Both the position numbers and the translations under genes were made by a program. Under the pieces are notes generated by a model that was not told where the DNA came from, did not search any database, and saw only the letters and a list, made by a program, of their open reading frames with translations. From Desulfoscipio sp. XC116 (lineage in GTDB: Bacteria > Bacillota > Desulfotomaculia > Desulfotomaculales > Desulfallaceae): DNA of 64,000 nucleotides. Positions 1-64,000 of the stretch are shown here, in pieces; within the stretch, counting starts at the first letter, position 1, and every line of letters starts with the position of its first letter. The stretch spans positions 124,001-188,000 of the forward strand of contig NZ_CP156660.1 in assembly GCF_039851975.1 (NCBI RefSeq), given 5' to 3'.

Positions 1-213
1 ATGGGGGGAGCCGGCCAGCCACCGGGCCGGACCGGCGGCGGCAATAATGAGTCGGCGGCTAAATCGCAGCCTGTTCAGCGGGAGATAAACCTGGATAAAA
101 AGTATAAAACCTCCGGTACTGGTACGGAAAACGGCGGAGAGCGGACTCCGAGGAAGGAAAAAAAACGGCCGCCCAAGCCCGGTGAGGTATTAAAATGGAA
201 ATTCGGGACATGA
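1..213 (+). CDS. C-terminal tail of an unknown protein (partial at left edge)
   Basis: The frame is open from the first base of the window to a TGA at 211-213, so this is probably the end of a longer gene. The visible 70 residues are low complexity: Gly/Pro/Asn-rich at first, then Lys/Arg/Pro-rich, which suggests a disordered, basic tail. No domain can be recognised. It lies 30 bases upstream of the next gene on the same strand and may share its transcript. An ATG happens to fall at base 1, so a short stand-alone gene cannot be excluded. Confidence 0.4.
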   Translation: MGGAGQPPGRTGGGNNESAAKSQPVQREINLDKKYKTSGTGTENGGERTPRKEKKRPPKPGEVLKWKFGT

Positions 214-243
214 TAAACAGAAAGACCAACCGGAGGTGATTAT

Positions 244-477
244 TTGGGCGATAAGGCCGGAACCGCCCGCGAAACCATTTGGGTGGGTGGATTGCACGAT
301 GTGGATGGCAGCCGGGAAATCGAACATAATTTAATCCAGGTGGATGGGGTGCAAGAGGTGCAAGTGGCGCTGGATGAAGGGAGCGTCACCGTGAATTATG
401 ACCCGGCGGTTATCAGTGGGGAATATCTGCGCCGCACTTTAAATTCATTGGGTTATTCTCCATATGTACGCTATTAA
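244..477 (+). CDS. Heavy-metal-associated (HMA) fold protein lacking the metal-binding cysteines
   Basis: A 77-residue protein with the ferredoxin-like HMA/CopZ pattern: a first strand (IWVGGL), a helix, then VDGVQEVQVALDEGSVTVNYDP and a final helix ending LNSLGYSP (quoted in parts of a continuous run: VDGVQEVQV, then SVTVNYDP). In metal-binding members the loop after strand 1 carries CxxC; here it reads LHDVDGSREIE and there is no cysteine at all. The start is TTG at 244, chosen because a GGAGGTGAT ribosome-binding site ends four bases before it. A rho-independent terminator begins at the stop codon. The fold call is fairly safe; the role is unknown and copper chaperone function is unlikely. 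Confidence 0.75.
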   Translation: MGDKAGTARETIWVGGLHDVDGSREIEHNLIQVDGVQEVQVALDEGSVTVNYDPAVISGEYLRRTLNSLGYSPYVRY

Positions 478-503
478 AGCGGGCTTTGCGGGGCCCGCTT
501 TTT
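477..503 (+). terminator. Rho-independent terminator after the HMA-like gene
   Basis: An 8-bp stem AAGCGGGC (477-484) / GCCCGCTT (493-500) with an 8-base loop, followed by a short T-run. Confidence 0.75.
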
Positions 504-538
504 ACATTAAAGCAACAAACTATAAGGCAGGGATGTAC

Positions 539-985
539 ATGAACGCCAAGCTGTTGGCTTTGCTGATTGCCGCCGGATCCGGGGTGGCTATGGCGCTGCA
601 GGGTTCGCTTAACGCTGCTTTGGGTAAGATAATCGGTCTTCTGGAAACTACCTTTATAGTGCATTTGGTGGGTTTGGCGGCAGTTTTTTTATTGCTGTTT
701 GTGTTCAAGCTGGGTGACGGCGACTGGCATCGTTATGCTGAGGCGCCCTGGTATGTCTACCTGGGCGGTATACTGGGCGTGATTATTATATATTTAGTGG
801 TTCGTTCCATTCCCGTTTTGGGGGTGGCGGCGGCTACCACCGCCATAATTGTGGGCCAGGTGCTGACCGCTTGCCTGGTAGATCACCTGGGGATGTTTGG
901 ATTAAATAAGGTGCCCTTTACCTGGTACCGGGTGGCCGGTACGGCTTTGATGGCTTCGGGCGCTTTTTTATTATTAAAAAAGTGA
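539..985 (+). CDS. DMT-superfamily small membrane protein (DUF606/YdcZ-like)
   Basis: A 148-residue integral membrane protein. Hydrophobic segments appear at about residues 5-25, 37-55, 70-90, 93-115 and 127-147. The opening segment (LLIAAGSGVAMALQGSLNAALG) and the pattern of short helices fit the DUF606/YdcZ family, half-size relatives of the drug/metabolite transporter superfamily. Start ATG at 539 follows an AAGGCAGGG site; an in-frame upstream ATG at 464 would run through the preceding terminator and is rejected. The 3' end overlaps the convergent ZIP gene by 12 bases. The substrate is unknown. Confidence 0.7.
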   Translation: MNAKLLALLIAAGSGVAMALQGSLNAALGKIIGLLETTFIVHLVGLAAVFLLLFVFKLGDGDWHRYAEAPWYVYLGGILGVIIIYLVVRSIPVLGVAAATTAIIVGQVLTACLVDHLGMFGLNKVPFTWYRVAGTALMASGAFLLLKK

Positions 986-1693
986 ATTTATCCGTGCCAT
1001 AAATAAAAAGCCGGCTGCTGCGCCACAGAGGGCAAAAATTGCCTGGTTGTTAAACGACGCGGGCACCAGCTTTTCAATTACGATAAATATCATGGCGCCG
1101 GCGGCCAGCGCTAAAAGCAGTGCATTTAAGGCAGGTGAAGCTTGCAATATAAATAAACCCAGCAGTGTGCCCAAAGGGGTTACCAGGCTGATTAATCCAT
1201 TGAGGGCAATTATCCGCCCGCCGCCCATGCCGCTGGCTCTCAAAGGGGCCGCGGTAGCCATGCCCTCGGGTATGTTATGCAATCCTATGGCCAGGACCAG
1301 CAGCGGTCCCAGCTGTGCGGAAGTTGAGTAGCCCGCTGCTATGGCAATACCCTCGGGCAAATCATGCAAAGCAATCCCCAGAGCGATTAAGTAACCCATG
1401 CGCAGGTAAATCTGGCTGTTATGACGGCCGGGCATTAATCGGGTTAGTATAAAATCCAGGCCGGTCAGCAGTAAGAAGCCGCCGGCAAATCCAAGCAGGC
1501 AAACGCCCGGGCCGCCGTAGGCCAGAGAAGTGGGCAACAGATCCATGATGACTACTGCTGTCATCACCCCCGAGGCAAGCCCCAGCAGCAGGGCCAGCAC
1601 CCGTTCTTTCATTTGCCCGAACAACATAATTAATGCCGCGCCCAGGCAAGTGCCCAGCCCGGCGACAAGGGCGTAAATTAATATACCAATCAA
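974..1693 (-). CDS. ZIP family divalent metal transporter
   Basis: A 239-residue membrane protein with about eight hydrophobic segments. It contains the two ZIP signature motifs, HDLPEG (helix IV, about residues 109-114) and HNIPEG (helix V, about 139-144), whose His/Glu residues form the binuclear metal site in ZIP transporters. Members (ZupT, GufA) move Zn, Fe or Mn into the cytoplasm. The gene converges on the DMT-type gene with a 12-base overlap and reads away from the L,D-transpeptidase gene upstream (18-base gap), so the two minus-strand genes may be co-transcribed. Metal specificity cannot be read from the sequence. Confidence 0.88.
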   Translation of the reverse strand: MIGILIYALVAGLGTCLGAALIMLFGQMKERVLALLLGLASGVMTAVVIMDLLPTSLAYGGPGVCLLGFAGGFLLLTGLDFILTRLMPGRHNSQIYLRMGYLIALGIALHDLPEGIAIAAGYSTSAQLGPLLVLAIGLHNIPEGMATAAPLRASGMGGGRIIALNGLISLVTPLGTLLGLFILQASPALNALLLALAAGAMIFIVIEKLVPASFNNQAIFALCGAAAGFLFMARINSLF

Positions 1694-1710
1694 TTAATCA
1701 CCTTCCAGTG

Positions 1711-2289
1711 TCAGGGGATGAAAATGGTTTGCCCTATTACTAACCGGTCGGGAGCGATAAGATTATTGATAGCGATTAGTGTTTCCAGATTTGTGTTAAA
1801 GGATTGGGCTATTTTCCACAGGGTGTCCCCGGGTCGGACCGTATATGTTTTGCCGTTGCCGCCGTTGCTGCCGTTGCCGCCGCTTCCGGCTGTGGGCTTG
1901 AAAGCGGGAATTGTTTCTGTTTGGGAACGGTCGTAAATATGTACCGGGGTGCCGATAGGTACTTGGGGAAAGAGTTCTTCAACATGGTAGTTATGCATGC
2001 GGATGCAGCCCAGCGATACGGCCTGCCCGATGGATGAAGGGTTATTGTTGCCGTGAATGCCGTAATTGCCGCCGGGGATAGTCAATCCCATCCAGCGGGT
2101 GCCCAGTACGCCGCCGGGGTTGACCATTTTATTCTTAATTTTGTAGTTGCCCGGAGGGGTGGGCGTGGACGGTTTACCCACGGCTATGGGGTATTCTTTT
2201 ATAAGGTGTTCTCCGTTATAATAATGCAGTTTGCGGGTGACCGTATTGATGGATAAGCGGCCACCGGCCTCAGTCCTGGCAGGTGCCAA
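1711..2289 (-). CDS. L,D-transpeptidase (YkuD) with C-terminal LysM domain
   Basis: 192 residues. Residues 8-120 form a YkuD catalytic domain with the active-site His/Cys block (YGIHGNNNPSSIG, then SLGCIRMHN, catalytic Cys about residue 94). A Gly/Asn-rich linker follows at about 135-147, then a LysM peptidoglycan-binding repeat (YTVRPGDTLWKIAQSFN) to the end. YkuD enzymes make 3-3 cross-links in peptidoglycan, and in Bacillus such proteins are linked to the spore envelope. The start is TTG at 2289, preceded by GAAAGGAGC. No signal peptide is visible, so the mode of export is unclear; upstream sequence gives no better start. The order is unusual in that LysM is C-terminal. Confidence 0.88.
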   Translation of the reverse strand: MAPARTEAGGRLSINTVTRKLHYYNGEHLIKEYPIAVGKPSTPTPPGNYKIKNKMVNPGGVLGTRWMGLTIPGGNYGIHGNNNPSSIGQAVSLGCIRMHNYHVEELFPQVPIGTPVHIYDRSQTETIPAFKPTAGSGGNGSNGGNGKTYTVRPGDTLWKIAQSFNTNLETLIAINNLIAPDRLVIGQTIFIP

Positions 2290-2427
2290 ATAACCACGCT
2301 CCTTTCACCTTAAATGTATGTAGCGGATTGGACAAAAATGTCTTATAACGGATACTTGTCCTTCCGGCATTTTTTGGATATACTTAAAACCGTTAACTGT
2401 GTGCAAAGGATTTGGTGAATAATAAAA

Positions 2428-3285
2428 ATGATGGTAAATGCTTATGCTAAGATTAACCTGGTTTTGGATGTGCTGGGCACACGTACGGACGGGTATCATG
2501 AGCTGGTCACTATTATGCAGACCCTGGAGCTGCATGACAGGCTGGAATTCAGTAAAGCCGGTGCAATAAAACTTGTCGTAGAGGGGGCCGATTTGTCCGC
2601 CGGTTCCGATAACCTGGCTTTTCGCGCGGCCGATTTGCTGCGCCGCCGGTCGGGTTACGCCGGTGGCGCCAATATTAAGCTGGTGAAGCGTATCCCTCTG
2701 GCGGCCGGGCTGGCCGGGGGGTCGGCGGATGCGGCTGCTGTTTTGCGCGGTTTAAATAAACTTTGGGGTTTGGGTATGGAAATGGAAGAGCTGGCGGATT
2801 TGGGCGCCGCCATTGGCTCGGATGTGCCCTTCTGTCTGCAGGGCGGCACTGCTTTGGTGCGGGGGCGTGGTGAAAGAGTCGATCCCCTGCCCGGTTTACC
2901 GCCCTTGGGTGCTGTGCTGGCCAAGCCGCCTTTCGGGGTGAGCACGGCCCGGGTTTATCACCGGTACGATGATATTGTTAAGCCGCTGCACCCGGATGGT
3001 CAGGGTATGCTGCGAGCTGTGCGCGGGAGTGATGTGGGACGTGTGGCTGCCTGCCTGGGTAACGCTTTGGAACAGGTAACGGTTTCCATGTACCCGCAAA
3101 TAGGAGAAATTAAAGAAATTGTAGCCGCGGCCGGTGCTCTGGGGGTTTTGATGAGCGGCAGCGGACCCACAGTGTTCGGTTTGTTTGATGATGAATTTGC
3201 GGCGCGGCGAGCGGCGGATGGGATAAAAAGCGGCGGCTTCAGGGTGTGGGCCACCAGGTTCTGCGATCCCCGGGTCGATCACTGA
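2428..3285 (+). CDS. ispE: 4-diphosphocytidyl-2-C-methyl-D-erythritol kinase
   Basis: 285-residue GHMP-family kinase of the MEP isoprenoid pathway, phosphorylating the 2-hydroxyl of CDP-methylerythritol. Family features: the N-terminal AYAKINLVLDVLG with the catalytic Lys, DGYHEL, the ATP loop PLAAGLAGGSADAAAVLRG at about residues 91-109, SDVPFCLQGGTA at about 131, and the C-terminal MSGSGPTVFG. Length is typical. Start ATG 2428; the next codon (2431) is also ATG and equally possible. It opens the block that in Bacillus runs ispE-purR-spoVG. Confidence 0.95.
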   Translation: MMVNAYAKINLVLDVLGTRTDGYHELVTIMQTLELHDRLEFSKAGAIKLVVEGADLSAGSDNLAFRAADLLRRRSGYAGGANIKLVKRIPLAAGLAGGSADAAAVLRGLNKLWGLGMEMEELADLGAAIGSDVPFCLQGGTALVRGRGERVDPLPGLPPLGAVLAKPPFGVSTARVYHRYDDIVKPLHPDGQGMLRAVRGSDVGRVAACLGNALEQVTVSMYPQIGEIKEIVAAAGALGVLMSGSGPTVFGLFDDEFAARRAADGIKSGGFRVWATRFCDPRVDH

Positions 3286-3355
3286 AGCCTTGCGGGTTTA
3301 ATTGAAATAATGATAAAATATATAAAACAAGTATTCTGAAGGAGGCGGGGGAATT

Positions 3356-4042
3356 TTGAGCGAGCCGAGATTAATACCTATTAAGCTGGATAATTATAAG
3401 CCCCTGCGGGAAATAGTATTCGAGACTTTGCGGGAAGCAATTATCCAGGGTCGGCTTGAACCGGGGGAGCGGCTGATGGAGATCCAGCTGGCCGAGGAAA
3501 TGGGGGTCAGTCGCACCCCGGTGCGGGAGGCCATCAGGAAATTGGAGCTGGAGGGCTTTGTGGCCATGGTCCCGCGCAAAGGGGCTTATGTGGCGGGCAT
3601 TTCTGTAAAAGATATCGTGGATGTCTTTGAAGTGCGGACTGCGCTGGAAGCACTGGCTGCGGGTTTGGCTGCGGAAAGAGCTACTGCCGAGGAGATTGAG
3701 GAAATGGAGCGGGCTTCGCTGCATATCCACGAGGCCGGCGATGGTCAGATAGACAGCATAGTGGAACGGGACACAAATTTTCATAATTTAATATATAAAT
3801 CCAGCCGCAACCAGCGGCTGATACAAATTATCACCCTTTTAAAGGAGCAAATACAGCGTTTCCGCACCGCGTCACTGTCCCAACCGGGCCGTTTAAAGCA
3901 CGCTGTTGATGAGCATAAGGCTATTATAGAGGCTATTAGTGACCGCAACGTGGAACTGGCTTATAATCTGGCACGTGAACATATTGAAACTGCTGAACAG
4001 ACTTTCCTTAATGCCATGGGGGAGGCAAAAAAAGGTGATTGA
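3356..4042 (+). CDS. GntR-family transcriptional regulator (FadR/FCD type)
   Basis: 228 residues. An N-terminal winged helix (about 15-80) holds the GntR signature: REAIIQGRLEPGERL, then AEEMGVSRTPVREAIRKLE. It is followed by an all-helical FCD ligand domain (about 85-220) with metal/ligand residues in the D-x3-H pattern (ERDTNFHNLIY) and an H...EH near the C-terminus (VDEHKAI, AREHIET). FCD regulators sense organic acids. Start TTG 3356 lies downstream of GGAGGCGGGG. The gene occupies the position held by purR in Bacillus. It overlaps the next gene by eight bases, so the two are translationally coupled. The ligand is unknown. Confidence 0.9.
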   Translation: MSEPRLIPIKLDNYKPLREIVFETLREAIIQGRLEPGERLMEIQLAEEMGVSRTPVREAIRKLELEGFVAMVPRKGAYVAGISVKDIVDVFEVRTALEALAAGLAAERATAEEIEEMERASLHIHEAGDGQIDSIVERDTNFHNLIYKSSRNQRLIQIITLLKEQIQRFRTASLSQPGRLKHAVDEHKAIIEAISDRNVELAYNLAREHIETAEQTFLNAMGEAKKGD

Positions 4043-4793
4043 CGCTCTGGTTTTGGCCGGCAGCCCTAATAACGGTGCTTTGAAGGAGTGCAGCGCCGCC
4101 AGGTATGAAGCAATGATTGACATCAAGGGTAAATTAATGGTGGAATATGTGGTCGATGCGCTTAAGAAATGTGAACGCATTGGGCGGATAGCCATTGTAG
4201 GTCCCCAAAATGAGCTGGCAGCGCACTTTCAAAGCGGCGGTCGGGAAGTGCTGGTGAATCACGGTGGTAATCTCACCGAAAATGTACTGCGGGGCCTGCG
4301 CGAGCTTCCCGGCACCCAAAAAGTTTTGCTGGTTACCTCGGATATTCCGCTGATTACTCAGCGGGCTATTGAAAACTTTATTGATCTCTGCGGTGATGGG
4401 CAGGCCGACTTGTATTATCCCGTGGTGCCGCGTGAAGTGGTGGAAAAACAGTATTCCGCCACTAAGCGTACCTATGTACAGTTAAAAGAGGGTGTTTACA
4501 CCGGCGGCAATATTTTTTTATTTAACCCCGGCATTGTGGAAGAATGTATGCCCCGGGGACAAAAGCTGGTGGATGCTCGTAAAAGCCCTTTAAAACTATG
4601 CCGTTTAGTGGGGCTGATATTCTTAATTAAGTTTTTAACGAAAAATATTTCTTTGCAGGAAGCGCAAAAAAAAGTATCGCGATTGCTGGGTATTAAGGGG
4701 CAAGTAGTGATTAGTCCCTATCCCGAAGTAGGAGTGGATGTGGATAAACCCAGCGACTTGGAATTAGTGAATAAACAATTAGAGTTGGCGTGA
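4035..4793 (+). CDS. Nucleotidyltransferase (MobA-like NTP transferase domain)
   Basis: 252 residues beginning at GTG 4035, inside the end of the GntR gene and preceded by GGAGGCAAA at 4021. A Rossmann-like NTP-transferase fold is indicated by the opening IDALVLAGS, KLMVEYVVDALKK, VLLVTSDIPLI (the metal-binding Asp) and a C-terminal VGVDVDKPSDLELV typical of sugar/molybdopterin nucleotidyltransferases. The usual G-G-x-G-x-R-M glycine loop is replaced by GSPNNGALKE, so nucleotide binding may differ or be lost. A longer frame opens upstream at 3939 but lies inside the regulator gene. Co-transcribed with the regulator; substrate unknown. Confidence 0.75.
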   Translation: MIDALVLAGSPNNGALKECSAARYEAMIDIKGKLMVEYVVDALKKCERIGRIAIVGPQNELAAHFQSGGREVLVNHGGNLTENVLRGLRELPGTQKVLLVTSDIPLITQRAIENFIDLCGDGQADLYYPVVPREVVEKQYSATKRTYVQLKEGVYTGGNIFLFNPGIVEECMPRGQKLVDARKSPLKLCRLVGLIFLIKFLTKNISLQEAQKKVSRLLGIKGQVVISPYPEVGVDVDKPSDLELVNKQLELA

Positions 4794-4797
4794 TTTA

Positions 4798-4830
4798 AAG
4801 CCCGGTGTGTTAAACAAAACACCGGGCTTT
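4798..4830 (+). terminator. Terminator-like hairpin after the nucleotidyltransferase gene
   Basis: A perfect 12-bp stem, AAAGCCCGGTGT (4798-4809) / ACACCGGGCTTT (4819-4830), loop 4810-4818. The T-run is only three bases on the plus strand, so efficiency is uncertain. Confidence 0.65.
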
Positions 4831-4871
4831 AAAAATTTGGCCTTTTTATGTACAAAGAGTAATGCTGAATT

Positions 4872-5069
4872 CTATTTTTTCTCATCCTTCGGTAAATCAC
4901 CGAACAAGGTACTTGTATAATTCCGCCTGCCGTATGTGATTCCAGACACGAAGACAAATCCATCTTTACACCTGTAAAATATTAGGCAGTTGGCGCAGAC
5001 AAAAAAACGATAGTCTGTCTGGATATCCACGACGGAAGATAGCGGTGCGCCAATCTCGGGAAGATCAGG
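4872..5069 (-). pseudogene. C-terminal remnant of a RelE/ParE-family toxin
   Basis: Reading the minus strand from about 5069 gives LPEIGAPLSS, then TDYRFFVCANCLIFYR and GITYGRRNYTSTLFG, ending at a stop at 4872. This is the usual C-terminal half of RelE/ParE toxins (P-x-G-x-P-L ... Y-R ... N-Y-L-I-F-Y-R ... I-x-Y-G-R-R-x-Y). The N-terminal 40-45 residues, expected upstream of 5069, are replaced by unrelated sequence that matches a group II intron protein on the other strand. No antitoxin gene is next to it. The open frame continues to an ATG at 5210, but that stretch is antisense to the maturase remnant and unlike any toxin. Confidence 0.6.
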
Positions 5070-5072
5070 GCG

Positions 5073-5333
5073 ATGAAAAGGGTTGAAGCTGAACGCAGAA
5101 TAGCCGCCAACGCGAATAGAGAGAAAACGGCGGTTGACTACATAGGTAAAGTAAAATTTCTTGGGTTTGCATTCCAGCGCTGCAAGGGCAAAGCGAGAGT
5201 CGGAATTCATCCGAAATCCGTTGCCAAGATGAGAAATAAAGTGAAAGAATTCGTCTCAGGAGCAACGGGATGGGCAATGGAACTAAATGAGCGCGTTTTT
5301 CTTGTGGGCGTTATTGGGTTGATAGTATTTTAA
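5073..5333 (+). pseudogene. Fragment of a group II intron reverse transcriptase/maturase
   Basis: The frame 5073-5333 contains NANREKTAVDYIGKVKFLGF, then RCKGKARVGIHPKSVAKMRN and KVKEF. This matches the segment following the YxDD catalytic block of LtrA-like group II intron proteins (L-x-V-N-x-E-K-S-x-V-D-x-x-x-x-x-K-F-L-G-F, then x-I-H-P-K-S). Everything N-terminal (the RT palm) and C-terminal (the maturase X/HNH part) is missing, so it is a dead remnant. It abuts the ParE toxin remnant head-on, suggesting that an intron-related rearrangement cut the toxin gene. Confidence 0.7.
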
Positions 5334-5407
5334 TGGTCCTATGAACAAAATTTTTATAAAAATTTCTAATGTGTATGGATGCTTGCAGGGATTTTTATCT
5401 ATTTGTA

Positions 5408-5437
5408 GAAGGATTTATGATAAAACTTGGCATAAAT
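5408..5437 (+). promoter_or_regulatory. Possible sigma-H-like promoter of spoVG
   Basis: GAAGGATTT at 5408-5416 fits the sigma-H -35 consensus (RnAGGAwww), as at Bacillus spoVG. The -10 part is poor: only CATAAAT at 5431-5437 rather than a GAAT element. The spoVG start is at 5463. Confidence 0.35.
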
Positions 5438-5462
5438 GGTTAAACTGGAAGGTGGTGAATGC

Positions 5463-5717
5463 ATGAATGTTACCGATGTGCGGGTGCGCAAAGTGTTGAC
5501 CGAGGGGAAAATGAAAGCAATTGTTTCGGTAACCTTGGATGATATGTTTGTCATCCATGACGTTAAAGTGGTGGAAGGTCAAAACGGGCTGTTTGTGGCG
5601 ATGCCCAGTCGTAAAACCCCTGGCGGTGAATTTAGGGATATAGCCCACCCTATCAATACTTTTGCACGGGAAATAATTCAGGACGCGGTGCTCAAAGCTT
5701 ACAGTGAAGCTATATAA
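5463..5717 (+). CDS. spoVG: Septation/sporulation regulator SpoVG
   Basis: 84 residues from ATG 5463, preceded by GGAAGGTGGTGAAT. The conserved SpoVG body is seen from [11 protein letters not shown] through VHDVKVVEG-like (here IHDVKVVEG), [20 protein letters not shown] and [14 protein letters not shown]. SpoVG is a small nucleic-acid-binding protein that affects septation, sporulation and global gene expression. An upstream in-frame ATG at 5436 exists but overlaps the ribosome-binding site region and is less likely. A strong terminator follows, so it is probably monocistronic. The order spoVG-glmU-prs is conserved across Firmicutes. Confidence 0.97.
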
Positions 5718-5741
5718 TTATAAAAGGCTTTACATGATAAT

Positions 5742-5767
5742 AAAAGAGAGCTTAGGCTCTCTTTTTT
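5742..5767 (+). terminator. Terminator after spoVG
   Basis: A 10-bp stem AAAAGAGAGC (5742-5751) / GCTCTCTTTT (5756-5765), loop TTAG, ending in a T-run. Confidence 0.88.
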
Positions 5768-5841
5768 AGTTGATGGTCTTGGGGGATCGGACGACTGTAC
5801 CGGGTCAAAAATTTGTTATTGTGAAAGGGAATAGCATTTTT

Positions 5842-5871
5842 TTGTTGAATTAAAACAGCGTGTGCCATAAT
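5842..5871 (+). promoter_or_regulatory. Candidate sigma-A promoter of glmU-prs
   Basis: TTGTTG at 5842-5847, 18-base spacer, CATAAT at 5866-5871. An alternative perfect TATAAT lies at 5871-5876 but its spacing to a -35 box is too long. The glmU start follows at 5915. Confidence 0.4.
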
Positions 5872-5914
5872 ATAATGTATGCGATAATATAACCGGTAGG
5901 AGGTTTTTGGTCAC

Positions 5915-7294
5915 ATGCGCTTAGCGGCAGTGGTACTGGCAGCAGGTAAGGGAACCAGGATGAAGTCGGGCTTACCCAAGGTTCTGCACCGGGTTTGCGG
6001 GCGGCCCATGGTGGAGCATGTGCTGCTGGCGGTGCGAAAAATAGGTGTTCAGAAAACTGTTTTGGTGGTGGGCCATCAAGGCGATCTGGTAGCGGAGTTG
6101 GTTGGTGATAAGGCGGAAACGGCTTATCAGGCGGAACAATTAGGCACGGCTCACGCGCTGCTGCAGTGCCGCGACGCTCTAAAAAACTTTAACGGCGATA
6201 TAATGGTGGTTTGTGGGGACACACCTCTGCTGCGACACCAAACCTTGTCCCAATTGCACACCGAGCACAGCCGCAGCGGATCGGCTGCTACCGTGCTGAC
6301 AGCGGTTTTGAACGATCCCGCCGGGTATGGCCGGGTTATTCGCAACACTGCCGGCGGTATTATGAAAATAGTAGAGCAAAAGGATGCCGCTCCTGCTGAA
6401 TTGGCGGTGTCGGAGATCAATACCGGTGTCTATTGCTTTAAAGCGGAGGGGTTGTTTGAAGCGCTGTCGGAGATTCGTTCGGATAATGCTCAGGGCGAAT
6501 ACTACCTCACCGATATAATTGAATACTATATCGCTCGGGGTGAGTCCGTGGGCGCTGTGATCGCCGGTGACGCTGCTGAAGTTATGGGCATTAATGACCG
6601 GTGCCAGCTGGCCGTGGCGGAAAAGGTGCTGCGCCGGCGTATTTTGGACAGGCTGATGATGTCGGGGGTTGCCGTTATGGACCCCGCGTCAACGTTTATA
6701 GATGATACTGTACATATTGGGGCGGATTCTATCATCTACCCGTTCACCTTCATAGAAGGAAAATCGAAAATTGGCGAGAATTGTACTATAGGACCATCAT
6801 CCCGGTTGTTCAATGCAACATTGGGTTGTCGGGTTAACGTGCAGAACTCGGTGATTGTTGAGAGTCGGGTGGCGGATGGGTGTAATATCGGCCCCTTTGC
6901 TTATATTCGCCCCGGATGCGTACTGGAAAAGGACGCCAAGGTGGGTGACTTTGTGGAGCTTAAAAATTCCCGTTTGGGTGAAGGAAGTAAGGTGCCGCAT
7001 CTTAGTTATGTTGGCGACGCCGAGGTGGGGCGAGGATCAAATATAGGCGCCGGTACTATTACCTGCAATTACGACGGTGAAAATAAATGGCGCACTAAAA
7101 TTGGTGAACATGCTTTTATCGGCAGCAATACCAACCTGGTGGCCCCGGTGGTGGTTGGTGACGGGTCTATAACCGGAGCGGGTTCCACTATCACTAAGGA
7201 CGTGCCGCCCGGCGCGTTGGGTGTAGCTCGGGATAAGCAAAGAAACATTGAAGGCTGGGCTAAGAGAAAAAAAATATCTGTAAAGATTGACTAA
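5915..7294 (+). CDS. glmU: Bifunctional GlcNAc-1-P uridyltransferase / GlcN-1-P acetyltransferase
   Basis: 459 residues. The N-terminal pyrophosphorylase domain (1 to about 230) shows [24 protein letters not shown] and the UTP/metal site CGDTPLL. The left-handed beta-helix acetyltransferase domain (about 250-455) has hexapeptide repeats, [20 protein letters not shown] and [12 protein letters not shown]-x-NKWRT. The enzyme makes UDP-GlcNAc, the precursor of peptidoglycan and other wall polymers, in the cytoplasm. Length is standard. Start ATG 5915 follows TAGGAGG at 5897. prs begins 22 bases after the stop, so the two genes form an operon. Confidence 0.97.
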
Positions 7295-7316
7295 TAATTT
7301 TTGGAGGTACGCGCAC

Positions 7317-8261
7317 ATGTCATCCCGACAACGGCTAAAAATATTTACCGGGAATGCCAACGCCGCTCTGGCAGAAGAGATCGCCCACTATCTTGGTGTT
7401 TCCGTGGGAGCTGCCAAGGTAACCCATTTTAGTGACGGGGAAATACAGGTCAAAATAAATGAAAGTGTGCGGGGGTCGGATGTTTTTATTATTCAGCCCA
7501 CCTGCGAGCCGGTAAACGAGCATTTGATGGAGTTGCTTGTCATGGTGGATGCCGTGCGCCGGGCATCGGCCCGAAGAATTACTGCGGTAATCCCTTACTA
7601 CGGGTATGCCCGACAGGATCGCAAGGCGCGGGGCCGCGATCCTATTACCGCCAAACTGGTAGCTAATTTGATCACGATCAGTGGTGCCCGCCGGGTTATT
7701 ACCATGGATTTGCATGCCGGACAGATTCCGGGTTTTTTTGATATACCGGTGGATCATTTACCCGGTGTGCCGCTTTTGGCTCAGTACTTTATGCAGCAGA
7801 AGGTGGACAATGTGATAGTAGTGAGCCCCGATTTGGGCGGTGTGCAGCGGGCCAGGGATTTGGCCGAAAGAATCGGCGCTCCCATCGCCATTATCGATAA
7901 AAGACGTCCGGAACCCAATGTAGCTCAAATAATGAGTATTATCGGTGATATTCACGGTAAAAATGTGATTATGGTTGATGATATCATAGACACGGCCGGT
8001 ACTATCACCCAGGGAGCCGCGGCCCTCAAAAAATGGGGAGCGGAGGACATTTATGTTTGCTGCACTCACCCCGTGCTCAGCGGTCCCGCGGTGAAGCGGC
8101 TGGTCGGCGCGCCTATACGGGAAGTGCTGGTTACCAATACCATCCCTCTGCCGGAAAGTAAAATGATAGATAAGATAAAAATACTGTCCGTGGCGCCGCT
8201 TTTGGGAGAAGCTATTATCCGTATTCATGAAGATTTATCGGTAAGTAAACTTTTTGACTGA
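7317..8261 (+). CDS. prs: Ribose-phosphate pyrophosphokinase (PRPP synthase)
   Basis: 314 residues from ATG 7317 (GGAGG at 7303-7307). Makes PRPP from ribose-5-phosphate and ATP for nucleotide, His and Trp synthesis. Class I features: [20 protein letters not shown] split over the ATP/Mg region, [28 protein letters not shown] (about residues 127-145) and the PRPP-binding loop [12 protein letters not shown] at about 220-231. A frame upstream from 7287 overlaps glmU and lacks a ribosome-binding site. Located directly after glmU as in Bacillus. Confidence 0.97.
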
Positions 8262-8263
8262 AA

Positions 8264-8304
8264 AAAAGCCCCGCTAAGAGGGGGCCTTCTATCTGCTTTT
8301 TTTG
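8264..8304 (+). terminator. Terminator region between prs and the convergent PRC-barrel gene
   Basis: An inner stem pairs GCCCC (about 8268-8272) with GGGGC (about 8280-8285); outer runs of A (8262-8267) and T (8299-8304) allow termination from either side. Confidence 0.55.
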
Positions 8305-8341
8305 TGTAAGTTTCGGGTGTTGTGGCTTGGTTTTTGCAAAA

Positions 8342-9112
8342 TTATTCTTTATTGGCTCGATTATCTGGTGTGGTTGGTTCTTGAGGTTCATCTTTTGTCG
8401 CGGGCTTTGCCGGCTTATCCTTACTTGTAGGCTGGGTGACCGGTTTATCAAGCGGGGGGTCGTTCATTTCATTTTCTTTTTTGTTGCGTTTGATCTTGGT
8501 GATGGAACTATTTATGTTAGAGCCCAGTTCTCTGGTCTTCTGTAAAGTTGACTCCCAAATATGACTGGTGGAATCCTTTACGCCGCGTAATTTTTCCTGT
8601 AAACCCCCGTCCAGTTTAAACGCTTCATCTAAAGCCTGGTCCCGGCAGACTATCATATCCTTGCCAATGGTAAGGATATGATTAATATCTAAAAAGGCTT
8701 TGCCGCTATACAAGCCGTTTATAAAACTGCCGCTGAATTCCATACCGATCATTTCGCCCGAAGCTTGATTTACGTAATAATCGTCCGCTTCACCCAGCAA
8801 TGTACCGCTTTCGGTTACGACACGGGCCCCGCTTATTTTTACTTTGTTTTTGGTCAGGCTGATAATTTCCGGCAGGTTGCCGCCTTTTTGTATCATGGCG
8901 CCTTGTCTGATCGTTACGGCGTCTTCGCCAACACTGTGTACATTGCTGTAAGGAATAAATTTTTGATCGTTAAACCAACCCTTTTGTTCTATAATCAGGG
9001 CGGCCACCCTTTTTAACCCGGGGTCAACTACCAGGCCTTTAATAATGCCGATCTGTTGACCTTCTTCCAAGCTTATTACCGGCATGGAAATAAATTGTTT
9101 ACTCTTGCGCAT
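8342..9112 (-). CDS. PRC-barrel domain protein with a charged C-terminal tail
   Basis: 256 residues from ATG 9112 (start MRKSKQF), downstream of a G-rich ribosome-binding site. Two PRC-barrel-like beta domains can be seen: about residues 5-78 (ISLEEGQQIGIIKGLVVDP ... KFIPYSNVHSVGEDAV) and about 92-165 (GARVVTESGTLLGEADDYYV). A helical segment follows, then a Lys/Pro/Thr/Asp-rich tail from about 215 to the end that is probably disordered. PRC barrels bind RNA or protein partners (RimM, the photosynthetic reaction-centre H chain), but the specific role here is unknown. The gene is divergent from rplY and convergent with prs. A longer frame to 9172 adds 20 residues without a ribosome-binding site. 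Confidence 0.75.
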   Translation of the reverse strand: MRKSKQFISMPVISLEEGQQIGIIKGLVVDPGLKRVAALIIEQKGWFNDQKFIPYSNVHSVGEDAVTIRQGAMIQKGGNLPEIISLTKNKVKISGARVVTESGTLLGEADDYYVNQASGEMIGMEFSGSFINGLYSGKAFLDINHILTIGKDMIVCRDQALDEAFKLDGGLQEKLRGVKDSTSHIWESTLQKTRELGSNINSSITKIKRNKKENEMNDPPLDKPVTQPTSKDKPAKPATKDEPQEPTTPDNRANKE

Positions 9113-9218
9113 TATTAACACACCCCCTGTGCGCCTAATTATTCTACTAAATGTTATGTAGATGGCGGGCATGATATAACTATTAAAAGGGAATATTATC
9201 CTTGAGGAGGTTTAAAAA

Positions 9219-9845
9219 ATGGCGAATCTAAATTTACAGGTTAGTTACAGGCAGCAAAAGGGAAAGAGCTATCGTAAACAATTAGCCCGCCGGGAAATGA
9301 TACCGGGTGTGGTCTACGGTAAGGCGGTGGGCAGTATTCCAATCGAGGTGGAGCTAAAACCGCTGAAAAAGATTTTATCGGCGGGCGCCAATTCGCTTAT
9401 CGACTTATCTGTCAAAGGACCGGAGACGGAAGAAAGACACTGCAAAGTATTAATTAAAAGTATGCAGTATGGTGCTGTAAAGCATAATCTGCTCAGCGTG
9501 GACCTGCATCAAATTTCCCTGGAAAGCACTATTCAGACGGCCGTGCCGATTAATTTCAGCGGTGCGGTAAACGATGGCCTTGTGCAATACGCTCTGCGGG
9601 AAATACAGGTATCCTGTCTGCCTACTGATATTCCCCGGGAAGTTAATGTAAATATAGACGGCCTGACTATAGGTGATACCATTGCTGTCAGGGACGTTGC
9701 GATTCCGAATAACGTAGATTTGGTTGACGACCCTGGTACTACGGTGGTAACCGTAGTGGCGCAGCGTGCCGACGAAGCGCCTGCTGTTGAGGCGGCGCCG
9801 GGTGAAGATGAGCCCGGTGCTGCCGCTGATGGAACACCTGCTTAA
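9219..9845 (+). CDS. rplY: 50S ribosomal protein L25, general stress (Ctc) family
   Basis: 208 residues. The N-terminal L25 5S-rRNA-binding domain (about 1-95: KGKSYRKQLARREMIPGVVYG, GANSLIDL) is followed by the TL5/Ctc beta domain (about 100-185: VPINFSGAV, EVNVNIDGLTIGDTIAVRDV) and a short acidic Ala/Pro-rich tail. In Bacillus Ctc binds 5S rRNA under stress. Start ATG 9219 lies after GAGGAGG. It precedes pth, as in Bacillus (ctc-spoVC). Confidence 0.95.
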   Translation: MANLNLQVSYRQQKGKSYRKQLARREMIPGVVYGKAVGSIPIEVELKPLKKILSAGANSLIDLSVKGPETEERHCKVLIKSMQYGAVKHNLLSVDLHQISLESTIQTAVPINFSGAVNDGLVQYALREIQVSCLPTDIPREVNVNIDGLTIGDTIAVRDVAIPNNVDLVDDPGTTVVTVVAQRADEAPAVEAAPGEDEPGAAADGTPA

Positions 9846-9912
9846 AAGTTATGAACAAATTCCCCTTGTCGTGCATATTCTGGGATATGCATTGTATAAG
9901 GAGGCGATATTA

Positions 9913-10194
9913 ATGGTTGACGCTGCTGGGGCCGGATATCCTCCCGGAGGGTATCCCGGCGGTGGTATGGGGGGATCGTGCGGTCCCGGATACGGAATGA
10001 CTTTCTCTGACCGGCTACAGAGCTCGGTGGGTAAAAATGTTACCGTTTATGTGGGTGAAGGGTCCTCCCCGGTCACCGGGACGCTGCATGGTGTTGGTTC
10101 TAATTACGTTGAAGTGCGTCGGACGAACAATAATGCCGGAGAGACTATGTTAATACTTATGCAGGCCATAACAGCTATTTCCGTGCCAACGTAG
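9913..10194 (+). CDS. Small Gly-rich protein with an Sm-like/DUF2642-like C-terminus
   Basis: 93 residues from ATG 9913, preceded by AAGGAGGCGAT. Residues 5-30 are Gly/Pro/Tyr-rich (GYPPGGYPGGGMGGS). Residues about 38-92 (SSVGKNVTVYVGEG ... VTGTLHGVGSNYVEV ... ILMQAITAISVP) have the strand pattern of small Sm-like spore-associated proteins such as DUF2642/YuzF. That comparison is from memory and moderate. A Gly-rich head plus this fold would fit a spore-coat-type protein, but function is unknown. Standing between rplY and pth, it is an addition to the Bacillus order. Confidence 0.65.
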   Translation: MVDAAGAGYPPGGYPGGGMGGSCGPGYGMTFSDRLQSSVGKNVTVYVGEGSSPVTGTLHGVGSNYVEVRRTNNNAGETMLILMQAITAISVPT

Positions 10195-10218
10195 ATATTT
10201 TAAAATTCAGTGCTTGGC

Positions 10219-10254
10219 TACCCTCTTTCTTTGGGAAGAGGGTAAATTATTTTT
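10219..10254 (+). terminator. Terminator before pth
   Basis: A 9-bp stem TACCCTCTT (10219-10227) / AAGAGGGTA (10236-10244), then an A/T-rich stretch with TTTTT at about 10250-10254. Confidence 0.6.
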
Positions 10255-10454
10255 AAGATTGAATAGGGGTTATAGTATAAAATAATAGCGTGGTATTAAT
10301 GTCCGTGGAGATGCAACTTCCCCCCGAAGCTTAGAACTGCGAATGCATGACCTGGTTGGCATTGTACTGCCACTCACAGAAATAAAAGACTTACGCCAAG
10401 TTAATCGGGTTAAAAATATAGTCTCGGTAAATTAGAAAGCGGAGGTAATGTGTT

Positions 10455-11030
10455 TTGAAACTGGTAGTGGGATTAGGCAACCCGGGGCCTAAATATGCGT
10501 TAACAAGACATAATATCGGTTTTAGAGCGGTGGACCGGCTGGCGGGCTGGCTGGACGCGGCGGCAGATCGTTCTTTTTTACGCTCCCTGGTGGGACAAGG
10601 ATTATATGCAGGCGAAAAAATTATATTGGTTAAGCCTCAGACATATATGAATCTAAGCGGGGAAGCGGTAGTTCCGTTGCTTAACTGGTATAAATTGCCT
10701 CCCGCCGATCTGACGGTTATTTACGATGATCTGGACCTGCCGCCCGGCCGGTTGCGCATTCGTGACCGGGGCGGCGCAGGCGGGCACCGGGGACTGGCTT
10801 CCATTATCGACTTATTGGGTACCGGTGATTTTGTCCGGGTGCGCATTGGCATTGGGCGTCCCCCCGTGCCCGGTCCGGAAGTGGCCGATTGGGTACTGGC
10901 CCGGCCCGGCTCCGGTGATGAGGAGAATATTGTCCGGGTGCTGGAAACCGTGCCTGAAGTGGTGGGGGAAATCATTAATGCCGGGGCTGTATCCGCTATG
11001 AATAAGTTTAACGGTAATAAGACAGTATAA
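10455..11030 (+). CDS. pth: Peptidyl-tRNA hydrolase
   Basis: 191 residues. Hydrolyses peptidyl-tRNA released from stalled ribosomes. Motifs: VGLGNPGPKYALTRHNIGF with the catalytic His at about residue 20, LVKPQTYMNLSGEAV (Asn about 67), VIYDDLDLPPGRLRIR (Asp about 93) and GGAGGHRGL. Start TTG 10455 after AGCGGAGG. Known as spoVC in Bacillus, where it also lies between ctc and fin-mfd. Confidence 0.96.
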   Translation: MKLVVGLGNPGPKYALTRHNIGFRAVDRLAGWLDAAADRSFLRSLVGQGLYAGEKIILVKPQTYMNLSGEAVVPLLNWYKLPPADLTVIYDDLDLPPGRLRIRDRGGAGGHRGLASIIDLLGTGDFVRVRIGIGRPPVPGPEVADWVLARPGSGDEENIVRVLETVPEVVGEIINAGAVSAMNKFNGNKTV

Positions 11031-11071
11031 GCGCACCGGCAGATGTCAATATTATTAGCAGGGGAATCTAT

Positions 11072-11440
11072 TTGTTTGTACTGGCAGGTTTATTGTCCGC
11101 GCTGACAGCCCGCTTGATATTGGGCCTCGTTGGCAAGGCACGTAATGTACTGATAATTGTAATGATGGCGCCGGCGGTGGAGGAATCGGCTAAATCAGGG
11201 CTGGCGCTGCTTTTGGACACTAATGTGTTCTTAGCTCATGCGGTATTCGGCGGTGTGGAACTGGTTGCGGATTCCCTTGGCGGGCGCGGTATTTGGCCGG
11301 GCCTTGCCGCATTGGTACTGCATAGCCTGTTGGGTTTTGCCACCGTCTGGCTGTTAACATATGTCGGGGTGGCCATGGCGGTGGTGCTGGCGGCGCTGTT
11401 GCACGGGTTATGGAATTACACGGCGGTTCGGTTGCTGTGA
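11072..11440 (+). CDS. Small membrane protein resembling a PrsW/CAAX-type intramembrane protease
   Basis: 122 residues, almost all hydrophobic, with about four membrane segments. It carries EESAK (residues about 36-40), a glutamate in HAVFGGVELV (about 56-65), HSLLG (about 83-87) and a C-terminal HGLWNY (about 111-116). The EExxK plus spaced membrane histidines and glutamate are hallmarks of the PrsW/ABI-CAAX protease superfamily, but the protein is much shorter than PrsW. Start TTG 11072 after AGGGGAATC. It lies between pth and the fin-like gene and is not part of the Bacillus order. Catalytic activity is inferred only. Confidence 0.55.
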   Translation: MFVLAGLLSALTARLILGLVGKARNVLIIVMMAPAVEESAKSGLALLLDTNVFLAHAVFGGVELVADSLGGRGIWPGLAALVLHSLLGFATVWLLTYVGVAMAVVLAALLHGLWNYTAVRLL

Positions 11441-11475
11441 CCGGCTTTAACGTTATTATGGCAGGTGAAATGTAA

Positions 11476-11706
11476 ATGAAAATTTACCACGTTTGTGAGT
11501 GCTGTGACCGGGTCTTTAAAATTACCGAGTCGGTTGGCCGGGAGCTCCGCGTTGACCTTGATAACTTGACTGGCGGTGAAACCGGGGATATAATGAAGGG
11601 AGAACCTGAAAATGGAAGTGGTGTGGCCGCAGGTTTGTGCAATGAGTGCCGCGAAGAAATATACGGCGGCGTTGACCACTTTTTTTATCCCGCTAGATTA
11701 AATTAA
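11476..11706 (+). CDS. fin: Probable anti-sigma-F factor Fin (YabK family)
   Basis: 76 residues with two CxxC pairs: CECC at residues 7-10 and CNEC at about 54-57, with LTGGETGDIM between them. Fin is a small zinc protein with the same two-CxxC layout that turns down sigma-F in the forespore, and in Bacillus it lies exactly here between pth and mfd. The middle section here is longer and Gly-rich (GEPENGSGVAAG). Assignment rests on position plus cysteine pattern; sequence similarity elsewhere is low. A strong terminator separates it from mfd. Confidence 0.65.
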   Translation: MKIYHVCECCDRVFKITESVGRELRVDLDNLTGGETGDIMKGEPENGSGVAAGLCNECREEIYGGVDHFFYPARLN

Positions 11707-11721
11707 AAAGGATAAGGCCGG

Positions 11722-11753
11722 AGCTTTAGCCTGATGGCGCTAAAGCTTTTTTT
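11722..11753 (+). terminator. Terminator after the fin-like gene
   Basis: A 9-bp stem AGCTTTAGC (11722-11730) / GCTAAAGCT (11739-11747) followed by T7. Confidence 0.88.
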
Positions 11754-11786
11754 GTGATGCCTTCTTACGGCTGGTGATCTGATAAA

Positions 11787-14700
11787 ATGCAGGGTTTATT
11801 GAAATTGATTAAGGATACCACGGAATATGCGGGCCTGGTGAAGGGTTTAACTGTTCACCGGAGCCAGCAGCAGGTATTTGGACTGACCGGTGCCCAGCGC
11901 AATTTAATGATAGCGTCGTTGGCGAGCTCCGGATATCCGACCGTGCTGGTGGTCACGCCGGGAGAGGTGGAGGCCGGTCAGGTGGCGGATGACTTATTCG
12001 CGCTGCTGCCGCAAATGCGGGTGCTGCAATTCCGCGTTAATGAACAGTTGCCTTACCAGGTGCTGGCTCACGGTATGGAAGTGACGGCTGCCCGGCTGGG
12101 CGTGCTGGAAGGTTTGTGCCGTTCTGAGCCAATGGTTGTCGTGGCGCCGGTGGAGGCGCTGATGAGCCGTTTAAGCCCGCCGGATGTATTTGCCGGCGCC
12201 GGTTTGGAGTTGGTCGTGGGTAACCGGCAGGATACCGGTGAACTGGGACAGCGCCTGGTGGCTATGGGCTATGAAAGAGTTGATTTAGTGGAACGGGGCG
12301 GGCAGTTTAGCGTGCGCGGCGGAATTGTGGATATTTTCCCCATGACCTCCGCTATGCCCGCGCGATTGGAATTCTTTGATGATGAAGTCGATTCCATCCG
12401 CCTATTTGAGGTGGAGTCTCAGCGTTCCGATAAGAAAATCGACCGGCTGATTGTTTTCCCGGCCCGTGAAATGACAGCAAGCCGTGATCTATGGGCCATG
12501 GGACATTCCGCCGTTAGCGCGGAGTACCGGATTGGGCGGCGCAAGCTGGCTAAATCCGGCGATCAGGCGGCGCTGGGTTTTTTTGAGGAACACTTCGGGC
12601 ATTTGCTGGATATGCTGAACAACGGTGTTTATTTTCCCGGTCTTGAACAATTTATACCGTATTTCTACCCCCGGCCGGTAAGTTTGCTGGATTATCTTCC
12701 GCAGGGAACACCTGTATTAATTGATGAGCCGCTAAAGATCAGGGAAGCGGTGCAAAGTATTCAACGGGAGCGGGCTGAGACATATGCCGATCTCCTTACC
12801 CGGGGTAAGGTGCTGCCGGGTCAAATCAAGTGTTACCTGGATTGGGATGAGCTGTACGAAGGTATTGCCGCCCGGCGGACGGTGTATTTTTCTTTTATGC
12901 CTCGCCAGGCGCCGTTTATCCACCCGCAAAAGATAATTAATTTCGCGGCTAAATCCATGCACAGCTTTCTGGGACACACCGATATCCTGGCTGATGAAAT
13001 ACGCCAGTGGCGTCGCAACGGCAACGCGGTGGTGCTCCTGGTAACGGGGCGGGATCGGGGCCAGCACCTGCTGGACGCGCTCAGGGACGAAAAACTGGAT
13101 GTTTTTTACATGGCATCCCTGGACCGGGAGGTCAAACCCGGCCATGTGGTGATTAGCCACGGCCAGCTTACCGGAGGCTTTGAACTGGTCAACGCCCGGC
13201 TGGTGGTGATCACCGAGGGTGAGATATTCGGACAGCGCAAGCGCAGAAAACGAGAGCAGCCCCGTGAGGCAAGCAACCGGCTTGAACCTTTTACCGATCT
13301 CAAAGCGGGAGATTACGTGGTGCACGTGAATCACGGCATAGGCCGCTATCGGGGTATTGTGCCGCTGGATATAGGCGGTATTCGCAAAGAATACCTGTTG
13401 ATTAAATACGCGGGCGAAGATAAACTGTATGTACCCACCGATCAGGTATCCTTGCTGCAAAAATATCTGGGTGCCGAAGCTGACAGCCCGCGCCTTTCCA
13501 AGCTGGGCGGTGCGGAATGGAACCGGGTGAAAAGCCGGGTCCGGGAAGCGGTACGGGATATGGCCCAGGAGCTGTTGGCCCTTTACGCCGCCCGGGAAAC
13601 GGTGCGGGGATATGCCTTCGGGCCGGACACTGTGTGGCAGAAGGAATTTGAGGATGCCTTTCCTTATGAAGAAACACCGGATCAACTGCGGGCTATCGAT
13701 GATGTAAAACATGATATGGAAAGCCCGCGCCCCATGGACCGGTTACTTTGCGGTGATGTTGGCTATGGAAAGACCGAGGTGGCTCTGCGGGCGGCCTTTA
13801 AAGCGGTAATGGAAAGCAAGCAGGTGGCCGTGCTGGTTCCAACCACCATACTGGCACAACAGCATTATAATACCTTCCGGGAGCGTTTTGCAGGTTATCC
13901 GGTAACGGTGGAGATGCTCAGCCGGTTTCGGACGCCCCGTGAACAACGTCCGATTATCCGGGGACTTAAGGAAGGCGGCATCGATATAATTATCGGTACT
14001 CACCGGCTGGTGCAGGAGGATGTAATCTTTAAAAACCTTGGCTTGCTGGTGGTGGATGAAGAACAGCGTTTCGGAGTGTCACACAAGGAAAAATTAAAAA
14101 AGCTGCGTACCAGCGTAGATGTTTTAACTCTTACCGCCACTCCTATACCTCGCACGCTGCATATGTCACTGGTGGGCGTGCGGGATACCAGCTTGCTGGA
14201 GACGCCGCCGGAAAACAGGTTTCCGGTGCAAACTTATGTGCTGGAAGAAGATCCGCTCTTGATCCGGGAGGCCATCCGGCGGGAATTGGGCCGGGACGGT
14301 CAGGTGTATTATGTGCACAACCGGGTGGCCGACCTGGACAACGTGGCTATGTGGATTAAGGGACTGGTGCCCGAAGCTCGCATTGTCACCGCTCACGGTC
14401 AGATGCGGGAAGAAGAGTTGGAACAAATTATGCTGGACTTTATAGACGGAGCTTATGATGTCCTGGCGTGCACTACCATCATAGAAAGCGGCTTGGATAT
14501 TCCTAATGTTAATACGTTAATTATTAAAGAAGCCAACAACTTTGGATTAGCTCAGCTTTACCAGCTGCGCGGCCGGGTAGGTCGGGCCAACCGGCTGGCT
14601 TATGCTTACCTTACCTTTCGTAAGGATAGGGTATTGAACGAGGTGGCTGAAAAAAGATTGGCGGCGATCAGGGAATTCACTGAGTTTGGTTCGGGTTATA

Positions 14701-15305
14701 AAATCGCCATGCGCGATTTGGAAATCAGGGGAGCCGGTAATTTGCTGGGTGCGGAACAGCATGGTCATATTGCCGCGGTGGGCTTTGACTTGTATTGCCG
14801 CCTGTTGGAGGAGGCCGTGCGGGAGGCCCGGGGCCAAAAGGATGAACAACCGGTGGAAACCGTGGTGGAACTGCCCGTGGAGGCTTATATACCCAATGAA
14901 TATATTTCCGATGCCAATCAGAAGGTGGAAATATACCGGCGCATTGCCTCTCTGCAGCGGGTAAGCACGATTGCCGATCTGGAAGAAGAGCTGGTTGATC
15001 GTTTTGGTGATTTGCCCCCGGCAGTACAAAACTTGCTGAGGATATCTAAAATCAGGGTCATGGCCGGACATCTAAAGGTAAGATCGGTCAACAGGCAGCA
15101 GGGTTTTTACCGGCTGATCTTTGCTTCGGGGCATGCTCTTACCGGGGAAAAGCTGGTGGCGGTAGGAGAGTTTTATCGCAATAAAGTAAAATTCAGCCAT
15201 ACCGACGGTGAATTTGAGATCCGTTATAAAATTCGTGAGGCCGGGCGCTTGCCCACCGAACAATTGGATGAATTTGAAAGATTTCTAGCCAGACTGGCTG
15301 ATTAA
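11787..15305 (+). CDS. mfd: Transcription-repair coupling factor
   Basis: 1172 residues, full length. An N-terminal UvrB-like region (1 to about 350) is followed by the RNA-polymerase-interacting CarD-like module at about 500-565 (DYVVHVNHGIGRYRGI). The SF2 translocase has Walker A GDVGYGKTE at about 655, the DEEQRFGV box at about 756, the TATPIPRTL motif at about 785 and QLRGRVGR near 925. The C-terminal TRCF domain ends the protein. Mfd removes RNA polymerase stalled at lesions and recruits UvrA. Start ATG 11787. Position fin-mfd-spoVT as in Bacillus. Confidence 0.97.
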   Translation: MQGLLKLIKDTTEYAGLVKGLTVHRSQQQVFGLTGAQRNLMIASLASSGYPTVLVVTPGEVEAGQVADDLFALLPQMRVLQFRVNEQLPYQVLAHGMEVTAARLGVLEGLCRSEPMVVVAPVEALMSRLSPPDVFAGAGLELVVGNRQDTGELGQRLVAMGYERVDLVERGGQFSVRGGIVDIFPMTSAMPARLEFFDDEVDSIRLFEVESQRSDKKIDRLIVFPAREMTASRDLWAMGHSAVSAEYRIGRRKLAKSGDQAALGFFEEHFGHLLDMLNNGVYFPGLEQFIPYFYPRPVSLLDYLPQGTPVLIDEPLKIREAVQSIQRERAETYADLLTRGKVLPGQIKCYLDWDELYEGIAARRTVYFSFMPRQAPFIHPQKIINFAAKSMHSFLGHTDILADEIRQWRRNGNAVVLLVTGRDRGQHLLDALRDEKLDVFYMASLDREVKPGHVVISHGQLTGGFELVNARLVVITEGEIFGQRKRRKREQPREASNRLEPFTDLKAGDYVVHVNHGIGRYRGIVPLDIGGIRKEYLLIKYAGEDKLYVPTDQVSLLQKYLGAEADSPRLSKLGGAEWNRVKSRVREAVRDMAQELLALYAARETVRGYAFGPDTVWQKEFEDAFPYEETPDQLRAIDDVKHDMESPRPMDRLLCGDVGYGKTEVALRAAFKAVMESKQVAVLVPTTILAQQHYNTFRERFAGYPVTVEMLSRFRTPREQRPIIRGLKEGGIDIIIGTHRLVQEDVIFKNLGLLVVDEEQRFGVSHKEKLKKLRTSVDVLTLTATPIPRTLHMSLVGVRDTSLLETPPENRFPVQTYVLEEDPLLIREAIRRELGRDGQVYYVHNRVADLDNVAMWIKGLVPEARIVTAHGQMREEELEQIMLDFIDGAYDVLACTTIIESGLDIPNVNTLIIKEANNFGLAQLYQLRGRVGRANRLAYAYLTFRKDRVLNEVAEKRLAAIREFTEFGSGYKIAMRDLEIRGAGNLLGAEQHGHIAAVGFDLYCRLLEEAVREARGQKDEQPVETVVELPVEAYIPNEYISDANQKVEIYRRIASLQRVSTIADLEEELVDRFGDLPPAVQNLLRISKIRVMAGHLKVRSVNRQQGFYRLIFASGHALTGEKLVAVGEFYRNKVKFSHTDGEFEIRYKIREAGRLPTEQLDEFERFLARLAD

Positions 15306-15487
15306 ATACACATAGAGGATATGACAATAGCTCCGTCTAAATAACCGGCGCAGGTCATTATGGCACAAATTGTGTGTATGGGTACGTTGGGCCGTGCTAT
15401 TGTGGGGCACGTTTCTTTGCTATATAATTAAGTAAGTTGACGCCGCCCCCATTCGAGGCGGCCTACTATTAGGGGAGGAGATATATT

Positions 15488-16528
15488 TTGCGTAAAAACG
15501 GTATTATTTTTTTAAGTTTAATGCTTTTACTGGCAACCTTTGTGCTTGGTGGCTGCGGTGGCAGCGGCGATGTGGTGGCTACGGTGAACGGTGAAAGTAT
15601 AACGTCCCGGGAGCTGGATCAGGAAGTAACCACTTACAAGAACAATCTGACCCAACAAGGTTACAACTTGGAAGGCGAACAGGCTAAAGAATTGGAAGAA
15701 ATGCTGCGCCAGCAAGTTTTAAGTCAGCTGATTGACCGCCGTTTGGTAATGGCGGAGGCTGAACGTTTGGACATGATGCCCGCGGATAAGGAAGTACAGG
15801 CAGAAATTAAGAAAATTAAAGAACAGTTGGGCAGTGAAGGTGAATTTAAGAAATTTTTAGCGGCCAACGGGATTAACGAGCCCAAACTGGATGATTTTAT
15901 GAAAGAGCAGTTGGCTGCAAACAAGCTGTACGAAAAAATAAGCGCTGAGGTTTCCGAACCGACCGAGGACGAGATAAAGGATTACTTTGCCGAGAACGGC
16001 GCCCAATATAGTGACCCGGAACAGCGTCAGGTCAGTCATATTTTAATCGGCGTGGGTGAATATTCGAATGGCAAAAACCGCACGGACGTGGATGCTAAAG
16101 TACTGGCGCTGCAGGTTGTGAACAAGGTGGCTTCGGGTGCCGACTTTGGCGAGTTGGCCAAGCAATACAGCGATGATACGGGCAGTAAAGACAACAGCGG
16201 CCAATACCCGCCTTTCAGCAAAGGCAGCGGTTTTGCGGAGGAATTTGAAAACGCCGCTTTTGACCTGCAGGAAAGTGGTCAGTATACTGCCGAGCCCGTC
16301 AAGACATCGTTCGGTTATCATATTATCCGGTTGGACAAAATAATTCCCGCTAAAACACATACGCTGAACGAGGTTAAAGATCAAATAGCCACCAGCTTGC
16401 ACAGTGAGAAAGTTAACCGGAAAGTCGGCGAATATATACAGGATTTGCGTGATAAAGCTGATGTGGTAAACAAGTTGGCCAAGGAATCGGATACTAAGTC
16501 CAAGGAAGATCAATCGACAGGAAAATAG
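15488..16528 (+). CDS. PrsA/SurA-type peptidyl-prolyl isomerase lipoprotein
   Basis: 346 residues. A signal peptide (about 1-22) ends in a lipobox, VLGGC, with lipidated Cys 23. A SurA-N-like helical domain follows (about 28-165), then a parvulin rotamase domain (about 180-280: VSHILIG, FGELAKQYSDD, FGYHIIRLD), then a charged C-terminal tail. PrsA-type foldases help secreted proteins fold outside the membrane. Start TTG 15488, with GGGGAGGAG at 15472. In Bacillus no foldase stands between mfd and spoVT, so this is an insertion into the conserved order. A GC-rich hairpin (GCCGCC 15442 / GGCGGC 15457) lies in the leader. Confidence 0.9.
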   Translation: MRKNGIIFLSLMLLLATFVLGGCGGSGDVVATVNGESITSRELDQEVTTYKNNLTQQGYNLEGEQAKELEEMLRQQVLSQLIDRRLVMAEAERLDMMPADKEVQAEIKKIKEQLGSEGEFKKFLAANGINEPKLDDFMKEQLAANKLYEKISAEVSEPTEDEIKDYFAENGAQYSDPEQRQVSHILIGVGEYSNGKNRTDVDAKVLALQVVNKVASGADFGELAKQYSDDTGSKDNSGQYPPFSKGSGFAEEFENAAFDLQESGQYTAEPVKTSFGYHIIRLDKIIPAKTHTLNEVKDQIATSLHSEKVNRKVGEYIQDLRDKADVVNKLAKESDTKSKEDQSTGK

Positions 16529-16577
16529 ACATTCCCTGGTAAGACGAAAATAATTTTACTTTGTATTGGAAAAAAAT

Positions 16578-16607
16578 GAATAATTGCCCCCCTCTGGTTA
16601 TATACTA
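16578..16607 (+). promoter_or_regulatory. Candidate sigma-G promoter of spoVT
   Basis: GAATA (16578-16582), an 18-base spacer, then TATACTA (16601-16607). The forespore sigma-G consensus is roughly GMATR-N18-CATnmTA, so only the first base of the -10 box differs. The implied transcript start is about 16614, 47 bases before spoVT, which is sigma-G dependent in Bacillus. Confidence 0.6.
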
Positions 16608-16660
16608 ACATAGAAAGTTTTATCGTGATTATTTACTGCTAAAGGAGGGAAGGGCGGCCC

Positions 16661-17221
16661 ATGAAGGCAACGGGTATAGTGCGTCGTATTGATGATCTCG
16701 GCAGGGTGGTTATCCCCAAAGAGATAAGACGGACTCTTAGAATCCGTGAAGGCGATCCGCTGGAGATTTTTGTTGATCGGGAAGGTGAAGTAATTTTAAA
16801 AAAATATTCGCCGATCGGTGAGCTGGGCGACTTTGCCAAAGAGTATGCGGATTCGCTGCACGAAGCGCTGGGACACATATCCTTAATTGCTGACCGGGAT
16901 GCCGTTATAGCTGTTTCCGGTGCATCCAAAAAGGAGTTTTTGAATAAACCGATAAGCAATGCCATAGAAAAAGTTATGGAAGAACGTAAGGCGGTGGTCA
17001 TTAATAATCCGGGAACCGATCAACAGGGTATGGATGGTATGATTATCGAGGACGGAGAATGCAAATATGCGGCGGAGGTTATTGCGCCTATTATTTCCGA
17101 GGGTGATCCTATCGGCGCGGTAATTCTTGCCTCCCGCGAACCGAATGTGAACATGGGAGAACTGGAATTAAAGCTGGCTGAAACCGCGGCGGGTTTTCTG
17201 GCCAAACAAATGGAACAATAA
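16661..17221 (+). CDS. spoVT: Stage V sporulation regulator SpoVT
   Basis: 186 residues. The N-terminal swapped-hairpin AbrB DNA-binding domain (1-52: TGIVRRIDDLGRVVIPKEIR, then GDPLEIFVD) is followed by a GAF-like C-terminal domain (about 60-184). SpoVT tunes late forespore (sigma-G) gene expression and spore properties. Length is standard. Start ATG 16661 with AAAGGAGGGAAG. Monocistronic: its own candidate sigma-G promoter lies upstream and a strong terminator overlaps the stop. spoVB, which follows spoVT in Bacillus, is absent. Confidence 0.97.
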   Translation: MKATGIVRRIDDLGRVVIPKEIRRTLRIREGDPLEIFVDREGEVILKKYSPIGELGDFAKEYADSLHEALGHISLIADRDAVIAVSGASKKEFLNKPISNAIEKVMEERKAVVINNPGTDQQGMDGMIIEDGECKYAAEVIAPIISEGDPIGAVILASREPNVNMGELELKLAETAAGFLAKQMEQ

Positions 17222-17249
17222 CGGCCCCAAAACGGGGGCCGTTTTTTTT
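17221..17249 (+). terminator. Terminator after spoVT
   Basis: An 8-bp stem ACGGCCCC (17221-17228) / GGGGCCGT (17235-17242) with T8 after it. Confidence 0.92.
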
Positions 17250-17344
17250 GTGTTCCGGGAGATGTTGTGAAAGGATTTTCGTAAATGCCCGTGTAATTGG
17301 TAAGAATAACAGTATGCTTATAATTATTCGGGGGGTTACAGATA

Positions 17345-18826
17345 TTGACAGCCAAAGTAGTTGTGGTGGGGCTTGGCCCCGGTGGCAGGGACTCCTTGCC
17401 CGCGGTTAATCTGGAGGTACTGAAAGGGGCCCGGCGTCTTTTTTTGCGCACCGCCGTACATCCCGTGGTTGATTGGATTAAAGAGCAAGGTATTGTGTTT
17501 GATACCTTTGATAAGTATTACGAGCAGGCGGACAGCTTTGACGATGTTTACCGGCGGATTGTGGAGGATGTGCTGACCGCCGCCGGGCAGGGACCGGTGG
17601 TTTACGCCGTGCCCGGTCATCCGCTGGTAGCCGAGACGACGGTGGATATGATCATGCGCCAGGCCGGGCAGCGGGGTATAACTGCCGAAGTGTTGCCGGC
17701 CATGAGCTTTTTGGACGAGCTGTACGCGGTATTAAAAGTAGATCCGGTGCAAGGGATACAGATCATTGACGGACTGCAGCTGGATGGCCGTTTATTGAAT
17801 CCGGCGCTGGGGATAGTAGTGGTACAGGTGTACAGCCGGCTGGCGGCAGCCGATGTTAAGCTTTCCTTGTTGGAGGCATACCCCGCGGAGCACCGGGTGG
17901 TTATTGTTCGGGCGGCCGGTGTGCCCGGTGAACAAAGGATAGAATATGTGCCGCTGTTTGAAATAGACAGGCTTGACTGGGTGGATCATCTCACCAGTTT
18001 ATACGTACCTCCGTATAGCCATGCCGCTGCCAAAATGAAAGCGGATTTTCCATTGGACCCGCTGGTTGATATTATGGGCCGGCTGCGGGGAGAGGGCGGC
18101 TGCCCGTGGGACAGGGAACAGGATCACCATACTCTGACCCCGTATTTGCTGGAGGAAACTTATGAAGTTTTGGAAGCTATTCAACAGGAAAATATGTATA
18201 ATATCTGTGAAGAATTGGGAGACTTATTACTACAGATAGTATTCCATGCTCAAATAGCACGGGAAAATGGTTTATTTGATATTAATGATGTGATACATGG
18301 TATTTGTCGAAAGATGATCCACCGTCACCCGCATGTCTTTGGTAATACGCAGGTTAATAATAGCGATGAGGTCCTGGTTAATTGGGAAATTATCAAGCAA
18401 AATGAAAAGGGGGGTGGTGCGGAAAAGAAGGTGTCTGCATTGGACGGGATACCCCGTGGCTTGCCGGCCCTGCCACGCTCATATAAAATACAGGCTAAGG
18501 CTGCCCGGGTCGGTTTTGACTGGCCCGACTATCGGGGGGCATTGGATAAAGTCGATGAGGAACTTGCTGAGTGGAAGGAAGCACTGGCGAGTGGACGGCG
18601 GGATAAGATTGAGCTGGAGACAGGAGATATGTTATTTGCTGTGGTTAATGCAGCCAGACTGACAGGTATTGATCCCGAGGTGGCTTTATCGGCCACAATT
18701 AATAAATTCACACATAGATTTAGATATATGGAAGAAGAAGCTGCCCTTGAAGGTTTGGATCTTGCCCGTATGACTCTGGCCGAAATGGATGAGCTGTGGG
18801 AAAAAGCAAAAAATAAAGAAAAATGA
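17345..18826 (+). CDS. mazG: Fusion of tetrapyrrole-methylase-like domain and MazG NTP pyrophosphohydrolase (YabN)
   Basis: 493 residues. Residues 1 to about 220 form a SAM-dependent tetrapyrrole-methylase-type domain (VVGLGPGGRDSLPA at the start, YAVPGHPLVAE at about 92). Residues about 235-490 hold two MazG units with GGCPWDREQDHHTL, EETYEVLEAI, EELGDLLLQIVFHA and later KVDEELAEWKEAL and ELETGDMLFAVVN. MazG hydrolyses NTPs to NMP and pyrophosphate. The fusion is the typical Firmicute YabN architecture. Start TTG 17345 after GGGGGGTT. Followed by hup and rqcP. Confidence 0.95.
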   Translation: MTAKVVVVGLGPGGRDSLPAVNLEVLKGARRLFLRTAVHPVVDWIKEQGIVFDTFDKYYEQADSFDDVYRRIVEDVLTAAGQGPVVYAVPGHPLVAETTVDMIMRQAGQRGITAEVLPAMSFLDELYAVLKVDPVQGIQIIDGLQLDGRLLNPALGIVVVQVYSRLAAADVKLSLLEAYPAEHRVVIVRAAGVPGEQRIEYVPLFEIDRLDWVDHLTSLYVPPYSHAAAKMKADFPLDPLVDIMGRLRGEGGCPWDREQDHHTLTPYLLEETYEVLEAIQQENMYNICEELGDLLLQIVFHAQIARENGLFDINDVIHGICRKMIHRHPHVFGNTQVNNSDEVLVNWEIIKQNEKGGGAEKKVSALDGIPRGLPALPRSYKIQAKAARVGFDWPDYRGALDKVDEELAEWKEALASGRRDKIELETGDMLFAVVNAARLTGIDPEVALSATINKFTHRFRYMEEEAALEGLDLARMTLAEMDELWEKAKNKEK

Positions 18827-18944
18827 GGAAAAAAATGTTGTAAAATTTAACTGCAAAGAAGGAACTTAAAGATAAATAGCGAATACGAATAGCTTAGTGA
18901 GTAATTACGTTATCATCACGTTAAATTTCTTGAGGGGGGTTTTT

Positions 18945-19220
18945 ATGAATAAGGCAGAATTGATTGCCAGTGTGGCAGAGAAGTCCGAACTGACCAAAAA
19001 AGATGCTGAAAAGGCTGTAGGTGCGGTACTGGCAAGTATTGAAGAGGCCTTAGCCGGTGGCGACAAGGTTCAACTGGTTGGTTTCGGTACTTTTGAAATC
19101 CGGGAGAGGGCTGCCCGCAAGGGACGCAATCCGCAAACAGGTGAGGAAATCAATATTGCCGCCGCCCGTGTTCCGGTATTTAAAGCCGGTAAGGCTTTGC
19201 GTGAAACTGTTACATCATAA
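18945..19220 (+). CDS. hup: DNA-binding protein HU
   Basis: 91 residues from ATG 18945, preceded by GAGGGGGGT. Classic [36 protein letters not shown] and the arm motif [10 protein letters not shown], ending [12 protein letters not shown] homodimer that bends and compacts DNA. A longer frame to 18897 adds 16 non-HU residues and lacks a good ribosome-binding site. Placed between mazG and rqcP, as in several Peptococcaceae but not in Bacillus. Confidence 0.97.
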
Positions 19221-19256
19221 AACACCAAAATGTGATTAGAACTGAGTTGTTTTAAT

Positions 19257-19520
19257 GTGCGATTGGATAAGTTTCTAAAGGTTTCTCGAATAATCAAACG
19301 ACGCACGTTGGCTAAAGAGGCTTGCGACCGGCAGCAGGTAAAAATTAATGGCCGTGCGGCTAAAGCGGGTACAGATGTACAGCCGGAGGATGTGGTGGAT
19401 ATTTCATTTGGACAGCGACGTTTAAAAATCAGGATAATTACCGTGCGGGAAGCTGTCCCCGCCAGACAAGCGGCCGATCTATATGTTGTTTTGGAAGATA
19501 TGCGCTCAGAAGACGGCTAG
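19257..19520 (+). CDS. rqcP: S4-domain ribosome quality control protein RqcP (YabO)
   Basis: 87 residues from GTG 19257. The S4 RNA-binding fold is clear: MRLDKFLKVSRIIKRRTLAK, then DRQQVKINGRAAKAGTDV and DVVDISFGQRRLKI. In Bacillus RqcP works with RqcH to add C-terminal alanine tails to nascent chains on obstructed 50S subunits. Position mazG-rqcP-yabP matches Bacillus apart from the inserted HU upstream and the SpoIID-like gene downstream. Confidence 0.92.
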   Translation: MRLDKFLKVSRIIKRRTLAKEACDRQQVKINGRAAKAGTDVQPEDVVDISFGQRRLKIRIITVREAVPARQAADLYVVLEDMRSEDG

Positions 19521-19835
19521 TCACTGGTTTAGCAAAAGGTCCCAGGGGATCTTTCTGTTTTCGTGTTGACTTGATAGATACAAGGCTGATGAATAGCTTG
19601 GTTGAAATTATAAGCTGAATCCCAAATTGTGGTGATAACAAGTATTTTTTATATGTGTTTCTGTGGGCGGGCTGACTAAGGCCTGCCTTTTTACTTGTCT
19701 TGAGGCAGAGGAAAAATTACTATTAATGAGTATCAGGGTTTTATTCTTCTTATATCCCCCAACACCGGTAAATATGGCGTTTGCATGCATATGGTAACAT
19801 TTACAATAAATAGCAATAAGGTTTGGGGTGTTAAA
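19521..19835. other. Non-coding gap after rqcP
   Basis: 315 bases with one clear signal, the terminator at 19666-19692. The rest is AT-rich and shows no gene I can support. Confidence 0.5.
19666..19692 (+). terminator. Terminator downstream of rqcP
   Basis: A 7-bp stem GGCGGGC (19666-19672) / GCCTGCC (19681-19687), one G-U pair, followed by T5. Confidence 0.7.
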
Positions 19836-20111
19836 ATGCTGTGGAAGGATCATGTGCGTTTAGAGTTGAAAAGTGTTTGGGGGGTAGTGCCATGGCATGG
19901 AGTCGCCTGGTGTAAGATAAGGCAATTTGGCTGGCTGCTCTGCCGGGACGGGAGTCTGCAGGCCATTTTTAACGGGCAACAGAAGCCGTTTCTGTCTATA
20001 TTAGGCTGCGCGGGAACCGGTGAGCTGTCCTTTGCCGGGGGAGTGAGGCCGCAAGGTGCGGCAAGGCTGACGGGAGTGTTGCATTATTTCACCAGGGGGC
20101 CCAATGAATAA
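19836..20111 (+). CDS. Hypothetical protein, unrecognised
   Basis: A 91-residue frame from ATG 19836 with a possible site GGTTTGGGGTG upstream. Composition is Trp-, Gly- and Val-rich (VWGVVPWHGVAWC, FGWLLCRDG); strand-like segments alternate, which could be a small beta protein. No family recognised. It precedes the SpoIID-like gene by 65 bases. Codon use looks ordinary for the region. It may be real or chance. Confidence 0.4.
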   Translation: MLWKDHVRLELKSVWGVVPWHGVAWCKIRQFGWLLCRDGSLQAIFNGQQKPFLSILGCAGTGELSFAGGVRPQGAARLTGVLHYFTRGPNE

Positions 20112-20176
20112 AATTAGCCCGCGCATATTTTAATATCATCCCACAAAAAATAATAAAAAATTTGGGGGGGATGGTA

Positions 20177-21124
20177 TTGCGCATAATAAAAATAGCGCTG
20201 GTGGCCCTGATTTTAACCGGATTGGTGTGGGGTTGCGCCAGAGGACCGCAGCGAAAGCCGGTGGAGCCTGTTCCGGGCGCTCCTGACAGAGAACCCACCA
20301 TTAGCTTGTATGTCAAGGAGCAAGGTATTAAAAAGAATATTAAGCTGGAAGAATATCTCGCTGGAGTGGTGGCAGCCGAGATGGAACCCAGTTGGCCTAA
20401 AAACGCTCTCTCCGCTCAGGCGATATTGGCCCGTACCTTCACCATGGAAAATATTCAGGCCGGGCGGGTAAAGAAACTGCATGGTACTGATGCATCTACC
20501 GATGTAGAGGAGTTTCAGGCTTACGATCCATCACGGATAAACGATAAAGTGCGCCAAGCCGTGGCCTCCACCAGGGGGCAGGTAATTACCTATCGCGGCG
20601 ATTATGTAAAGGGATGGTTCTCGGCCTGTGATGGGGGCATTTCCGCCACGGCACAAGAGGGGCTGGCCTATACAAAGGAGCCCACACCATATATCAAGGC
20701 CGGAGCGCGGGATGGTTGCCCGGCGATTACTGTGCCGGAGAATCAGCATTGGCGTGTCGAATTGCCTTTGGAACAAGTGCGGGCAGCGGTGCAAAAAATT
20801 AGCGGAACAGACCCGGGCAGTATTAATGCCGTTGACATTGCGGAAAGGGGGCCTTCGGGAAGGGCGACTAAAATAAAGATTGGTTCCGCAACGGTGAGCG
20901 GCCCGGATTTGAGACTGGCTTTGGGCAGTGATAAAGTGCGGTCCATGTTAATTTCCAGTGCCCGGGTGCAGGACAACAACCTGGTGCTGGAGGGCAAGGG
21001 CTACGGGCACGGTGTAGGATTGTGCCAGTGGGGGGCGAAGAAATTAGCCTCGGAAGGGAAAAGCCCCCAGGAGATCATTAAATTTTACTATCGGGATGTC
21101 GACATTCAAAAACTTTGGGATTAG
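20177..21124 (+). CDS. SpoIID/LytB-domain lipoprotein
   Basis: About 315 residues. A hydrophobic signal segment ends in a WGC lipobox near residue 23. The SpoIID domain runs from about 45 to the end: EYLAGVVAAEMEPSWP near the start and GYGHGVGLCQWGAKKLA near the C-terminus. SpoIID enzymes are lytic transglycosylases that thin septal peptidoglycan during engulfment; the related LytB domain enhances amidases. The start is ambiguous: TTG 20162, ATG 20171 and TTG 20177 are in frame, and the G7 run at 20164-20170 fits best as ribosome-binding site for 20177. Being surrounded by yabP/yabQ/spoIIR favours a sporulation role. Confidence 0.85.
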   Translation: MRIIKIALVALILTGLVWGCARGPQRKPVEPVPGAPDREPTISLYVKEQGIKKNIKLEEYLAGVVAAEMEPSWPKNALSAQAILARTFTMENIQAGRVKKLHGTDASTDVEEFQAYDPSRINDKVRQAVASTRGQVITYRGDYVKGWFSACDGGISATAQEGLAYTKEPTPYIKAGARDGCPAITVPENQHWRVELPLEQVRAAVQKISGTDPGSINAVDIAERGPSGRATKIKIGSATVSGPDLRLALGSDKVRSMLISSARVQDNNLVLEGKGYGHGVGLCQWGAKKLASEGKSPQEIIKFYYRDVDIQKLWD

Positions 21125-21125
21125 A

Positions 21126-21156
21126 AGAGTGATTCGTAACGGATCACTCTTTTTTT
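21126..21156 (+). terminator. Terminator after the SpoIID-like gene
   Basis: An 8-bp perfect stem AGAGTGAT (21126-21133) / ATCACTCT (21143-21150) then T6. Confidence 0.9.
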
Positions 21157-21225
21157 GCATAATTATGGATTGCAGGCATAGATATAAAACAAGGGTTTAC
21201 CCGTGCCCACGGAGGTGAAAATAAT

Positions 21226-21510
21226 ATGGAGCCTAATACAGGTTTTAGTAACCGGATTGCTCTTACCGACCGCAAACATTTATTGGTGGACGGGGTGGAA
21301 CATGTAGGTAATTTCAACGAAAAGGAGATTGGCCTGGTTACCAATATGGGTTTCCTTACTTTGCGGGGTGAAGGATTGCATATTACCCAGTTAAACTTGG
21401 AACGCGGCAATCTGGTGGTAGAGGGGCGAATCTGCGCTATGGATTTTATAGAGAATAAAAGCGCCGGGAGTTTCCGGGGCAAGGGGATGCTAAACAGGAT
21501 TTTCAAGTAA
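21226..21510 (+). CDS. yabP: Sporulation protein YabP
   Basis: 94 residues. YabP family pattern: NRIALTDRKHLLVDGVEHV, F-N-E-K-E-I, TNMGFLTLRGEGLHITQLNL and RICAMDFIE. YabP is needed for spore cortex formation, probably in the mother cell with YabQ. Start ATG 21226 after GGAGGTGAAAATAAT. yabQ follows 41 bases later. Confidence 0.93.
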   Translation: MEPNTGFSNRIALTDRKHLLVDGVEHVGNFNEKEIGLVTNMGFLTLRGEGLHITQLNLERGNLVVEGRICAMDFIENKSAGSFRGKGMLNRIFK

Positions 21511-21551
21511 AAGAACCCTGGTGTTCAGGCTATTATCTGGAGGTAATTATT

Positions 21552-22088
21552 TTGGCGGAGCCGGTAACCAGTCAGTTCATGGTTTTCTTATATACCTTGT
21601 TAACCGGGGCAATGGCCGGGTTTTTATATGATGTTTACGCTGGTATCGGTCATGTTTTTAAAATTAAAAAAATGGGTACATTGCTGGGTGATGTTTTGTA
21701 CTGGCTTTGCGCAACCATTCTGGTATATGTCTTATTGCTGCGTTATAATCAGGGTGAAGTGCGTTTTTTTGTGCTTCTTGGTTTGTGTATGGGCGCGGTG
21801 TTTTATTTCCGGCTTAGCCGGCGCCGGATGAGGAAGCTTGTTGTTAATACCGTGGAATTTTTGATTTGGTTAATTAAGTGGTTGATGACCATATTATTTT
21901 TCCCCGTTCGCATTTTGTGCATTATTTTAATATTTCCCTTTAAAATACTAAAACTGGTATTGGGAAAAACAGGCCGCTTAGCCGTTATAATCTTGAAACG
22001 TCTGATGCCCGCGCCTGTAAAATCATTATGTCGCCGCTGGAGAAAATGGTATGCCGGTGTTATCGGCAAGCTAAAACGAAAAAAGTAA
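21552..22088 (+). CDS. yabQ: Spore cortex biosynthesis protein YabQ
   Basis: 178 residues, membrane protein. N-terminal SQFMVFLYTLLTGAMAGFLYD, further hydrophobic segments at about 48-65, 70-88 and 100-140, and a strongly basic C-terminus (KLKRKK). In Bacillus YabQ sits in the forespore outer membrane and is required for cortex. Start TTG 21552 after TGGAGGTAATTA. The Firmicute operon core yabP-yabQ-divIC is interrupted here by spoIIR and two other elements. Confidence 0.92.
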   Translation: MAEPVTSQFMVFLYTLLTGAMAGFLYDVYAGIGHVFKIKKMGTLLGDVLYWLCATILVYVLLLRYNQGEVRFFVLLGLCMGAVFYFRLSRRRMRKLVVNTVEFLIWLIKWLMTILFFPVRILCIILIFPFKILKLVLGKTGRLAVIILKRLMPAPVKSLCRRWRKWYAGVIGKLKRKK

Positions 22089-22101
22089 GGCTTATTAAAA
22101 A

Positions 22102-22150
22102 GGGGGTGCCGCAAAACTACTTTCTTGGAGTAGTAAGCGATACCCCCTTT
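22102..22150 (+). repeat. Structured hairpin repeat, copy 1
   Basis: A three-tier hairpin: GGGGGT (22102-22107) with ACCCCC (22142-22147), CGC (22110-22112) with GCG (22137-22139), and ACTACT (22116-22121) with AGTAGT (22129-22134), followed by TTT. It lies between the convergent yabQ and spoIIR genes and could terminate both. About 40 bases align with a second copy at 34617-34662 (shared GYCGCAAAACTRCTTT ... AGTAG ... GCGATR). Confidence 0.65.
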
Positions 22151-22215
22151 CCTAAATTCAGCTAATTATTCCGATAATAATTTGGTATCTTTATAAAAAG
22201 CTGCGGCACTATGAA

Positions 22216-22872
22216 CTATTTAGTCCGTTGTGCAACAGCCCCTTTAAATAGCTCTAATATCTTAAAGCGGTATTCAATCTTGGGTTTTAAGCCGGCTTTC
22301 GCTGTACTGTCGGCTAATTTTTCAATGCGCTGTTCTTGCGCGGCGGAAGCGGTTGACAGGGTTACGGGCGGGGCTGCCTGTTGTAAATCTACAAAGCACA
22401 GTGGCGGATATAGTACACACCACCAGTTGGCGCCATCCCCCGAGCCTATAATTACCCGCACCGCTTCGTAGTGTCCCGGCGGTAAAGTTAACGATGCCAT
22501 CCGGTTTTCTTCCTGGATGGTATATTTTTTGGCCGGGAAATAATAATCTCCCCGTACTACCTGCACCGGGTAGTCAAAGCCTCGAAGCCGTATCTCTTCC
22601 TCGGCAATACTGCGGATAGTTTCTAAATTGGCATCGGCAACCTGCCTGGCTGTCTCAATGCCGGTCGCCTGGCTGAAAACCGGCGCCATTTCACTGACGA
22701 CACGATCTTTTACCCGGTATTTAAGCGTTTGGTCATAGAAGGTATTACTGTTGGCAATGATGTGCAGTCTGATTAAGCCCGTTGGTTTAGCGCGTTGCTG
22801 TTCATAAACATAAAACACTCCGGTGCTTGCTATAAGTAAAAGGATTAAAAAGATGCCGGCTTTTTTGTGCAT
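22216..22872 (-). CDS. spoIIR: Stage II sporulation protein R
   Basis: 218 residues. An N-terminal membrane/signal segment (5-25) is followed by the SpoIIR body: IRLHIIANSNTFYDQTLKY, VVRGDYYFPAKKY, LPPGHYEAVRVIIGSGDGAN and WWCVLYPPLCFVD. SpoIIR is made in the forespore under sigma-F, crosses the septum and triggers SpoIIGA to process pro-sigma-E. Length is usual. ATG start at 22872 after AAGCAGGTG. It reads opposite to its neighbours, between yabQ and divIC, and has its own candidate sigma-F promoter. Confidence 0.95.
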   Translation of the reverse strand: MHKKAGIFLILLLIASTGVFYVYEQQRAKPTGLIRLHIIANSNTFYDQTLKYRVKDRVVSEMAPVFSQATGIETARQVADANLETIRSIAEEEIRLRGFDYPVQVVRGDYYFPAKKYTIQEENRMASLTLPPGHYEAVRVIIGSGDGANWWCVLYPPLCFVDLQQAAPPVTLSTASAAQEQRIEKLADSTAKAGLKPKIEYRFKILELFKGAVAQRTK

Positions 22873-22904
22873 GTAATCACCTGCTTTTTATTAGTTGATT
22901 AGTA

Positions 22905-22915
22905 TTATTGTTTCC
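22905..22915 (-). promoter_or_regulatory. Candidate sigma-F -10 element of spoIIR
   Basis: On the minus strand GGAAACAATAA (22915 down to 22905) fits the sigma-F -10 consensus GGnnAnnAhwR. The -35 region 15 bases upstream (GTTTT) is a weak match to GyATA. The start codon is 33 bases downstream. Confidence 0.4.
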
Positions 22916-22996
22916 ATATTTTTATAAAATAAAACGCTTATTAATTAAGAAAAAAATGTTAACAATATAGATAGATAAAGGAGGAGGTCTGAACAA

Positions 22997-23281
22997 ATGA
23001 TTGGGACTACAACATTAGTGGATTATTTGGTTAAAGCAGGTGACCGGTTGCCTGAAGAGGCTGACCGGGTTCTGGAGGCGCTGGTTAGCGAAGGGAATAT
23101 GAACAAAGAGGATCTGTCGCTGCTTTCCCGTGTTAAAAGGGCTGTACTTGATCATGTGATTATGCAATTATATGCTCTGGGGTTGGTGGATGTCTCCACG
23201 GAGGGTAAAAGTAAAATATGCAGCCTTACCAAATTGGGTGAAGAATATGTCAGCTTGCTGGCAGAGAAAAAAGCCGGTTAA
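22997..23281 (+). CDS. Hypothetical winged-helix-like small protein
   Basis: 94 residues from ATG 22997 after AAGGAGGAGG, an excellent ribosome-binding site, so the gene is probably real. Predominantly helical; the C-terminal half (LYALGLVDV ... SKICSLTKLGEEYVSLL) has the helix-then-hairpin pattern of a winged helix with the G-L-V ... L-T-x-x-G phrase seen in MarR/PadR-type proteins. No specific family recognised. It is monocistronic (a terminator overlaps the stop) and divergent from spoIIR, sharing a 124-base intergenic region. Confidence 0.7.
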   Translation: MIGTTTLVDYLVKAGDRLPEEADRVLEALVSEGNMNKEDLSLLSRVKRAVLDHVIMQLYALGLVDVSTEGKSKICSLTKLGEEYVSLLAEKKAG

Positions 23282-23300
23282 AACAAACCGGCTTTTTTTT
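23271..23300 (+). terminator. Terminator overlapping the stop of the winged-helix-like gene
   Basis: A 9-bp stem AAGCCGGTT (23271-23279) / AACCGGCTT (23286-23294), then T6. Confidence 0.9.
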
Positions 23301-23320
23301 ACGCAATCAATTCATTGATA

Positions 23321-23379
23321 GGTGCCGGGTGTAATTGTTGAAAGTTGAAAATCAACTTTCAACAATTACACCCGGCACC
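23321..23379. repeat. Perfect 28-bp inverted repeat with a 3-base loop
   Basis: The arm 23321-23348 (begins GGTGCCGGGTGTAATTG) is an exact reverse complement of 23352-23379; the centre is AAA. A T10 run follows at about 23387-23396. No second copy was seen in the window. Confidence 0.9.
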
Positions 23380-23467
23380 ACAGTTGTCTTTTTTTTTGAA
23401 AAATACTGTTAAGCAAGCAGGGAATGGCAGTCGGGCATAGAATATTTGTAATGTTGATAAGGGGGGG

Positions 23468-23860
23468 GTGGAAACCGTGGCTGTTAGCGATGTTTCCCGG
23501 GGGGAGTCCAAGCAGTACGTCAAACGTCGCAGGAATTTCAATTTCTCCCGCAGCAAACTGCCGATGATTATCATTACCTTGTTAATGTTGTATATTTGTT
23601 TTTCCTTGGGTTCCAGGTTCGATCAATTATACGCCATGCAGCGAAACCTTGACGATATGCAGGCGGAGATTAAAGATTTAAGGGAAAAAAACGTCGGATT
23701 ATATGAACAAGTAAAGATGCTGCAGTCAAATGACTATATTGAACAGGTAGCCAGGGAAAAGTTGGGCCTTGTTAAGGAAGGTGAGGCCAGAATAGTGCCT
23801 GCTCCGTCCGGTGCGGGAGAGGCTCAAGAAACACCACCGGTTTCCGAGATAAAGGATTAA
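23468..23860 (+). CDS. divIC: Septum formation initiator DivIC/FtsB family
   Basis: 130 residues. A basic N-terminus (VKRRRNFNFSRS) precedes one membrane segment at about 32-50 and a coiled coil at about 55-85 (LDDMQAEIKDLREKN), then DYIEQVAREKLGLVKEGEARIV, the typical DivIC/FtsB end. Acts with FtsL and DivIB in the divisome. Start GTG 23468 directly after a G-rich site. Position yabQ-divIC-yabR is conserved. Confidence 0.93.
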   Translation: METVAVSDVSRGESKQYVKRRRNFNFSRSKLPMIIITLLMLYICFSLGSRFDQLYAMQRNLDDMQAEIKDLREKNVGLYEQVKMLQSNDYIEQVAREKLGLVKEGEARIVPAPSGAGEAQETPPVSEIKD

Positions 23861-23867
23861 TTAACGC

Positions 23868-23895
23868 TTGACATGCTATGAGGCTTTGATATAAT
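23868..23895 (+). promoter_or_regulatory. Consensus sigma-A promoter of yabR
   Basis: TTGACA at 23868-23873, 16-base spacer, TATAAT at 23890-23895. Both hexamers are perfect; start codon at 23936. Confidence 0.85.
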
Positions 23896-23935
23896 TAATA
23901 AAGCCATTCGGTAATGGGAGGATATATTTGCGGTT

Positions 23936-24322
23936 ATGCCAGTGCAAGCAGGAAGAATTGTCGAAGGGAAAGTAACTGGGATTACAAATTTTGGTGCCTT
24001 TATTGAATTGCCGGATGGAGAGGTCGGTTTGGTACATATTTCTGAAATAGCCGAGGAATATGTCAAGGACATTAATGATTTTCTGAAAGTAAATGATCCG
24101 GTTAAGGTTAAGGTTATTTCCGTAGATCCCAAGGGCAAGATCGGCTTATCTATCAAACAAACGGTGGAGACGGTTAAGCGCAGGCCGGCACCTCGTAAAA
24201 AGTTTGAGGTTTCATTTGAAGAAAAACTGAACCGCTTTTTGAAGGATAGTGAAGAAAGGCAGCAGGGTTTGCGACGAAATGCTGATGCCAAACGCGGTGG
24301 TCGCGGTAATCGGAGGTCATAA
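23936..24322 (+). CDS. yabR: S1 RNA-binding domain protein YabR
   Basis: 128 residues. S1 domain at about 5-76: GRIVEGKVTGITNFGAFIEL, EVGLVHISEIAEEYV, DPVKVKVISVD and KIGLSIKQ. A basic C-terminal tail (RGGRGNRRS) may help RNA binding. Start ATG 23936, with GGGAGGA at 23916. Transcribed from its own consensus promoter. Function in Bacillus is not well defined; position after divIC is conserved. Confidence 0.93.
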   Translation: MPVQAGRIVEGKVTGITNFGAFIELPDGEVGLVHISEIAEEYVKDINDFLKVNDPVKVKVISVDPKGKIGLSIKQTVETVKRRPAPRKKFEVSFEEKLNRFLKDSEERQQGLRRNADAKRGGRGNRRS

Positions 24323-24413
24323 AAAGCATTTCCTAACGGAGGTGTTTTTTTTATCTCATTTACCGGCAAGGCGTAGCCGGCAGACTTGCTTTAATAAGGC
24401 AGGTGCTTAACTT

Positions 24414-25307
24414 ATGAAGATTGCGGCCGTTGATATAGGCACAAACTCCACCAGATTAATGGTGGCCGAACTATCCCCGGAGGGTAAGGTGCGTCCTGTG
24501 TTAACGGATTTGAAGACCACCCGCCTTGGGCAGGGTATCCGGCAAGGGCGGCTGATGCAGGCCGCGATGAATAGGACGCTGGACGTAATTGCAGCGTTTG
24601 TAGACCGGGCTGAACGGGCCGGTGCGAGCAATATTGTGCTGGCTGCCACCAGCGCGGTGCGGGACGCCGGCAACCGGGAAGACTTTGCGGCTGCGGTGCG
24701 TTCCGTTACCGGACGGGAATTGTGGGTGCTTTCCGGTCCCATGGAGGCCCGATTGAGCTATCTGGGCGTGACAGAGGCGCTGGGTGATGTCCGGGATGCG
24801 CTGGTTATTGACATCGGAGGCGGCAGTACGGAATTTATCTGGCGCTGTGCCGGACAGACCAGGTTTGTCAGTATAAACGCGGGGGCTGTCCGGATGACCG
24901 AAGGCGGTTACGGCAGCGGGCAGATCCAACGCGCTATCGGTGATACGTTATCAATTATCCGATTGGATAAGCCGGGCGAGGTAATCGGGGTGGGAGGAAC
25001 GGTAACTAGTTTGGCTGCTATGGCTCAGAAGATGCGCCGGTACGACCCGGAAAAAATCCACGGCTTTCGCTTGGCTGCAGCCAATGTCGATGATTTGTAC
25101 CGCTTGTTGAGCGGCTTAACCGTTGAAGAAAGAAAACAATTGCCGGGCTTGCAGCCCCGGCGGGCCGATATCATACCGGCCGGTGCCCGCATATTAAGCG
25201 CTGTTTTGCATGGCTTGGGCCGGGAAAGTGTATTGGTAAGTGAAGCGGATCTGCTCCAAGGTTTAATACTGGAGAATGATAGTGTAACGCGAAGAATGTC
25301 ACAATAA
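24414..25307 (+). CDS. Ppx/GppA-family exopolyphosphatase
   Basis: 297 residues. ASKHA fold: AAVDIGTNSTRLMVAEL at the N-terminus (phosphate 1 loop), ATSAVRDAGNREDF, ALVIDIGGGSTEFIW (about 122-136) and VIGVGGTVTSLAAM (about 190). The family hydrolyses polyphosphate or pppGpp; this is the short two-domain form without the C-terminal HD-like domains. Start ATG 24414. It stands between yabR and spoIIE. Confidence 0.92.
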   Translation: MKIAAVDIGTNSTRLMVAELSPEGKVRPVLTDLKTTRLGQGIRQGRLMQAAMNRTLDVIAAFVDRAERAGASNIVLAATSAVRDAGNREDFAAAVRSVTGRELWVLSGPMEARLSYLGVTEALGDVRDALVIDIGGGSTEFIWRCAGQTRFVSINAGAVRMTEGGYGSGQIQRAIGDTLSIIRLDKPGEVIGVGGTVTSLAAMAQKMRRYDPEKIHGFRLAAANVDDLYRLLSGLTVEERKQLPGLQPRRADIIPAGARILSAVLHGLGRESVLVSEADLLQGLILENDSVTRRMSQ

Positions 25308-25310
25308 AAT

Positions 25311-25362
25311 TGGGACAAAATACCAACCAAGTGCTTCAGTGTCCACCCATTTGTAATATAAT
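25311..25362 (+). promoter_or_regulatory. Candidate Spo0A-dependent promoter of spoIIE
   Basis: TATAAT lies at 25357-25362 without a -35 box at proper spacing. A Spo0A-box-like sequence (TTTTGTCCC on the minus strand, 25311-25320) is centred about 54 bases before the implied transcript start. In Bacillus spoIIE is activated by Spo0A through reversed boxes. Confidence 0.4.
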
Positions 25363-25374
25363 GGAATTATCATT

Positions 25375-27831
25375 ATGCGCAAAGGGGTGGATTTGTTGTT
25401 TGGGAAGGCGGAAGTTAACTCGTATCAACAAGGTCAGTCAAAAGAGGAACGGTGTAAGGATGAACATTATACCGCCGGGAGCTCCGCAAGCCGCCGGCTA
25501 AATATTTTTACCGGATTGCGGGTGAGAGATGGGGCCGGCCTGGTTGCTCTGTTTGCGGCCGGTTTTTTGCTGGGCCGGGCTTTTTTGCTGGGTGAACTGC
25601 TGCCATTTGGAGCGGCTCTGGTGGCTGCCGGTTTTGTTGTTTACCGGGAATATGCCCTGGCGGCGCTTATTGGGGCGGCTCTGGGGCTATATACTGTCGT
25701 ATCCGGTTGGGAGCTGGCTGTTCGTATGGTTGGGCTGGCAGCGGTAGGCGCGGCTGCCTTAACTTTGCCGTCGCGTTCCGCGGGACTCCGCCTTTGGCTG
25801 GGCGGGGCGGTTTTTGCGGTGCTGGTAATTGCCGGTACCGGTTATGTGGCGCTTACCGGGCCAACTACATATGATTATGTCAGGGTACTTTTTGAATCAA
25901 TATTCAGTGCGCTGCTGGCGGTAACTTATAGGGCGGCCTTCATAAGCTTGGGACGGTACACCGCCAGCCATCGAATTAATGGAGAGCAGGTTTTTTGTTT
26001 CATTATTTTACTGCTCAGCATAGTGGCCGCCGCCGGGCAGGTGCGCTGGGGAATGGTCAGCCCGGGTGGAATCCTGGCTGCTTTTACAGTTCTTGTGGCG
26101 GGGTATGTCGGGGGTGCCGGTCTGGGGGCCGCTGCCGGGGCTGTTATAGGGGTAGTTCCGGGTTTGGTGTTTGCTGTTTCGCCGGTAGCGCTGGGGGCGT
26201 TTGCCTTTGCGGGTTTTTTGGGCGGCTTGTGCCGGGGCATGAGACGAGTAGGGGTTGTAGCCGGTTTTTTACTGGGAGGCACATTGCTTACCGTTTATCT
26301 GGGCAGCGGCCGGGATATAGCCGGTTTGATGGCGGAGACGGCGCTGGCCGGACTGGTATTTTTAATACTCCCTCAGAAGGTATTAGCGCTTGTGCAAAGA
26401 AATACGCCGCCGGCCGGTCCGTGGGTGACTGCGGTTCAGCCGTCCGAAGGCCGACTTAAATGCTGGGAAGTCCTATTCGAAGAAGTTTCCCGTACATATG
26501 ACCAGGTCAGCGACGAGCTGGAACGTCGAGTGCAGGATGTTCAATGGCATTCCCCGGTTCAGGAAGTGAAAAACATGGTCTGTAATGACTGTGTATTGCA
26601 TAAGGTCTGCTGGGAAAGGGAGCGTCAGCGCACCTTTCTGCAATTGGAAGCTTGCTTTGCGGTTGCCGAAAAAAACGGGCGGGTGACGAAAGAGGACCTT
26701 GATAAGCAATTGCGACAGTATTGTTCACGGCTCCGGGAATTGATTATGGGTATTAACTGTGCTTATCAGTTGTGGCGCACACAGCAATTTTGGGGTCACA
26801 GGCTGCTGGAGAGCAGAAAACTGATATCTTGGCAACTGCGTGATATGCGCGGAGTAATTGAAAATTTGGCACGGGAGTTTGAGTCGGGAAGCGAAACTTG
26901 GCAGCGGCGCGCGGAATATATTAAGCAAAGTCTGAAACAATCAGGTATAACTGCGGCCTCACTGGCCTTGTACCCATGTGCCGGGGGATGCGAGGCGGAG
27001 GTAGCTATACCGGCCTGCAACGGTAAAAAAAGATGTGTTTATGATGTGGCGCCGATGTTAAGTCAATTGACGGGTGAAAGGTTGGTCTCCTCCTGCACGG
27101 ATTGTACTAACTGGGATAGGGGGGACTTTTGCACTTTTCGCTTATATCCGGATTTGGTTTATCAATTGAGTCTCGGATTGGCCCGGTGTTCCGGTAAAGG
27201 CAATAATATATCGGGTGACAGTTGTGCGGTAATGCATCTAAGTGGTGGGCGGCTGGCTATTTTAATTAGCGATGGCATGGGTTCCGGGGCGGCAGCGGCG
27301 TCGGAAAGCAAAACAACTTTGTCGTTGCTGCAGCAGCTGTTAAAAGCAGGTTACAGCCGGGACCTGGCTATTCGTATAGTTAACTCGGTTATGATGCGCC
27401 ACTGTCCCGAGGAAGATAACTATGCCACTGTGGATATGTGCGTGGCAGACCTGTATGGTGGAAAGTTTGAAATAGTTAAAATAGGAGCCGCGCCCAGCTT
27501 TTGGGTCCGTCAAAACCAGGTACGGGTTATTCGGGCCAGTTCATTACCGGTGGGCATTGTGGACGATATTAATATTTTTGTTCAGCATGGTGAGATGAAT
27601 AGCGGTGATATGCTGGTTATGGCAACAGACGGAGTCAGCGACGCTTATCCCGCGACAGAAGAAAATGAAGATTGGATTGCTTCCGTTCTTGAGGAAATCG
27701 TTGATTTACCGCCTCAGGAAGTGGCGGAGCTAATATTGCGTTTGGCCATGAGCGGTTCCGGCGAGGGGAGTGGGGCGGCGGATGATATGACTGTGCTGGT
27801 AGCGCGGGTGAAGAGCTGTGAGAAACAATAA
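25375..27831 (+). CDS. spoIIE: Stage II sporulation serine phosphatase SpoIIE
   Basis: Up to 818 residues. About ten membrane segments fill residues 50-335, then a regulatory region with cysteine clusters (CNDCVLHKVC, SSCTDCTNW), then a PP2C-type phosphatase domain from about 600 (ILISDGMGSGAAAASES at about 628, MATDGVSD, DDMTVLV near the end). SpoIIE dephosphorylates SpoIIAA to switch on sigma-F. The start may be TTG 25393 or 25396 rather than ATG 25375, because AAAGGGGTGG at 25381-25390 would then serve as ribosome-binding site and the promoter lies very close. Confidence 0.96.
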   Translation: MRKGVDLLFGKAEVNSYQQGQSKEERCKDEHYTAGSSASRRLNIFTGLRVRDGAGLVALFAAGFLLGRAFLLGELLPFGAALVAAGFVVYREYALAALIGAALGLYTVVSGWELAVRMVGLAAVGAAALTLPSRSAGLRLWLGGAVFAVLVIAGTGYVALTGPTTYDYVRVLFESIFSALLAVTYRAAFISLGRYTASHRINGEQVFCFIILLLSIVAAAGQVRWGMVSPGGILAAFTVLVAGYVGGAGLGAAAGAVIGVVPGLVFAVSPVALGAFAFAGFLGGLCRGMRRVGVVAGFLLGGTLLTVYLGSGRDIAGLMAETALAGLVFLILPQKVLALVQRNTPPAGPWVTAVQPSEGRLKCWEVLFEEVSRTYDQVSDELERRVQDVQWHSPVQEVKNMVCNDCVLHKVCWERERQRTFLQLEACFAVAEKNGRVTKEDLDKQLRQYCSRLRELIMGINCAYQLWRTQQFWGHRLLESRKLISWQLRDMRGVIENLAREFESGSETWQRRAEYIKQSLKQSGITAASLALYPCAGGCEAEVAIPACNGKKRCVYDVAPMLSQLTGERLVSSCTDCTNWDRGDFCTFRLYPDLVYQLSLGLARCSGKGNNISGDSCAVMHLSGGRLAILISDGMGSGAAAASESKTTLSLLQQLLKAGYSRDLAIRIVNSVMMRHCPEEDNYATVDMCVADLYGGKFEIVKIGAAPSFWVRQNQVRVIRASSLPVGIVDDINIFVQHGEMNSGDMLVMATDGVSDAYPATEENEDWIASVLEEIVDLPPQEVAELILRLAMSGSGEGSGAADDMTVLVARVKSCEKQ

Positions 27832-27859
27832 TCCGGATTTAATAGATTACTCTTAGACG

Positions 27860-27895
27860 GCGTGCGTTACAGGTATGATTGGCACGCTTTTTTTT
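27860..27895 (+). terminator. Terminator after spoIIE
   Basis: Stem GCGTGC (27860-27865) / GCACGC (27882-27887), 16-base loop, then T8. Confidence 0.75.
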
Positions 27896-28034
27896 CTTGA
27901 CATGGTTGATATTGCCAGCGGGAGATATTTATCCCGACAATTTTACATATTGTTTCTAGAAAAAAATATTATAAGAAGGAAATTTTTTTGCCGGTGTGGA
28001 AGTTTAAAAAAATAGGAATAATGTGGGTGAAAAA

Positions 28035-29438
28035 ATGTCTTTAATTCAGCTGGTCACGGAATATATACGCAGATACAATATGGTGGCCACAGGTGAAACA
28101 GTGGTGGTGGGTGTATCCGGGGGGCCGGATTCCATGGCTTTGCTGCATATCCTTTACAGGCTGCGGGAAACCCTGGGTATAAATCTGGTGGTGGCCCATT
28201 TAAATCACCGGTTTCGTGGTGCTGAAGCGGATGCTGATGCTCAATTTGTTTTAGATGCGGCGCGGCGGCTGCAATTGACCGCTTTTGTGGAAGCTCGGGA
28301 TGTGCCGGCCTACAGCCGGGGACGTGGTATTTCCCCTCAGGTGGCGGCCCGGGAAGTGCGGTACAGCTTTTTAGGCGAAGTGGCTGTTAAAACGGGGGCC
28401 TCCAGAGTGGCGCTGGGTCATCATGCGGATGATCAGGCTGAGACCATTTTGCTGCATATACTGAGAGGTACCGGTGCGGGTGGTCTTAAAGGCATGCTGC
28501 CCGTGCGGGATGATTTCTATATTCGCCCATTATTGGCTGTCAGGCGCCGGGAGATTGAGCATTACTGCCGGCGGCATGATCTGGCCGCCAGGCTGGATTC
28601 CAGCAACGTTAAGCCCAAATATATGCGCAACCGGGTTAGATTGGAACTGCTGCCGACTCTGGAAAAAAAATATAATCCTAATTTGGTGGAGTCTTTAAAC
28701 CGGTTGTCTGAGATATGCCGGGATGAAGACGATTACCTGGAGCATCAGGCGGAGCAGGTTTTCTTGGACGCCAGACTTGCATCTCCCGGCAATGCCGTAT
28801 GTCTTGATGCGGGGAGATTGTCGGTTGTTCCCCGGGCGCTGCTGCGCAGGGTGATGCGCCGGGCCTGGACCGAAGTGTGCGGCGATCAGGCGGATCTAAA
28901 TTATCGGCATATTGAACAAGTTATAGCAATAATAAATGGTGGAGGTGGTTATAGGCAAATTACTTTGCCAAGGGGGATAACGTTTAAAAAATATTATGAG
29001 GTACTGGAGTTTACCCTGGACCGGGAATTTAAAGAGATACCCTTTTATCAATATTTCCTGAAGGTGCCGGGTATTACTTTTGTTCCCGAGGTTGGTTTGT
29101 CTATAGGCGCCGAAGTTTTACCTGTCGGCAGGGCTATGCAACCGTCAGGTCTTGACTCGTGGCAGGTTATTTTAGATTATGATCGTTTAGCCACTCCCTT
29201 AATAGTGCGCCGCCGGTTATCCGGTGATCGTTTCAGCCCGTTGGGTTTGGACGGCACCGTGAAACTGAAGAAGTTTTTCATAGATCGTAAGATTCCCCGC
29301 CACTCAAGAGATTGCATCCCTTTGGTGCTATCAGGAGATGATATCGTATGGGTGGCGGGCATGCGTCCGGGTGAAAAGTGGAAGGTAACCGAAAATACGG
29401 TAAAGTGTCTGCGTTTATACATAGTCGATTACGAATAA
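28035..29438 (+). CDS. tilS: tRNA(Ile)-lysidine synthetase
   Basis: 467 residues from ATG 28035 (GGGTGA before it; GTG 28023 is an alternative). N-terminal PP-loop ATPase (VGVSGGPDSMALLH at about 24-37, HLNHRFRGAEADAD, LGHHADDQAETILL), then the TilS linker and C-terminal domains (VRRRLSGDRFSPLG, KKFFIDRKIPR, RPGEKWKVT). Converts C34 of the AUA tRNA-Ile to lysidine. In Bacillus the next gene is hpt; here ftsH follows directly and hpt is absent from this slot. Confidence 0.96.
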   Translation: MSLIQLVTEYIRRYNMVATGETVVVGVSGGPDSMALLHILYRLRETLGINLVVAHLNHRFRGAEADADAQFVLDAARRLQLTAFVEARDVPAYSRGRGISPQVAAREVRYSFLGEVAVKTGASRVALGHHADDQAETILLHILRGTGAGGLKGMLPVRDDFYIRPLLAVRRREIEHYCRRHDLAARLDSSNVKPKYMRNRVRLELLPTLEKKYNPNLVESLNRLSEICRDEDDYLEHQAEQVFLDARLASPGNAVCLDAGRLSVVPRALLRRVMRRAWTEVCGDQADLNYRHIEQVIAIINGGGGYRQITLPRGITFKKYYEVLEFTLDREFKEIPFYQYFLKVPGITFVPEVGLSIGAEVLPVGRAMQPSGLDSWQVILDYDRLATPLIVRRRLSGDRFSPLGLDGTVKLKKFFIDRKIPRHSRDCIPLVLSGDDIVWVAGMRPGEKWKVTENTVKCLRLYIVDYE

Positions 29439-29561
29439 TGTTTTTGTGACAAGCTAATAAGTAAAAAGTAAATATACCAAGCTATATTGATAAAAAATCC
29501 TTTGTTTGTTAAAATTAACGTTACCGGTCAAGTATCACCGTCACTGAGAGGAGTGGCTTGT

Positions 29562-31388
29562 TTGAACAAGGTGATTAAAAACCTTAGCATATATTTATTA
29601 ATTGTACTGGTTACCATAGCTTTGATTAAATGGAATACCCAGGATAACACAGCCATCAAGGAAATGCGCTTTGATGAATTCTACGCCGCCCTGGGCGGGG
29701 GTAAAATAAAGCAGGTGACTATCCAGCCGGATGACTATACCACATTTATAACCGGTGAGCAGGTGAGCGGTACGCAGTTTCAAGTGCGGGGCACGGTGCC
29801 GGGCGGTGAAAAGGTGGAAGCCATCCTGCAGGACAAGGGTGTGCGGTACAATGTCAAGGAACCGCCCAAGCCGAGCTGGTGGACCGGCTTGTTGACTACC
29901 CTGCTGCCTATTTTAATTTTTGTTCTATTGTTTTTCTTCCTTATGCAGCAGACTCAGGGCGGGGGCAACCGGGTTATGTCCTTCGGTAAGAGCCGGGCCA
30001 GATTGCATACCGATGATAAGAAAAAGGTTACCTTTGCGGATGTGGCAGGCGCCGATGAGGTTAAGGAAGAACTGGAAGAGATTGTGGAGTTTTTGAAAAA
30101 TCCCAAGAAATTTAATGAGCTGGGAGCCCGTATTCCCAAGGGGGTATTGTTGTTCGGTCCGCCAGGCACCGGTAAAACGCTGCTGGCCCGGGCCGTGGCC
30201 GGTGAGGCGGGAACACCTTTTTTCAGTATTAGCGGCTCGGATTTCGTGGAAATGTTTGTGGGGGTGGGCGCCTCCCGGGTAAGGGATTTATTTGAGCAGG
30301 CCAAGAAAAATGCTCCCTGTATAGTATTCATAGATGAAATCGACGCCGTGGGCCGTCAGCGGGGCGCGGGCCTGGGCGGCGGCCACGATGAACGTGAACA
30401 GACATTGAACCAGCTGCTGGTGGAGATGGACGGTTTTGAAGCCAATGAGGGCATTATTATTGTTGCCGCCACCAACAGACCGGATATTTTAGATCCGGCT
30501 TTGCTCCGGCCGGGGCGCTTTGACCGCGAGGTGGTGGTGGGCATTCCGGATATCAACGGCAGGAAAGAAATACTCCAGGTGCACGCCCGGGGCAAGCCTC
30601 TGGCTCCCGGGGTGGATATTGGCATACTGGCCCGGCGTACACCCGGCTTCACCGGCGCCGACTTGGCCAACTTGTTAAATGAAGCCGCTCTGTTGGCGGC
30701 TCGCCGTAATAAAAAGGATATTGGCCAAAACGAGTTGGAGGATTCTATCGAGCGGGTTATTGCCGGTCCGGAGAAGAAATCACGGGTTATCAGTGACTAT
30801 GAGAAAAAACTTGTTTCTTATCACGAAGCCGGTCACGCGGTGGTAGGCTACTTGCTGCCTCATACCGACCCGGTACACAAGGTTTCCATCATACCCCGGG
30901 GGCGGGCCGGCGGATATACTCTGCTGCTGCCCAAGGAAGACCGCTATTATATGACCAGGTCGCAGCTTTTAGACCAGGTGACCATGCTGCTTGGCGGCCG
31001 GGTTGCCGAGGATTTGGTGTTAAGGGAAATTAGTACCGGCGCCCAGAATGACCTGGAACGTTCCACTGATCTGGTGCGCAAAATGGTTATGGAATATGGC
31101 ATGAGCGATGCGTTGGGACCTATGACCTTCGGTAACAAACAGGAAGCTGTGTTTTTAGGCCGGGATATTGCCCGGAACCGCAACTACGGTGAAGAGGTCG
31201 CCGGAGCTATTGACCGGGAAGTCCGGGGAACTATAGAAAAGAAATATAAGTTAGCCAAGGATATGCTCAATAAGCATATTGAAATATTGCATAAAATTGC
31301 CCGTGAATTGATGGAAAAAGAGACTCTGGAAGCCGAAGAGTTTGCGAGTATTATGAGTGAATCAGGCATTGAGGCCAATAAAGCTTAG
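29562..31388 (+). CDS. ftsH: ATP-dependent zinc metalloprotease FtsH
   Basis: 608 residues from TTG 29562 (GAGAGGAG at 29547); the longer frame from 29487 has no ribosome-binding site. Two membrane segments (about 7-24 and 110-128) flank a small external domain. The AAA module has Walker A GPPGTGKT at about 199 and the second region [11 protein letters not shown]; the protease has HEAGH at about 421 and a third zinc ligand farther on. FtsH degrades membrane and short-lived cytoplasmic proteins and in Bacillus is needed for sporulation. Confidence 0.97.
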
Positions 31389-31402
31389 GGAGGTTATTAG
31401 CG

Positions 31403-31852
31403 TTGGAGCGGACTTATGTAATGGTTAAGCCGGATGGGGTGCAAAGAAATCTGATCGGGGAAATTGTATCCCGCTTTGAAAAAAAAGGGCTGAAGATTGT
31501 GGGACTGAAAATGCTGCGGATTTCCCGCGAACTGGCTGAACGTCATTATGGCGAACACCGGGGCAAGCCCTTTTTTGAACCTTTAGTGGAGTATATCACT
31601 TCCGGCCCGGTGGTGGCGATGGCCTTGGAAGGTAAAGACGCGGTGAGCACGGCGCGGGAGATGATGGGGGCGACTAATCCTTTAAAAGCCGCTCAGGGAA
31701 CCATACGCGGCACTTTTGGCATGGATATCGGCCGTAATGTGGTGCATGGTTCGGACTCCGCCGAAAGCGCGGCCAGGGAATTGGGACTGTTTTTTGCACC
31801 GGGGGAAATTGTTGACTATAAAAGGGATTTGGATAATTGGCTTTATGAATAA
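31403..31852 (+). CDS. ndk: Nucleoside diphosphate kinase
   Basis: 149 residues from TTG 31403 after AGGGAGGTT. NDK motifs: [18 protein letters not shown] at the N-terminus and the active site [15 protein letters not shown] with the phospho-His at about residue 115. Equilibrates NTP pools. Only 14 bases after ftsH, so probably co-transcribed, and followed by a terminator. Confidence 0.97.
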
Positions 31853-31875
31853 AAGCGGCGTAGGGCCGCTTTTTG
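31852..31875 (+). terminator. Terminator after ndk
   Basis: Stem AAAGCGGC (31852-31859) / GCCGCTTT (31865-31872), continuing into T5. Confidence 0.85.
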
Positions 31876-31984
31876 CTTTGGGGACCTTAAGAAAAATAAA
31901 TGAAAAAATAAATGCGGCGTTCTTTTTTGCAGGAAATATACTCAACTATGTAGAATAAATTCCTGTTAACCTGAGTAACTTGGC

Positions 31985-32117
31985 GTGGGTTGGCGCAGGT
32001 CTCTTGGCGTAAGTTTCCGTCTTTATAAACGGGGGTACAATGCCAATTAAGATGCTTTTACGGTTTTGAAATTGAGGGGGAATTTTCTCCTTTTGAATTA
32101 AGGACTTGCTTTAAAAA
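31985..32117 (+). repeat. Structured hairpin repeat of IS200/IS605-end type, copy A
   Basis: Contains CTTGGCGT ... ATGCCAA as an outer stem (32013-32046) around a GC-rich inner hairpin, then a second hairpin (AAATTGAGGGGG ... TCTCCTTTTGAATT) and a terminal GGACTTGCTT. About two thirds of the bases align with copy B at 44119-44230, including the order of both hairpins and the terminal ACTTGCTT. It ends about 15 bases before the thioesterase start, so it forms that gene's leader. Confidence 0.55.
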
Positions 32118-32132
32118 GTTGAGGTGATACCG

Positions 32133-32531
32133 GTGTCCATAACTGATCGAATTATGCCGGGTTTAAACGGTTCGGCGCAGGCGGAGGTTAACGGGCAAAA
32201 TACCGCTGTCGCTTTTGGCAGCGGTGATATTAACGTATTTGCCACTCCTGCCATGATTGGACTTATGGAAAAGGCGGCACTGAGCTCCGTGGATCCTTTG
32301 TTGCCTGAAGGTTATACCACGGTAGGTATCAAAGTCAATGTGGAGCATGTGGCCGCAACCCCTGTGGGCGGTCTTGTGCGGGCGCAGTCCAAACTTCTGG
32401 AGATAGACGGGTGGCGGCTGGTTTTTGAAGTGCAGGCCCTGGATGATACCCGGTTGGTTGGACGAGGAATTCATGAGCGGTTCATTGTACGGGCCGATAA
32501 GTTTCTGCAGCGGGTGGCCGGTAAAAAATAG
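32133..32531 (+). CDS. Hot-dog-fold acyl-CoA thioesterase (FlK-like)
   Basis: 132 residues from GTG 32133, following GAGGTGAT at 32121. Hot-dog fold with VFATPAMIGLMEKAALSSVD (the acidic/Thr catalytic helix of fluoroacetyl-CoA thioesterase relatives), TTVGIKVNVEHVAATPVGG and a C-terminal RLVGRGIHERFIVR. Hydrolyses or screens acyl-CoAs; substrate not known. An upstream in-frame GTG 32124 overlaps the ribosome-binding site. A fatty-acid cluster lies a few kb downstream. Confidence 0.8.
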   Translation: MSITDRIMPGLNGSAQAEVNGQNTAVAFGSGDINVFATPAMIGLMEKAALSSVDPLLPEGYTTVGIKVNVEHVAATPVGGLVRAQSKLLEIDGWRLVFEVQALDDTRLVGRGIHERFIVRADKFLQRVAGKK

Positions 32532-32726
32532 AATAATTTTATTAAATTTTCAGCAATCTAAAAAGCAATGCTATCTTATTTTCCTTCACTGCCAAAAGTA
32601 TTGTGGTCTGGTCCATAATACTTATATTGAAAAAAATAATCTTAAGTAAAGGGGGTTAAACAGGGAGGACAAACAGTTCGAAACAATTGAGGCTATAGTA
32701 GGATTAATCGAGAGGAGAGGTAAAAA

Positions 32727-34487
32727 TTGGCATACGATGCAACTAAATTAAAGGACTTTGAAATCGCCGAACAGGCGGAGAAAAATATGCCCCTGCCTTA
32801 TGAATGGCAGGAGAAGTTAAACTTGCAGAAGGATGAAATCATCCCTTACGGCAGAATTTGCAAACTGGACTTCATGAAAATTATCGATCGTTTAAAAGAC
32901 AAGCCGGACGGCAAGTTCATTGAAGTTACCGCTATTACTCCCACTCCGCTGGGCGAAGGTAAAACCACCACTTCCATGGGTCTGGTGGAAGGCCTCGGCA
33001 AACGGGGCATGAACGTTGGCGCAGCTATTCGCCAGCCTTCCGGCGGCCCCACCATGAACATCAAGGGCACCGCTGCCGGCGGCGGCAACGCGCTGGCTAT
33101 TCCCATGACCGAATTCTCACTTGGCCTTACCGGTGACCTGAATGATATTATGAACGCTCACAACCTGGCCATGGTGGCCCTTACCGCCCGGATGCAGCAC
33201 GAGAGAAACTATGACGATGCCGAACTGGCCAAGCGGAATCTGCGCCGCCTGGATGTGGATCCCACCAGGGTGGAAATGGGCTGGATCATTGACTTTTGCG
33301 CCCAGGCCCTGCGGAACATCATTATCGGTATCGGCGGCCGGATGGACGGTTACATGATGCAGTCCAGATTCGGTATTGCCGTGAGCTCGGAAATTATGGC
33401 TATTCTCGCCGTAGCCCGGGATCTGAAAGATATGCGGGAGCGTATCGGTAAGATTATCGTGGGTTACGACAAGAAAGGCAAACCGGTAACCACCTCCGAC
33501 CTGGAAGTGGCCGGTGCCATGACCGCTTTCATGCGCAACGCCATTAACCCGACGCTGATGAGCACTGCCGAATACCAGCCCGTACTGGTACACGCCGGCC
33601 CGTTTGCCAACATCGCCATCGGCCAGTCTTCCATCATTGCCGACCGCATTGGTCTGAAAATGTTTGATTACCATGTCACTGAGAGCGGATTCGCCGCTGA
33701 CATCGGATTTGAAAAATTCTGGAACGTCAAGTGCCGCTTCAGCGGACACGTTCCCAACGTTTCCGTGCTTACCGCCACTATCCGGGCGCTCAAAATGCAC
33801 GGCGGCGGCCCCAAAGTTGTCGCCGGTCGTCCGCTGCCCGAAGAGTATATCAAGGAAAACGTCGGGCTGGTTGAAAAGGGTTGCGAGAACCTGGTGCATC
33901 ATATCAATACCATTCGCAAAGCCGGTATCAACCCGGTGGTTTGCATTAACTCATTCCATACCGATACCAAGGATGAAATCGCGGCAGTACGCCGTGCCGC
34001 CGAGGCGGCCGGAGCCCGCTGCGCCATGTCTGAGCACTGGCTCAAGGGTGGCGACGGCGCCCTGGAGCTGGCTGATGCCGTTATTGATGCTTGCAAAGAC
34101 GAAGTTAACTTCAAGTTCCTTTATCCGCTTGAAATGCCCCTGCGCCAGAGGGTGGATGCCATTGCCCGGGAAGTATACGGCGCTGACGGCGTAAGCTGGA
34201 CACCGGAAGCCGAAGCCAAGGCCAAGGCGTTTGAAGAAAATCCGGAATATAAAGACTTTGCCACCATGATGGTGAAAACTCACCTCAGCTTGTCCCACGA
34301 TCCTACACTGAAGGGTGTGCCCAAGGGCTGGACACTGCCGGTGCGCGACGTTCTGATCTTTGCCGGCGCCAAGTTCCTGTGCCCGATGACCGGTACCATC
34401 AGCCTGATGCCCGGTACCAGTTCCGATCCGGCTTACCGGAGAATCGATGTGGATACCGAAACCGGCAAAGTGCTGGGCCTGTTCTAA
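32727..34487 (+). CDS. fhs: Formate-tetrahydrofolate ligase (divergent clade)
   Basis: 586 residues from TTG 32727 after GAGAGGAGAGG. Makes 10-formyl-THF from formate, THF and ATP; central to the Wood-Ljungdahl methyl branch and formate use. P-loop [20 protein letters not shown] at about 68-87 and conserved [18 protein letters not shown]. The region usually reading REPSLGP-x-FGIKGGAAGGG is [20 protein letters not shown] here, and the following F-x-G-D segment is SLGLTGD, so it belongs to a variant clade and is about 30 residues longer than acetogen enzymes. It is transcribed alone and ends at a strong terminator. Confidence 0.93.
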
Positions 34488-34510
34488 TAAACAAGTTGTT
34501 GATTCTCAAG

Positions 34511-34543
34511 AAAAGCGCGCTCATTCAGTTTTGGCGCGCTTTT
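34511..34543 (+). terminator. Terminator after fhs
   Basis: Stem AAAAGCGCGC (34511-34520) / GCGCGCTTTT (34534-34543), 13-base loop. Confidence 0.9.
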
Positions 34544-34616
34544 CGCTTTTGGGTAGTTTAATCCTTAGCTTGCCATAAATTCGGCAAGCATAATTACCAG
34601 GGTGCAACAAAAAGGT

Positions 34617-34662
34617 AGTGTCGCAAAACTGCTTTTAAAAGTAGCATGCGATGCTCTTTTCT
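34617..34662 (+). repeat. Structured hairpin repeat, copy 2
   Basis: Homologous to 22102-22150: TGTCGCAAAACTGCTTTT, then AAGTAGCATGCGATGCT. CTGCTT-type and AAGTAG-type inner arms and a CGC/GCG middle tier are kept, whereas the outer G5/C5 tier of copy 1 is not. Confidence 0.6.
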
Positions 34663-34892
34663 TTTTAATATTAGTCATGCTGTGGTGTGGCGCTGAGTTG
34701 CCCTTTCATATTATAATAGTGTTAAGAGTGTAACGCGGTATCTTATGCATAACTATAAAATATAGCAATTATTTTTAATACTTATCGGCAGGAGAAAGAC
34801 TATTTGTAATAGAACTATCATATGATTATAGTTAAACTACAACGGGTGAAAATGCCTATCATTTTCAAATACATGAAATGGAGTGCATAATT

Positions 34893-35375
34893 ATGTCAAG
34901 ACCGCCTAAATGTCGCCGGGTTGAGTTTATGCCCGAGCTGACTTATTTTAAACCTGCTGGAATCCCTGTTAGCGAACTGGAAGAAATTCAGCTGACGGTG
35001 GAGGAATTGGAAGCTATCAGGCTAAAGGACTTGCTCGGCTTGGAACAAGAGGGATGTGCGGAGAAGATGGGTGTATCCCGGCCTACCTATCACCGTATAT
35101 TATCCAATGCCCGGGGTAAAGTGGCCGTGGCCTTGGTGGAAGGTAAAGCTATTCGTGTAGAAGGAGGGCACTTTGAAATGGTGGTGCGCCACTTTAAATG
35201 CTTTAAGTGTGGCCACCTGTGGGAATTACCTTGCGGCGAGGGACCGCGTGGATCGGAAATTTCCTGCCCCGAGTGCCGCGGCAATGAGGTGGCCCGAATA
35301 AACAAAGAAGGCCGTCCCTACGGATGTCATTGGAAAAAGCAGGGCCGGGGAAAGGGACAGGGACAGGATATTTAG
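34893..35375 (+). CDS. DUF134 family protein with sigma-70 region 4-like HTH and zinc ribbon
   Basis: 160 residues from ATG 34893 (MSRPPKCRRV, the usual DUF134 start). The HTH region at about 40-75 (LTVEELEAIRLKDLLGLEQE, then GVSRPTYHRILSNAR) resembles sigma-70 region 4. A C-terminal part has CFKCGHLW and CPECRGNE, two CxxC pairs suitable for zinc, then a basic GQGQ tail. DUF134 proteins are presumed DNA-binding and often sit near metal-cofactor genes; that context is not seen here. Longer than the usual 100-residue members because of the zinc ribbon. Confidence 0.85.
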   Translation: MSRPPKCRRVEFMPELTYFKPAGIPVSELEEIQLTVEELEAIRLKDLLGLEQEGCAEKMGVSRPTYHRILSNARGKVAVALVEGKAIRVEGGHFEMVVRHFKCFKCGHLWELPCGEGPRGSEISCPECRGNEVARINKEGRPYGCHWKKQGRGKGQGQDI

Positions 35376-35444
35376 CTGTTGGAGCAAATTCAGGGGTAAG
35401 CCCCCTTTTTTTGTTATGAGCACACATGACCAGGGGTGATGCGG

Positions 35445-37358
35445 ATGACGCGGACCAGAATAGGGGTAATATCGCCCCATGCCGGTTTTAGCCAATTAGC
35501 CGGTGAACTGGCGGTTGAAATGGGCATTGACTTGGTTATAAAGGAGTATAGCCGGACCGGCATGGGTGATGTGTTAAAGGAATGGGAAAACAATCATGCT
35601 GTGGAGGCAGTAGTTACCAGTGAGATCATTGCCGTTCCGTTGCGGGAGAATACTAATTTGCCGGTAATCACCGTGCAAGTATCGGGATTTGATCTTCTGG
35701 CGGCATTAAGTAAGGCCCGGTCGGTGGGTAAACGGATTATTATAGCGGAATATGATCACCTCTCCACTATGCTCGACGTAAATGAACTGGACGTACCTTT
35801 TGTATTGTACAAGCAAAAAGACCAACTGGTTGATATGCTTCTAAATATGCGTCATGAGGTCGATGCGGTAGTGGGCACGATGGTGACGGTGCTTGAGAGT
35901 GCGCGGGAGGCCGGTTTGCCGGCTTTTTTAGTACAAACTAACCGGGGGTTTATTCGGTGTGCCCTGGAAAAGGCTGTAAGAATATGCTTGATTAGCCGCC
36001 GGGATAAGAAATTGTGCCGTTCTTTGCAGGCTGTGTTAAATAACGCCTATGACGGAATCATAGCGGTGGATGAGCGGGGCAAGGTAGTGATATTTAACCC
36101 GGTTGCTGAAAAAATAACGGGTTTAACCGGCAATCAGGTTTTGGAGCGCCATATTACCGCAATCACTCAAGAAAACCTTGTTTGCAGGATGCTGTATAGC
36201 AATGGCGGTTCCATAGCCGGCGATATTGTGCAGCTGGGCGGTTTGCCTTTTTTATTGAACCGGGTGCCCGTATCGCTGGGACCAAACATGGCCGGCCTGG
36301 TCATTACTTTTCAGACGGCGGACAAAATAAGGCAGATGGAAAGTAAGATTCGCAAAGAATTGCACCGGCAGGGTTTGCTGGCCAAGTACCGTTTTAGTGA
36401 TCTGGTGGGGCGCAGCGCCATGATGGAGGAAACTATCAAAGAAGCTCGAAAATATGCTCGTTCCAACGCCGCGGTGTTGATTACCGGGGAAAGCGGTACC
36501 GGCAAAGAGCTGTTTGCCCATAGTATGCACAATGAAAGCGCCCGCCGCGGCGGTCCGTTTGTGGCCGTGAACTGCGCGGCGCTGCCCGAGAGTTTGCTGG
36601 AAAGCGAACTGTTCGGCTATGAGGAAGGGGCCTTTACAGGAGCTAAGAAAGGCGGTAAGCAGGGCCTGTTTGCCCTGGCCCACGGAGGTACCATTTTCTT
36701 GGATGAAATAGGTGACCTTGGCTTATCCCTGCAAGCGCGTTTGCTTCGGGTGCTGCAGCAAAAAGAACTACTTCCGGTGGGGGGGCAGCGGGTAGTCCCC
36801 GTTGACGTGCGGGTGATCAGCGCTACCAATCGCAATTTGCCGGAGGAGCTGGAGGAAGGCGCTTTCCGTGTGGACTTATATTATCGCCTGAATGTTTTGC
36901 ATTTGCATATACCGCCGCTGCGTATGCGCATGGAGGACGTACCTTTATTATTTAAACATTTTTTTCAGCGCCTTACCGGCCTTGATTACATAAAAGAGTG
37001 GCAAATTAATGACTGGTTGCTCGATAAGCTTAAAGAACACTTGTGGCCCGGCAATGTTCGGGAACTGGAGGGTTTTGTCGAACGGTACGCGGCCCTGGGT
37101 GAGGAGGATGTGGTCAATCATAGCACCTTTCGGCATTTACTGGCCAAACTATGGCGGAACGAGCCGACTGACAGGTTGTCGGCCGGCAGTCAGGTGCTTA
37201 TGTTGAAGCTGGGCCATATGGAGGAGATGGAGCGGCAAATTATAGAGCAGGCCATATCCATGGTGAATGGTGGCAAGACTGAACTGGCCAGGGTGCTGGG
37301 TTTAAGTCGCACAACCCTGTGGAAGAAATTAAAAAAAATTGATAAAACAGGCGGTTAG
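35445..37358 (+). CDS. Sigma-54-dependent transcriptional activator (PrpR-N, PAS, AAA+, Fis-type HTH)
   Basis: 637 residues from ATG 35445 (AGGGGTGAT at 35432). Domains: PrpR-type sensor about 5-180; PAS about 190-300 ([20 protein letters not shown]); AAA+ about 320-545 with Walker A GESGTGKE near 347, the sigma-54 contact loop GAFTGA near 394 and Walker [14 protein letters not shown]-terminal Fis-like HTH about 600-632 ([20 protein letters not shown]). Such enhancer-binding proteins open sigma-54 promoters when the sensor binds an acid or acyl-CoA-type ligand. Three sigma-54 promoters downstream (37444, 45335 minus, 45600) are its likely targets; the nearest is 86 bases past the stop. Confidence 0.95.
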
Positions 37359-37412
37359 ACGAATAACAATAGCGGTGTTTAAAAAATTAACATATTACTT
37401 GAGATAAACAGC

Positions 37413-37438
37413 GCGGCATGTAATAATGCTGCTTTTTT
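37413..37438 (+). terminator. Terminator after the sigma-54 activator gene
   Basis: A 7-bp stem GCGGCAT (37413-37419) / ATGCTGC (37426-37432), one G-U pair, then T6. Confidence 0.75.
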
Positions 37439-37443
37439 AATCA

Positions 37444-37460
37444 TGGCACAGGTATTGCAT
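37444..37460 (+). promoter_or_regulatory. Sigma-54 promoter of the acyl-CoA synthetase/MaoC/DUF362 operon
   Basis: TGGCAC (37444-37449), 5 bases, TTGCAT (37455-37460): matches the -24/-12 consensus TGGCAC-N5-TTGCw exactly. The implied start is near 37471, 70 bases before the coding start. The activator gene lies immediately upstream. Confidence 0.88.
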
Positions 37461-37540
37461 ATGTTTGTTAACGGCGGTTTCCATTGATATTAATTTATGA
37501 CGCCGGTGTATACTTGTACTGTAGCGAAAGGGAAGGAATT

Positions 37541-39178
37541 ATGCTTGCTAAGCCTTGGTATAAATCCTGGCCGGCCGGAGTTCCCAAACAACTGTATTAT
37601 ACTCATTGTATAACCGGCGCAATTTCCTGCCAGGCTAAAAAAAATCCATCTTTACCGGCCATAAATTATTACGGTAGGGTTATAACATATCGCGAGCTGG
37701 AGCAGCTTACGGATCGATTTGCCGCTTCTCTATCGGACCGGGGAGTAAATAAAGGTGATCGCATATGCCTGTATATGGAAAACTGTCCGCAATTTATTAT
37801 AGCCATGCTGGGGGGGTGGAAGGCCGGTGCCGTAATGGTACCAGCCAACCCGATGTTATTAGGTGATGAATTGGTTTACCAGCTGGCTGACGCCGGGGTG
37901 GAAACACTGGTGATGCAGGATGACTTGTTTCCCATATTTGACGCGGTTAGCCGGCGTACTTCAGTAAAAAACGTTATTATTACGGAACGCACTGATTTTT
38001 TGCCCTTTGTGCCCGATTTGCCGCCCCATCGTACTATGGTTACTGAAGCTGTGGATGCATTTGGCGCTATGTCATTTATGGAAATGCTGTTTCAGGGCGG
38101 CAAAGATTGTAAAATGAATGAACCGGCATTGGACGATCTGGCTTTGCTGCAATACACCGCCGGCACCACTGGTCTGCCCAAGGGCGCCATGATTACCCAC
38201 CGCAACTTGCTCAGTAATACAGCGGGCTCGGCCGCCTGGCTGGGCGTGCGCTCCGGAGACGTGCACCTGGCGGTGCTGCCTCTGTTTGAGGTGACCGGTC
38301 TTGTGCACAGTATGGCCATGCCTTTTTATACCTGCGGTACTATTGTACTGCTGGCCCGGTATGATACCGAAACGGTGCTGGGGGCGGTGGAAAAAAACCG
38401 CTGTACCCACTGGGTGAGTGTCGCCACCATGAATATAGCGGTAGTTAATTATCCGAATGTACATAAATATGATCTATCATCGCTGCGCGTTTGTTTCTCC
38501 GGGGGGTCCCCGATACCTTCTGAAATATTGCATGGTTTTCGCCAAATTACCGGTGCTCATCTCGGGGAAGGGTATGGTCTAAGCGAAACCATATCTCAAG
38601 TAACCATAAACCCGCTGGATAAGCCTCGCCCCGGCTCGGTGGGCATACCCGTACAGCAAACCGATATTAAGATCGTGGACATTGATGACCTGGAAAACGA
38701 GCTGCCCGCCGGTGCTGAAGGGGAGCTGCTTGTTAAGGGTCCCCAGGTGATGCGGGGATATTGGAATCGCCCCGCTGAAACTGATCGGGCATTGCGTGAC
38801 GGCTGGCTGGCTACAGGTGATGTGGCCCGATTGGACGATGACGGCTATGTTTATATTGTGGGGCGTAAAAAAGAGTTGATCAAGCCTTCCGGGTTTATCA
38901 TATTTCCCCGGGAAGTAGAAAACTTTTTGTATGAGCACCCCGCTGTGGCTGAAGCTGTTGTAGTTGGTATACCGGATTCTTACCGGGTGGAGACTGTTAA
39001 AGCATATGTCGTTTTAAGGCAAGAATATGCCGGAATAATTACTGAGCAGGATATTATAGGCTGGGCCAGGAAAAAAATGGCCGCTTACAAATACCCGCGG
39101 GTAGTGGAATTTGTAAATGAACTGCCGCATATGGGTACCGGACGGGTGAACAGGCGTATCTTGTCCGAGTCCAGGTAA
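37541..39178 (+). CDS. Acyl-CoA synthetase (AMP-forming), fatty-acid type
   Basis: 545 residues from ATG 37541 (AAGGGAAGGA before it). ANL superfamily: the P-loop-like LLQYTAGTTGLPKGAMITH at about 202, the adenine site GEGYGLSET at about 345, hinge/ATP motif GWLATGDVARLDDDGYVYIVG split around 425, and the C-terminal catalytic Lys in GRVNRR. Activates a carboxylic acid to acyl-AMP and then acyl-CoA. The chain length is unknown. First gene of a sigma-54 operon with the MaoC and DUF362 genes. The upstream frame from 37484 would overlap the transcript leader and lacks a ribosome-binding site. Confidence 0.93.
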   Translation: MLAKPWYKSWPAGVPKQLYYTHCITGAISCQAKKNPSLPAINYYGRVITYRELEQLTDRFAASLSDRGVNKGDRICLYMENCPQFIIAMLGGWKAGAVMVPANPMLLGDELVYQLADAGVETLVMQDDLFPIFDAVSRRTSVKNVIITERTDFLPFVPDLPPHRTMVTEAVDAFGAMSFMEMLFQGGKDCKMNEPALDDLALLQYTAGTTGLPKGAMITHRNLLSNTAGSAAWLGVRSGDVHLAVLPLFEVTGLVHSMAMPFYTCGTIVLLARYDTETVLGAVEKNRCTHWVSVATMNIAVVNYPNVHKYDLSSLRVCFSGGSPIPSEILHGFRQITGAHLGEGYGLSETISQVTINPLDKPRPGSVGIPVQQTDIKIVDIDDLENELPAGAEGELLVKGPQVMRGYWNRPAETDRALRDGWLATGDVARLDDDGYVYIVGRKKELIKPSGFIIFPREVENFLYEHPAVAEAVVVGIPDSYRVETVKAYVVLRQEYAGIITEQDIIGWARKKMAAYKYPRVVEFVNELPHMGTGRVNRRILSESR

Positions 39179-39214
39179 TGATATATTTAATTAATTATGA
39201 AAGGAGAGGTGTTT

Positions 39215-39655
39215 ATGCTCAGCGGCTATTATGATGATTTAAAGGTTGGCGACCGTTGGGTTTCCCGTGGCCGCACTATTACCGAATCAGATATCGTTAT
39301 GTTTGCCGCCTTCAGCGGAGACTGGTACCAGCTGCACACGGACCGGGAATGGGCCGCCAAGACTCCTTTTGGGCAGCGCATTGCTCATGGATTACTGGTG
39401 CTGTCCGTATCCTCGGGCTTTTGGGATCTGTCGGGGGGCACGGTTATTGCCTTTTATGGCATGGATAAGGTGCGCTTTACCGCTCCTACCTTTATTGGCG
39501 ATACCATCCATGCGGAACTTGAAATAGTGGAGAAAAAGGTTAAAAACCCGGACAGCGGGGTAGTTGATGTCAAACAGGAGATAAAAAATCAGCGCGGCCA
39601 AACTGTGGCGGCGGCGGTATTGCGGCTGCTGCTTAAAAAAAGAGCCGAGGGTTAG
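39215..39655 (+). CDS. MaoC-like (R)-specific enoyl-CoA hydratase/dehydratase
   Basis: 146 residues from ATG 39215, preceded by AAAGGAGAGG. Hot-dog fold with the hydratase-2 elements: ITESDIVMFAAFSGDWYQLH (catalytic Asp and His), then FGQRIAHGLLVLSVSSGF. Members hydrate enoyl-CoA with R stereochemistry. The earlier ATG at 39197 overlaps the ribosome-binding site and is rejected. It lies 36 bases after the acyl-CoA synthetase and 56 before the DUF362 gene. Confidence 0.9.
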   Translation: MLSGYYDDLKVGDRWVSRGRTITESDIVMFAAFSGDWYQLHTDREWAAKTPFGQRIAHGLLVLSVSSGFWDLSGGTVIAFYGMDKVRFTAPTFIGDTIHAELEIVEKKVKNPDSGVVDVKQEIKNQRGQTVAAAVLRLLLKKRAEG

Positions 39656-39711
39656 GCCGGGCATGCCCTTTCTAAGTGCCGGCATACTTTAATTGGAGGT
39701 GTACATGAATA

Positions 39712-41007
39712 ATGTCCAAACCGATTGTTTCCGTGGTTAAATTTGATGACCCGTATCAATCACTGCGCCGGTCCCTGGATTTAAGCGAGGGGCTTAAAGG
39801 GTTCAGTAAAGAAGATAAAGTATTAATCAAGCCCAACCTGGTGTCCTGGGATTTTGACCTGCCTTTTCCGCCTTACGGAGTGGTTACCACATCGGCTGTG
39901 ATAGCCGCCCTGGTACGAATACTGGCGGAGGAGGGTTTCACCAGGCTGACTATTGGTGAAGCGCCGTTAATGGTGCCTAAAACTGTGGGGCAGGCTATGT
40001 TCAAAATTTTGGGCTATCACAAGTTAAAAGAAAAGTATGGCGTAGAGCTGGTGGATTTTAACGAAGAAAAGTTTGTTAAAGTAGATTGCGATGGCTTTGA
40101 ACTGTCCCTGGCGGAAAAAGCCCTGGAGGCCGATAAGATAATTGATGTGCCGGTGCTCAAGACCCATAACCAGACCAAGGTTTCTCTGGGTATTAAAAAC
40201 CTCAAGGGCTGTTTAAACCGCAAGTCCAAGATGTTCTGCCACGGCGCCCAAACCGGCCTTGACCACACTTTCCCGCATATTATTGAAAAGCTGCCCGTGG
40301 CGCTGACTATTATCGATGGCGTATTCGGCATGGCCAAGGGTCCGGGACCTACCGGCAAGGCCGAGCGGCTGAATTTATTGGCGGCTTCTCAAGATCCCCT
40401 GTCCGCGGACGTGGTGGGTGCGGCGCTTTTAGGCTATAACGCCGCGGATATTAAGCACCTTGGCTACTTTGCCAAACGCAGCGGCGGCAGTGTTAATTTG
40501 GAAGATATCGACGTGCGGGGAGAAGACGTGGCCGCCAACAGTAAATTCCTGGATTACGACTGGGAATGGACCGCCGACGACACGGGGCCGTTAGGCTATG
40601 TTAAGCGCGGCATCACGGGGCTGGCGGTGCGCAAGTACGACAGTACCATGTGCACGGGGTGCTCCATGTTGTTCAATCCTTTGCTGATTATGCTTATGTC
40701 GGCATTTAAGGGCGAGCCCTTCCCCAATGTGGAGGTGGTCAGCGGCAAAGTGCAAAAGGCCGCGCCGGGTTTTGACAAAACAGTGCTCTTTGGCCGCTGC
40801 GCCTGTTCACTGAACAAAGATAACCCCAACATTAAAAAGGCCATCGCTATTAAGGGGTGCCCGCCCGACCTTATGGAATTTGAAAAGGCGATGCGGGAAG
40901 AGGGCATTATGTGCGACTATAAAGAATACGTGAAATACCGCCATTATATCTATAACCGTTATAAAGCGGAGGATGGTTTTGATATGGGGCTGTTTGACGT
41001 TCAATAG
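39712..41007 (+). CDS. DUF362 family protein with cysteine-rich C-terminal part
   Basis: 431 residues from ATG 39712 (TTGGAGGTG). DUF362 body at about 20-270: VLIKPNLVSW, VVTTSAVIAALVRIL, DVPVLKTHNQTKVSLGIKNL, with GCLNRKSKMFCHG and DGVFGMAKGPGPTG. The C-terminal third has MCTGCSMLFNP, FGRCACSLN and KGCPPDL, scattered cysteines that could bind an Fe-S cluster, although no standard CxxCxxCxxxC ferredoxin pattern is present. DUF362 proteins are often redox-linked. Placed in an acyl-CoA operon it could be an electron-transfer or acyl-CoA-related enzyme; reaction unknown. Confidence 0.8.
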   Translation: MSKPIVSVVKFDDPYQSLRRSLDLSEGLKGFSKEDKVLIKPNLVSWDFDLPFPPYGVVTTSAVIAALVRILAEEGFTRLTIGEAPLMVPKTVGQAMFKILGYHKLKEKYGVELVDFNEEKFVKVDCDGFELSLAEKALEADKIIDVPVLKTHNQTKVSLGIKNLKGCLNRKSKMFCHGAQTGLDHTFPHIIEKLPVALTIIDGVFGMAKGPGPTGKAERLNLLAASQDPLSADVVGAALLGYNAADIKHLGYFAKRSGGSVNLEDIDVRGEDVAANSKFLDYDWEWTADDTGPLGYVKRGITGLAVRKYDSTMCTGCSMLFNPLLIMLMSAFKGEPFPNVEVVSGKVQKAAPGFDKTVLFGRCACSLNKDNPNIKKAIAIKGCPPDLMEFEKAMREEGIMCDYKEYVKYRHYIYNRYKAEDGFDMGLFDVQ

Positions 41008-41046
41008 AGATATACCCCGGCATAGCTCCGGCCTTTATAAAAAACC

Positions 41047-41236
41047 GCTTTCTAAGAGCACACGGTCTTGTGCCGTACGATGAAAGATGCATATGGCAAA
41101 GCAGCGGATGTCCATGGTTGACCCCGCTGGTTGGGGCTAAAGCCTGCGGCCTCATGAGGGGGATGTAAGACTTTGCTTTTGCCGGACGGTTTTCGTTGAA
41201 TTGGGAAGCCTCCGGGCCCGTTTCGGAGGGCTAAGT
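41047..41236 (+). ncRNA. Candidate structured RNA resembling HEARO / IscB-type omega RNA, without an IscB gene
   Basis: The stretch folds into a closed multi-branch layout. CTTTC (41047-41051) pairs with GAAAG (41081-41085) around an ACGG/CCGT hairpin. GCAAAG (41095-41100) pairs with CTTTGC (41170-41175), enclosing CCCC (41121-41124)/GGGG (41132-41135), a GGCTAAAGCC hairpin and CCTC/GAGG. A final hairpin AGCC-TCCG (41206-41213) / CGGA-GGGCT (41224-41232) is followed by AAGTCAATA. The GGCTAAAGCC element and the AGTCAATA-type end recall omega RNAs upstream of IscB (HEARO), from memory. No protein is encoded downstream. The gap 41008-41383 otherwise holds only the terminator. Confidence 0.5.
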
Positions 41237-41265
41237 CAATACCCCGTATTTATATCGAGCAAAAC

Positions 41266-41311
41266 AAAGTAAAAGCCGGACGCGGTTAATTGATCGCCCG
41301 GCTTTTACTTT
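41266..41311. terminator. Bidirectional terminator between convergent operons
   Basis: A 14-bp stem AAAGTAAAAGCCGG (41266-41279) / CCGGCTTTTACTTT (41298-41311); A-rich and T-rich sides serve both the DUF362 operon and the minus-strand acyl-CoA dehydrogenase operon. Confidence 0.88.
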
Positions 41312-41383
41312 ATCAAATTCCAAGGGTGCTGTTGCACTGCACCGTCGTGCGAGCCCATGGCCCCTGACGGCCGCTAACAGAAA

Positions 41384-43207
41384 TTACAGGGCTTCTTCCG
41401 GTATATCAATGGCCGAGGTGTCGCAGTCTTTAATAACTTCGGCAATTCCAAATATTTCGGGCACGATATTACGGATGTAGAACTTGGCGGACTGTACTTT
41501 ACCCTGGTAAAAGGGTAATTCATGGTGGCCTTCGCCCAGTTCCTTGATTTTTTGCATGGCCACGGCTGCCTGGTCAAGCAGCAGGGAGCCGCAGTACAGC
41601 ATGGCGGTGGCGTGCAGTATACGGCTGGAATACAGCGGTACAACTTTGATGTTTTTGGCAAATGTGGCTGCTATGAAACCCTGAATTTCCCGGTAGGCTC
41701 CCATGGCCCTGGCCAGTATTTCATGTTCCCTGCCGAACCCTTCCACATCCTTATTGCCTTCCACCGATGCGGCCAGCTCTTTAAACCACTCGGCAAATAC
41801 CTTGCCCCCGTCCAGGGTCCACTTGCGGCCCACCAGGTCCAATGATTGGATGAAGTTGGTGCCTTCCCAGATGGACAATATTTTGGAGTCCCGGGCGCAC
41901 TGAGCCACGGGGTATTCTTCGGTGAATCCGTAACCGCCGTGTACCTGGATGGCCTCGCAAGTTGTTTGCCAGACCATGTCCGAGATATAGGCTTTGACCA
42001 GCGGAGTGTTTACTTCGATGCGCCGCTTGGCAGCCTTTTTTTCCTCCGGGTCGGGGCTATGGTGGGCCAGGTCTTCGTAATAGCAGGTTTTGGCGATTAA
42101 TGCCCGGCAGGCTTCAACAACCGATTTCTGGAACAGCAACATCCTGCGTACGTCCTCGTGCTGGATAATGGGCATCCGGGGTCCTTTGGGGTTGGAAATG
42201 ACTTTGCCCTGGATGCGTTCTTTGGCGTACTGCAGCGCGTAGTTATAGGCTGCCTGGGCAATGGCCAGAGCGCTGAGCCCGGTGTCAATACGGGCGCCGT
42301 TCATCATGACGAACATTTGAGCCATGCCCTGGGCTTTGCCGTTTTCATCGGGCGGGCTGCCGATCAGTATGCCGCGGCAATTGTCGTTTTCCCCAAAGCT
42401 GAGCATAGCTGTGGCCGAACCTCTTAGTCCCATTTTATGCTCAATGGCTACCGTGCTTACATCGTTGGGCTCACCCAGACTGCCGTCTTCGTTAACCCAT
42501 ATTTTAGGTACGATAAACAGTGAGATGCCCTTGGTACCCGGCGCCGCTCCCTCACACTTGGCCAGCAGCAGGTGGATAATGTTCTCGGTCAGATCGTGGT
42601 CACCGGCGGTGATGAAGCACTTGGCGCCTTTAATTTTATATACCCGCGGGTCGTCGGTGGCATAGGCTTTGGTGGTGATGTCTCCCACATCGGAGCCGCA
42701 GCAGGGCTCAGTCAGGCACATGGTGCCGGCCCATTCGCCGCTGAACATCTTAGGCAGATACAGCTCTTTTTCGGCGTCGGTGCTGAAGGAGCCAATCAAG
42801 TTGCTGGCCCCGCCCACCAGTCCGATGTAAGGGTGAAAGGCCGGGTTGGCCGCGGTGAAGAATTCATCCAGCCAGATGCGCAATATCTCGGGCAGCTTGC
42901 CTTCTTCCTCGGGATCGTACTGGGAGTTGCCAAAACCGTTTTCCTGCATGAAGCCGTACAGCTTGTGGAAAGAAGGGGGCGTGGAGACCCGGCCGTTTTC
43001 AAACCGGGCGCCGATCCGGTCCCCGTCGACGTTGGTAGGGGCGATCATCTCCCTGGCCACCTTCAAAGCCTGGTCCAGCAGCATATCCACGTCGTCCATT
43101 TCATAATTATCTTTAAAGGCGTCTAAATTAAGTATCTTTTCTCCATCCAGCCATTCCTTGATGATGAATTTGTGGTCCCTGTTCGAATAAATAAAGTTGT
43201 TGGACAT
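41384..43207 (-). CDS. Acyl-CoA dehydrogenase (long, about 600-residue form)
   Basis: 607 residues from ATG 43207 (GAAAGGAG before it). Typical ACAD core: AGTMCLTEPCCGSDVGDI (FAD/substrate region), HKMGLRGSATAMLSFG, GARIDTGLSALAIAQAAYNY and the C-terminal CEAIQVHGGYGFTEEYPVAQ followed by DSKILSIWEGTNFIQSLDLV (a Glu-containing catalytic segment). A C-terminal extension of about 130 residues marks the long subfamily. Oxidises acyl-CoA to enoyl-CoA, passing electrons to ETF. Upstream frame to 43405 has no ribosome-binding site. Last gene of the minus-strand hbd-ech-acad cluster. Confidence 0.94.
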   Translation of the reverse strand: MSNNFIYSNRDHKFIIKEWLDGEKILNLDAFKDNYEMDDVDMLLDQALKVAREMIAPTNVDGDRIGARFENGRVSTPPSFHKLYGFMQENGFGNSQYDPEEEGKLPEILRIWLDEFFTAANPAFHPYIGLVGGASNLIGSFSTDAEKELYLPKMFSGEWAGTMCLTEPCCGSDVGDITTKAYATDDPRVYKIKGAKCFITAGDHDLTENIIHLLLAKCEGAAPGTKGISLFIVPKIWVNEDGSLGEPNDVSTVAIEHKMGLRGSATAMLSFGENDNCRGILIGSPPDENGKAQGMAQMFVMMNGARIDTGLSALAIAQAAYNYALQYAKERIQGKVISNPKGPRMPIIQHEDVRRMLLFQKSVVEACRALIAKTCYYEDLAHHSPDPEEKKAAKRRIEVNTPLVKAYISDMVWQTTCEAIQVHGGYGFTEEYPVAQCARDSKILSIWEGTNFIQSLDLVGRKWTLDGGKVFAEWFKELAASVEGNKDVEGFGREHEILARAMGAYREIQGFIAATFAKNIKVVPLYSSRILHATAMLYCGSLLLDQAAVAMQKIKELGEGHHELPFYQGKVQSAKFYIRNIVPEIFGIAEVIKDCDTSAIDIPEEAL

Positions 43208-43304
43208 TGATAATCTCCTTTCGCCGGTGTTGTTTAGCCGGCACCTAGCAAGACGATGCAAGCTTTGCTTAAAAAGTAATTTACACTGCAGTATTGGTAA
43301 AGTT

Positions 43305-44078
43305 CTATCTACCTTTAAATTGAGCGGCCCTTTTTTGCATGAAGGCGGCGCTGCCCTCTTTGGCGTCCTCGCTGGCAAAGACAACCGCCGAGCCGGCCTG
43401 CTCAATGGCTATCCCTTCCGTGATGGATGTGTTCAGGCCCTGGTTAACCGCCTTTAAAATTTCCCGGATGGCCAGGGGAGCTCCTTTAGTCAATTTGGCG
43501 GCCAGCGCTTTGGCTTCGGTCAGTACCTGGTCCTGCGGCACTACTTTATTGACCAGCCCGTAGTTTAGGGCTTGCTCTGCGTTTAAGGGGTCGCCGGTAA
43601 GCATTACTTCCAGCGCCCGGGTTTTGCCGATCAGTCTGGGTAAACGCTGGGTGCCGCCCCAGCCCGGGATGATGCCCAGCTTTACTTCGGGCAGGCCGAT
43701 CAGTGCCGCAGCCGATAAAATGCGCAGGTGGCAGCTCATGGCCAGTTCATTGCCGCCGCCGAAAGCGCTGCCCTGGAGCGCCGCGATGACAGGCTTGGGG
43801 TAATTCTCTATTTTTAAAAATACATCGTGTCCGCTGATTTCGGGTGTATTGCCGCTCATATAAACGGCAAATTCGGTAATATCCGCTCCGGCGCAAAATA
43901 ATTTTTCTCCGGAGCCGGTCAGCACTATAGCCCTTACCCGGTCGTCATTCAGGCTTTCATCAAGCAGCCGGTTGATATCTCCGAGTACCGCCTGGCTCAG
44001 GGCGTTGGCCGGCGGATTATTGATGGCGGCCACTAGATAGCCGTTTTCTTTTTCCACAAGCAGTTTGGTGTATGACAT
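43305..44078 (-). CDS. Enoyl-CoA hydratase/isomerase
   Basis: 257 residues, crotonase fold: NNPPANALSQAVLGDI, GEKLFCAGADITEF (oxyanion loop), LQGSAFGGGNELAMSCHLR with the first catalytic Glu, and LPEVKLGIIPGWGGTQRLPR with the second. Converts enoyl-CoA to (S)-3-hydroxyacyl-CoA. ATG 44078 after AAGGGGGC. It lies 97 bases upstream of the acyl-CoA dehydrogenase and 321 downstream of the hydroxyacyl-CoA dehydrogenase, the gap between them being filled by repeat elements. Confidence 0.95.
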   Translation of the reverse strand: MSYTKLLVEKENGYLVAAINNPPANALSQAVLGDINRLLDESLNDDRVRAIVLTGSGEKLFCAGADITEFAVYMSGNTPEISGHDVFLKIENYPKPVIAALQGSAFGGGNELAMSCHLRILSAAALIGLPEVKLGIIPGWGGTQRLPRLIGKTRALEVMLTGDPLNAEQALNYGLVNKVVPQDQVLTEAKALAAKLTKGAPLAIREILKAVNQGLNTSITEGIAIEQAGSAVVFASEDAKEGSAAFMQKRAAQFKGR

Positions 44079-44118
44079 GCCGTTTTTGCCCCCTTGCTTA
44101 ACTGAGTTTGCCGACTAG

Positions 44119-44230
44119 CTTGGCGTGAGTCTTCCACTTTTATTAGTGGGAAGTACAACGCCAACTAAGTCATGCATTTTGCAGCTCTAAAATTCGGGGG
44201 GCTGAATTTCCCCTGAATTTAGAACTTGCT
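44119..44230 (+). repeat. Structured hairpin repeat of IS200/IS605-end type, copy B
   Basis: An outer stem TTGGCGT (about 44120-44126) / ACGCCAA (about 44158-44164) encloses CTTCCACT/AGTGGGAAG. A second hairpin pairs CTAAAATTC-GGGG with CCCC-TGAATTTAG, then GAACTTGCTT. Aligned with copy A at 31985-32117. It sits inside the minus-strand hbd-ech operon, facing the opposite way. Confidence 0.6.
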
Positions 44231-44297
44231 TCAATAGATTATTACGTTCATTTGACTGGTTGACCGAATCCTGAATATGCCTTTATCAAATATTCCA

Positions 44298-44400
44298 GGA
44301 CTCCCACTTTTATAGATGGAAGTTGCTATTTTTATTTCAAGTGGGGTAAATCCCCACCCCCCATCTGAAGTCCCGATGTTCAGCTTTAGCTGAACGAGTT
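44298..44400 (+). repeat. IS200/IS605-like right-end remnant (element C)
   Basis: Stem GGACT (44298-44302) / AGTCC (44368-44372) encloses GTGGGG/CCCCAC (44341-44358). The 3' end is a perfect 7-bp hairpin GTTCAGC-TTTA-GCTGAAC (44379-44396). The segment ACTCCCACTTTTATAGATGG resembles the first hairpin of copies A and B. The layout recalls the right end of a TnpB-type element; no tnpA or tnpB frame remains. It abuts the stop of the hydroxyacyl-CoA dehydrogenase gene. Confidence 0.5.
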
Positions 44401-45272
44401 TACTTCTTGGTATAATCGTAAAACCCTTTACCTGTTTTTTGGCCCCATTCCTTTTTGATATATTTTTCCACGACAATGGGTGAAGGTTTGTAAGCCGGGT
44501 CGCCGGTTTCCTGATAGCGCTCCATGCCGATATAATAAGTCAGGTCGACGCCGGTCAGGTCCATCAGGCGGAACGGCCCCATGGGATGGCCCAGGGCGTA
44601 CATTACTGCGGTGTCGATATCTTCATAAGAGGCCACGCCCATATCGTAAATGTGCAGTGCTTCGTGATTGAGGGCCGCCAGAATGCGGTTGACCAAAAAG
44701 CCGTAAATCTCCTTGTTGAGCATGACCGGTATTTTGCCGATGTCCTTGGCCAGGTCGAAAATCTTTTGGGCTGTTTCCTCCGAGGTATGGGGCCCATTAA
44801 CTACTTCCACCAGCTTCATAACCATGGCCGGGTTGAAGAAATGCATGTTGCAGACCTTTTCCGGCCGCTTGGTCACCGGGGCGATTTTGGAGCTGACAAT
44901 AAAGGAACTGTTGGTAGCCAGTATGGTATGCGGCGGGCAAATTTCATCCAGCTGGGCAAACAGTTTTAATTTTAGATCCAGTTTTTCTAAAATAGCCTCA
45001 ATGACCACGTCGGCGTTTGAGGCGGCCTCTTTTATGTCGCTGGTGAAGGAGATATTGGACCGGGCCTGCTTGGCAACTTCTTCACTCATCTTGCCCTTGG
45101 CCACCCGCTGGGGCAGGTAGGTGTCGGCAAAGTTTTCGGCTTTTTTCAGTATCTCTTCGCTAATATCGGTGCACTTGACCTGGTAGCCCGCCACAGCGCA
45201 GCACAGCGCGATTTGGTGTCCCATATTGCCGGCGCCGACTACGCAAATATTATTGATTCCCGGAATAGTCAC
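44400..45272 (-). CDS. hbd: 3-hydroxyacyl-CoA (3-hydroxybutyryl-CoA) dehydrogenase
   Basis: 290 residues. NAD-binding Rossmann motif CVVGAGNMGHQIALCCAVAG at about 9-28, DVVIEAILEKLDLK, the catalytic ATNSSFIVSS and MHFFNPAMVMKLVEVVNG with the His-Glu pair, and the C-terminal GHPMGPFRLMDLTGVDLT. Oxidises (S)-3-hydroxyacyl-CoA with NAD; length matches the short butyryl type. ATG 45272 after AGGAGAGATC. First gene after the minus-strand sigma-54 promoter at 45335. Confidence 0.95.
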   Translation of the reverse strand: MTIPGINNICVVGAGNMGHQIALCCAVAGYQVKCTDISEEILKKAENFADTYLPQRVAKGKMSEEVAKQARSNISFTSDIKEAASNADVVIEAILEKLDLKLKLFAQLDEICPPHTILATNSSFIVSSKIAPVTKRPEKVCNMHFFNPAMVMKLVEVVNGPHTSEETAQKIFDLAKDIGKIPVMLNKEIYGFLVNRILAALNHEALHIYDMGVASYEDIDTAVMYALGHPMGPFRLMDLTGVDLTYYIGMERYQETGDPAYKPSPIVVEKYIKKEWGQKTGKGFYDYTKK

Positions 45273-45320
45273 AGAAGATCTCTCCTTTATTTATACATTC
45301 TTTAAACATAAATAAAATAA

Positions 45321-45335
45321 GCAATTTATGTGCCA
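45321..45335 (-). promoter_or_regulatory. Sigma-54 promoter of the hbd-ech-acad operon
   Basis: Read on the minus strand: TGGCAC (45335-45330), 5 bases, TTGC (45324-45321), an exact -24/-12 match. The implied start is near 45309, about 37 bases before the hbd start. Confidence 0.87.
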
Positions 45336-45362
45336 AAACCCGGCCGGCGTTTTTTTAGAAAG

Positions 45363-45380
45363 TTACTGCTATTGCAGTAA
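45363..45380. promoter_or_regulatory. Short palindrome between divergent sigma-54 promoters (possible activator site)
   Basis: TTACTGC-TATT-GCAGTAA, perfect 7-bp arms, 28 bases upstream of the minus-strand -24 box. Such palindromes can be enhancer sites, though this one is close to its promoter. Confidence 0.35.
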
Positions 45381-45408
45381 ATGTGCCGGACATGTTGTGC
45401 ATGTTGGC

Positions 45409-45463
45409 AACTACTGGCGTTCAATTAATTAACATAAGGTTAATTAATTGAACGCCAGTAGTT
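45409..45463. repeat. Perfect 25-bp inverted repeat between divergent sigma-54 promoters
   Basis: The arm 45409-45433 (begins AACTACTGGCGTTC) is an exact reverse complement of 45439-45463; loop ATAAG. The centre is about 100 bases from the minus-strand -24 box and about 165 from the plus-strand one, within the usual enhancer range. The remainder of the 396-base gap (45273-45668) holds the two promoters and no gene. Confidence 0.85.
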
Positions 45464-45599
45464 TAAAGCTGCGCTTGGTACAGGACAGCTGATGCAAATG
45501 GCTTCTTACGGGAAGGTTCGAACAGTAAATAAAGGTAAATTTACCAGGACATGCACTCTTTTTCTATCCGTTAAATTTAGATAGTAGAAATGTTAATGT

Positions 45600-45616
45600 T
45601 GGCACAATGTTTGCAT
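45600..45616 (+). promoter_or_regulatory. Sigma-54 promoter of the 45669 acyl-CoA ligase gene
   Basis: TGGCAC (45600-45605), 5 bases, TTGCAT (45611-45616), exact consensus. Implied start near 45628, about 41 bases before the TTG start. Confidence 0.88.
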
Positions 45617-45668
45617 TATAGTTAAAATTAAGATAATTCTAATTATAAAAAATTTGGGGGTGTAATGA

Positions 45669-47300
45669 TTGTTTGAGTTCTCCAAGCCATATCTTAATAT
45701 TTACAAGTCGGGGGGAGTAGACTGGGATATTAATATCGATCCCAAGCCATTGCACACACTGGTATTTGAATCAGCCGGGAAGCATCCGAAGAAAACCGCC
45801 ATGATTTTTTACGGGCACAAGATATCGTACGGCCAGTTGGCCGGCTGTGTGGTCAGGGTAGCTTCCGCCCTTTATGAGCTGGGCCTGCGCAAGGGGGATA
45901 GAATTGCCGTTATGTTGCCCAACTGCCCCGATTTTGTATTTGCCTATTATGCTGCCATGAGTTTGGGGGGCATAGTGGTAAACACCAATCCCATGTACGT
46001 GGAAAGAGAGATTGAGCATCAGGTTAATGACTCGGGCTCTAAAATGATTATTACCCTTGCCGACTTATATCCCCGGGTTAAAAACGTGCGGGACAACACA
46101 CCACTGGAGAAGGTCTTGCTGACCGGGTTTACCGGTAAGCCGGGAGCGTTGCCCGACGACACTGTTTGGTTCCCGGATCTGTACGCAGTGGACCGGGCTC
46201 CGGCCCCGCCGGTGGAAATAAACCCGGCGCAGGATCTGGCCGTGCTGCAGTATACCGGCGGCACCACCGGGGTGTCCAAAGGGGCCATGCTTACCCATCT
46301 GAATCTTTACGCCAATTCTATGCAAACCAACCATTTCTTCAATGATGATAATAAAAAACAGTTGATTATGAGCGTGCTCCCTTTTTTCCATGTTTACGGT
46401 ATGACCAGCTGCATGAACCTGGCGGTGGCGGCCGGTACCACCATGCTTTTGGTGCCCCGGTTTGTGCCTGCTGAGATAGCCCAATTAATCAGCACGTATA
46501 AGCCTACCTTCTTCCCCGGGGTGCCCACTATGTTCGTAGCTATGTTAAACAGCCCGGAATTTAAAGATTACAAGGATTACGACAAGGTAATGGTTTATAA
46601 TGCCGGTGGCGGACCGTTGCCCGTTGAAATCGGCTATTGTTATGATAGGCTGCTGGAGGGTACCGGCTCACTTATGACCGAGGGGTACGGACTGTCCGAA
46701 TCTTCACCGGTAACGCATTGCAACCCCGAATTCGGCCCGAATAAAAGGGGTTGTATCGGCGTGCCCTATCCTGCTACTCACGCCGCAGTGGTGGATATTG
46801 AAACGGGTACCCGGGTGTTGCCTGTGGGCGAGGTGGGGGAACTGGTGGTTCAGGGTCCCCAGGTAATGCCGGGGTACTGGAACCAGCCCGAGCAAACGGC
46901 ACAAACCTTGAAAAACGGCTGGCTGTACACCGGGGATATGGCCAGAATGGATGAAGAAGGATATTTTTATATTGTGGATCGCAAAAAGGATATGATTATT
47001 GCCGGTGGCTATAATATTTATCCCCGGGAAGTGGAAGAGGTTTTGTTTGAGAATGCCAAAGTGCAGGAGGCGGTGGTGGCCGGTGTGCCGGACGCCTATC
47101 GCGGGGAGACGGTGAAAGCTTATGTAGTGCTTAAAGAAGACCGGACCGCCACGGAGCAGGAATTAATTGCTTACTGCCGGGAAAAGCTGGCTCCCTATAA
47201 AGTGCCCAAAGCGGTTGAATTCAGGCAGGAACTGCCCAAATCGGCGGTGGGCAAGCTGCTGAGGCGCAAGCTGGTGGAAGAGGAGATGAAGAAGCTCTAA
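45669..47300 (+). CDS. Long-chain-type fatty acid-CoA ligase (AMP-forming)
   Basis: 543 residues from TTG 45669 after TTTGGGGGTGTAA. ANL motifs: LQYTGGTTGVSKGAMLTHLN at about 194, EGYGLSESSPVTHCNP at about 338, YTGDMARMDEEGYFYIVDRK at about 419 and the catalytic Lys region LPKSAVGKLLRRKL at the end. FadD/LcfA-like. The transcript starts from its own sigma-54 promoter and is divergent from hbd, so activation and beta-oxidation genes are induced together. Confidence 0.94.
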   Translation: MFEFSKPYLNIYKSGGVDWDINIDPKPLHTLVFESAGKHPKKTAMIFYGHKISYGQLAGCVVRVASALYELGLRKGDRIAVMLPNCPDFVFAYYAAMSLGGIVVNTNPMYVEREIEHQVNDSGSKMIITLADLYPRVKNVRDNTPLEKVLLTGFTGKPGALPDDTVWFPDLYAVDRAPAPPVEINPAQDLAVLQYTGGTTGVSKGAMLTHLNLYANSMQTNHFFNDDNKKQLIMSVLPFFHVYGMTSCMNLAVAAGTTMLLVPRFVPAEIAQLISTYKPTFFPGVPTMFVAMLNSPEFKDYKDYDKVMVYNAGGGPLPVEIGYCYDRLLEGTGSLMTEGYGLSESSPVTHCNPEFGPNKRGCIGVPYPATHAAVVDIETGTRVLPVGEVGELVVQGPQVMPGYWNQPEQTAQTLKNGWLYTGDMARMDEEGYFYIVDRKKDMIIAGGYNIYPREVEEVLFENAKVQEAVVAGVPDAYRGETVKAYVVLKEDRTATEQELIAYCREKLAPYKVPKAVEFRQELPKSAVGKLLRRKLVEEEMKKL

Positions 47301-47601
47301 GCAAGCCGGTAAATAGGTAAAGCAGTGTTCATTGTGGCTGCCCTTGACGGGCGGCCATAATTTATTTGGTGTTCAATATGTTAACATGGGGTTCGGTCTT
47401 ACATTGGGGATGTAGTATGAATAAAAGCGTGTGTATTGTGTCGATGATGGTACCGTGATATTATCTAAATATTCGCAACGGAAATTTATTATACAATAAG
47501 CTTGGGTTTGTTGACTTAATCGTAAATTTACCGGAAGGATATTTATAGGATATTGTTTGACATCCGCACAATAGATGTATCAAATATAGGAGTGATATGC
47601 T
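47301..47601. other. 301-base gap before the ADP-forming synthetase gene
   Basis: Carries the hairpin at 47331-47361 and a weak TTGACA (47557-47562) with poor TCAAAT (47580). No sigma-54 site and no supported gene were found. Confidence 0.5.
47331..47361 (+). terminator. Hairpin, probable terminator of the acyl-CoA ligase gene
   Basis: ATTGTGGC-TGCCC (47331-47343) pairs with GGGC-GGCCATAAT (47349-47361), with one mismatch; the following T-run is weak. Confidence 0.5.
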
Positions 47602-49752
47602 TTGACACAAACGACCGAGCAGCTAATTAATGAACTGCAGCCGCTGTTTAACCCCCAATCTATCGCGCTGATCGGTGCTTCCATTGATTTCAGCAAACCC
47701 AACGGCCGTCCGCTGGAGCTTTTAATGAAACATGGTTACCGGGGTTGTATTTACCCGGTTAATCCCAAGTATGCCGAGATAGCCGGTCTTAAATGTTATC
47801 CTTCGCTAAATGAAATAACGGGGGAAATTGACATGGCCATCATTGGCGTGGCGGCGGCCCGGGTGCCGGATGTGCTGCGGGCTTGCGGTTTAAGAGGAGT
47901 GCGCTCCGCGGTGGTGTTCAGTTCGGGCTTTGCCGAAGTAGGGGCCGCGGGAGTGGCGTTACAGCAAGAGATTGCGGAGATCGCCCGGCAGTACAATATA
48001 AAAATGTGCGGCCCCAACTGCCTGGGGTTGCTTAATACCGCCAATGGAGTGATGGCTACATTTGCCACGGTGCCCACTCAATCGGGGCGGGAATCTTCGC
48101 GGCTGTTGGGATTTATCACCCAGAGCGGGGCCTTCGGCGCCGTTATTTATATGATGGCCCAGCAGCGCGGCGTGGGATTTAACTATTTTGTCAGTGTGGG
48201 CAACGAAGCCAGCCTTGAATTCTGCGATTTTCTGGAATACATGTTATTGGATCCCGAAACCAAAGTAATCGGCGGTTATATGGAGGGGGCCAAGGACGGA
48301 GTTAAGCTGCGCCGGGTCGCCGAAAAGGCCCTGCAGGCGGGCAAACCCGTTATATTAATGAAGGTGGGCAAGTCTGCGGTGGGGGCCAGAGCCGCCGGTT
48401 CACACACCGGTTCATTGGCCGGGGCGGACCGGGTATACGACGCATTTTTCCGTCAAACCGGCATTATTCGCATAGACAGTATGGAGGATTTGGTGGCGCT
48501 GGTTAATCTTTTTGCCGGCGGTAAACTGCCCGCCGGCGGCAATGTCGGTATTGTATCCACCTCCGGCGGCGCCGGGGTGCTGATGGCCGATAAGTGTGAT
48601 GAGTTCGGGCTGGTGGTGCCCGATATTTCGCCGCACACCCGTGAACACCTGGAAAGTTTACTGCCGGGATTTGCTTCGGCGCTGAACCCGGTGGATATTA
48701 CCGGGCAAATAATGAACGATCCGGGATTACTGAAACAATGCCTGGAAACAATGACCAAAGACCCGCGGATACATTCGCTGATTGCCTTTTTTGCCTTGTC
48801 CGGCCCCCGTGTTGAAGACATGGCCCGGGATATCATCCAGGTATATAACCAAACAGACAAACCCATGATTGTCATCACCTGGTACGCATCAGGCAATGAA
48901 TCCAATGAGCATGCCTATAACACGCTAAAACAAAGTAGGGTGCCCATTATAGAGGAACCTGTTCAGGCGGTGCGGGCGCTGGCGTCGCTGGTGCACTTCG
49001 CTTCAGCCCGGCAAAGGCACCGGGATGAGGCGCGGTGCGAACCATGCCGGTCGGGCCGGGACCGGGAAAAAACCGGTATATTGCTGCGGCAGCCTGCCTT
49101 TGGTGAGCGGGAATCCAAAGCGCTGCTGGCTCACTGTGGTATTCCGGTGGCTAAAGGTAAGGCTGCCGCCGATCCCGAACAGGCCCTGCAGGCGGCCCGG
49201 GATATAGGCTACCCGGTAGTTTTAAAGGCAGACGCGCCGCGGATCAGACATAAAACAGAAGCCGGGGCTGTCCGGCTGAATATAACCGGGGATGATGAAT
49301 TGGCGGCCGCCTTTGAGGCAGTTACCACCGGTGCCCGGCAGCACTCTCCCGGTGCCGAAATACGCGGCGTGCTGGTGGAGGAGATGCTGCCGCCGGGTAC
49401 GGAAATGATTGTGGGAGCGCTGCGGGACCCTGTTTTCGGTCCCACGGTAATGGTGGGTCTGGGTGGTATATTTGTAGAAGCACTGGAGGATGTGGCTTTC
49501 CGGGTGGCTCCCATTACCAGGCGGGATGCGCGGGATATGCTGGCCGAGCTCAAGGGCGGGCGTATTCTGCAGGGATTGCGGGGGCGGCCGGCGGCTGATA
49601 TTGATGCCGTTATAGATGTGCTGCTTAAGGTGTCGGCCCTAGCTGTGGATTTTCAAGATGAAATAACGGAAATAGATATTAACCCCCTGCTGGTGTATCC
49701 GGTGGGACAAGGTGTCCGGGCGGCGGATGCACTGGTGGTTAAAAAAGAGTAA
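47602..49752 (+). CDS. ADP-forming acetyl/acyl-CoA synthetase (fused alpha-beta)
   Basis: 716 residues from TTG 47602 (TAGGAGTGA). Order: CoA-binding Rossmann domain (about 10-140: IALIGASIDFSKPNGRP), succinyl-CoA-ligase-like domains (about 150-460) with the phospho-His loop GSHTGSLAGADR at about 266-277, a short Arg-rich linker (about 470-490), then an ATP-grasp domain (about 495-716: YPVVLKADAPRIRHKTEAGA, EIDINPLLVYP). Interconverts acyl-CoA, ADP and Pi with acid, CoA and ATP, so it could harvest ATP from acyl-CoA. It follows the acyl-CoA ligase but without a visible sigma-54 promoter. Confidence 0.93.
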   Translation: MTQTTEQLINELQPLFNPQSIALIGASIDFSKPNGRPLELLMKHGYRGCIYPVNPKYAEIAGLKCYPSLNEITGEIDMAIIGVAAARVPDVLRACGLRGVRSAVVFSSGFAEVGAAGVALQQEIAEIARQYNIKMCGPNCLGLLNTANGVMATFATVPTQSGRESSRLLGFITQSGAFGAVIYMMAQQRGVGFNYFVSVGNEASLEFCDFLEYMLLDPETKVIGGYMEGAKDGVKLRRVAEKALQAGKPVILMKVGKSAVGARAAGSHTGSLAGADRVYDAFFRQTGIIRIDSMEDLVALVNLFAGGKLPAGGNVGIVSTSGGAGVLMADKCDEFGLVVPDISPHTREHLESLLPGFASALNPVDITGQIMNDPGLLKQCLETMTKDPRIHSLIAFFALSGPRVEDMARDIIQVYNQTDKPMIVITWYASGNESNEHAYNTLKQSRVPIIEEPVQAVRALASLVHFASARQRHRDEARCEPCRSGRDREKTGILLRQPAFGERESKALLAHCGIPVAKGKAAADPEQALQAARDIGYPVVLKADAPRIRHKTEAGAVRLNITGDDELAAAFEAVTTGARQHSPGAEIRGVLVEEMLPPGTEMIVGALRDPVFGPTVMVGLGGIFVEALEDVAFRVAPITRRDARDMLAELKGGRILQGLRGRPAADIDAVIDVLLKVSALAVDFQDEITEIDINPLLVYPVGQGVRAADALVVKKE

Positions 49753-49766
49753 CGGGGGTGAATATT

Positions 49767-50363
49767 TTGCACCGGGTGAACCGTATTTTAAATGATTCCC
49801 GGTATAAAGAATGTGTCGAACGCAATGCCGTCTGTGAGCGAAGCAGACGTTTTTGCCGGCATGATTTGCAGCATATGCTGGATGTGGCTCGGATTACCTA
49901 TATGCTTGTGCTGGAAGAAGGATGCTCCGTGAATGGCACGGCCGTCACCGGTGTGCCGGGAGATCCCGTTTTACTTAAAATATTGGGTGGCACGGGCATT
50001 AAGTATGACGCGGCAGCCGCCGGCGGGCCCGGTTTGCTGGTGCAGGCCAGGGAGCTAATCTATGCCGCCGGTTTACTGCATGACATGGCCCGCTGGGTGG
50101 AATATGAAACCGGCGAGGACCACGCCGCAGCCGGGGCCCGGATGGCCGGTGAGGTGCTTGACCGGGTCGGGTTTAATACGGCTGAACAAAAGATAATCTC
50201 CACTGCCATTAGCGAGCACCGCACCGGCGGTCCGGACGCCAGCCTGCTGGGTCAATATATCTGCCGGGCCGATGATTTGGTCCGCCCCTGCAGCCGCTGC
50301 GCGGCCAGGGACGAATGCTATAAAATCAGCCGCATGGAAACCGCCGGTATGCTATTATATTAG
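49767..50363 (+). CDS. HD-domain phosphohydrolase-like protein
   Basis: 198 residues from TTG 49767 (GGGGGTGAAT at 49753); GTG 49758 is in frame but overlaps that site. HD-fold signatures: RHDLQHMLDVARI (first His), AAGLLHDMARW (HD pair), GEDHAAAGA and SEHRTGG. A C-terminal cysteine patch (CSRCAARDEC) may bind a metal. A Gly/Ala-rich insertion (about 60-90) is unusual. The stop of the preceding synthetase gene lies 14 bases upstream, so they are co-transcribed. Substrate unknown. Confidence 0.8.
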   Translation: MHRVNRILNDSRYKECVERNAVCERSRRFCRHDLQHMLDVARITYMLVLEEGCSVNGTAVTGVPGDPVLLKILGGTGIKYDAAAAGGPGLLVQARELIYAAGLLHDMARWVEYETGEDHAAAGARMAGEVLDRVGFNTAEQKIISTAISEHRTGGPDASLLGQYICRADDLVRPCSRCAARDECYKISRMETAGMLLY

Positions 50364-50538
50364 GGCGGGTATTTTAGGCGCTATACTAATTGTCAAAGAA
50401 CACAAGTATACTTACCATGGAACGTATATTGGTGGAATACTTATCGCCCTGCCGGGCGATGCCCCTTTCATCCCGCCTTACAAGGGGGTGGGTTTTCAGG
50501 GGCGGCGTTCTATAAATCTTTCGGGAGGTAGAATCAAA

Positions 50539-51723
50539 GTGTTCTTTAATATGCATAACTTGGTGATTGCACATCGAGGCGAGGTGTGGGAAGAATTTAA
50601 AAAAGTAGGCGCCGATGCGGCCGGCAGCGCCATAATGGCGCCCAAGGCGCTGCACCGGCTGGTTAAAATATATGACCTGGCGCCCAGACAGGCCAACATA
50701 ATCAAGCAGGAAATGCTGGGCAAGGGCGGGGATGCCGCCGTCACCCGGGGTACGGTGGACTCCTCGGTGGAAAAAACCGATGTGTTGCTGATGGGTACTG
50801 AAAAACAATACCGGGCCGTGATTAAAAAGCTGCGTATGCAGCCCTTTAAACTGGCCGCTTTGGCCGAACAGCTGAAGCAAACGCTGGATAACCTGAACGG
50901 CCGGCAACCCCGGGAGCTGATCTGCCGGGATAAAAAGCTGACTTTGGGAGAAAGAACGCTGGTTATGGGCATTTTAAATGTTACACCCGATTCTTTTTCC
51001 GACGGGGGCAGTTATGATAATATCGATGCTGCCATAGCCTGCGCCCGCCGTTTGGTGGACGAGGGGGCGGATATTATAGACCTGGGCGGTGAATCTACCC
51101 ATCCCGGTTATGAACCGATTAGTGTGGAAGAGGAATTGGACCGGGTAATTCCGGTGTTGCAAGTGTTGGTGCGTGAAATCAATTTGCCCGTCAGCGTGGA
51201 TACCACTAAAGCGTCGGTGGCCCGGCGTGCCCTGGAGGTAGGGGCTCATATAATTAACGACCAGTGGTCGCTGCGGGCGGACCGGAATATGGCCTCGGTA
51301 GTGGCGGAGTATCAAGTGCCGCTGGTGATGATGCACAATCAGAGGGGCACTGAATACCGCGACCTGATGGGCGATATGGTGCGGTTTTTCCGGGAGAGCA
51401 TAGCCATGGCGGAGCAGGCCGGGATAGTCCGGGAAAATATTATTATTGATCCCGGCATTGGTTTTGGCAAGACTGTGCAGCATAACCTTGAGGCGCTGCG
51501 CCGCCTGCGGGAGCTGGATGGCCTGGGCTTGCCCGTGCTGCTGGGCACATCCCGCAAATCACTGGTCGGCAAGACCTTGGATTTGCCGCCCGACCAGCGG
51601 GTGGAGGGCACCGGTGCCACCGTAGCCCTGGGTATAGCCAACGGAGCGGATATCGTCCGGGTGCATGATGTTAAGGAAATGGTTCGGGTAGTCCGGATGA
51701 CTGACGCAGTGGTGCGGGGCTAG
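50539..51723 (+). CDS. folP: Dihydropteroate synthase with N-terminal extension
   Basis: 394 residues from GTG 50539 (GGGAGGTAG at 50523). The DHPS barrel starts at about residue 135: VMGILNVTPDSFSDGG, DLGGESTHPGYEPIS, PVSVDTTKASVARRALEVGA, NDQWSLRADRNM, DPGIGFGKTVQHNLEALRRL, LLGTSRKSLVGKTL and GTGATVALGIANGADIVRVHDV. About 130 N-terminal residues (IAHRGEVWEEFKKVGAD ... ) are an extra domain of unknown role seen in several clostridial enzymes. The longer frame to 50272 runs inside the HD gene and is rejected. First of folP-folB-folK. Confidence 0.95.
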   Translation: MFFNMHNLVIAHRGEVWEEFKKVGADAAGSAIMAPKALHRLVKIYDLAPRQANIIKQEMLGKGGDAAVTRGTVDSSVEKTDVLLMGTEKQYRAVIKKLRMQPFKLAALAEQLKQTLDNLNGRQPRELICRDKKLTLGERTLVMGILNVTPDSFSDGGSYDNIDAAIACARRLVDEGADIIDLGGESTHPGYEPISVEEELDRVIPVLQVLVREINLPVSVDTTKASVARRALEVGAHIINDQWSLRADRNMASVVAEYQVPLVMMHNQRGTEYRDLMGDMVRFFRESIAMAEQAGIVRENIIIDPGIGFGKTVQHNLEALRRLRELDGLGLPVLLGTSRKSLVGKTLDLPPDQRVEGTGATVALGIANGADIVRVHDVKEMVRVVRMTDAVVRG

Positions 51724-51756
51724 AATGGCCCGGCTTTTGTTTGCTGTTGGAAAGCC

Positions 51757-51790
51757 CCCGGATCTGTCCTGAAAAAACTCCGGGTTTTTT
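51757..51790 (+). terminator. Terminator after folP
   Basis: Stem CCCGGA (51757-51762) / TCCGGG (51779-51784), T6 after it. Confidence 0.7.
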
Positions 51791-51847
51791 CCCGACGTGC
51801 TTTCAACTGTTATTGCTATGAATAAAACTTGCAACACTTGAAAGCAT

Positions 51848-51953
51848 GTCATTGCGAGGAGCGAAGCGACGAAGCAATCTCCGCTTTACAGTTGGCATTT
51901 CTTTGGGGGCCTGCTTTGGAGTCTGGGATTGCTTCGCTTACACTCGCAATGAT
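51848..51953. repeat. Dispersed palindromic repeat (GTCATTGCGAGGAGCGAAGC type)
   Basis: Left arm 51848-51881 (GTCATTGCGAG ... GAAGCAATC) and right arm 51927-51953 (GATTGCTTCG ... CTCGCAATGA) pair as an imperfect hairpin. A partial third copy (AGCGAAGCAATC) lies at about 52020-52031. This sequence type is a common intergenic repeat in unrelated bacteria. The gap 51724-52063 contains nothing else apart from the terminator. Confidence 0.8.
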
Positions 51954-52063
51954 ATTACCCGGTGCAATGACATATATTCGTTTATCGTGATGCGGGCAAC
52001 GCGTGATAATTGCTAGCGCAAGCGAAGCAATCTTAAACTGTGTAAACAGGTCTTTGAGATGCT

Positions 52064-52462
52064 GTGCGGCGAAAGGCGGTGTTTGACCTGGATAAAATAA
52101 TCATGAGCGGCATGGGCTTTTACGGGTACCACGGCGTACTGCCCCAGGAAAGGGAGCTGGGGCAGAATTTCGTAGTGGACGTGGAATTGCAGCTGGATTT
52201 GCGCACGGCGGGGGAAAGCGATGACCCCGGCAAGACAGTTAGTTATGCCGATGTGTACGAGGTAGTGCGCCGGGTGGTAACCGGTGCGCCCAGTAAATTA
52301 ATTGAGGCGGTGGCCGAGCAAATTGCCGGTGAAGTGCTGCGGCAATTTGCTGTGCGGCAGGTGCTGGTGCGGGTTAAAAAGCCCGCCGCTCCCGTGCCGG
52401 GGCAGTTTGGCTATATGGCTGTGGAAATTGTCCGTTCCCAAACAAAGGCGGTGACCGAATAA
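52064..52462 (+). CDS. folB: Dihydroneopterin aldolase
   Basis: 132 residues. DKIIMSGMGFYGYHGVLPQE (active-site region with substrate Glu), GQNFVVDVELQLDL, VSYADVYEVV and LIEAVAEQIA, plus the catalytic Lys in RVKKPAAPVPG. Converts dihydroneopterin to 6-hydroxymethyl-dihydropterin. Start taken as GTG 52064; ribosome-binding site is weak and GTG 52079 is an alternative. Overlaps folK by one base. Confidence 0.94.
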   Translation: MRRKAVFDLDKIIMSGMGFYGYHGVLPQERELGQNFVVDVELQLDLRTAGESDDPGKTVSYADVYEVVRRVVTGAPSKLIEAVAEQIAGEVLRQFAVRQVLVRVKKPAAPVPGQFGYMAVEIVRSQTKAVTE

Positions 52463-52980
52463 TGAGTTTGCCGCAAGGTACGGAAACATCAGCCACCGGC
52501 CGGCCGGCGCGCTGTTACATCGGCCTCGGTTCCAACATGGGGGACAGCCGGGCTGTTATTGCCGAGGCGCTGAAGCGGTTGGGGGAACTGCCGGGCGTGG
52601 CGCTGGACGCCGTAGCTCCCCTTTACCGCACCGCCCCGGTGGGCTATACCGACCAGGATTATTTTATTAATACCGTGGCCGAAATTAGCGCAACTTTAAC
52701 TCCCCGGCAGTTGCTGGCCGGTTTGCAGCAAATTGAGAACGATCTGGGCCGGGTGCGGGTGATCCGCTGGGGCCCCCGCACCGTGGATTTGGACATTCTG
52801 CTTTACGGAGAGCAAATCATCACCGAACCCGATTTGCTGGTGCCGCATCCCCGGATGGCCCGGCGTGCCTTTGTCATGGTACCGCTGGCTGATTTAAACC
52901 CCGGATTGGTTGTTGATGGCGAAAAGGCGCGGGCACTGGCCCGGCGCCTGGCGGAGGAACAGGAAATCGCCAGATGTTAA
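52462..52980 (+). CDS. folK: 6-hydroxymethyl-7,8-dihydropterin pyrophosphokinase
   Basis: 172 residues. HPPK motifs: YIGLGSNMGD, YRTAPVGYTDQDYFINTVAE, LQQIENDLGRVRVIRWGPRT, VDLDILLYG and VPHPRMARRAFVMVPLADL. The ATG overlaps the folB stop (TAATG). Its stop codon lies inside the left 62-bp direct repeat of the following insertion element, so the gene end was just spared. Confidence 0.95.
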   Translation: MSLPQGTETSATGRPARCYIGLGSNMGDSRAVIAEALKRLGELPGVALDAVAPLYRTAPVGYTDQDYFINTVAEISATLTPRQLLAGLQQIENDLGRVRVIRWGPRTVDLDILLYGEQIITEPDLLVPHPRMARRAFVMVPLADLNPGLVVDGEKARALARRLAEEQEIARC

Positions 52981-53037
52981 GCATGCTGATTTGACGAAGT
53001 TCTAAGGTGTATTTTGATAAATATTGATAAATAATAT
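52976..53037. repeat. 62-bp direct repeat, left copy (IS target duplication)
   Basis: Begins GTTAAGCATGCTGATTTG and ends ATAAATAATAT; identical to 55050-55111. It contains the folK stop codon. Confidence 0.92.
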
Positions 53038-53062
53038 CTCATCTTTGACACTTATGTGGAGA

Positions 53063-53106
53063 CAAAAAGCCTATATCCCTTGGTAATAAAGGGTCATAGG
53101 CTTTTT
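53063..53106. terminator. Terminator inside the IS, 3' of the transposase
   Basis: AAAAAGCCTAT (about 53063-53073) pairs with ATAGGCTTTTTT (about 53095-53106), inner CCCTT/AAGGG. It can also end folK transcripts. Confidence 0.8.
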
Positions 53107-53133
53107 TCATATTCTATAAAAATGAGTAATGTT

Positions 53134-54912
53134 TTATTTCTTAGTGAAATTAAAAATTCTTTTTAGCTCTTTTGTATTTACGATCTCGTAGTCTGTTCGA
53201 AATCCAAAATGGCTATGCAAAGCATCCGTGATATTGGTGCGTTTATACGTAGGAACAACCCCTTCTCCAGGGATCTTGTAGAAATTCATATCCCGTATCG
53301 TTGTTAAAATCTCTTTACATGTGAATTCGCCCCCCAGTTTCTTTTCCAGCATTCGATAGAGGATCAACGACAGGAAACAGGTCATAAAGTGAGCCGTAAT
53401 CCGGTCGTCTCGGCTCAGATAAACAGGTCTGGCTTTAAATTCACTCTTAATGATGCGAAAGCATTCTTCAATCTCCCATCGTCCCTTGTTCACCTTAACG
53501 ATATCAGAAATAGAATCTTCTAAATTGGTACAAACCGCATAGAAGCCATCATATTGCGCCTCCTCATTGATCACATCTTGATTGATGCTGAGCAACTCTT
53601 TTTCAGCAAGCTCACCATCAGGAGTGCAAAAACTCTTTTGAATAAACCTCCGGTAATCATTAGCATTACACTTTTTTAGTTTGGCTGGGTTTTTCTCCAT
53701 GATTTTACGGGCGCGTTCAATCTGATTGCTGCGTATGATCTCCTGATAATTTTTATATTTTAAAGAAAAGGTCACAATCAACCTTTGTTCAAGATCACCC
53801 TCCTTGAGCCAGCGTTCTTTATAGAAAACCATAGATTCCAGCGTTTTTTTCTCCTCTTCTGAGGTCGTGTCGCTTTGAAACCGCTGAATGACTTCCGTTA
53901 GATTGTAAGAGGTTTTCGTCTTATCGTGCGAAGACGTTTCACTCTTGTGTTTATTAAGGCTCCAGTCTGCCGGATCGAGCGCCCACTCTTTCAAAAATTG
54001 CTTCAACTTCTTGATCGACTGGGTGGTGATAAAAGCTCGCTCTTGGATGTCGTTAAACTTCCGGTTGGCGGTACTGGCAAGACCGGCATCAGTACAGACA
54101 ACAAATTGAGAGAGTTTAAAATTGGCAAGGATTTTCCGTTCTAAAGGTTTCAGGGTCACCTGCTCATTGGTATTTCCGGGATGAATACAGAAAGCCAAAG
54201 GAACACCATCACCATCCATAAACAATCCCATTTCCACAAGGGGATTCGGACGGTTCTCCTTGCCTTTGCCATACTGTTTTAAGCCCTCAGCCTGTTCAAT
54301 TTCAAAGAAGAAGTTAGTGCAGTCATAGAACAAAACCGCTGTGTTGCGCTTGCAAGCGTTAAGGCTGTTTTTATATACCTGAGCTTGGATGAAATCACTC
54401 TCCTTGGCTAAAATCTCCAATGCACGATATACATGCTGCAGCTCAAGGCGCGGTTGCTCAAGAAAGTTCCGCACCAGTTCCTTGGTAGCAAGCTTTGAGC
54501 CGGGAAAGAGGATGCGGCCATAAAGGAGCGAGGCAAGAATCGTATTTAAATCAAAGGTGATTTTGTATTTTTTCTGAAGGACAGCACAAATTTTATGTAG
54601 ACCCAAACTGTGATACAGACTTTGCAAGAACAAATAGCCGCCATTGAATGAAGCCTGGCGATCTTTAGCGATAACTTTTGTAGGGGAAAACTCAACTATA
54701 ACTTTGCGTTGAGATTCTTTTTCTTGACGATTAAGTTCATCGATATAAGCCTTAGCCCATTCGTAGGGATCACGACCGTTTAATTTTTTACGGAGCTCCT
54801 TTTCCGTGCCAAGTTTTTCAACGATTTTAGTGGAGCGCACCCCCTTTTCATAGACGGACTTAATCACATAAAAAGAGGTGGCGTTTTTTGATTTGGATAA
54901 AGATAATCGCAT
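53134..54912 (-). CDS. IS1634-family DDE transposase
   Basis: 592 residues, uninterrupted. IS4-superfamily/IS1634 layout: N-terminal SFYVIKSVYEKGVRSTKIVE, then the first catalytic Asp in VLFYDCTNFFFEIE, the second in FVVCTDAGLAS and the Glu in GRWEIEECFRIIKSEF (Y-x2-R-W-x-I-E-x-x-F type signature), followed by RPVYLSRDDRITAHFM. Catalyses movement of the element. ATG 54912. Composition is AT-rich compared with the neighbouring fol genes. Confidence 0.95.
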   Translation of the reverse strand: MRLSLSKSKNATSFYVIKSVYEKGVRSTKIVEKLGTEKELRKKLNGRDPYEWAKAYIDELNRQEKESQRKVIVEFSPTKVIAKDRQASFNGGYLFLQSLYHSLGLHKICAVLQKKYKITFDLNTILASLLYGRILFPGSKLATKELVRNFLEQPRLELQHVYRALEILAKESDFIQAQVYKNSLNACKRNTAVLFYDCTNFFFEIEQAEGLKQYGKGKENRPNPLVEMGLFMDGDGVPLAFCIHPGNTNEQVTLKPLERKILANFKLSQFVVCTDAGLASTANRKFNDIQERAFITTQSIKKLKQFLKEWALDPADWSLNKHKSETSSHDKTKTSYNLTEVIQRFQSDTTSEEEKKTLESMVFYKERWLKEGDLEQRLIVTFSLKYKNYQEIIRSNQIERARKIMEKNPAKLKKCNANDYRRFIQKSFCTPDGELAEKELLSINQDVINEEAQYDGFYAVCTNLEDSISDIVKVNKGRWEIEECFRIIKSEFKARPVYLSRDDRITAHFMTCFLSLILYRMLEKKLGGEFTCKEILTTIRDMNFYKIPGEGVVPTYKRTNITDALHSHFGFRTDYEIVNTKELKRIFNFTKK

Positions 54913-55049
54913 ACCTTAAAAACCCCCAATCCTTTGTATTGTAACACAATACCAAACATTACGCAATAGTAAACCAGGAAATTTGACAAAAAAATAAGCC
55001 TATTTCAAGGCTTCCAGCGTTTTTTTGACCATGCAACTGTCAAAGACCC

Positions 55050-55111
55050 GTTAAGCATGCTGATTTGACGAAGTTCTAAGGTGTATTTTGATAAATATTG
55101 ATAAATAATAT
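55050..55111. repeat. 62-bp direct repeat, right copy (IS target duplication)
   Basis: Identical to 52976-53037. It includes the -35 box (55098) of the promoter for the downstream operon. Confidence 0.92.
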
Positions 55112-55126
55112 GAAATATGATACAAT
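55098..55126 (+). promoter_or_regulatory. Candidate sigma-A promoter of the methyltransferase/transporter operon
   Basis: TTGATA (55098-55103), 17-base spacer, TACAAT (55121-55126). The -35 box is within the right direct repeat, the -10 box just outside it. The left repeat copy therefore carries only an orphan -35. Confidence 0.6.
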
Positions 55127-55130
55127 AAAT

Positions 55131-55266
55131 TAGTGGCAAAAGCCACATTTAAGAACTCTGAAGAGTTTTCTTTTAATTAATTTATGCTGGGTGCTTATAA
55201 AGTTGTATGGACGCATCATACGCAGAATGTCTGAAGGCATGTCATTTGACATGCCTTTTATTTTTG
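55131..55266 (+). promoter_or_regulatory. Structured leader with an internal terminator, possible riboswitch/attenuator
   Basis: Begins just after the candidate -10. Contains GTGGC-AAAA-GCCAC (55133-55146), an AGAACTCT/AGAGTTTTCT hairpin (55152-55171), GTATG/CATAC (55205-55221) and a perfect 11-bp terminator stem AAGGCATGTCA (55234-55244) / TGACATGCCTT (55247-55257) with TTTT-A-TTTTT. The methyltransferase start lies about 120 bases further, so this terminator would control the operon. Ligand class not recognised. Confidence 0.5.
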
Positions 55267-55315
55267 CAATAAACATTACGCAGTGGAAGGCCAAATGATA
55301 CTAGGTTGTTTTGTA

Positions 55316-55327
55316 CCCCCCCCCCCC
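55316..55327 (+). repeat. 12-base poly-C tract upstream of the operon
   Basis: An uninterrupted C12 lies 60 bases before the methyltransferase start. Such tracts slip during replication and may also be prone to sequencing error. Confidence 0.8.
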
Positions 55328-55387
55328 AAGGGGTTTGTTGGGCAATGAATTCTCTGTTGTGAAATAAATACTGGAGGAAATAAGATT

Positions 55388-56137
55388 ATGGAATTGAATA
55401 CCCGCATCAAAAGCTACTGGGAAGGTGAAGCGGAGGGTTATAGTGACGCAATCAAAGATGAATTAAAGGGATTTGAACGAAAAACATGGACGAAGCTGAT
55501 ATTGGAATATGCTCCGTCCAAAGACTGTCTTGATATATTGGACATTGGCACAGGACCAGGATTTTTCCCAATTATTTTGTCACAAGTCGGACATAAAGTT
55601 ACGGGTATTGATCTAACTGAAAATATGATCGAATGTGCACGCCAAAACTTGGAAAAGGAGGGCATTGCCGCAAAATTGTGGACTATGGATTGTCAGGCTC
55701 TTGAGTTTCCCGATAATTGCTTCGATCTTCTGCTCTGTCGCAATCTCACATGGACGCTTGACGATCCTCAGAAAGCCTATAAGGAATGGTTCCGTGTCTT
55801 ACGCTCGGGTGGCAGACTCCTTGTATTCGACGCTTGCTGGTATCTGCACTTATTCCATGAAGATCTCAAAAAGGCCTATGAAAAGAAGCAGCAAGAGATC
55901 CTCTTAAAATACGGACGCCCACTGCATCAGCACAAGGATCAGGCGGAAGGCGACGCGCTTAGTCGAAAGCTGTTTATGAGCGATAAAGTGCGGCCGCAAT
56001 GGGATTTGAATATTATGCTTTGCCTCGGATTTTCAAAGGTTTTTGCAGATGTCTTTGTGGGGCGGCGGATACTCACGGAACAGCAACAAGATATTAACAA
56101 TATACATCCTCCTTTTTTGGTCGGAGGAGAAAAATAA
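55388..56137 (+). CDS. Class I SAM-dependent methyltransferase (first of a flanking pair)
   Basis: 249 residues from ATG 55388 (TGGAGGAAATAAG). Motif I ILDIGTGPGFFPIIL at about 51-65, motif II acidic GIDLTENMIECA, then MDCQALEFPDNCFDLLLCRN and LTWTLDDPQKAYKEWFRVLR. The last phrase is shared with the second methyltransferase (61415), so the two are paralogues. Substrate unknown; UbiE/arsenite-like small-molecule type. Position as first gene of a nickel-type ABC transporter operon suggests it methylates a small chelator or handles a transported compound. AT-rich like its neighbours. Confidence 0.85.
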   Translation: MELNTRIKSYWEGEAEGYSDAIKDELKGFERKTWTKLILEYAPSKDCLDILDIGTGPGFFPIILSQVGHKVTGIDLTENMIECARQNLEKEGIAAKLWTMDCQALEFPDNCFDLLLCRNLTWTLDDPQKAYKEWFRVLRSGGRLLVFDACWYLHLFHEDLKKAYEKKQQEILLKYGRPLHQHKDQAEGDALSRKLFMSDKVRPQWDLNIMLCLGFSKVFADVFVGRRILTEQQQDINNIHPPFLVGGEK

Positions 56138-56158
56138 ATTAGTGGGTTTAATACTGTT

Positions 56159-57091
56159 ATGCTTAAATACATAGTTAAGCGGCTACTCATGCTAATTCCA
56201 GTATTACTTGCAGTATCACTGATTACTTTTATTCTTGGCAGCATGTCATCTGGTGATACAGCGCGTACATTGGCTGAAAAAAAACACGATAGGCCGACAC
56301 AAGCACAAATTGAAGAAATACGGGTACAAATGGGCTTTGATAGGCCGGTTCTTGTCCAATACATTGATTGGTTCGAAGATGTCTTTAAAAAGGGTAATCT
56401 GGGCATTTCATATTCTAACGATGAACCGGTGGTTAATGAAATGGCCCGATATTTCCCAAAGACATTGAAGCTGGCGCTTACTGCATTGATATTTTTAGTG
56501 GTTATTGCTTTTACTCTTGGAATTTTATCGGCGGTATTCCCCGAATCATGGATTGATAGGCTATCCAGACTTTACTGCTTCTGCAGTGTCTCAATACCGG
56601 AGTTCTGGCTTGGACTTATTTTACTGTATGTTTTTGGCGTTCAATACAGATTAGTCCCGGTGCTTGGAGGAAATTCAAGCGGGTTACCAATCATACCGGC
56701 TCTTACCATATCTATATGCAGCGGCGGAATTTACGTCCGACTTGTTAAAACAAATATGGAAGAAGTATTAGACAAAGGATTTATCCGAGCGGCCAGAGCA
56801 AGGGGCGTGCACGAGTATAAAATCGTAACCAAACACGCATTAAAAAATGCAATCCTTCCCGTACTTAATAAACTTGGAATGGGTTTTGGCTCCCTGTTGG
56901 CCGGTTCTGCTATTGTTGAATCGGTCTTTTCATGGAACGGTTTAGGAAAGTTTGCGCTTGAATCTGTCAAATTAAAAGATTATCCGGTTGTACAGGGTTA
57001 TGTTCTTTTTATGGCCGTCTTAATAGTTTTAATCAATCTGATAGTTGACATTATATGCGGCATCATTGACCCGCGCCTTAAAAAGACATAA
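56159..57091 (+). CDS. nikB: Nickel/peptide-type ABC transporter permease (NikB/DppB family)
   Basis: 310 residues, six membrane segments (first at about 8-28). LKYIVKRLLMLIPVLLAVSL is the typical DppB/NikB start, then MGFDRPVLVQYIDWF and the permease EAA loop RAARARGVHEYKIVTKHALK at about 204-223. Forms a heterodimeric channel with the next gene product. The specific nickel label rests on the NikA-like binding protein in the same operon. 21 bases after the methyltransferase. Confidence 0.88.
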   Translation: MLKYIVKRLLMLIPVLLAVSLITFILGSMSSGDTARTLAEKKHDRPTQAQIEEIRVQMGFDRPVLVQYIDWFEDVFKKGNLGISYSNDEPVVNEMARYFPKTLKLALTALIFLVVIAFTLGILSAVFPESWIDRLSRLYCFCSVSIPEFWLGLILLYVFGVQYRLVPVLGGNSSGLPIIPALTISICSGGIYVRLVKTNMEEVLDKGFIRAARARGVHEYKIVTKHALKNAILPVLNKLGMGFGSLLAGSAIVESVFSWNGLGKFALESVKLKDYPVVQGYVLFMAVLIVLINLIVDIICGIIDPRLKKT

Positions 57092-57103
57092 GGAGGAGCA
57101 TGG

Positions 57104-57973
57104 GTGCGAATCAAGACAAAAGCACAAAAAGAAATAAGTGCCGGGCCTCATTTGTCGAATAAAAGATTTAAGCGGTTATTTTCTCGAAAAATAACGGTCA
57201 TTGGTTTTGTTTTGGTTGTTTTTATTATAGCCGTAGCTATATTTGCTCCCATTATCGCACCCAATGACCCGCTTAAGGTAAATATGTCTTTGCGCTTTGA
57301 AGGCCCAAGCTCATCATATTGGCTTGGAACTGATAATTTGGGGAGGTGTATAGCCTCACGTATAATTTGGGGAGCAAGGATGTCATTGCTATATAGTCTG
57401 TGTGTTCTGGGACTTATGCTTGTAATCAGCATACCGGCAGGGTTGATTTCCGGTTATGCGGGCGGTCGTGTGGATGCGGTTATTATGCGGATAATCGATA
57501 TTTTCTTGTCATTGCCGACTTTTTTAATGGCATTAGCCATTGCCGGTATGCTGGGACCCAGCACTCAAAATATGATTATCGCAATGGCAAGTGTCTGGTG
57601 GGCACCTTATGCGAGACTTATCCGTGGTATGGCCCAGCAGATAAAACAGCAGGATTTTATACTTGCGGCGAAATCCGCAGCTTGTACACATATGCAGATA
57701 ATTTTTAAGCACATACTGCGTAATATCGCTTCAACAATCATTGTGATGTCCACTCTTGAAGTTGGGTCAATTATTTTAGCTATCGCATCGTTTTCATTTA
57801 TTGGATTAGGCGCTCAACCGCCTAATCCTGAATGGGGCATTATGCTCAGCGATAGTAAAGAATTTATGCAGACCCAACCTCAGTTAATGATTTACCCGGG
57901 TATCGCAATTATTATTACGGTTATGGCATTTAACCTCTTGGGAGAGGAACTGAAAAATGCAATGCTGGAATAA
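57104..57973 (+). CDS. nikC: Nickel/peptide-type ABC transporter permease (NikC/DppC family)
   Basis: 289 residues from GTG 57104 after AAGGAGGAG. N-terminal membrane segment (about 30-50) with FAPIIAPNDPLKVNM, then WLGTDNLGRCIASRIIWGAR, typical of DppC/NikC. EAA loop LAAKSAACTHMQIIFKHILR at about 188-207, followed by GLGAQPPNPEWGIMLSD. Its 3' end overlaps the next gene by 17 bases. Confidence 0.88.
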   Translation: MRIKTKAQKEISAGPHLSNKRFKRLFSRKITVIGFVLVVFIIAVAIFAPIIAPNDPLKVNMSLRFEGPSSSYWLGTDNLGRCIASRIIWGARMSLLYSLCVLGLMLVISIPAGLISGYAGGRVDAVIMRIIDIFLSLPTFLMALAIAGMLGPSTQNMIIAMASVWWAPYARLIRGMAQQIKQQDFILAAKSAACTHMQIIFKHILRNIASTIIVMSTLEVGSIILAIASFSFIGLGAQPPNPEWGIMLSDSKEFMQTQPQLMIYPGIAIIITVMAFNLLGEELKNAMLE

Positions 57974-58772
57974 TGACAATACGCAGGCGTCGGAAACTGC
58001 AATATTAGACATTCAAAATCTTACTTTAAATTATAAAGGACAGAATCAGAACGTCCGAGTCTTAGACAACTTTAGCCTTGTCGCGAAGGCCGGCAGAATC
58101 ACCGCCCTCGTAGGTGAAAGCGGCTGTGGGAAATCTACCGCGGCGCTTGCGACAATGGGCATTCAAGATAGGAATGCTATTGTCTCCGGGGGGAAGATTT
58201 GTATAGCAGGGACAGACATTCTTACGTTGCCTAAAGCAAATCAACGATCTTATATATCAAATCATGCCGGTATCATTTTTCAGGATCCCATGGATTCATT
58301 AAACCCATTGCTTACAATAGGAGATCAATTAACAGAAACGATACGGATACACCGGAAAATGAAAAAAAAACACGCACTTTCCGTTGCCATAAAACAGCTC
58401 CAAGCAGTAAGCCTGCCTCAACCTGAGGAAGTGGTGAAAAAGTATCCGTTTATGCTCAGTGGGGGAATGTGTCAGCGAGTGATGATCGCAATTGCCAGTA
58501 TCTCGCACCCGCCACTTCTTATTGCGGATGAACCGACAACTGCTCTTGATGTAACAGTGCAGGCTCAAATTCTGAAGCTATTAAGCACGCTGCCCCGGAA
58601 AAAAGGAAGTGCGGTTCTGCTTATTACACACGATTTGGGGGTCGTCGCAGAGATAGCGGATGATGTATATATTATGAAAGAAGGCCATATTGCGGAAAAA
58701 GGTACGGCCGACGATATATTCCGGCATCCGCAGCATGAATATACCCGCCAATTATTGGCTGCCGCATTGTGA
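57957..58772 (+). CDS. nikD: ABC transporter ATP-binding protein (NikD type)
   Basis: 271 residues. Walker A GESGCGKST at about 52, Q-loop IIFQDPMDSLNPLLTIGDQL, signature LSGGMCQR at about 166, Walker B LLIADEPTTALD at about 189 and H-loop LLITHDLGVV. It lacks the C-terminal Cys-rich extension of its partner. Overlap with nikC indicates translational coupling. Confidence 0.9.
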   Translation: MQCWNNDNTQASETAILDIQNLTLNYKGQNQNVRVLDNFSLVAKAGRITALVGESGCGKSTAALATMGIQDRNAIVSGGKICIAGTDILTLPKANQRSYISNHAGIIFQDPMDSLNPLLTIGDQLTETIRIHRKMKKKHALSVAIKQLQAVSLPQPEEVVKKYPFMLSGGMCQRVMIAIASISHPPLLIADEPTTALDVTVQAQILKLLSTLPRKKGSAVLLITHDLGVVAEIADDVYIMKEGHIAEKGTADDIFRHPQHEYTRQLLAAAL

Positions 58773-58783
58773 GAGGATTATAC

Positions 58784-59749
58784 ATGGAAGTATTGGCAAA
58801 AGCAATAGACATACGCAAATGCTATATCAAACAAAGCTTATTTTTTAGGAACAATGAACCGGTTTCAGCTGTAAATGGGGTATCGCTTGATATTTTAAAA
58901 GGCTCTTCAGTGGCATTGATCGGAGAGAGCGGAAGCGGGAAAAGCACCTTTGGCAGAATAATTGCCGGTTTGGAAAAACCGACAGAAGGACAGGTCTTTT
59001 TTAAAGGTCAAGTGATATCGAATATTTCACTTAATAAAATGCGTCCCTTACGGCGAAATATCCAGATGATCTTTCAAAATAGCAACAGTGTTTTCGATAC
59101 GTCCTACTCGATAGGAGAAGCTATTGCGGAGGTTATTAAAAACAATGAGAAGGTATCAAGAAAAGAATGTTCAGAAAAGGTATCCGAGATATTGGAACAG
59201 GTGGGCTTAAGTCAATCTTATGCTCAACGTAATCCGAGAGAATTAAGCGGGGGTCAACGCCAAAGGGCAAGTATTGCGCGGGCGCTTGTTCTTCATCCGG
59301 AATTCATTATTTGTGATGAGCCAACTTCAAGTCTCGATTATTCACTTCGCAAGCAAATTCTAACTCTGTTAAATGATTTAAGAAACCGGTATAAGTTAAC
59401 ATACTTATTTATCACTCATGATATAAACTGCGTACCTTATGTTTGCGAAAGTATAGATGTTATGTATGCCGGTAAAATAATTGAGCAAATTGACTTGAAA
59501 AAAGTTTCCATGCAGAACGCGGTTCATCCCTATACCAGGCTATTGATATCGTCGGTACCGGCGAAAACTCCGGATAAGCGCAATAAACATGGAGTTGAAA
59601 ATGCAGGTGAAACAATAGTAATACCGGATTCTAAACAATGTTGCAGGTTTTATTCACGTTGTCAGTATTGCACACAACGCTGTGAAAATGAAAATCCTAT
59701 ATTAAAGGAGATTTCAGGCGGTCATTATGTGGCATGTCATATGATTTAG
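58784..59749 (+). CDS. nikE: ABC transporter ATP-binding protein (NikE type) with C-terminal Cys motif
   Basis: 321 residues from ATG 58784 (GAGAGGATT at 58771); the earlier GTG 58769 overlaps the preceding stop. Walker A GESGSGKST at about 46, signature LSGGQRQR at about 155, Walker B FIICDEPTSSLD. The C-terminal extension C-x5-C-x2-C-x3-C (CRFYSRCQYCTQRC at about 289-302) followed by HYVACH is the cysteine region found in many Opp/Dpp ATPases. Confidence 0.9.
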   Translation: MEVLAKAIDIRKCYIKQSLFFRNNEPVSAVNGVSLDILKGSSVALIGESGSGKSTFGRIIAGLEKPTEGQVFFKGQVISNISLNKMRPLRRNIQMIFQNSNSVFDTSYSIGEAIAEVIKNNEKVSRKECSEKVSEILEQVGLSQSYAQRNPRELSGGQRQRASIARALVLHPEFIICDEPTSSLDYSLRKQILTLLNDLRNRYKLTYLFITHDINCVPYVCESIDVMYAGKIIEQIDLKKVSMQNAVHPYTRLLISSVPAKTPDKRNKHGVENAGETIVIPDSKQCCRFYSRCQYCTQRCENENPILKEISGGHYVACHMI

Positions 59750-59791
59750 TCTTTTTAAAGTCGGATTACCGTATAAAAGAGGAGAATAACT

Positions 59792-61402
59792 ATGAGAAAA
59801 AAGCACTTACAACTAATTATTGCATCGGCAATGTTTATTATGCTGTTATTAAGCGGGTGCGGGTCGTCTCAGTCGTCGGCTACTCAACAAGGTAAAAATT
59901 CAGCGGCTTCAAAAGCAGCCTCTGAAACTAATCAGTCGAATACAATAACCGTCATGGTTTCAGGCAAGCTAAATCCAAAAGACGCCAGCCCAATAGAATC
60001 AAGCACGGAAATGTGCCTTTATGAAATGGTATATGAACCATTGGTAAAATACGGGCAAGGAGGCGCAATCAAGCCGGCCCTTGCTGAGCGCTGGAATGTA
60101 AGCGACGATGGAACACAATATACCTTCCATTTGCGCAAGGACGTTAAGTTCTCAGACGGGACGAATTTCAATGCCGATAGCGTTGTCAGCAGCGCAAAGC
60201 ACTGGGATCCCTCCAGCTTTTCCTCTCCGCTCACAAATGTTGAGAAGTTGGACGATTACACGGTAAAACTCACTTTTCAAGATAACTGCTACCCCGTACT
60301 TATTGAACTTACTTATCCTCGACCTTATCGTATCGCTTCTGAAAACTCATTTGATTCTAAAGCCAATTTTGTAAGCATGATCGGTACGGGAGAATGGATG
60401 GTCGAAAGCTATACTCCCGAAGAGGAAGTTATTATGGTTCCCAACCCCTATTACTATAAGGAAAAACCTAATATTCAAAAAATCATCATCAAAAAGGTAA
60501 CCGATAATGAATCAAGAATTATGGCGCTTCAAAGTGGCGAGGCTGATCTTTCTTTGGCCGATTTGCCTGCTGAGAGCAAGTCTATTATCAAATCGTCAAA
60601 TAAGCTTACTACTCTAACGACTAAAAGTACAATGGGATTTTTCTTAATTTTAAATCAAGAAAACACGGTGTTTCAAGACCAAAACGTTCGCCTTGCAGTA
60701 AACTATGCGCTGGACAGGAACAGTATCGTCAAAAATATTTTTGGGGGCAATGCTGTTGTGGCAAAGGGGATCTTACCTGCGACAGTACCCTATGTTACCG
60801 GCCAAAACAGCGAAGGGTACTCTTACAGCATTGATAAGGCAAAGGAATTGTTGGCTAAATCAGGATATATCGACAGCGATGGAGATGGAATCGTAGAGAA
60901 GGATGGAACACCATTATCCCTGAAACTTGTTTTTCAATCTGAAGAATATGCCAGTTGGAAATCAATCTGCGAATATTTGCAATCGGCCGCCAAAGAATTG
61001 GGGATTGATATTCGATTGGAACAACGTGATATATCCGCCTACTATGATGCGATCTGGAAGAATCGTGATTTTGATATGATTATTTATCGCACCTATTCGG
61101 ATTCATGGAACCCTCACGGCTTTTTACGCTCTATGTTTTATCAATCTGAAGGAGATACGTCCGTATGCTGGTATAATTCACAATTAAACCAGTATCTTGA
61201 TGAAGTGATTAAAATTCAGGATGAAACTGCCCGACAGACAAAGTATAACCAGATATTTAAGCTTATCGACAACTATGCACCGGTTATTCCTCTCTGCTAT
61301 CCGAATAAGGAATATGTATACAATACCCGCCTGAAGAATGTGGCAGCAGCACCGACAACTTATGAAGGAATAGAATGGCAATTGATTGCCATATCAAAGT
61401 AG
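59792..61402 (+). CDS. nikA: Nickel-binding-type extracellular solute-binding lipoprotein (NikA family)
   Basis: 536 residues. Signal peptide with lipobox LLSGC, lipidated Cys 23, then a Ser/Ala/Gln-rich linker (about 25-50). SBP family 5 fold: YEMVYEPLVKY, ALAERWNVSDDGTQYTFHLR, KDVKFSDGTNFNADSVV, MIGTGEWMVESYTPEEEVIM. The segment IYRTYSDSWNPHGFLRSMF at about 430 matches the NikA region that carries the nickel-liganding His, and the His is kept. It could equally bind a metal-chelator complex. Start ATG 59792 after GAGGAGAATAAC. Confidence 0.88.
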   Translation: MRKKHLQLIIASAMFIMLLLSGCGSSQSSATQQGKNSAASKAASETNQSNTITVMVSGKLNPKDASPIESSTEMCLYEMVYEPLVKYGQGGAIKPALAERWNVSDDGTQYTFHLRKDVKFSDGTNFNADSVVSSAKHWDPSSFSSPLTNVEKLDDYTVKLTFQDNCYPVLIELTYPRPYRIASENSFDSKANFVSMIGTGEWMVESYTPEEEVIMVPNPYYYKEKPNIQKIIIKKVTDNESRIMALQSGEADLSLADLPAESKSIIKSSNKLTTLTTKSTMGFFLILNQENTVFQDQNVRLAVNYALDRNSIVKNIFGGNAVVAKGILPATVPYVTGQNSEGYSYSIDKAKELLAKSGYIDSDGDGIVEKDGTPLSLKLVFQSEEYASWKSICEYLQSAAKELGIDIRLEQRDISAYYDAIWKNRDFDMIIYRTYSDSWNPHGFLRSMFYQSEGDTSVCWYNSQLNQYLDEVIKIQDETARQTKYNQIFKLIDNYAPVIPLCYPNKEYVYNTRLKNVAAAPTTYEGIEWQLIAISK

Positions 61403-61414
61403 GAGGGAAAGTTT

Positions 61415-62173
61415 TTGACACAGACATTATTTGAACAGCTCGAAACAGCTTGGTCAAAAGATGCGGGCGGTTATGATCATTCAATTCAGAGTCAACTGAA
61501 AAATAGAAAAGATGTAATACATTGGTCAAACGAACTGAGGACTGTACTTGGTAAAAAGCCATTGCATGTGTTAGATGTCGGATGTGGGCCAGGTTTTTTC
61601 ACAATCATACTTGCCGGCTTGAATTATCAGGTGACATCTGTCGATGGAGCTGACGGAATGGTGAAATGTGCCGTTAATAATATCAAAAGGGAAGGTTTGA
61701 CGGCAAATATTTATAAAAGCGATGCTGTGCTTTTAGAAAAAGAGGAAAAGGGCAGTCTTGATGCTATTATATCCCGAGATGTGGTATGGACATTATATGA
61801 TCCTCAAAAAGCTTTCGCCAGATGGAAGGATTTATTAAAAGAAGGTGGTAAGGTAATTATCTATGATGGAGACTACCGGCGGGACCAATCATCTCTGCGC
61901 TATCATATATTAAAATCAATATCGAACTTAATCGGTTTTGTTATGGAAAAAGGATCCAGAAAAAAACAACAGCATGGCACAGCGGGTAACGGCTTTGAGG
62001 AATTGCCGATGATCCGGCATAAAAGGCCCAAATACGACCGCGAGTTGCTGCTGAAAGCAGGTTTTTCAAGGGTTGATGTTACAAAAGACCATTTTCGCAA
62101 CTACCCATTAAGGCTTGAATTCTGGAGGTATGGGTATCAAGGGAAAAAGTTTCGAGTTATAGCGTACAAGTAA
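61415..62173 (+). CDS. Class I SAM-dependent methyltransferase (second of a flanking pair)
   Basis: 252 residues from TTG 61415 (AGGAGGG at 61401), 12 bases after the binding-protein gene. Motif I VLDVGCGPGFFTIIL at about 52-66, SVDGADGMVKCAVNN, then VVWTLYDPQKAFARWKDLLK and GGKVIIYDGD. It shares the W-T-L-x-D-P-Q-K-A phrase and overall length with the first methyltransferase, but the two differ widely elsewhere, so they are old paralogues. Substrate unknown. Last gene of the operon. Confidence 0.85.
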   Translation: MTQTLFEQLETAWSKDAGGYDHSIQSQLKNRKDVIHWSNELRTVLGKKPLHVLDVGCGPGFFTIILAGLNYQVTSVDGADGMVKCAVNNIKREGLTANIYKSDAVLLEKEEKGSLDAIISRDVVWTLYDPQKAFARWKDLLKEGGKVIIYDGDYRRDQSSLRYHILKSISNLIGFVMEKGSRKKQQHGTAGNGFEELPMIRHKRPKYDRELLLKAGFSRVDVTKDHFRNYPLRLEFWRYGYQGKKFRVIAYK

Positions 62174-62391
62174 ATAGAGTAATAATTACGTATGCAACTG
62201 CTGTAGCGATATGCATTTGGTAATAATCTCCCCCAATGCCTAGTTATTATATACCGTTCAGGCAATTGGCTAAGGCAGATCGGAAACACGGATTATTAGA
62301 TTTAAAAGCGCCCCCCTTTATTTTAAACCGGTCTGGTAGTATAATTAGGTAGCGGCGCAAATTAAAGCAAAATAAAATACAGGAAGTCATT

Positions 62392-62464
62392 TGGGGTGCC
62401 GAAAGGCTGAGAGGCGGATGCCAACCCACTGAACCTGCTCTGGGTAATGCCAGCGAAGGGAAAT
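62392..62464 (+). promoter_or_regulatory. TPP (THI-box) riboswitch aptamer
   Basis: Contains the invariant blocks: GGGGTGCC, GGCTGAGAGG, then ACCCACTGAACCTGCTCTGG and GGTAATGCCAGCGAAGGGAA. These are the P2/J2-4 and pyrophosphate-binding regions of thiamine pyrophosphate riboswitches. A terminator follows at 62482-62506. Confidence 0.95.
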
Positions 62465-62481
62465 GCAACTAAGTTATTTGT

Positions 62482-62506
62482 GGCACTCCGAGCAGGGGTG
62501 CTTTAT
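62482..62506 (+). terminator. Expression-platform terminator of the TPP riboswitch
   Basis: GCACTCC (about 62483-62489) pairs with GGGGTGC (about 62495-62501), then TTTATTTTTT. The GGGGTGC arm repeats the 5' strand of aptamer helix P1, in line with switching. Confidence 0.75.
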
Positions 62507-62543
62507 TTTTTGCGGTTACAATAGTAAGAAGGAGTGAGACAGG

Positions 62544-62654
62544 ATGATTGGCAAAGTCAATGATAATTTTTTTACCAAAGCGATTCTGCCGGAAACAGGC
62601 GCCTTAAACCAGGAGGTGATAGTAGCGGATAAGCGGATAAGGGGTCAGGCTTAA
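62544..62654 (+). pseudogene. 36-codon N-terminal stub of an AIR-synthase-related gene behind the TPP riboswitch
   Basis: ATG 62544 with GAAGGAGTGAGAC upstream starts MIGKVNDNFFTKAILPETGA, then LNQEVIVADK, and stops at TAA 62652-62654. The start resembles the N-terminus of AIR-synthase/HypE-like proteins (G-K-V-x-x-x-F-F-x-K-x-I-x-P-x-x-G-A-x-x-x-E-V-x-V), which are about 300 residues long. The rest is gone, replaced by unrelated sequence. Family assignment is from memory. Confidence 0.55.
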
Positions 62655-62789
62655 ACTTGTTTAAACTAACTGTATTATCTGGATACTTGGATGCGAATCC
62701 GATAAGCATGTCAATGTTCAATACCTTCCTTTTTTAATCCATCTGGTGAAACTGTCCGTGCTGTATTTTGGGTTATCATTCGTAATTGG

Positions 62790-63030
62790 CATCATGCTGG
62801 GAATAGCGATGGCCACCAGACTAAAGACCAAACTGAGAGAGAAGCATAAAACATTTATTCTGGCTATTGATGAAAGTTAGTATTTAAACGCGGGTGTTTT
62901 TCGGGATATTAAAATGCTTATGAATGCTCATTTCGATAGCCTGGATTGCTTTGCTCTGGTTTTTATCGGCCAGCCCTATCTATTTTCTGACGTAAAAAAG
63001 TCAAAATATGCGCGCAGGTTTGAGCATTAG
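62790..63030 (+). pseudogene. Fragment of an ExeA/TniB-like AAA ATPase with an internal stop
   Basis: In one frame the sequence reads KTFILAIDES, a TAG stop at 62878-62880, then YLNAGVFRDIKMLMNAHFDS and ALVFIGQPYL, ending at a TAG at 63028-63030. This is the Walker B and following segment of ExeA/TniB-type ATPases (I-D-E-A-x-x-L ... F-R-D-I-K-x-L-x-N ... L-V-L-I-G-Q-P). Upstream, the frame is a membrane-like stretch (LYFGLSFVIGIMLGIAMA) that does not match. A decayed transposon accessory gene is likely. Confidence 0.6.
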
Positions 63031-63653
63031 TTATCAGCGTACAAGTGTTTTTCAATCTGATGGCCGCCATAGAAAAGAATAAATGCGATTATAGCTACCA
63101 CGGGAAATTTGCTTAAGCTGCCGGCATTATTGAAGGAGCCGATTTCGAAGATGCTTAGCGGAGAATAAAACAAGACCAGCATAAATACCGAGCTGTAGGC
63201 AAAATTTATGATCAGCGGGATAAATGTATTTTGAAATAATAAAGAAAGGAAATACCCCAGGGCAATCAAAAACAGGCTCTGGATTATTATAACGATAAAC
63301 AAAAACCAAACAAAATCAAATAAAAAAGAAAAATAAACAAACACCATCAATACATGCAAAACAAAGAACGCCCACAGGCCGATCATTTTAAAAAAGAGGC
63401 TGTCCCTGCCGGATTTATAAACAAAAAGCAATTCCTTGCCAGGCGCATTTAGGTACTCTTTTAAAATAAACAGCGGCCACCAGACAGCAAAACTGGGAAT
63501 AAACAATTGAGATATTGTGGCGCATTCCGGAAAATTGCCGCCGTCCCCCTTTGTGCTGGCAAGGACTGTAAGGGGAACCAATATAAAAAGAATAACGGGC
63601 GGTACAAAAAAGTACAGCCGCTGGTTCTTAAGCTCAAGATATAACCTGCGCAT
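63027..63653 (-). CDS. ABC-2-type membrane protein
   Basis: 208 residues from ATG 63653 (MRRLYLELKNQ), which overlaps the stop of the upstream ATPase gene by one base (TAATG). Six hydrophobic segments are visible (about residues 12-32, 48-62, 85-105, 107-130, 135-160, 180-195). No strong motif; judged an ABC-2 permease from topology and its coupled ATPase. Its 3' end overlaps the ATPase pseudogene on the other strand by four bases. Confidence 0.7.
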   Translation of the reverse strand: MRRLYLELKNQRLYFFVPPVILFILVPLTVLASTKGDGGNFPECATISQLFIPSFAVWWPLFILKEYLNAPGKELLFVYKSGRDSLFFKMIGLWAFFVLHVLMVFVYFSFLFDFVWFLFIVIIIQSLFLIALGYFLSLLFQNTFIPLIINFAYSSVFMLVLFYSPLSIFEIGSFNNAGSLSKFPVVAIIAFILFYGGHQIEKHLYADN

Positions 63654-64000
63654 TAGGCCAGCCCCTTTACCAGACACATGTACCCGTCCTCAAGGGTGGG
63701 TTTTTCGCTTGGATAATCCTGGTTCTCCTTTACTAGGATCCGATGGTAGATCTGGCCTTCTATCTCGCTGACCCTGAGAATAAATTTTTCACCGGCCATA
63801 CTGCCGGCATCTTTTGCATTGATTTGATACACTTTGTTTATTGCAATATTTCTTAATTCATCACAAGAGCCGTTAAATAAAACCCGGCCCCCGTCAATCA
63901 CGATAACGCTATGGCAGCAGGCGTCCACATCCTCCACAATGTGCGTGGAAATAAGTATCATTTTGTCTTTCTTAAGCTCACTCACAGTGTTTTTAAACCT
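63653..64000 (-). CDS. ABC transporter ATP-binding protein, C-terminal part (runs off the right edge)
   Basis: The last 115 or so residues of an ATPase, open to the window end. The H-loop region ILISTHIVEDVDACCHSVIV is followed by IDGGRVLFNGSCDELRN and a C-terminal accessory domain. The Walker motifs lie beyond 64000. Paired with the ABC-2 membrane protein; a drug, antibiotic-peptide or Na+ exporter of the CcmA/NatA type is likely. Confidence 0.85.
   Translation of the reverse strand, partial: RFKNTVSELKKDKMILISTHIVEDVDACCHSVIVIDGGRVLFNGSCDELRNIAINKVYQINAKDAGSMAGEKFILRVSEIEGQIYHRILVKENQDYPSEKPTLEDGYMCLVKGLA

Follow-up and report, generated by a model that had tools for sequence, protein, structure and literature searches.

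Positions of about 41034–41239 of the analyzed window (the whole 64,000-nucleotide stretch of Desulfoscipio sp. XC116 DNA) very likely harbor a decayed, non-autonomous, PATE-like element of the IS200/IS605 family, which arose when an IS605-type insertion sequence (IS) carrying tnpA and tnpB lost its interior by deletion. It is an old gene-less relic and a fairly ordinary one, the same kind of thing as the PATEs, or palindrome-associated transposable elements, here in Firmicutes. The element is an orphan belonging to the omega-RNA lineage, and it is probably non-functional now. It spans 201 bp, or 206 bp with the TTTAT pentamer counted, and is too short for a transposase gene, displaying no plus-strand ORF of 50 aa. 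The left end (LE, 41034–41092) abuts the right end (RE, 41100–41239) almost directly on the same strand, the respective HMM matches being eight bases apart, and both ends are shared with IS605-type elements. The following features were distinguished in the window:

41034–41038, plus strand: TTTAT, the pentamer of the left flank or target, presumably the TAM for the cognate TnpB (present at 33 of 34 left ends).
41039–41096, plus strand: LE with a subterminal hairpin (loop CTTGT), partly decayed; from the HMM built with the window copy left out and from covariation.
41100–41239, plus strand: RE, which would be the omega/reRNA scaffold and equals the region from the tnpB stop to the tip in TnpB-bearing relatives; from the HMM and the covariance model.
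41135–41144, plus strand: the GGCTAAAGCC hairpin, at the site of the most variable RE hairpin of the family.
41208–41239, plus strand: subterminal hairpin of the RE together with the right tip, which is degraded (GTCAA for TTCAC).
50413–50516, minus strand: LE of a second family copy, a longer version (HMM, E = 6.8e-27).

What lifts this stretch beyond chance is that it is homologous to a family of dispersed repeats whose hairpins covary. A blastn search against 60 relatives revealed dispersed homologs in three genomes (two places each in G023 and G008, and G039), all belonging to one repeat family and sharing the 5′ end and, where the stretch is longer, the 3′ end as well; matches with E above 0.001 were mostly short and chance-level and were left out of the evidence. 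With the window copy masked, the LE HMM matched 41034–41092 (E = 1.6e-6) and the RE HMM matched 41101–41229 (E = 1.8e-12), collinearly with the LE match; in the reversed window, taken as a control, the best LE and RE HMM scores were 4.8 and 5.9 bits. The RE covariance model (R1), trained on 27 copies, none of them from the host genome, recovered 41100–41239 at 44.1 bits (E = 2e-9), followed at a distance by a second-best score of 10.9 in the window. In an order-wide search with one full copy, including about 48 bases of its own flank, matches at E ≤ 1e-4 were obtained in 30 of 113 genomes; the plasmid and phage collections yielded no match to the element.

The borders of the family are sharp. 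At the left edge, TTTAT was found in 33 of the 34 distinct LE reaching the first position of the model (L084 displays TTTAA), and at the right edge TTCAC was found in 40 of the 44 distinct RE reaching its last position; only matches reaching the model ends entered these counts, a selection favoring conserved tips, and 4 of 48 RE, the window's included, stopped short and hence fell outside the edge count. In the adjoining flanks, both left and right, no column exceeded 0.5 agreement. Near-terminal palindromes are present at both ends, their pairing covarying in the family and decayed in the window copy. In the LE alignment (25 of the 34 distinct left ends plus L083), 94.9% of the cells of the family hairpin are paired and 6 of 10 pairs show both-side changes, with a covariation score of 0.484 vs. 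0.188 in shuffled alignments, although the number of both-side-change pairs taken alone was equalled in 113 of 500 shuffles. Besides the window row, the RE alignment comprised 30 rows, namely the 32 further full-length RE minus the near-duplicates L040 and L139 (the 27-copy version additionally lacks the own-genome rows L003, L081, and L008). Here, 95.2% of the cells are paired, both-side changes occur in 10 of 19 pairs, and the covariation score is 0.360 vs. 0.214 shuffled; when the pairing partners were slid, the LE and RE scores both fell well below those observed. A repeat search over 40990–41340 found no terminal inverted repeats joining both tips, the nearest inverted pair being one of 7 bp (41041–41047 with 41187–41193).

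Against this background, the window copy appears worn. It keeps 7 of the 10 consensus LE pairs and 11 of the 19 RE pairs, compared with 13–19 in the other 30 rows, the former RE figure being possibly an undercount since the window row aligns poorly at the second hairpin. According to the HMM, 14 contiguous model positions and a further 4 are missing from its RE, and the HMM match ends 8 positions early, whereas that of the covariance model is full. The right tip reads GTCAA vs. TTCAC in the family. The first-pass annotation had pointed to the GGCTAAAGCC hairpin (41135–41144) and the AAGTCAATA end (41233–41241), both of which are indeed in the sequence, the latter consisting of the degraded tip and two bases of the flank. 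A long-range closed structure, proposed there as well, found no support in folding: the 190-base stretch gave an MFE of −68.7 kcal/mol vs. a shuffled mean of −65.0 kcal/mol (sd 4.5, z = −0.83), with 32 of 200 shuffles folding at least as stably, and the opposite strand likewise folded no better than shuffles. The two convergent terminators claimed to delimit the segment hold up in part, with a clear 17-bp stem (41266–41311) downstream and only a short CCGG/CCGG stem upstream; the terminator scan listed none in 40800–41500. The downstream region is devoid of a coding frame, as had been stated (no plus-strand ORF of at least 50 aa starts within 41007–41522), and a mechanically called minus-strand ORF of 82 aa overlaps 40907–41155.

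The origin of the element became apparent from the genes found between the same ends in relatives. In L074, L076, and L083, the same LE and RE enclose an open frame of 417–454 aa (stop to stop), and in L075, with the same ends, the TnpB frame is broken into two. All three frames tested (L074, L076, L083) matched NCBIfam NF040570 (guided_TnpB; E = 1e-46 to 4e-45) and exceeded the cut-offs of two Pfam models, OrfB_IS605 and the Cas12f1-like TNB domain, and a phmmer search with the TnpB of one relative listed Cas12f and TnpB structures. Upstream of tnpB, L074 retains a Y1 tnpA remnant in two frames (PF01797, 34.7 and 89.8 bits), and L076 and L083 retain short C-terminal tnpA pieces which resemble that of L074 and lack a Pfam match. 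Hence, the parent was an IS605-type element with both tnpA and tnpB; a TnpB-only (IS1341-type) parent, also considered, is ruled out by these remnants. The copy nearest to such a parent is the following:

L152, about 1329–3339, minus strand: element of 2.0 kb with LE, a Y1 tnpA frame, a 418-aa TnpB frame, and RE.

Its tnpA frame is open and full-length (PF01797, 129.9 bits over 1–121 of 121), with a histidine (HUH) motif that is changed as compared with the other copies; thus, tnpA is damaged in every copy inspected (L074, L076, L083, L152). In the full elements, the RE directly follows tnpB, i.e., it takes the position of an omega/reRNA in the family, the window copy itself being without tnpB. 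Since TnpB is encoded between the same ends in relatives, the 3′ part of the window copy corresponds to the omega/reRNA region of TnpB type. Judging by this position and by the published TnpB biology, the RE would be an omega RNA.

The copies fall into distinct size classes (TTTAT counted): 1.57–1.99 kb, about 384 bp, 175–257 bp, and 53 bp. The window copy (206 bp) belongs to the third class together with L082, L084, L085, L095, L096, L097, and L104. A full-length RE match was obtained in all 11 distinct 380–385 bp copies and in 4 of the 8 short copies, window copy included. The smallest class is represented by two copies of the same makeup (TTTAT, the LE start, one hairpin, and TTCAC):

L007, 1489–1541 (own genome C1:3327244–3327296), minus strand: 53-bp element.
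L111, 331–383, minus strand: 53-bp element.

Among named genomes, 26 stretches show the exact RE hairpin pattern; Desulfofundulus accounts for 10 of them, and others are from Pelotomaculum, Desulfotruncus, Desulfallas, Desulfoscipio, Desulfotomaculum, and Peptococcaceae bins. The exact hairpin is also present in metagenome bins labelled as Actinobacteria and Moorella (L173, L181), which reflects either spread between lineages or binning errors.

In the own genome, the RE model recognized 7 places at E ≤ 0.01; the window copy is the fifth best of these, and three RE are near-intact (144–156 bits). The second LE in the window (50413–50516) is better kept than the copy at 41034–41239; neither the HMM nor the covariance model revealed an RE beside it. 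A search for the TNB domain in this genome returned no match at E ≤ 0.001 and no TnpB was found there at E ≤ 1e-20, a related TnpB used as query retrieving nothing but two pieces, each about 30 aa long. One of these pieces is situated 20 bases before an RE, and the genome harbors a former full element:

L078, own genome C1:1995830–1996090: RE preceded by a 30-aa remnant of the tnpB C-terminus; a 5′-truncated former full element.

Seven Y1 transposase matches are present in the same genome; none of their loci (3.2–3.4 kb) contained an LE or RE at E ≤ 1 within about 1.5 kb of the gene. The suggestion that the RNA could guide a nuclease encoded elsewhere in the genome is thus unsupported, given the lack of TnpB beyond the two pieces and the degraded state of the copy. 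Given the decayed tip and stems and the missing TnpB, a present function is unlikely.

The TnpA transposases of IS200/IS605 elements recognize subterminal hairpins and move single-stranded DNA to a fixed short target. By position, TTTAT would represent the target and TAM, followed by the left hairpin and by the RE as the reRNA scaffold. A trans-acting Y1 TnpA would have placed the element, in single-stranded form, on the 3′ side of TTTAT, and the RE of the element would have yielded a TnpB reRNA with the flank from 41240 on as the guide. By now, the element is presumably immobile and silent, owing to the mutations in its tip and hairpins and to the lack of a remaining TnpB in the genome. As described for ISDra2 (PMC8612924), TnpB with the RE RNA and about 16 nt of flank cleaves the restored donor site beside the target motif. 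The resemblance extends to the RE-derived RNA of ~150 nt following tnpB in ISDra2, with a ~150-bp RE after tnpB in the present family, and to insertion behind a pentamer, TTGAT (the TAM) there vs. TTTAT here (PMC8612924). Apart from the different pentamer, the window copy deviates from the ISDra2 described there in being geneless (PMC8612924).

Of the other readings, the one which fares best, still a very unlikely one, holds that a PATE carries a TnpB-type reRNA which is transcribed and used in trans by TnpB, the element being kept through repair after cutting of the emptied site. The frequent retention of the full-length RE (11 of 11 and 4 of 8 copies in the two classes, see above) and the covariation of its hairpins speak for it. 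So does the co-occurrence with the nuclease: the RE model found copies in 10 of 21 genomes searched, and 5 of these 10 (G008, G010, G012, G019, G023) displayed a TnpB match at E ≤ 1e-20, whereas the RE-bearing G000, G003, G007, G009, and G016 were not among the 28 genomes with such a match, an absence which is weaker for some of them since several are drafts. However, the own genome lacks TnpB beyond scraps, the window copy with its 11 of 19 RE pairs has lost TTCAC, and the pairing may persist only because TnpA needs the hairpins. It is highly improbable that some unrelated protein now makes use of one or more of the TnpB-type reRNA loci of the own genome, where TnpB is gone, or that any of these loci works as a nuclease-free, guide-bearing regulatory RNA.

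Domestication by the host, as a small RNA or a 3′ UTR element of transposon origin, is extremely improbable. It is favored by the location, as the element stands directly behind a gene end, at the TTTAT following the short CCGG stem. Its folding, no better than that of shuffles, argues against domestication, as do the loci around the matches of that gene in relatives, where neither end turned up.

The gene before or the gene after the element has matches in relatives; neither LE nor RE was detected at E ≤ 1 in 15 loci around such matches (L116–L130), some of which are paralogs or matches to the other flanking gene, the downstream sequence being read by eye in five (L116–L120). Hence, the element looks like a lineage-specific insertion. 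In the five relatives compared (L116–L120), the intergenic DNA was too divergent to align and no exact empty site emerged; for another copy, compared in one pair of genomes (G080 vs. G081, L142), the flanks differed and gave no clean empty site. About 305 bases to the left of the element in L045 recur at six further places in the G080 chromosome with 95–100% identity and constitute another repeat family.

HEARO, the omega RNA of IscB, likewise belongs to an element end within the IS200/IS605 superfamily, and it precedes iscB. The first-pass annotation had suggested an orphan RNA of this kind guiding an IscB encoded elsewhere; its orphan position and structured end fit, as does an apparent likeness to HEARO, the left hairpin included, but the idea deserves practically no credence, since HEARO (RF02033) gave no match at E ≤ 10 in 40500–41800 or in the whole genome, nor any at E ≤ 1 when three homologous loci and three tnpB-bearing copies were searched, the IscB domain RRXRR was absent from the whole genome at E ≤ 1, and the related full-length elements carry TnpB. 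Unlike in HEARO, the RNA region of the present family lies after the gene, at the RE. The core of the suggestion survives, namely an orphan derived from an omega/reRNA-bearing transposon end with no adjacent nuclease gene; the annotation would have given way to the lack of a covariance-model hit combined with stems not conserved in other copies, of which the former was observed for HEARO, whereas the stems proved to be conserved. Rfam gave no match above threshold at the element, the six weak matches at E ≤ 10 in 40500–41800 all being far below their gathering scores and none of them HEARO, and no Rfam family convincingly matched the RE in the window, the homologous loci, or the tnpB-bearing copies. 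A group II intron fragment, suggested by the look of the hairpins, was rejected for the lack of an Rfam match. Elsewhere in the window, a TPP riboswitch was recognized at 62382–62478 (plus strand; 66.3 bits vs. a gathering score of 54.3).

The gene-less IS605-type relic remains the preferred reading, and its closest parallel is in Haloquadratum walsbyi, for which the PATEs were named as gene-less, IS605-derived elements with terminal palindromes; some of them arose from IS605-type elements that lost their core, and the forms of this origin include 52-bp terminal-only ones, one of which goes back to a TnpB element (PMC3119063). As portrayed in that paper, the PATEs share with the family considered here the lack of a transposase, the near-terminal palindromes of IS605 type, and the target of 4–5 bp at the 5′ end, and their 52-bp terminal-only forms are paralleled by the 53-bp forms L007 and L111 (PMC3119063). 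At the same time, the host there is an archaeon, and the likeness concerns the features described (PMC3119063). Furthermore, in the present family the RE is retained over its full ~150 bp, rather than as the hairpin alone, in 4 of the 8 short copies and in the 380–385 bp copies.

Overall, a tempting misreading is corrected: gene-less IS200/IS605 right ends resemble orphan guide RNAs, and the present family goes unflagged by Rfam. The analysis also brings to light a series of deletion forms in Firmicutes, both sulfate reducers and syntrophs, with sizes of 1.6–2.0 kb and of about 384, about 200, and 53 bp. Such a series is useful for asking whether the retained reRNA region aids the persistence of gene-less elements with TnpB provided in trans.
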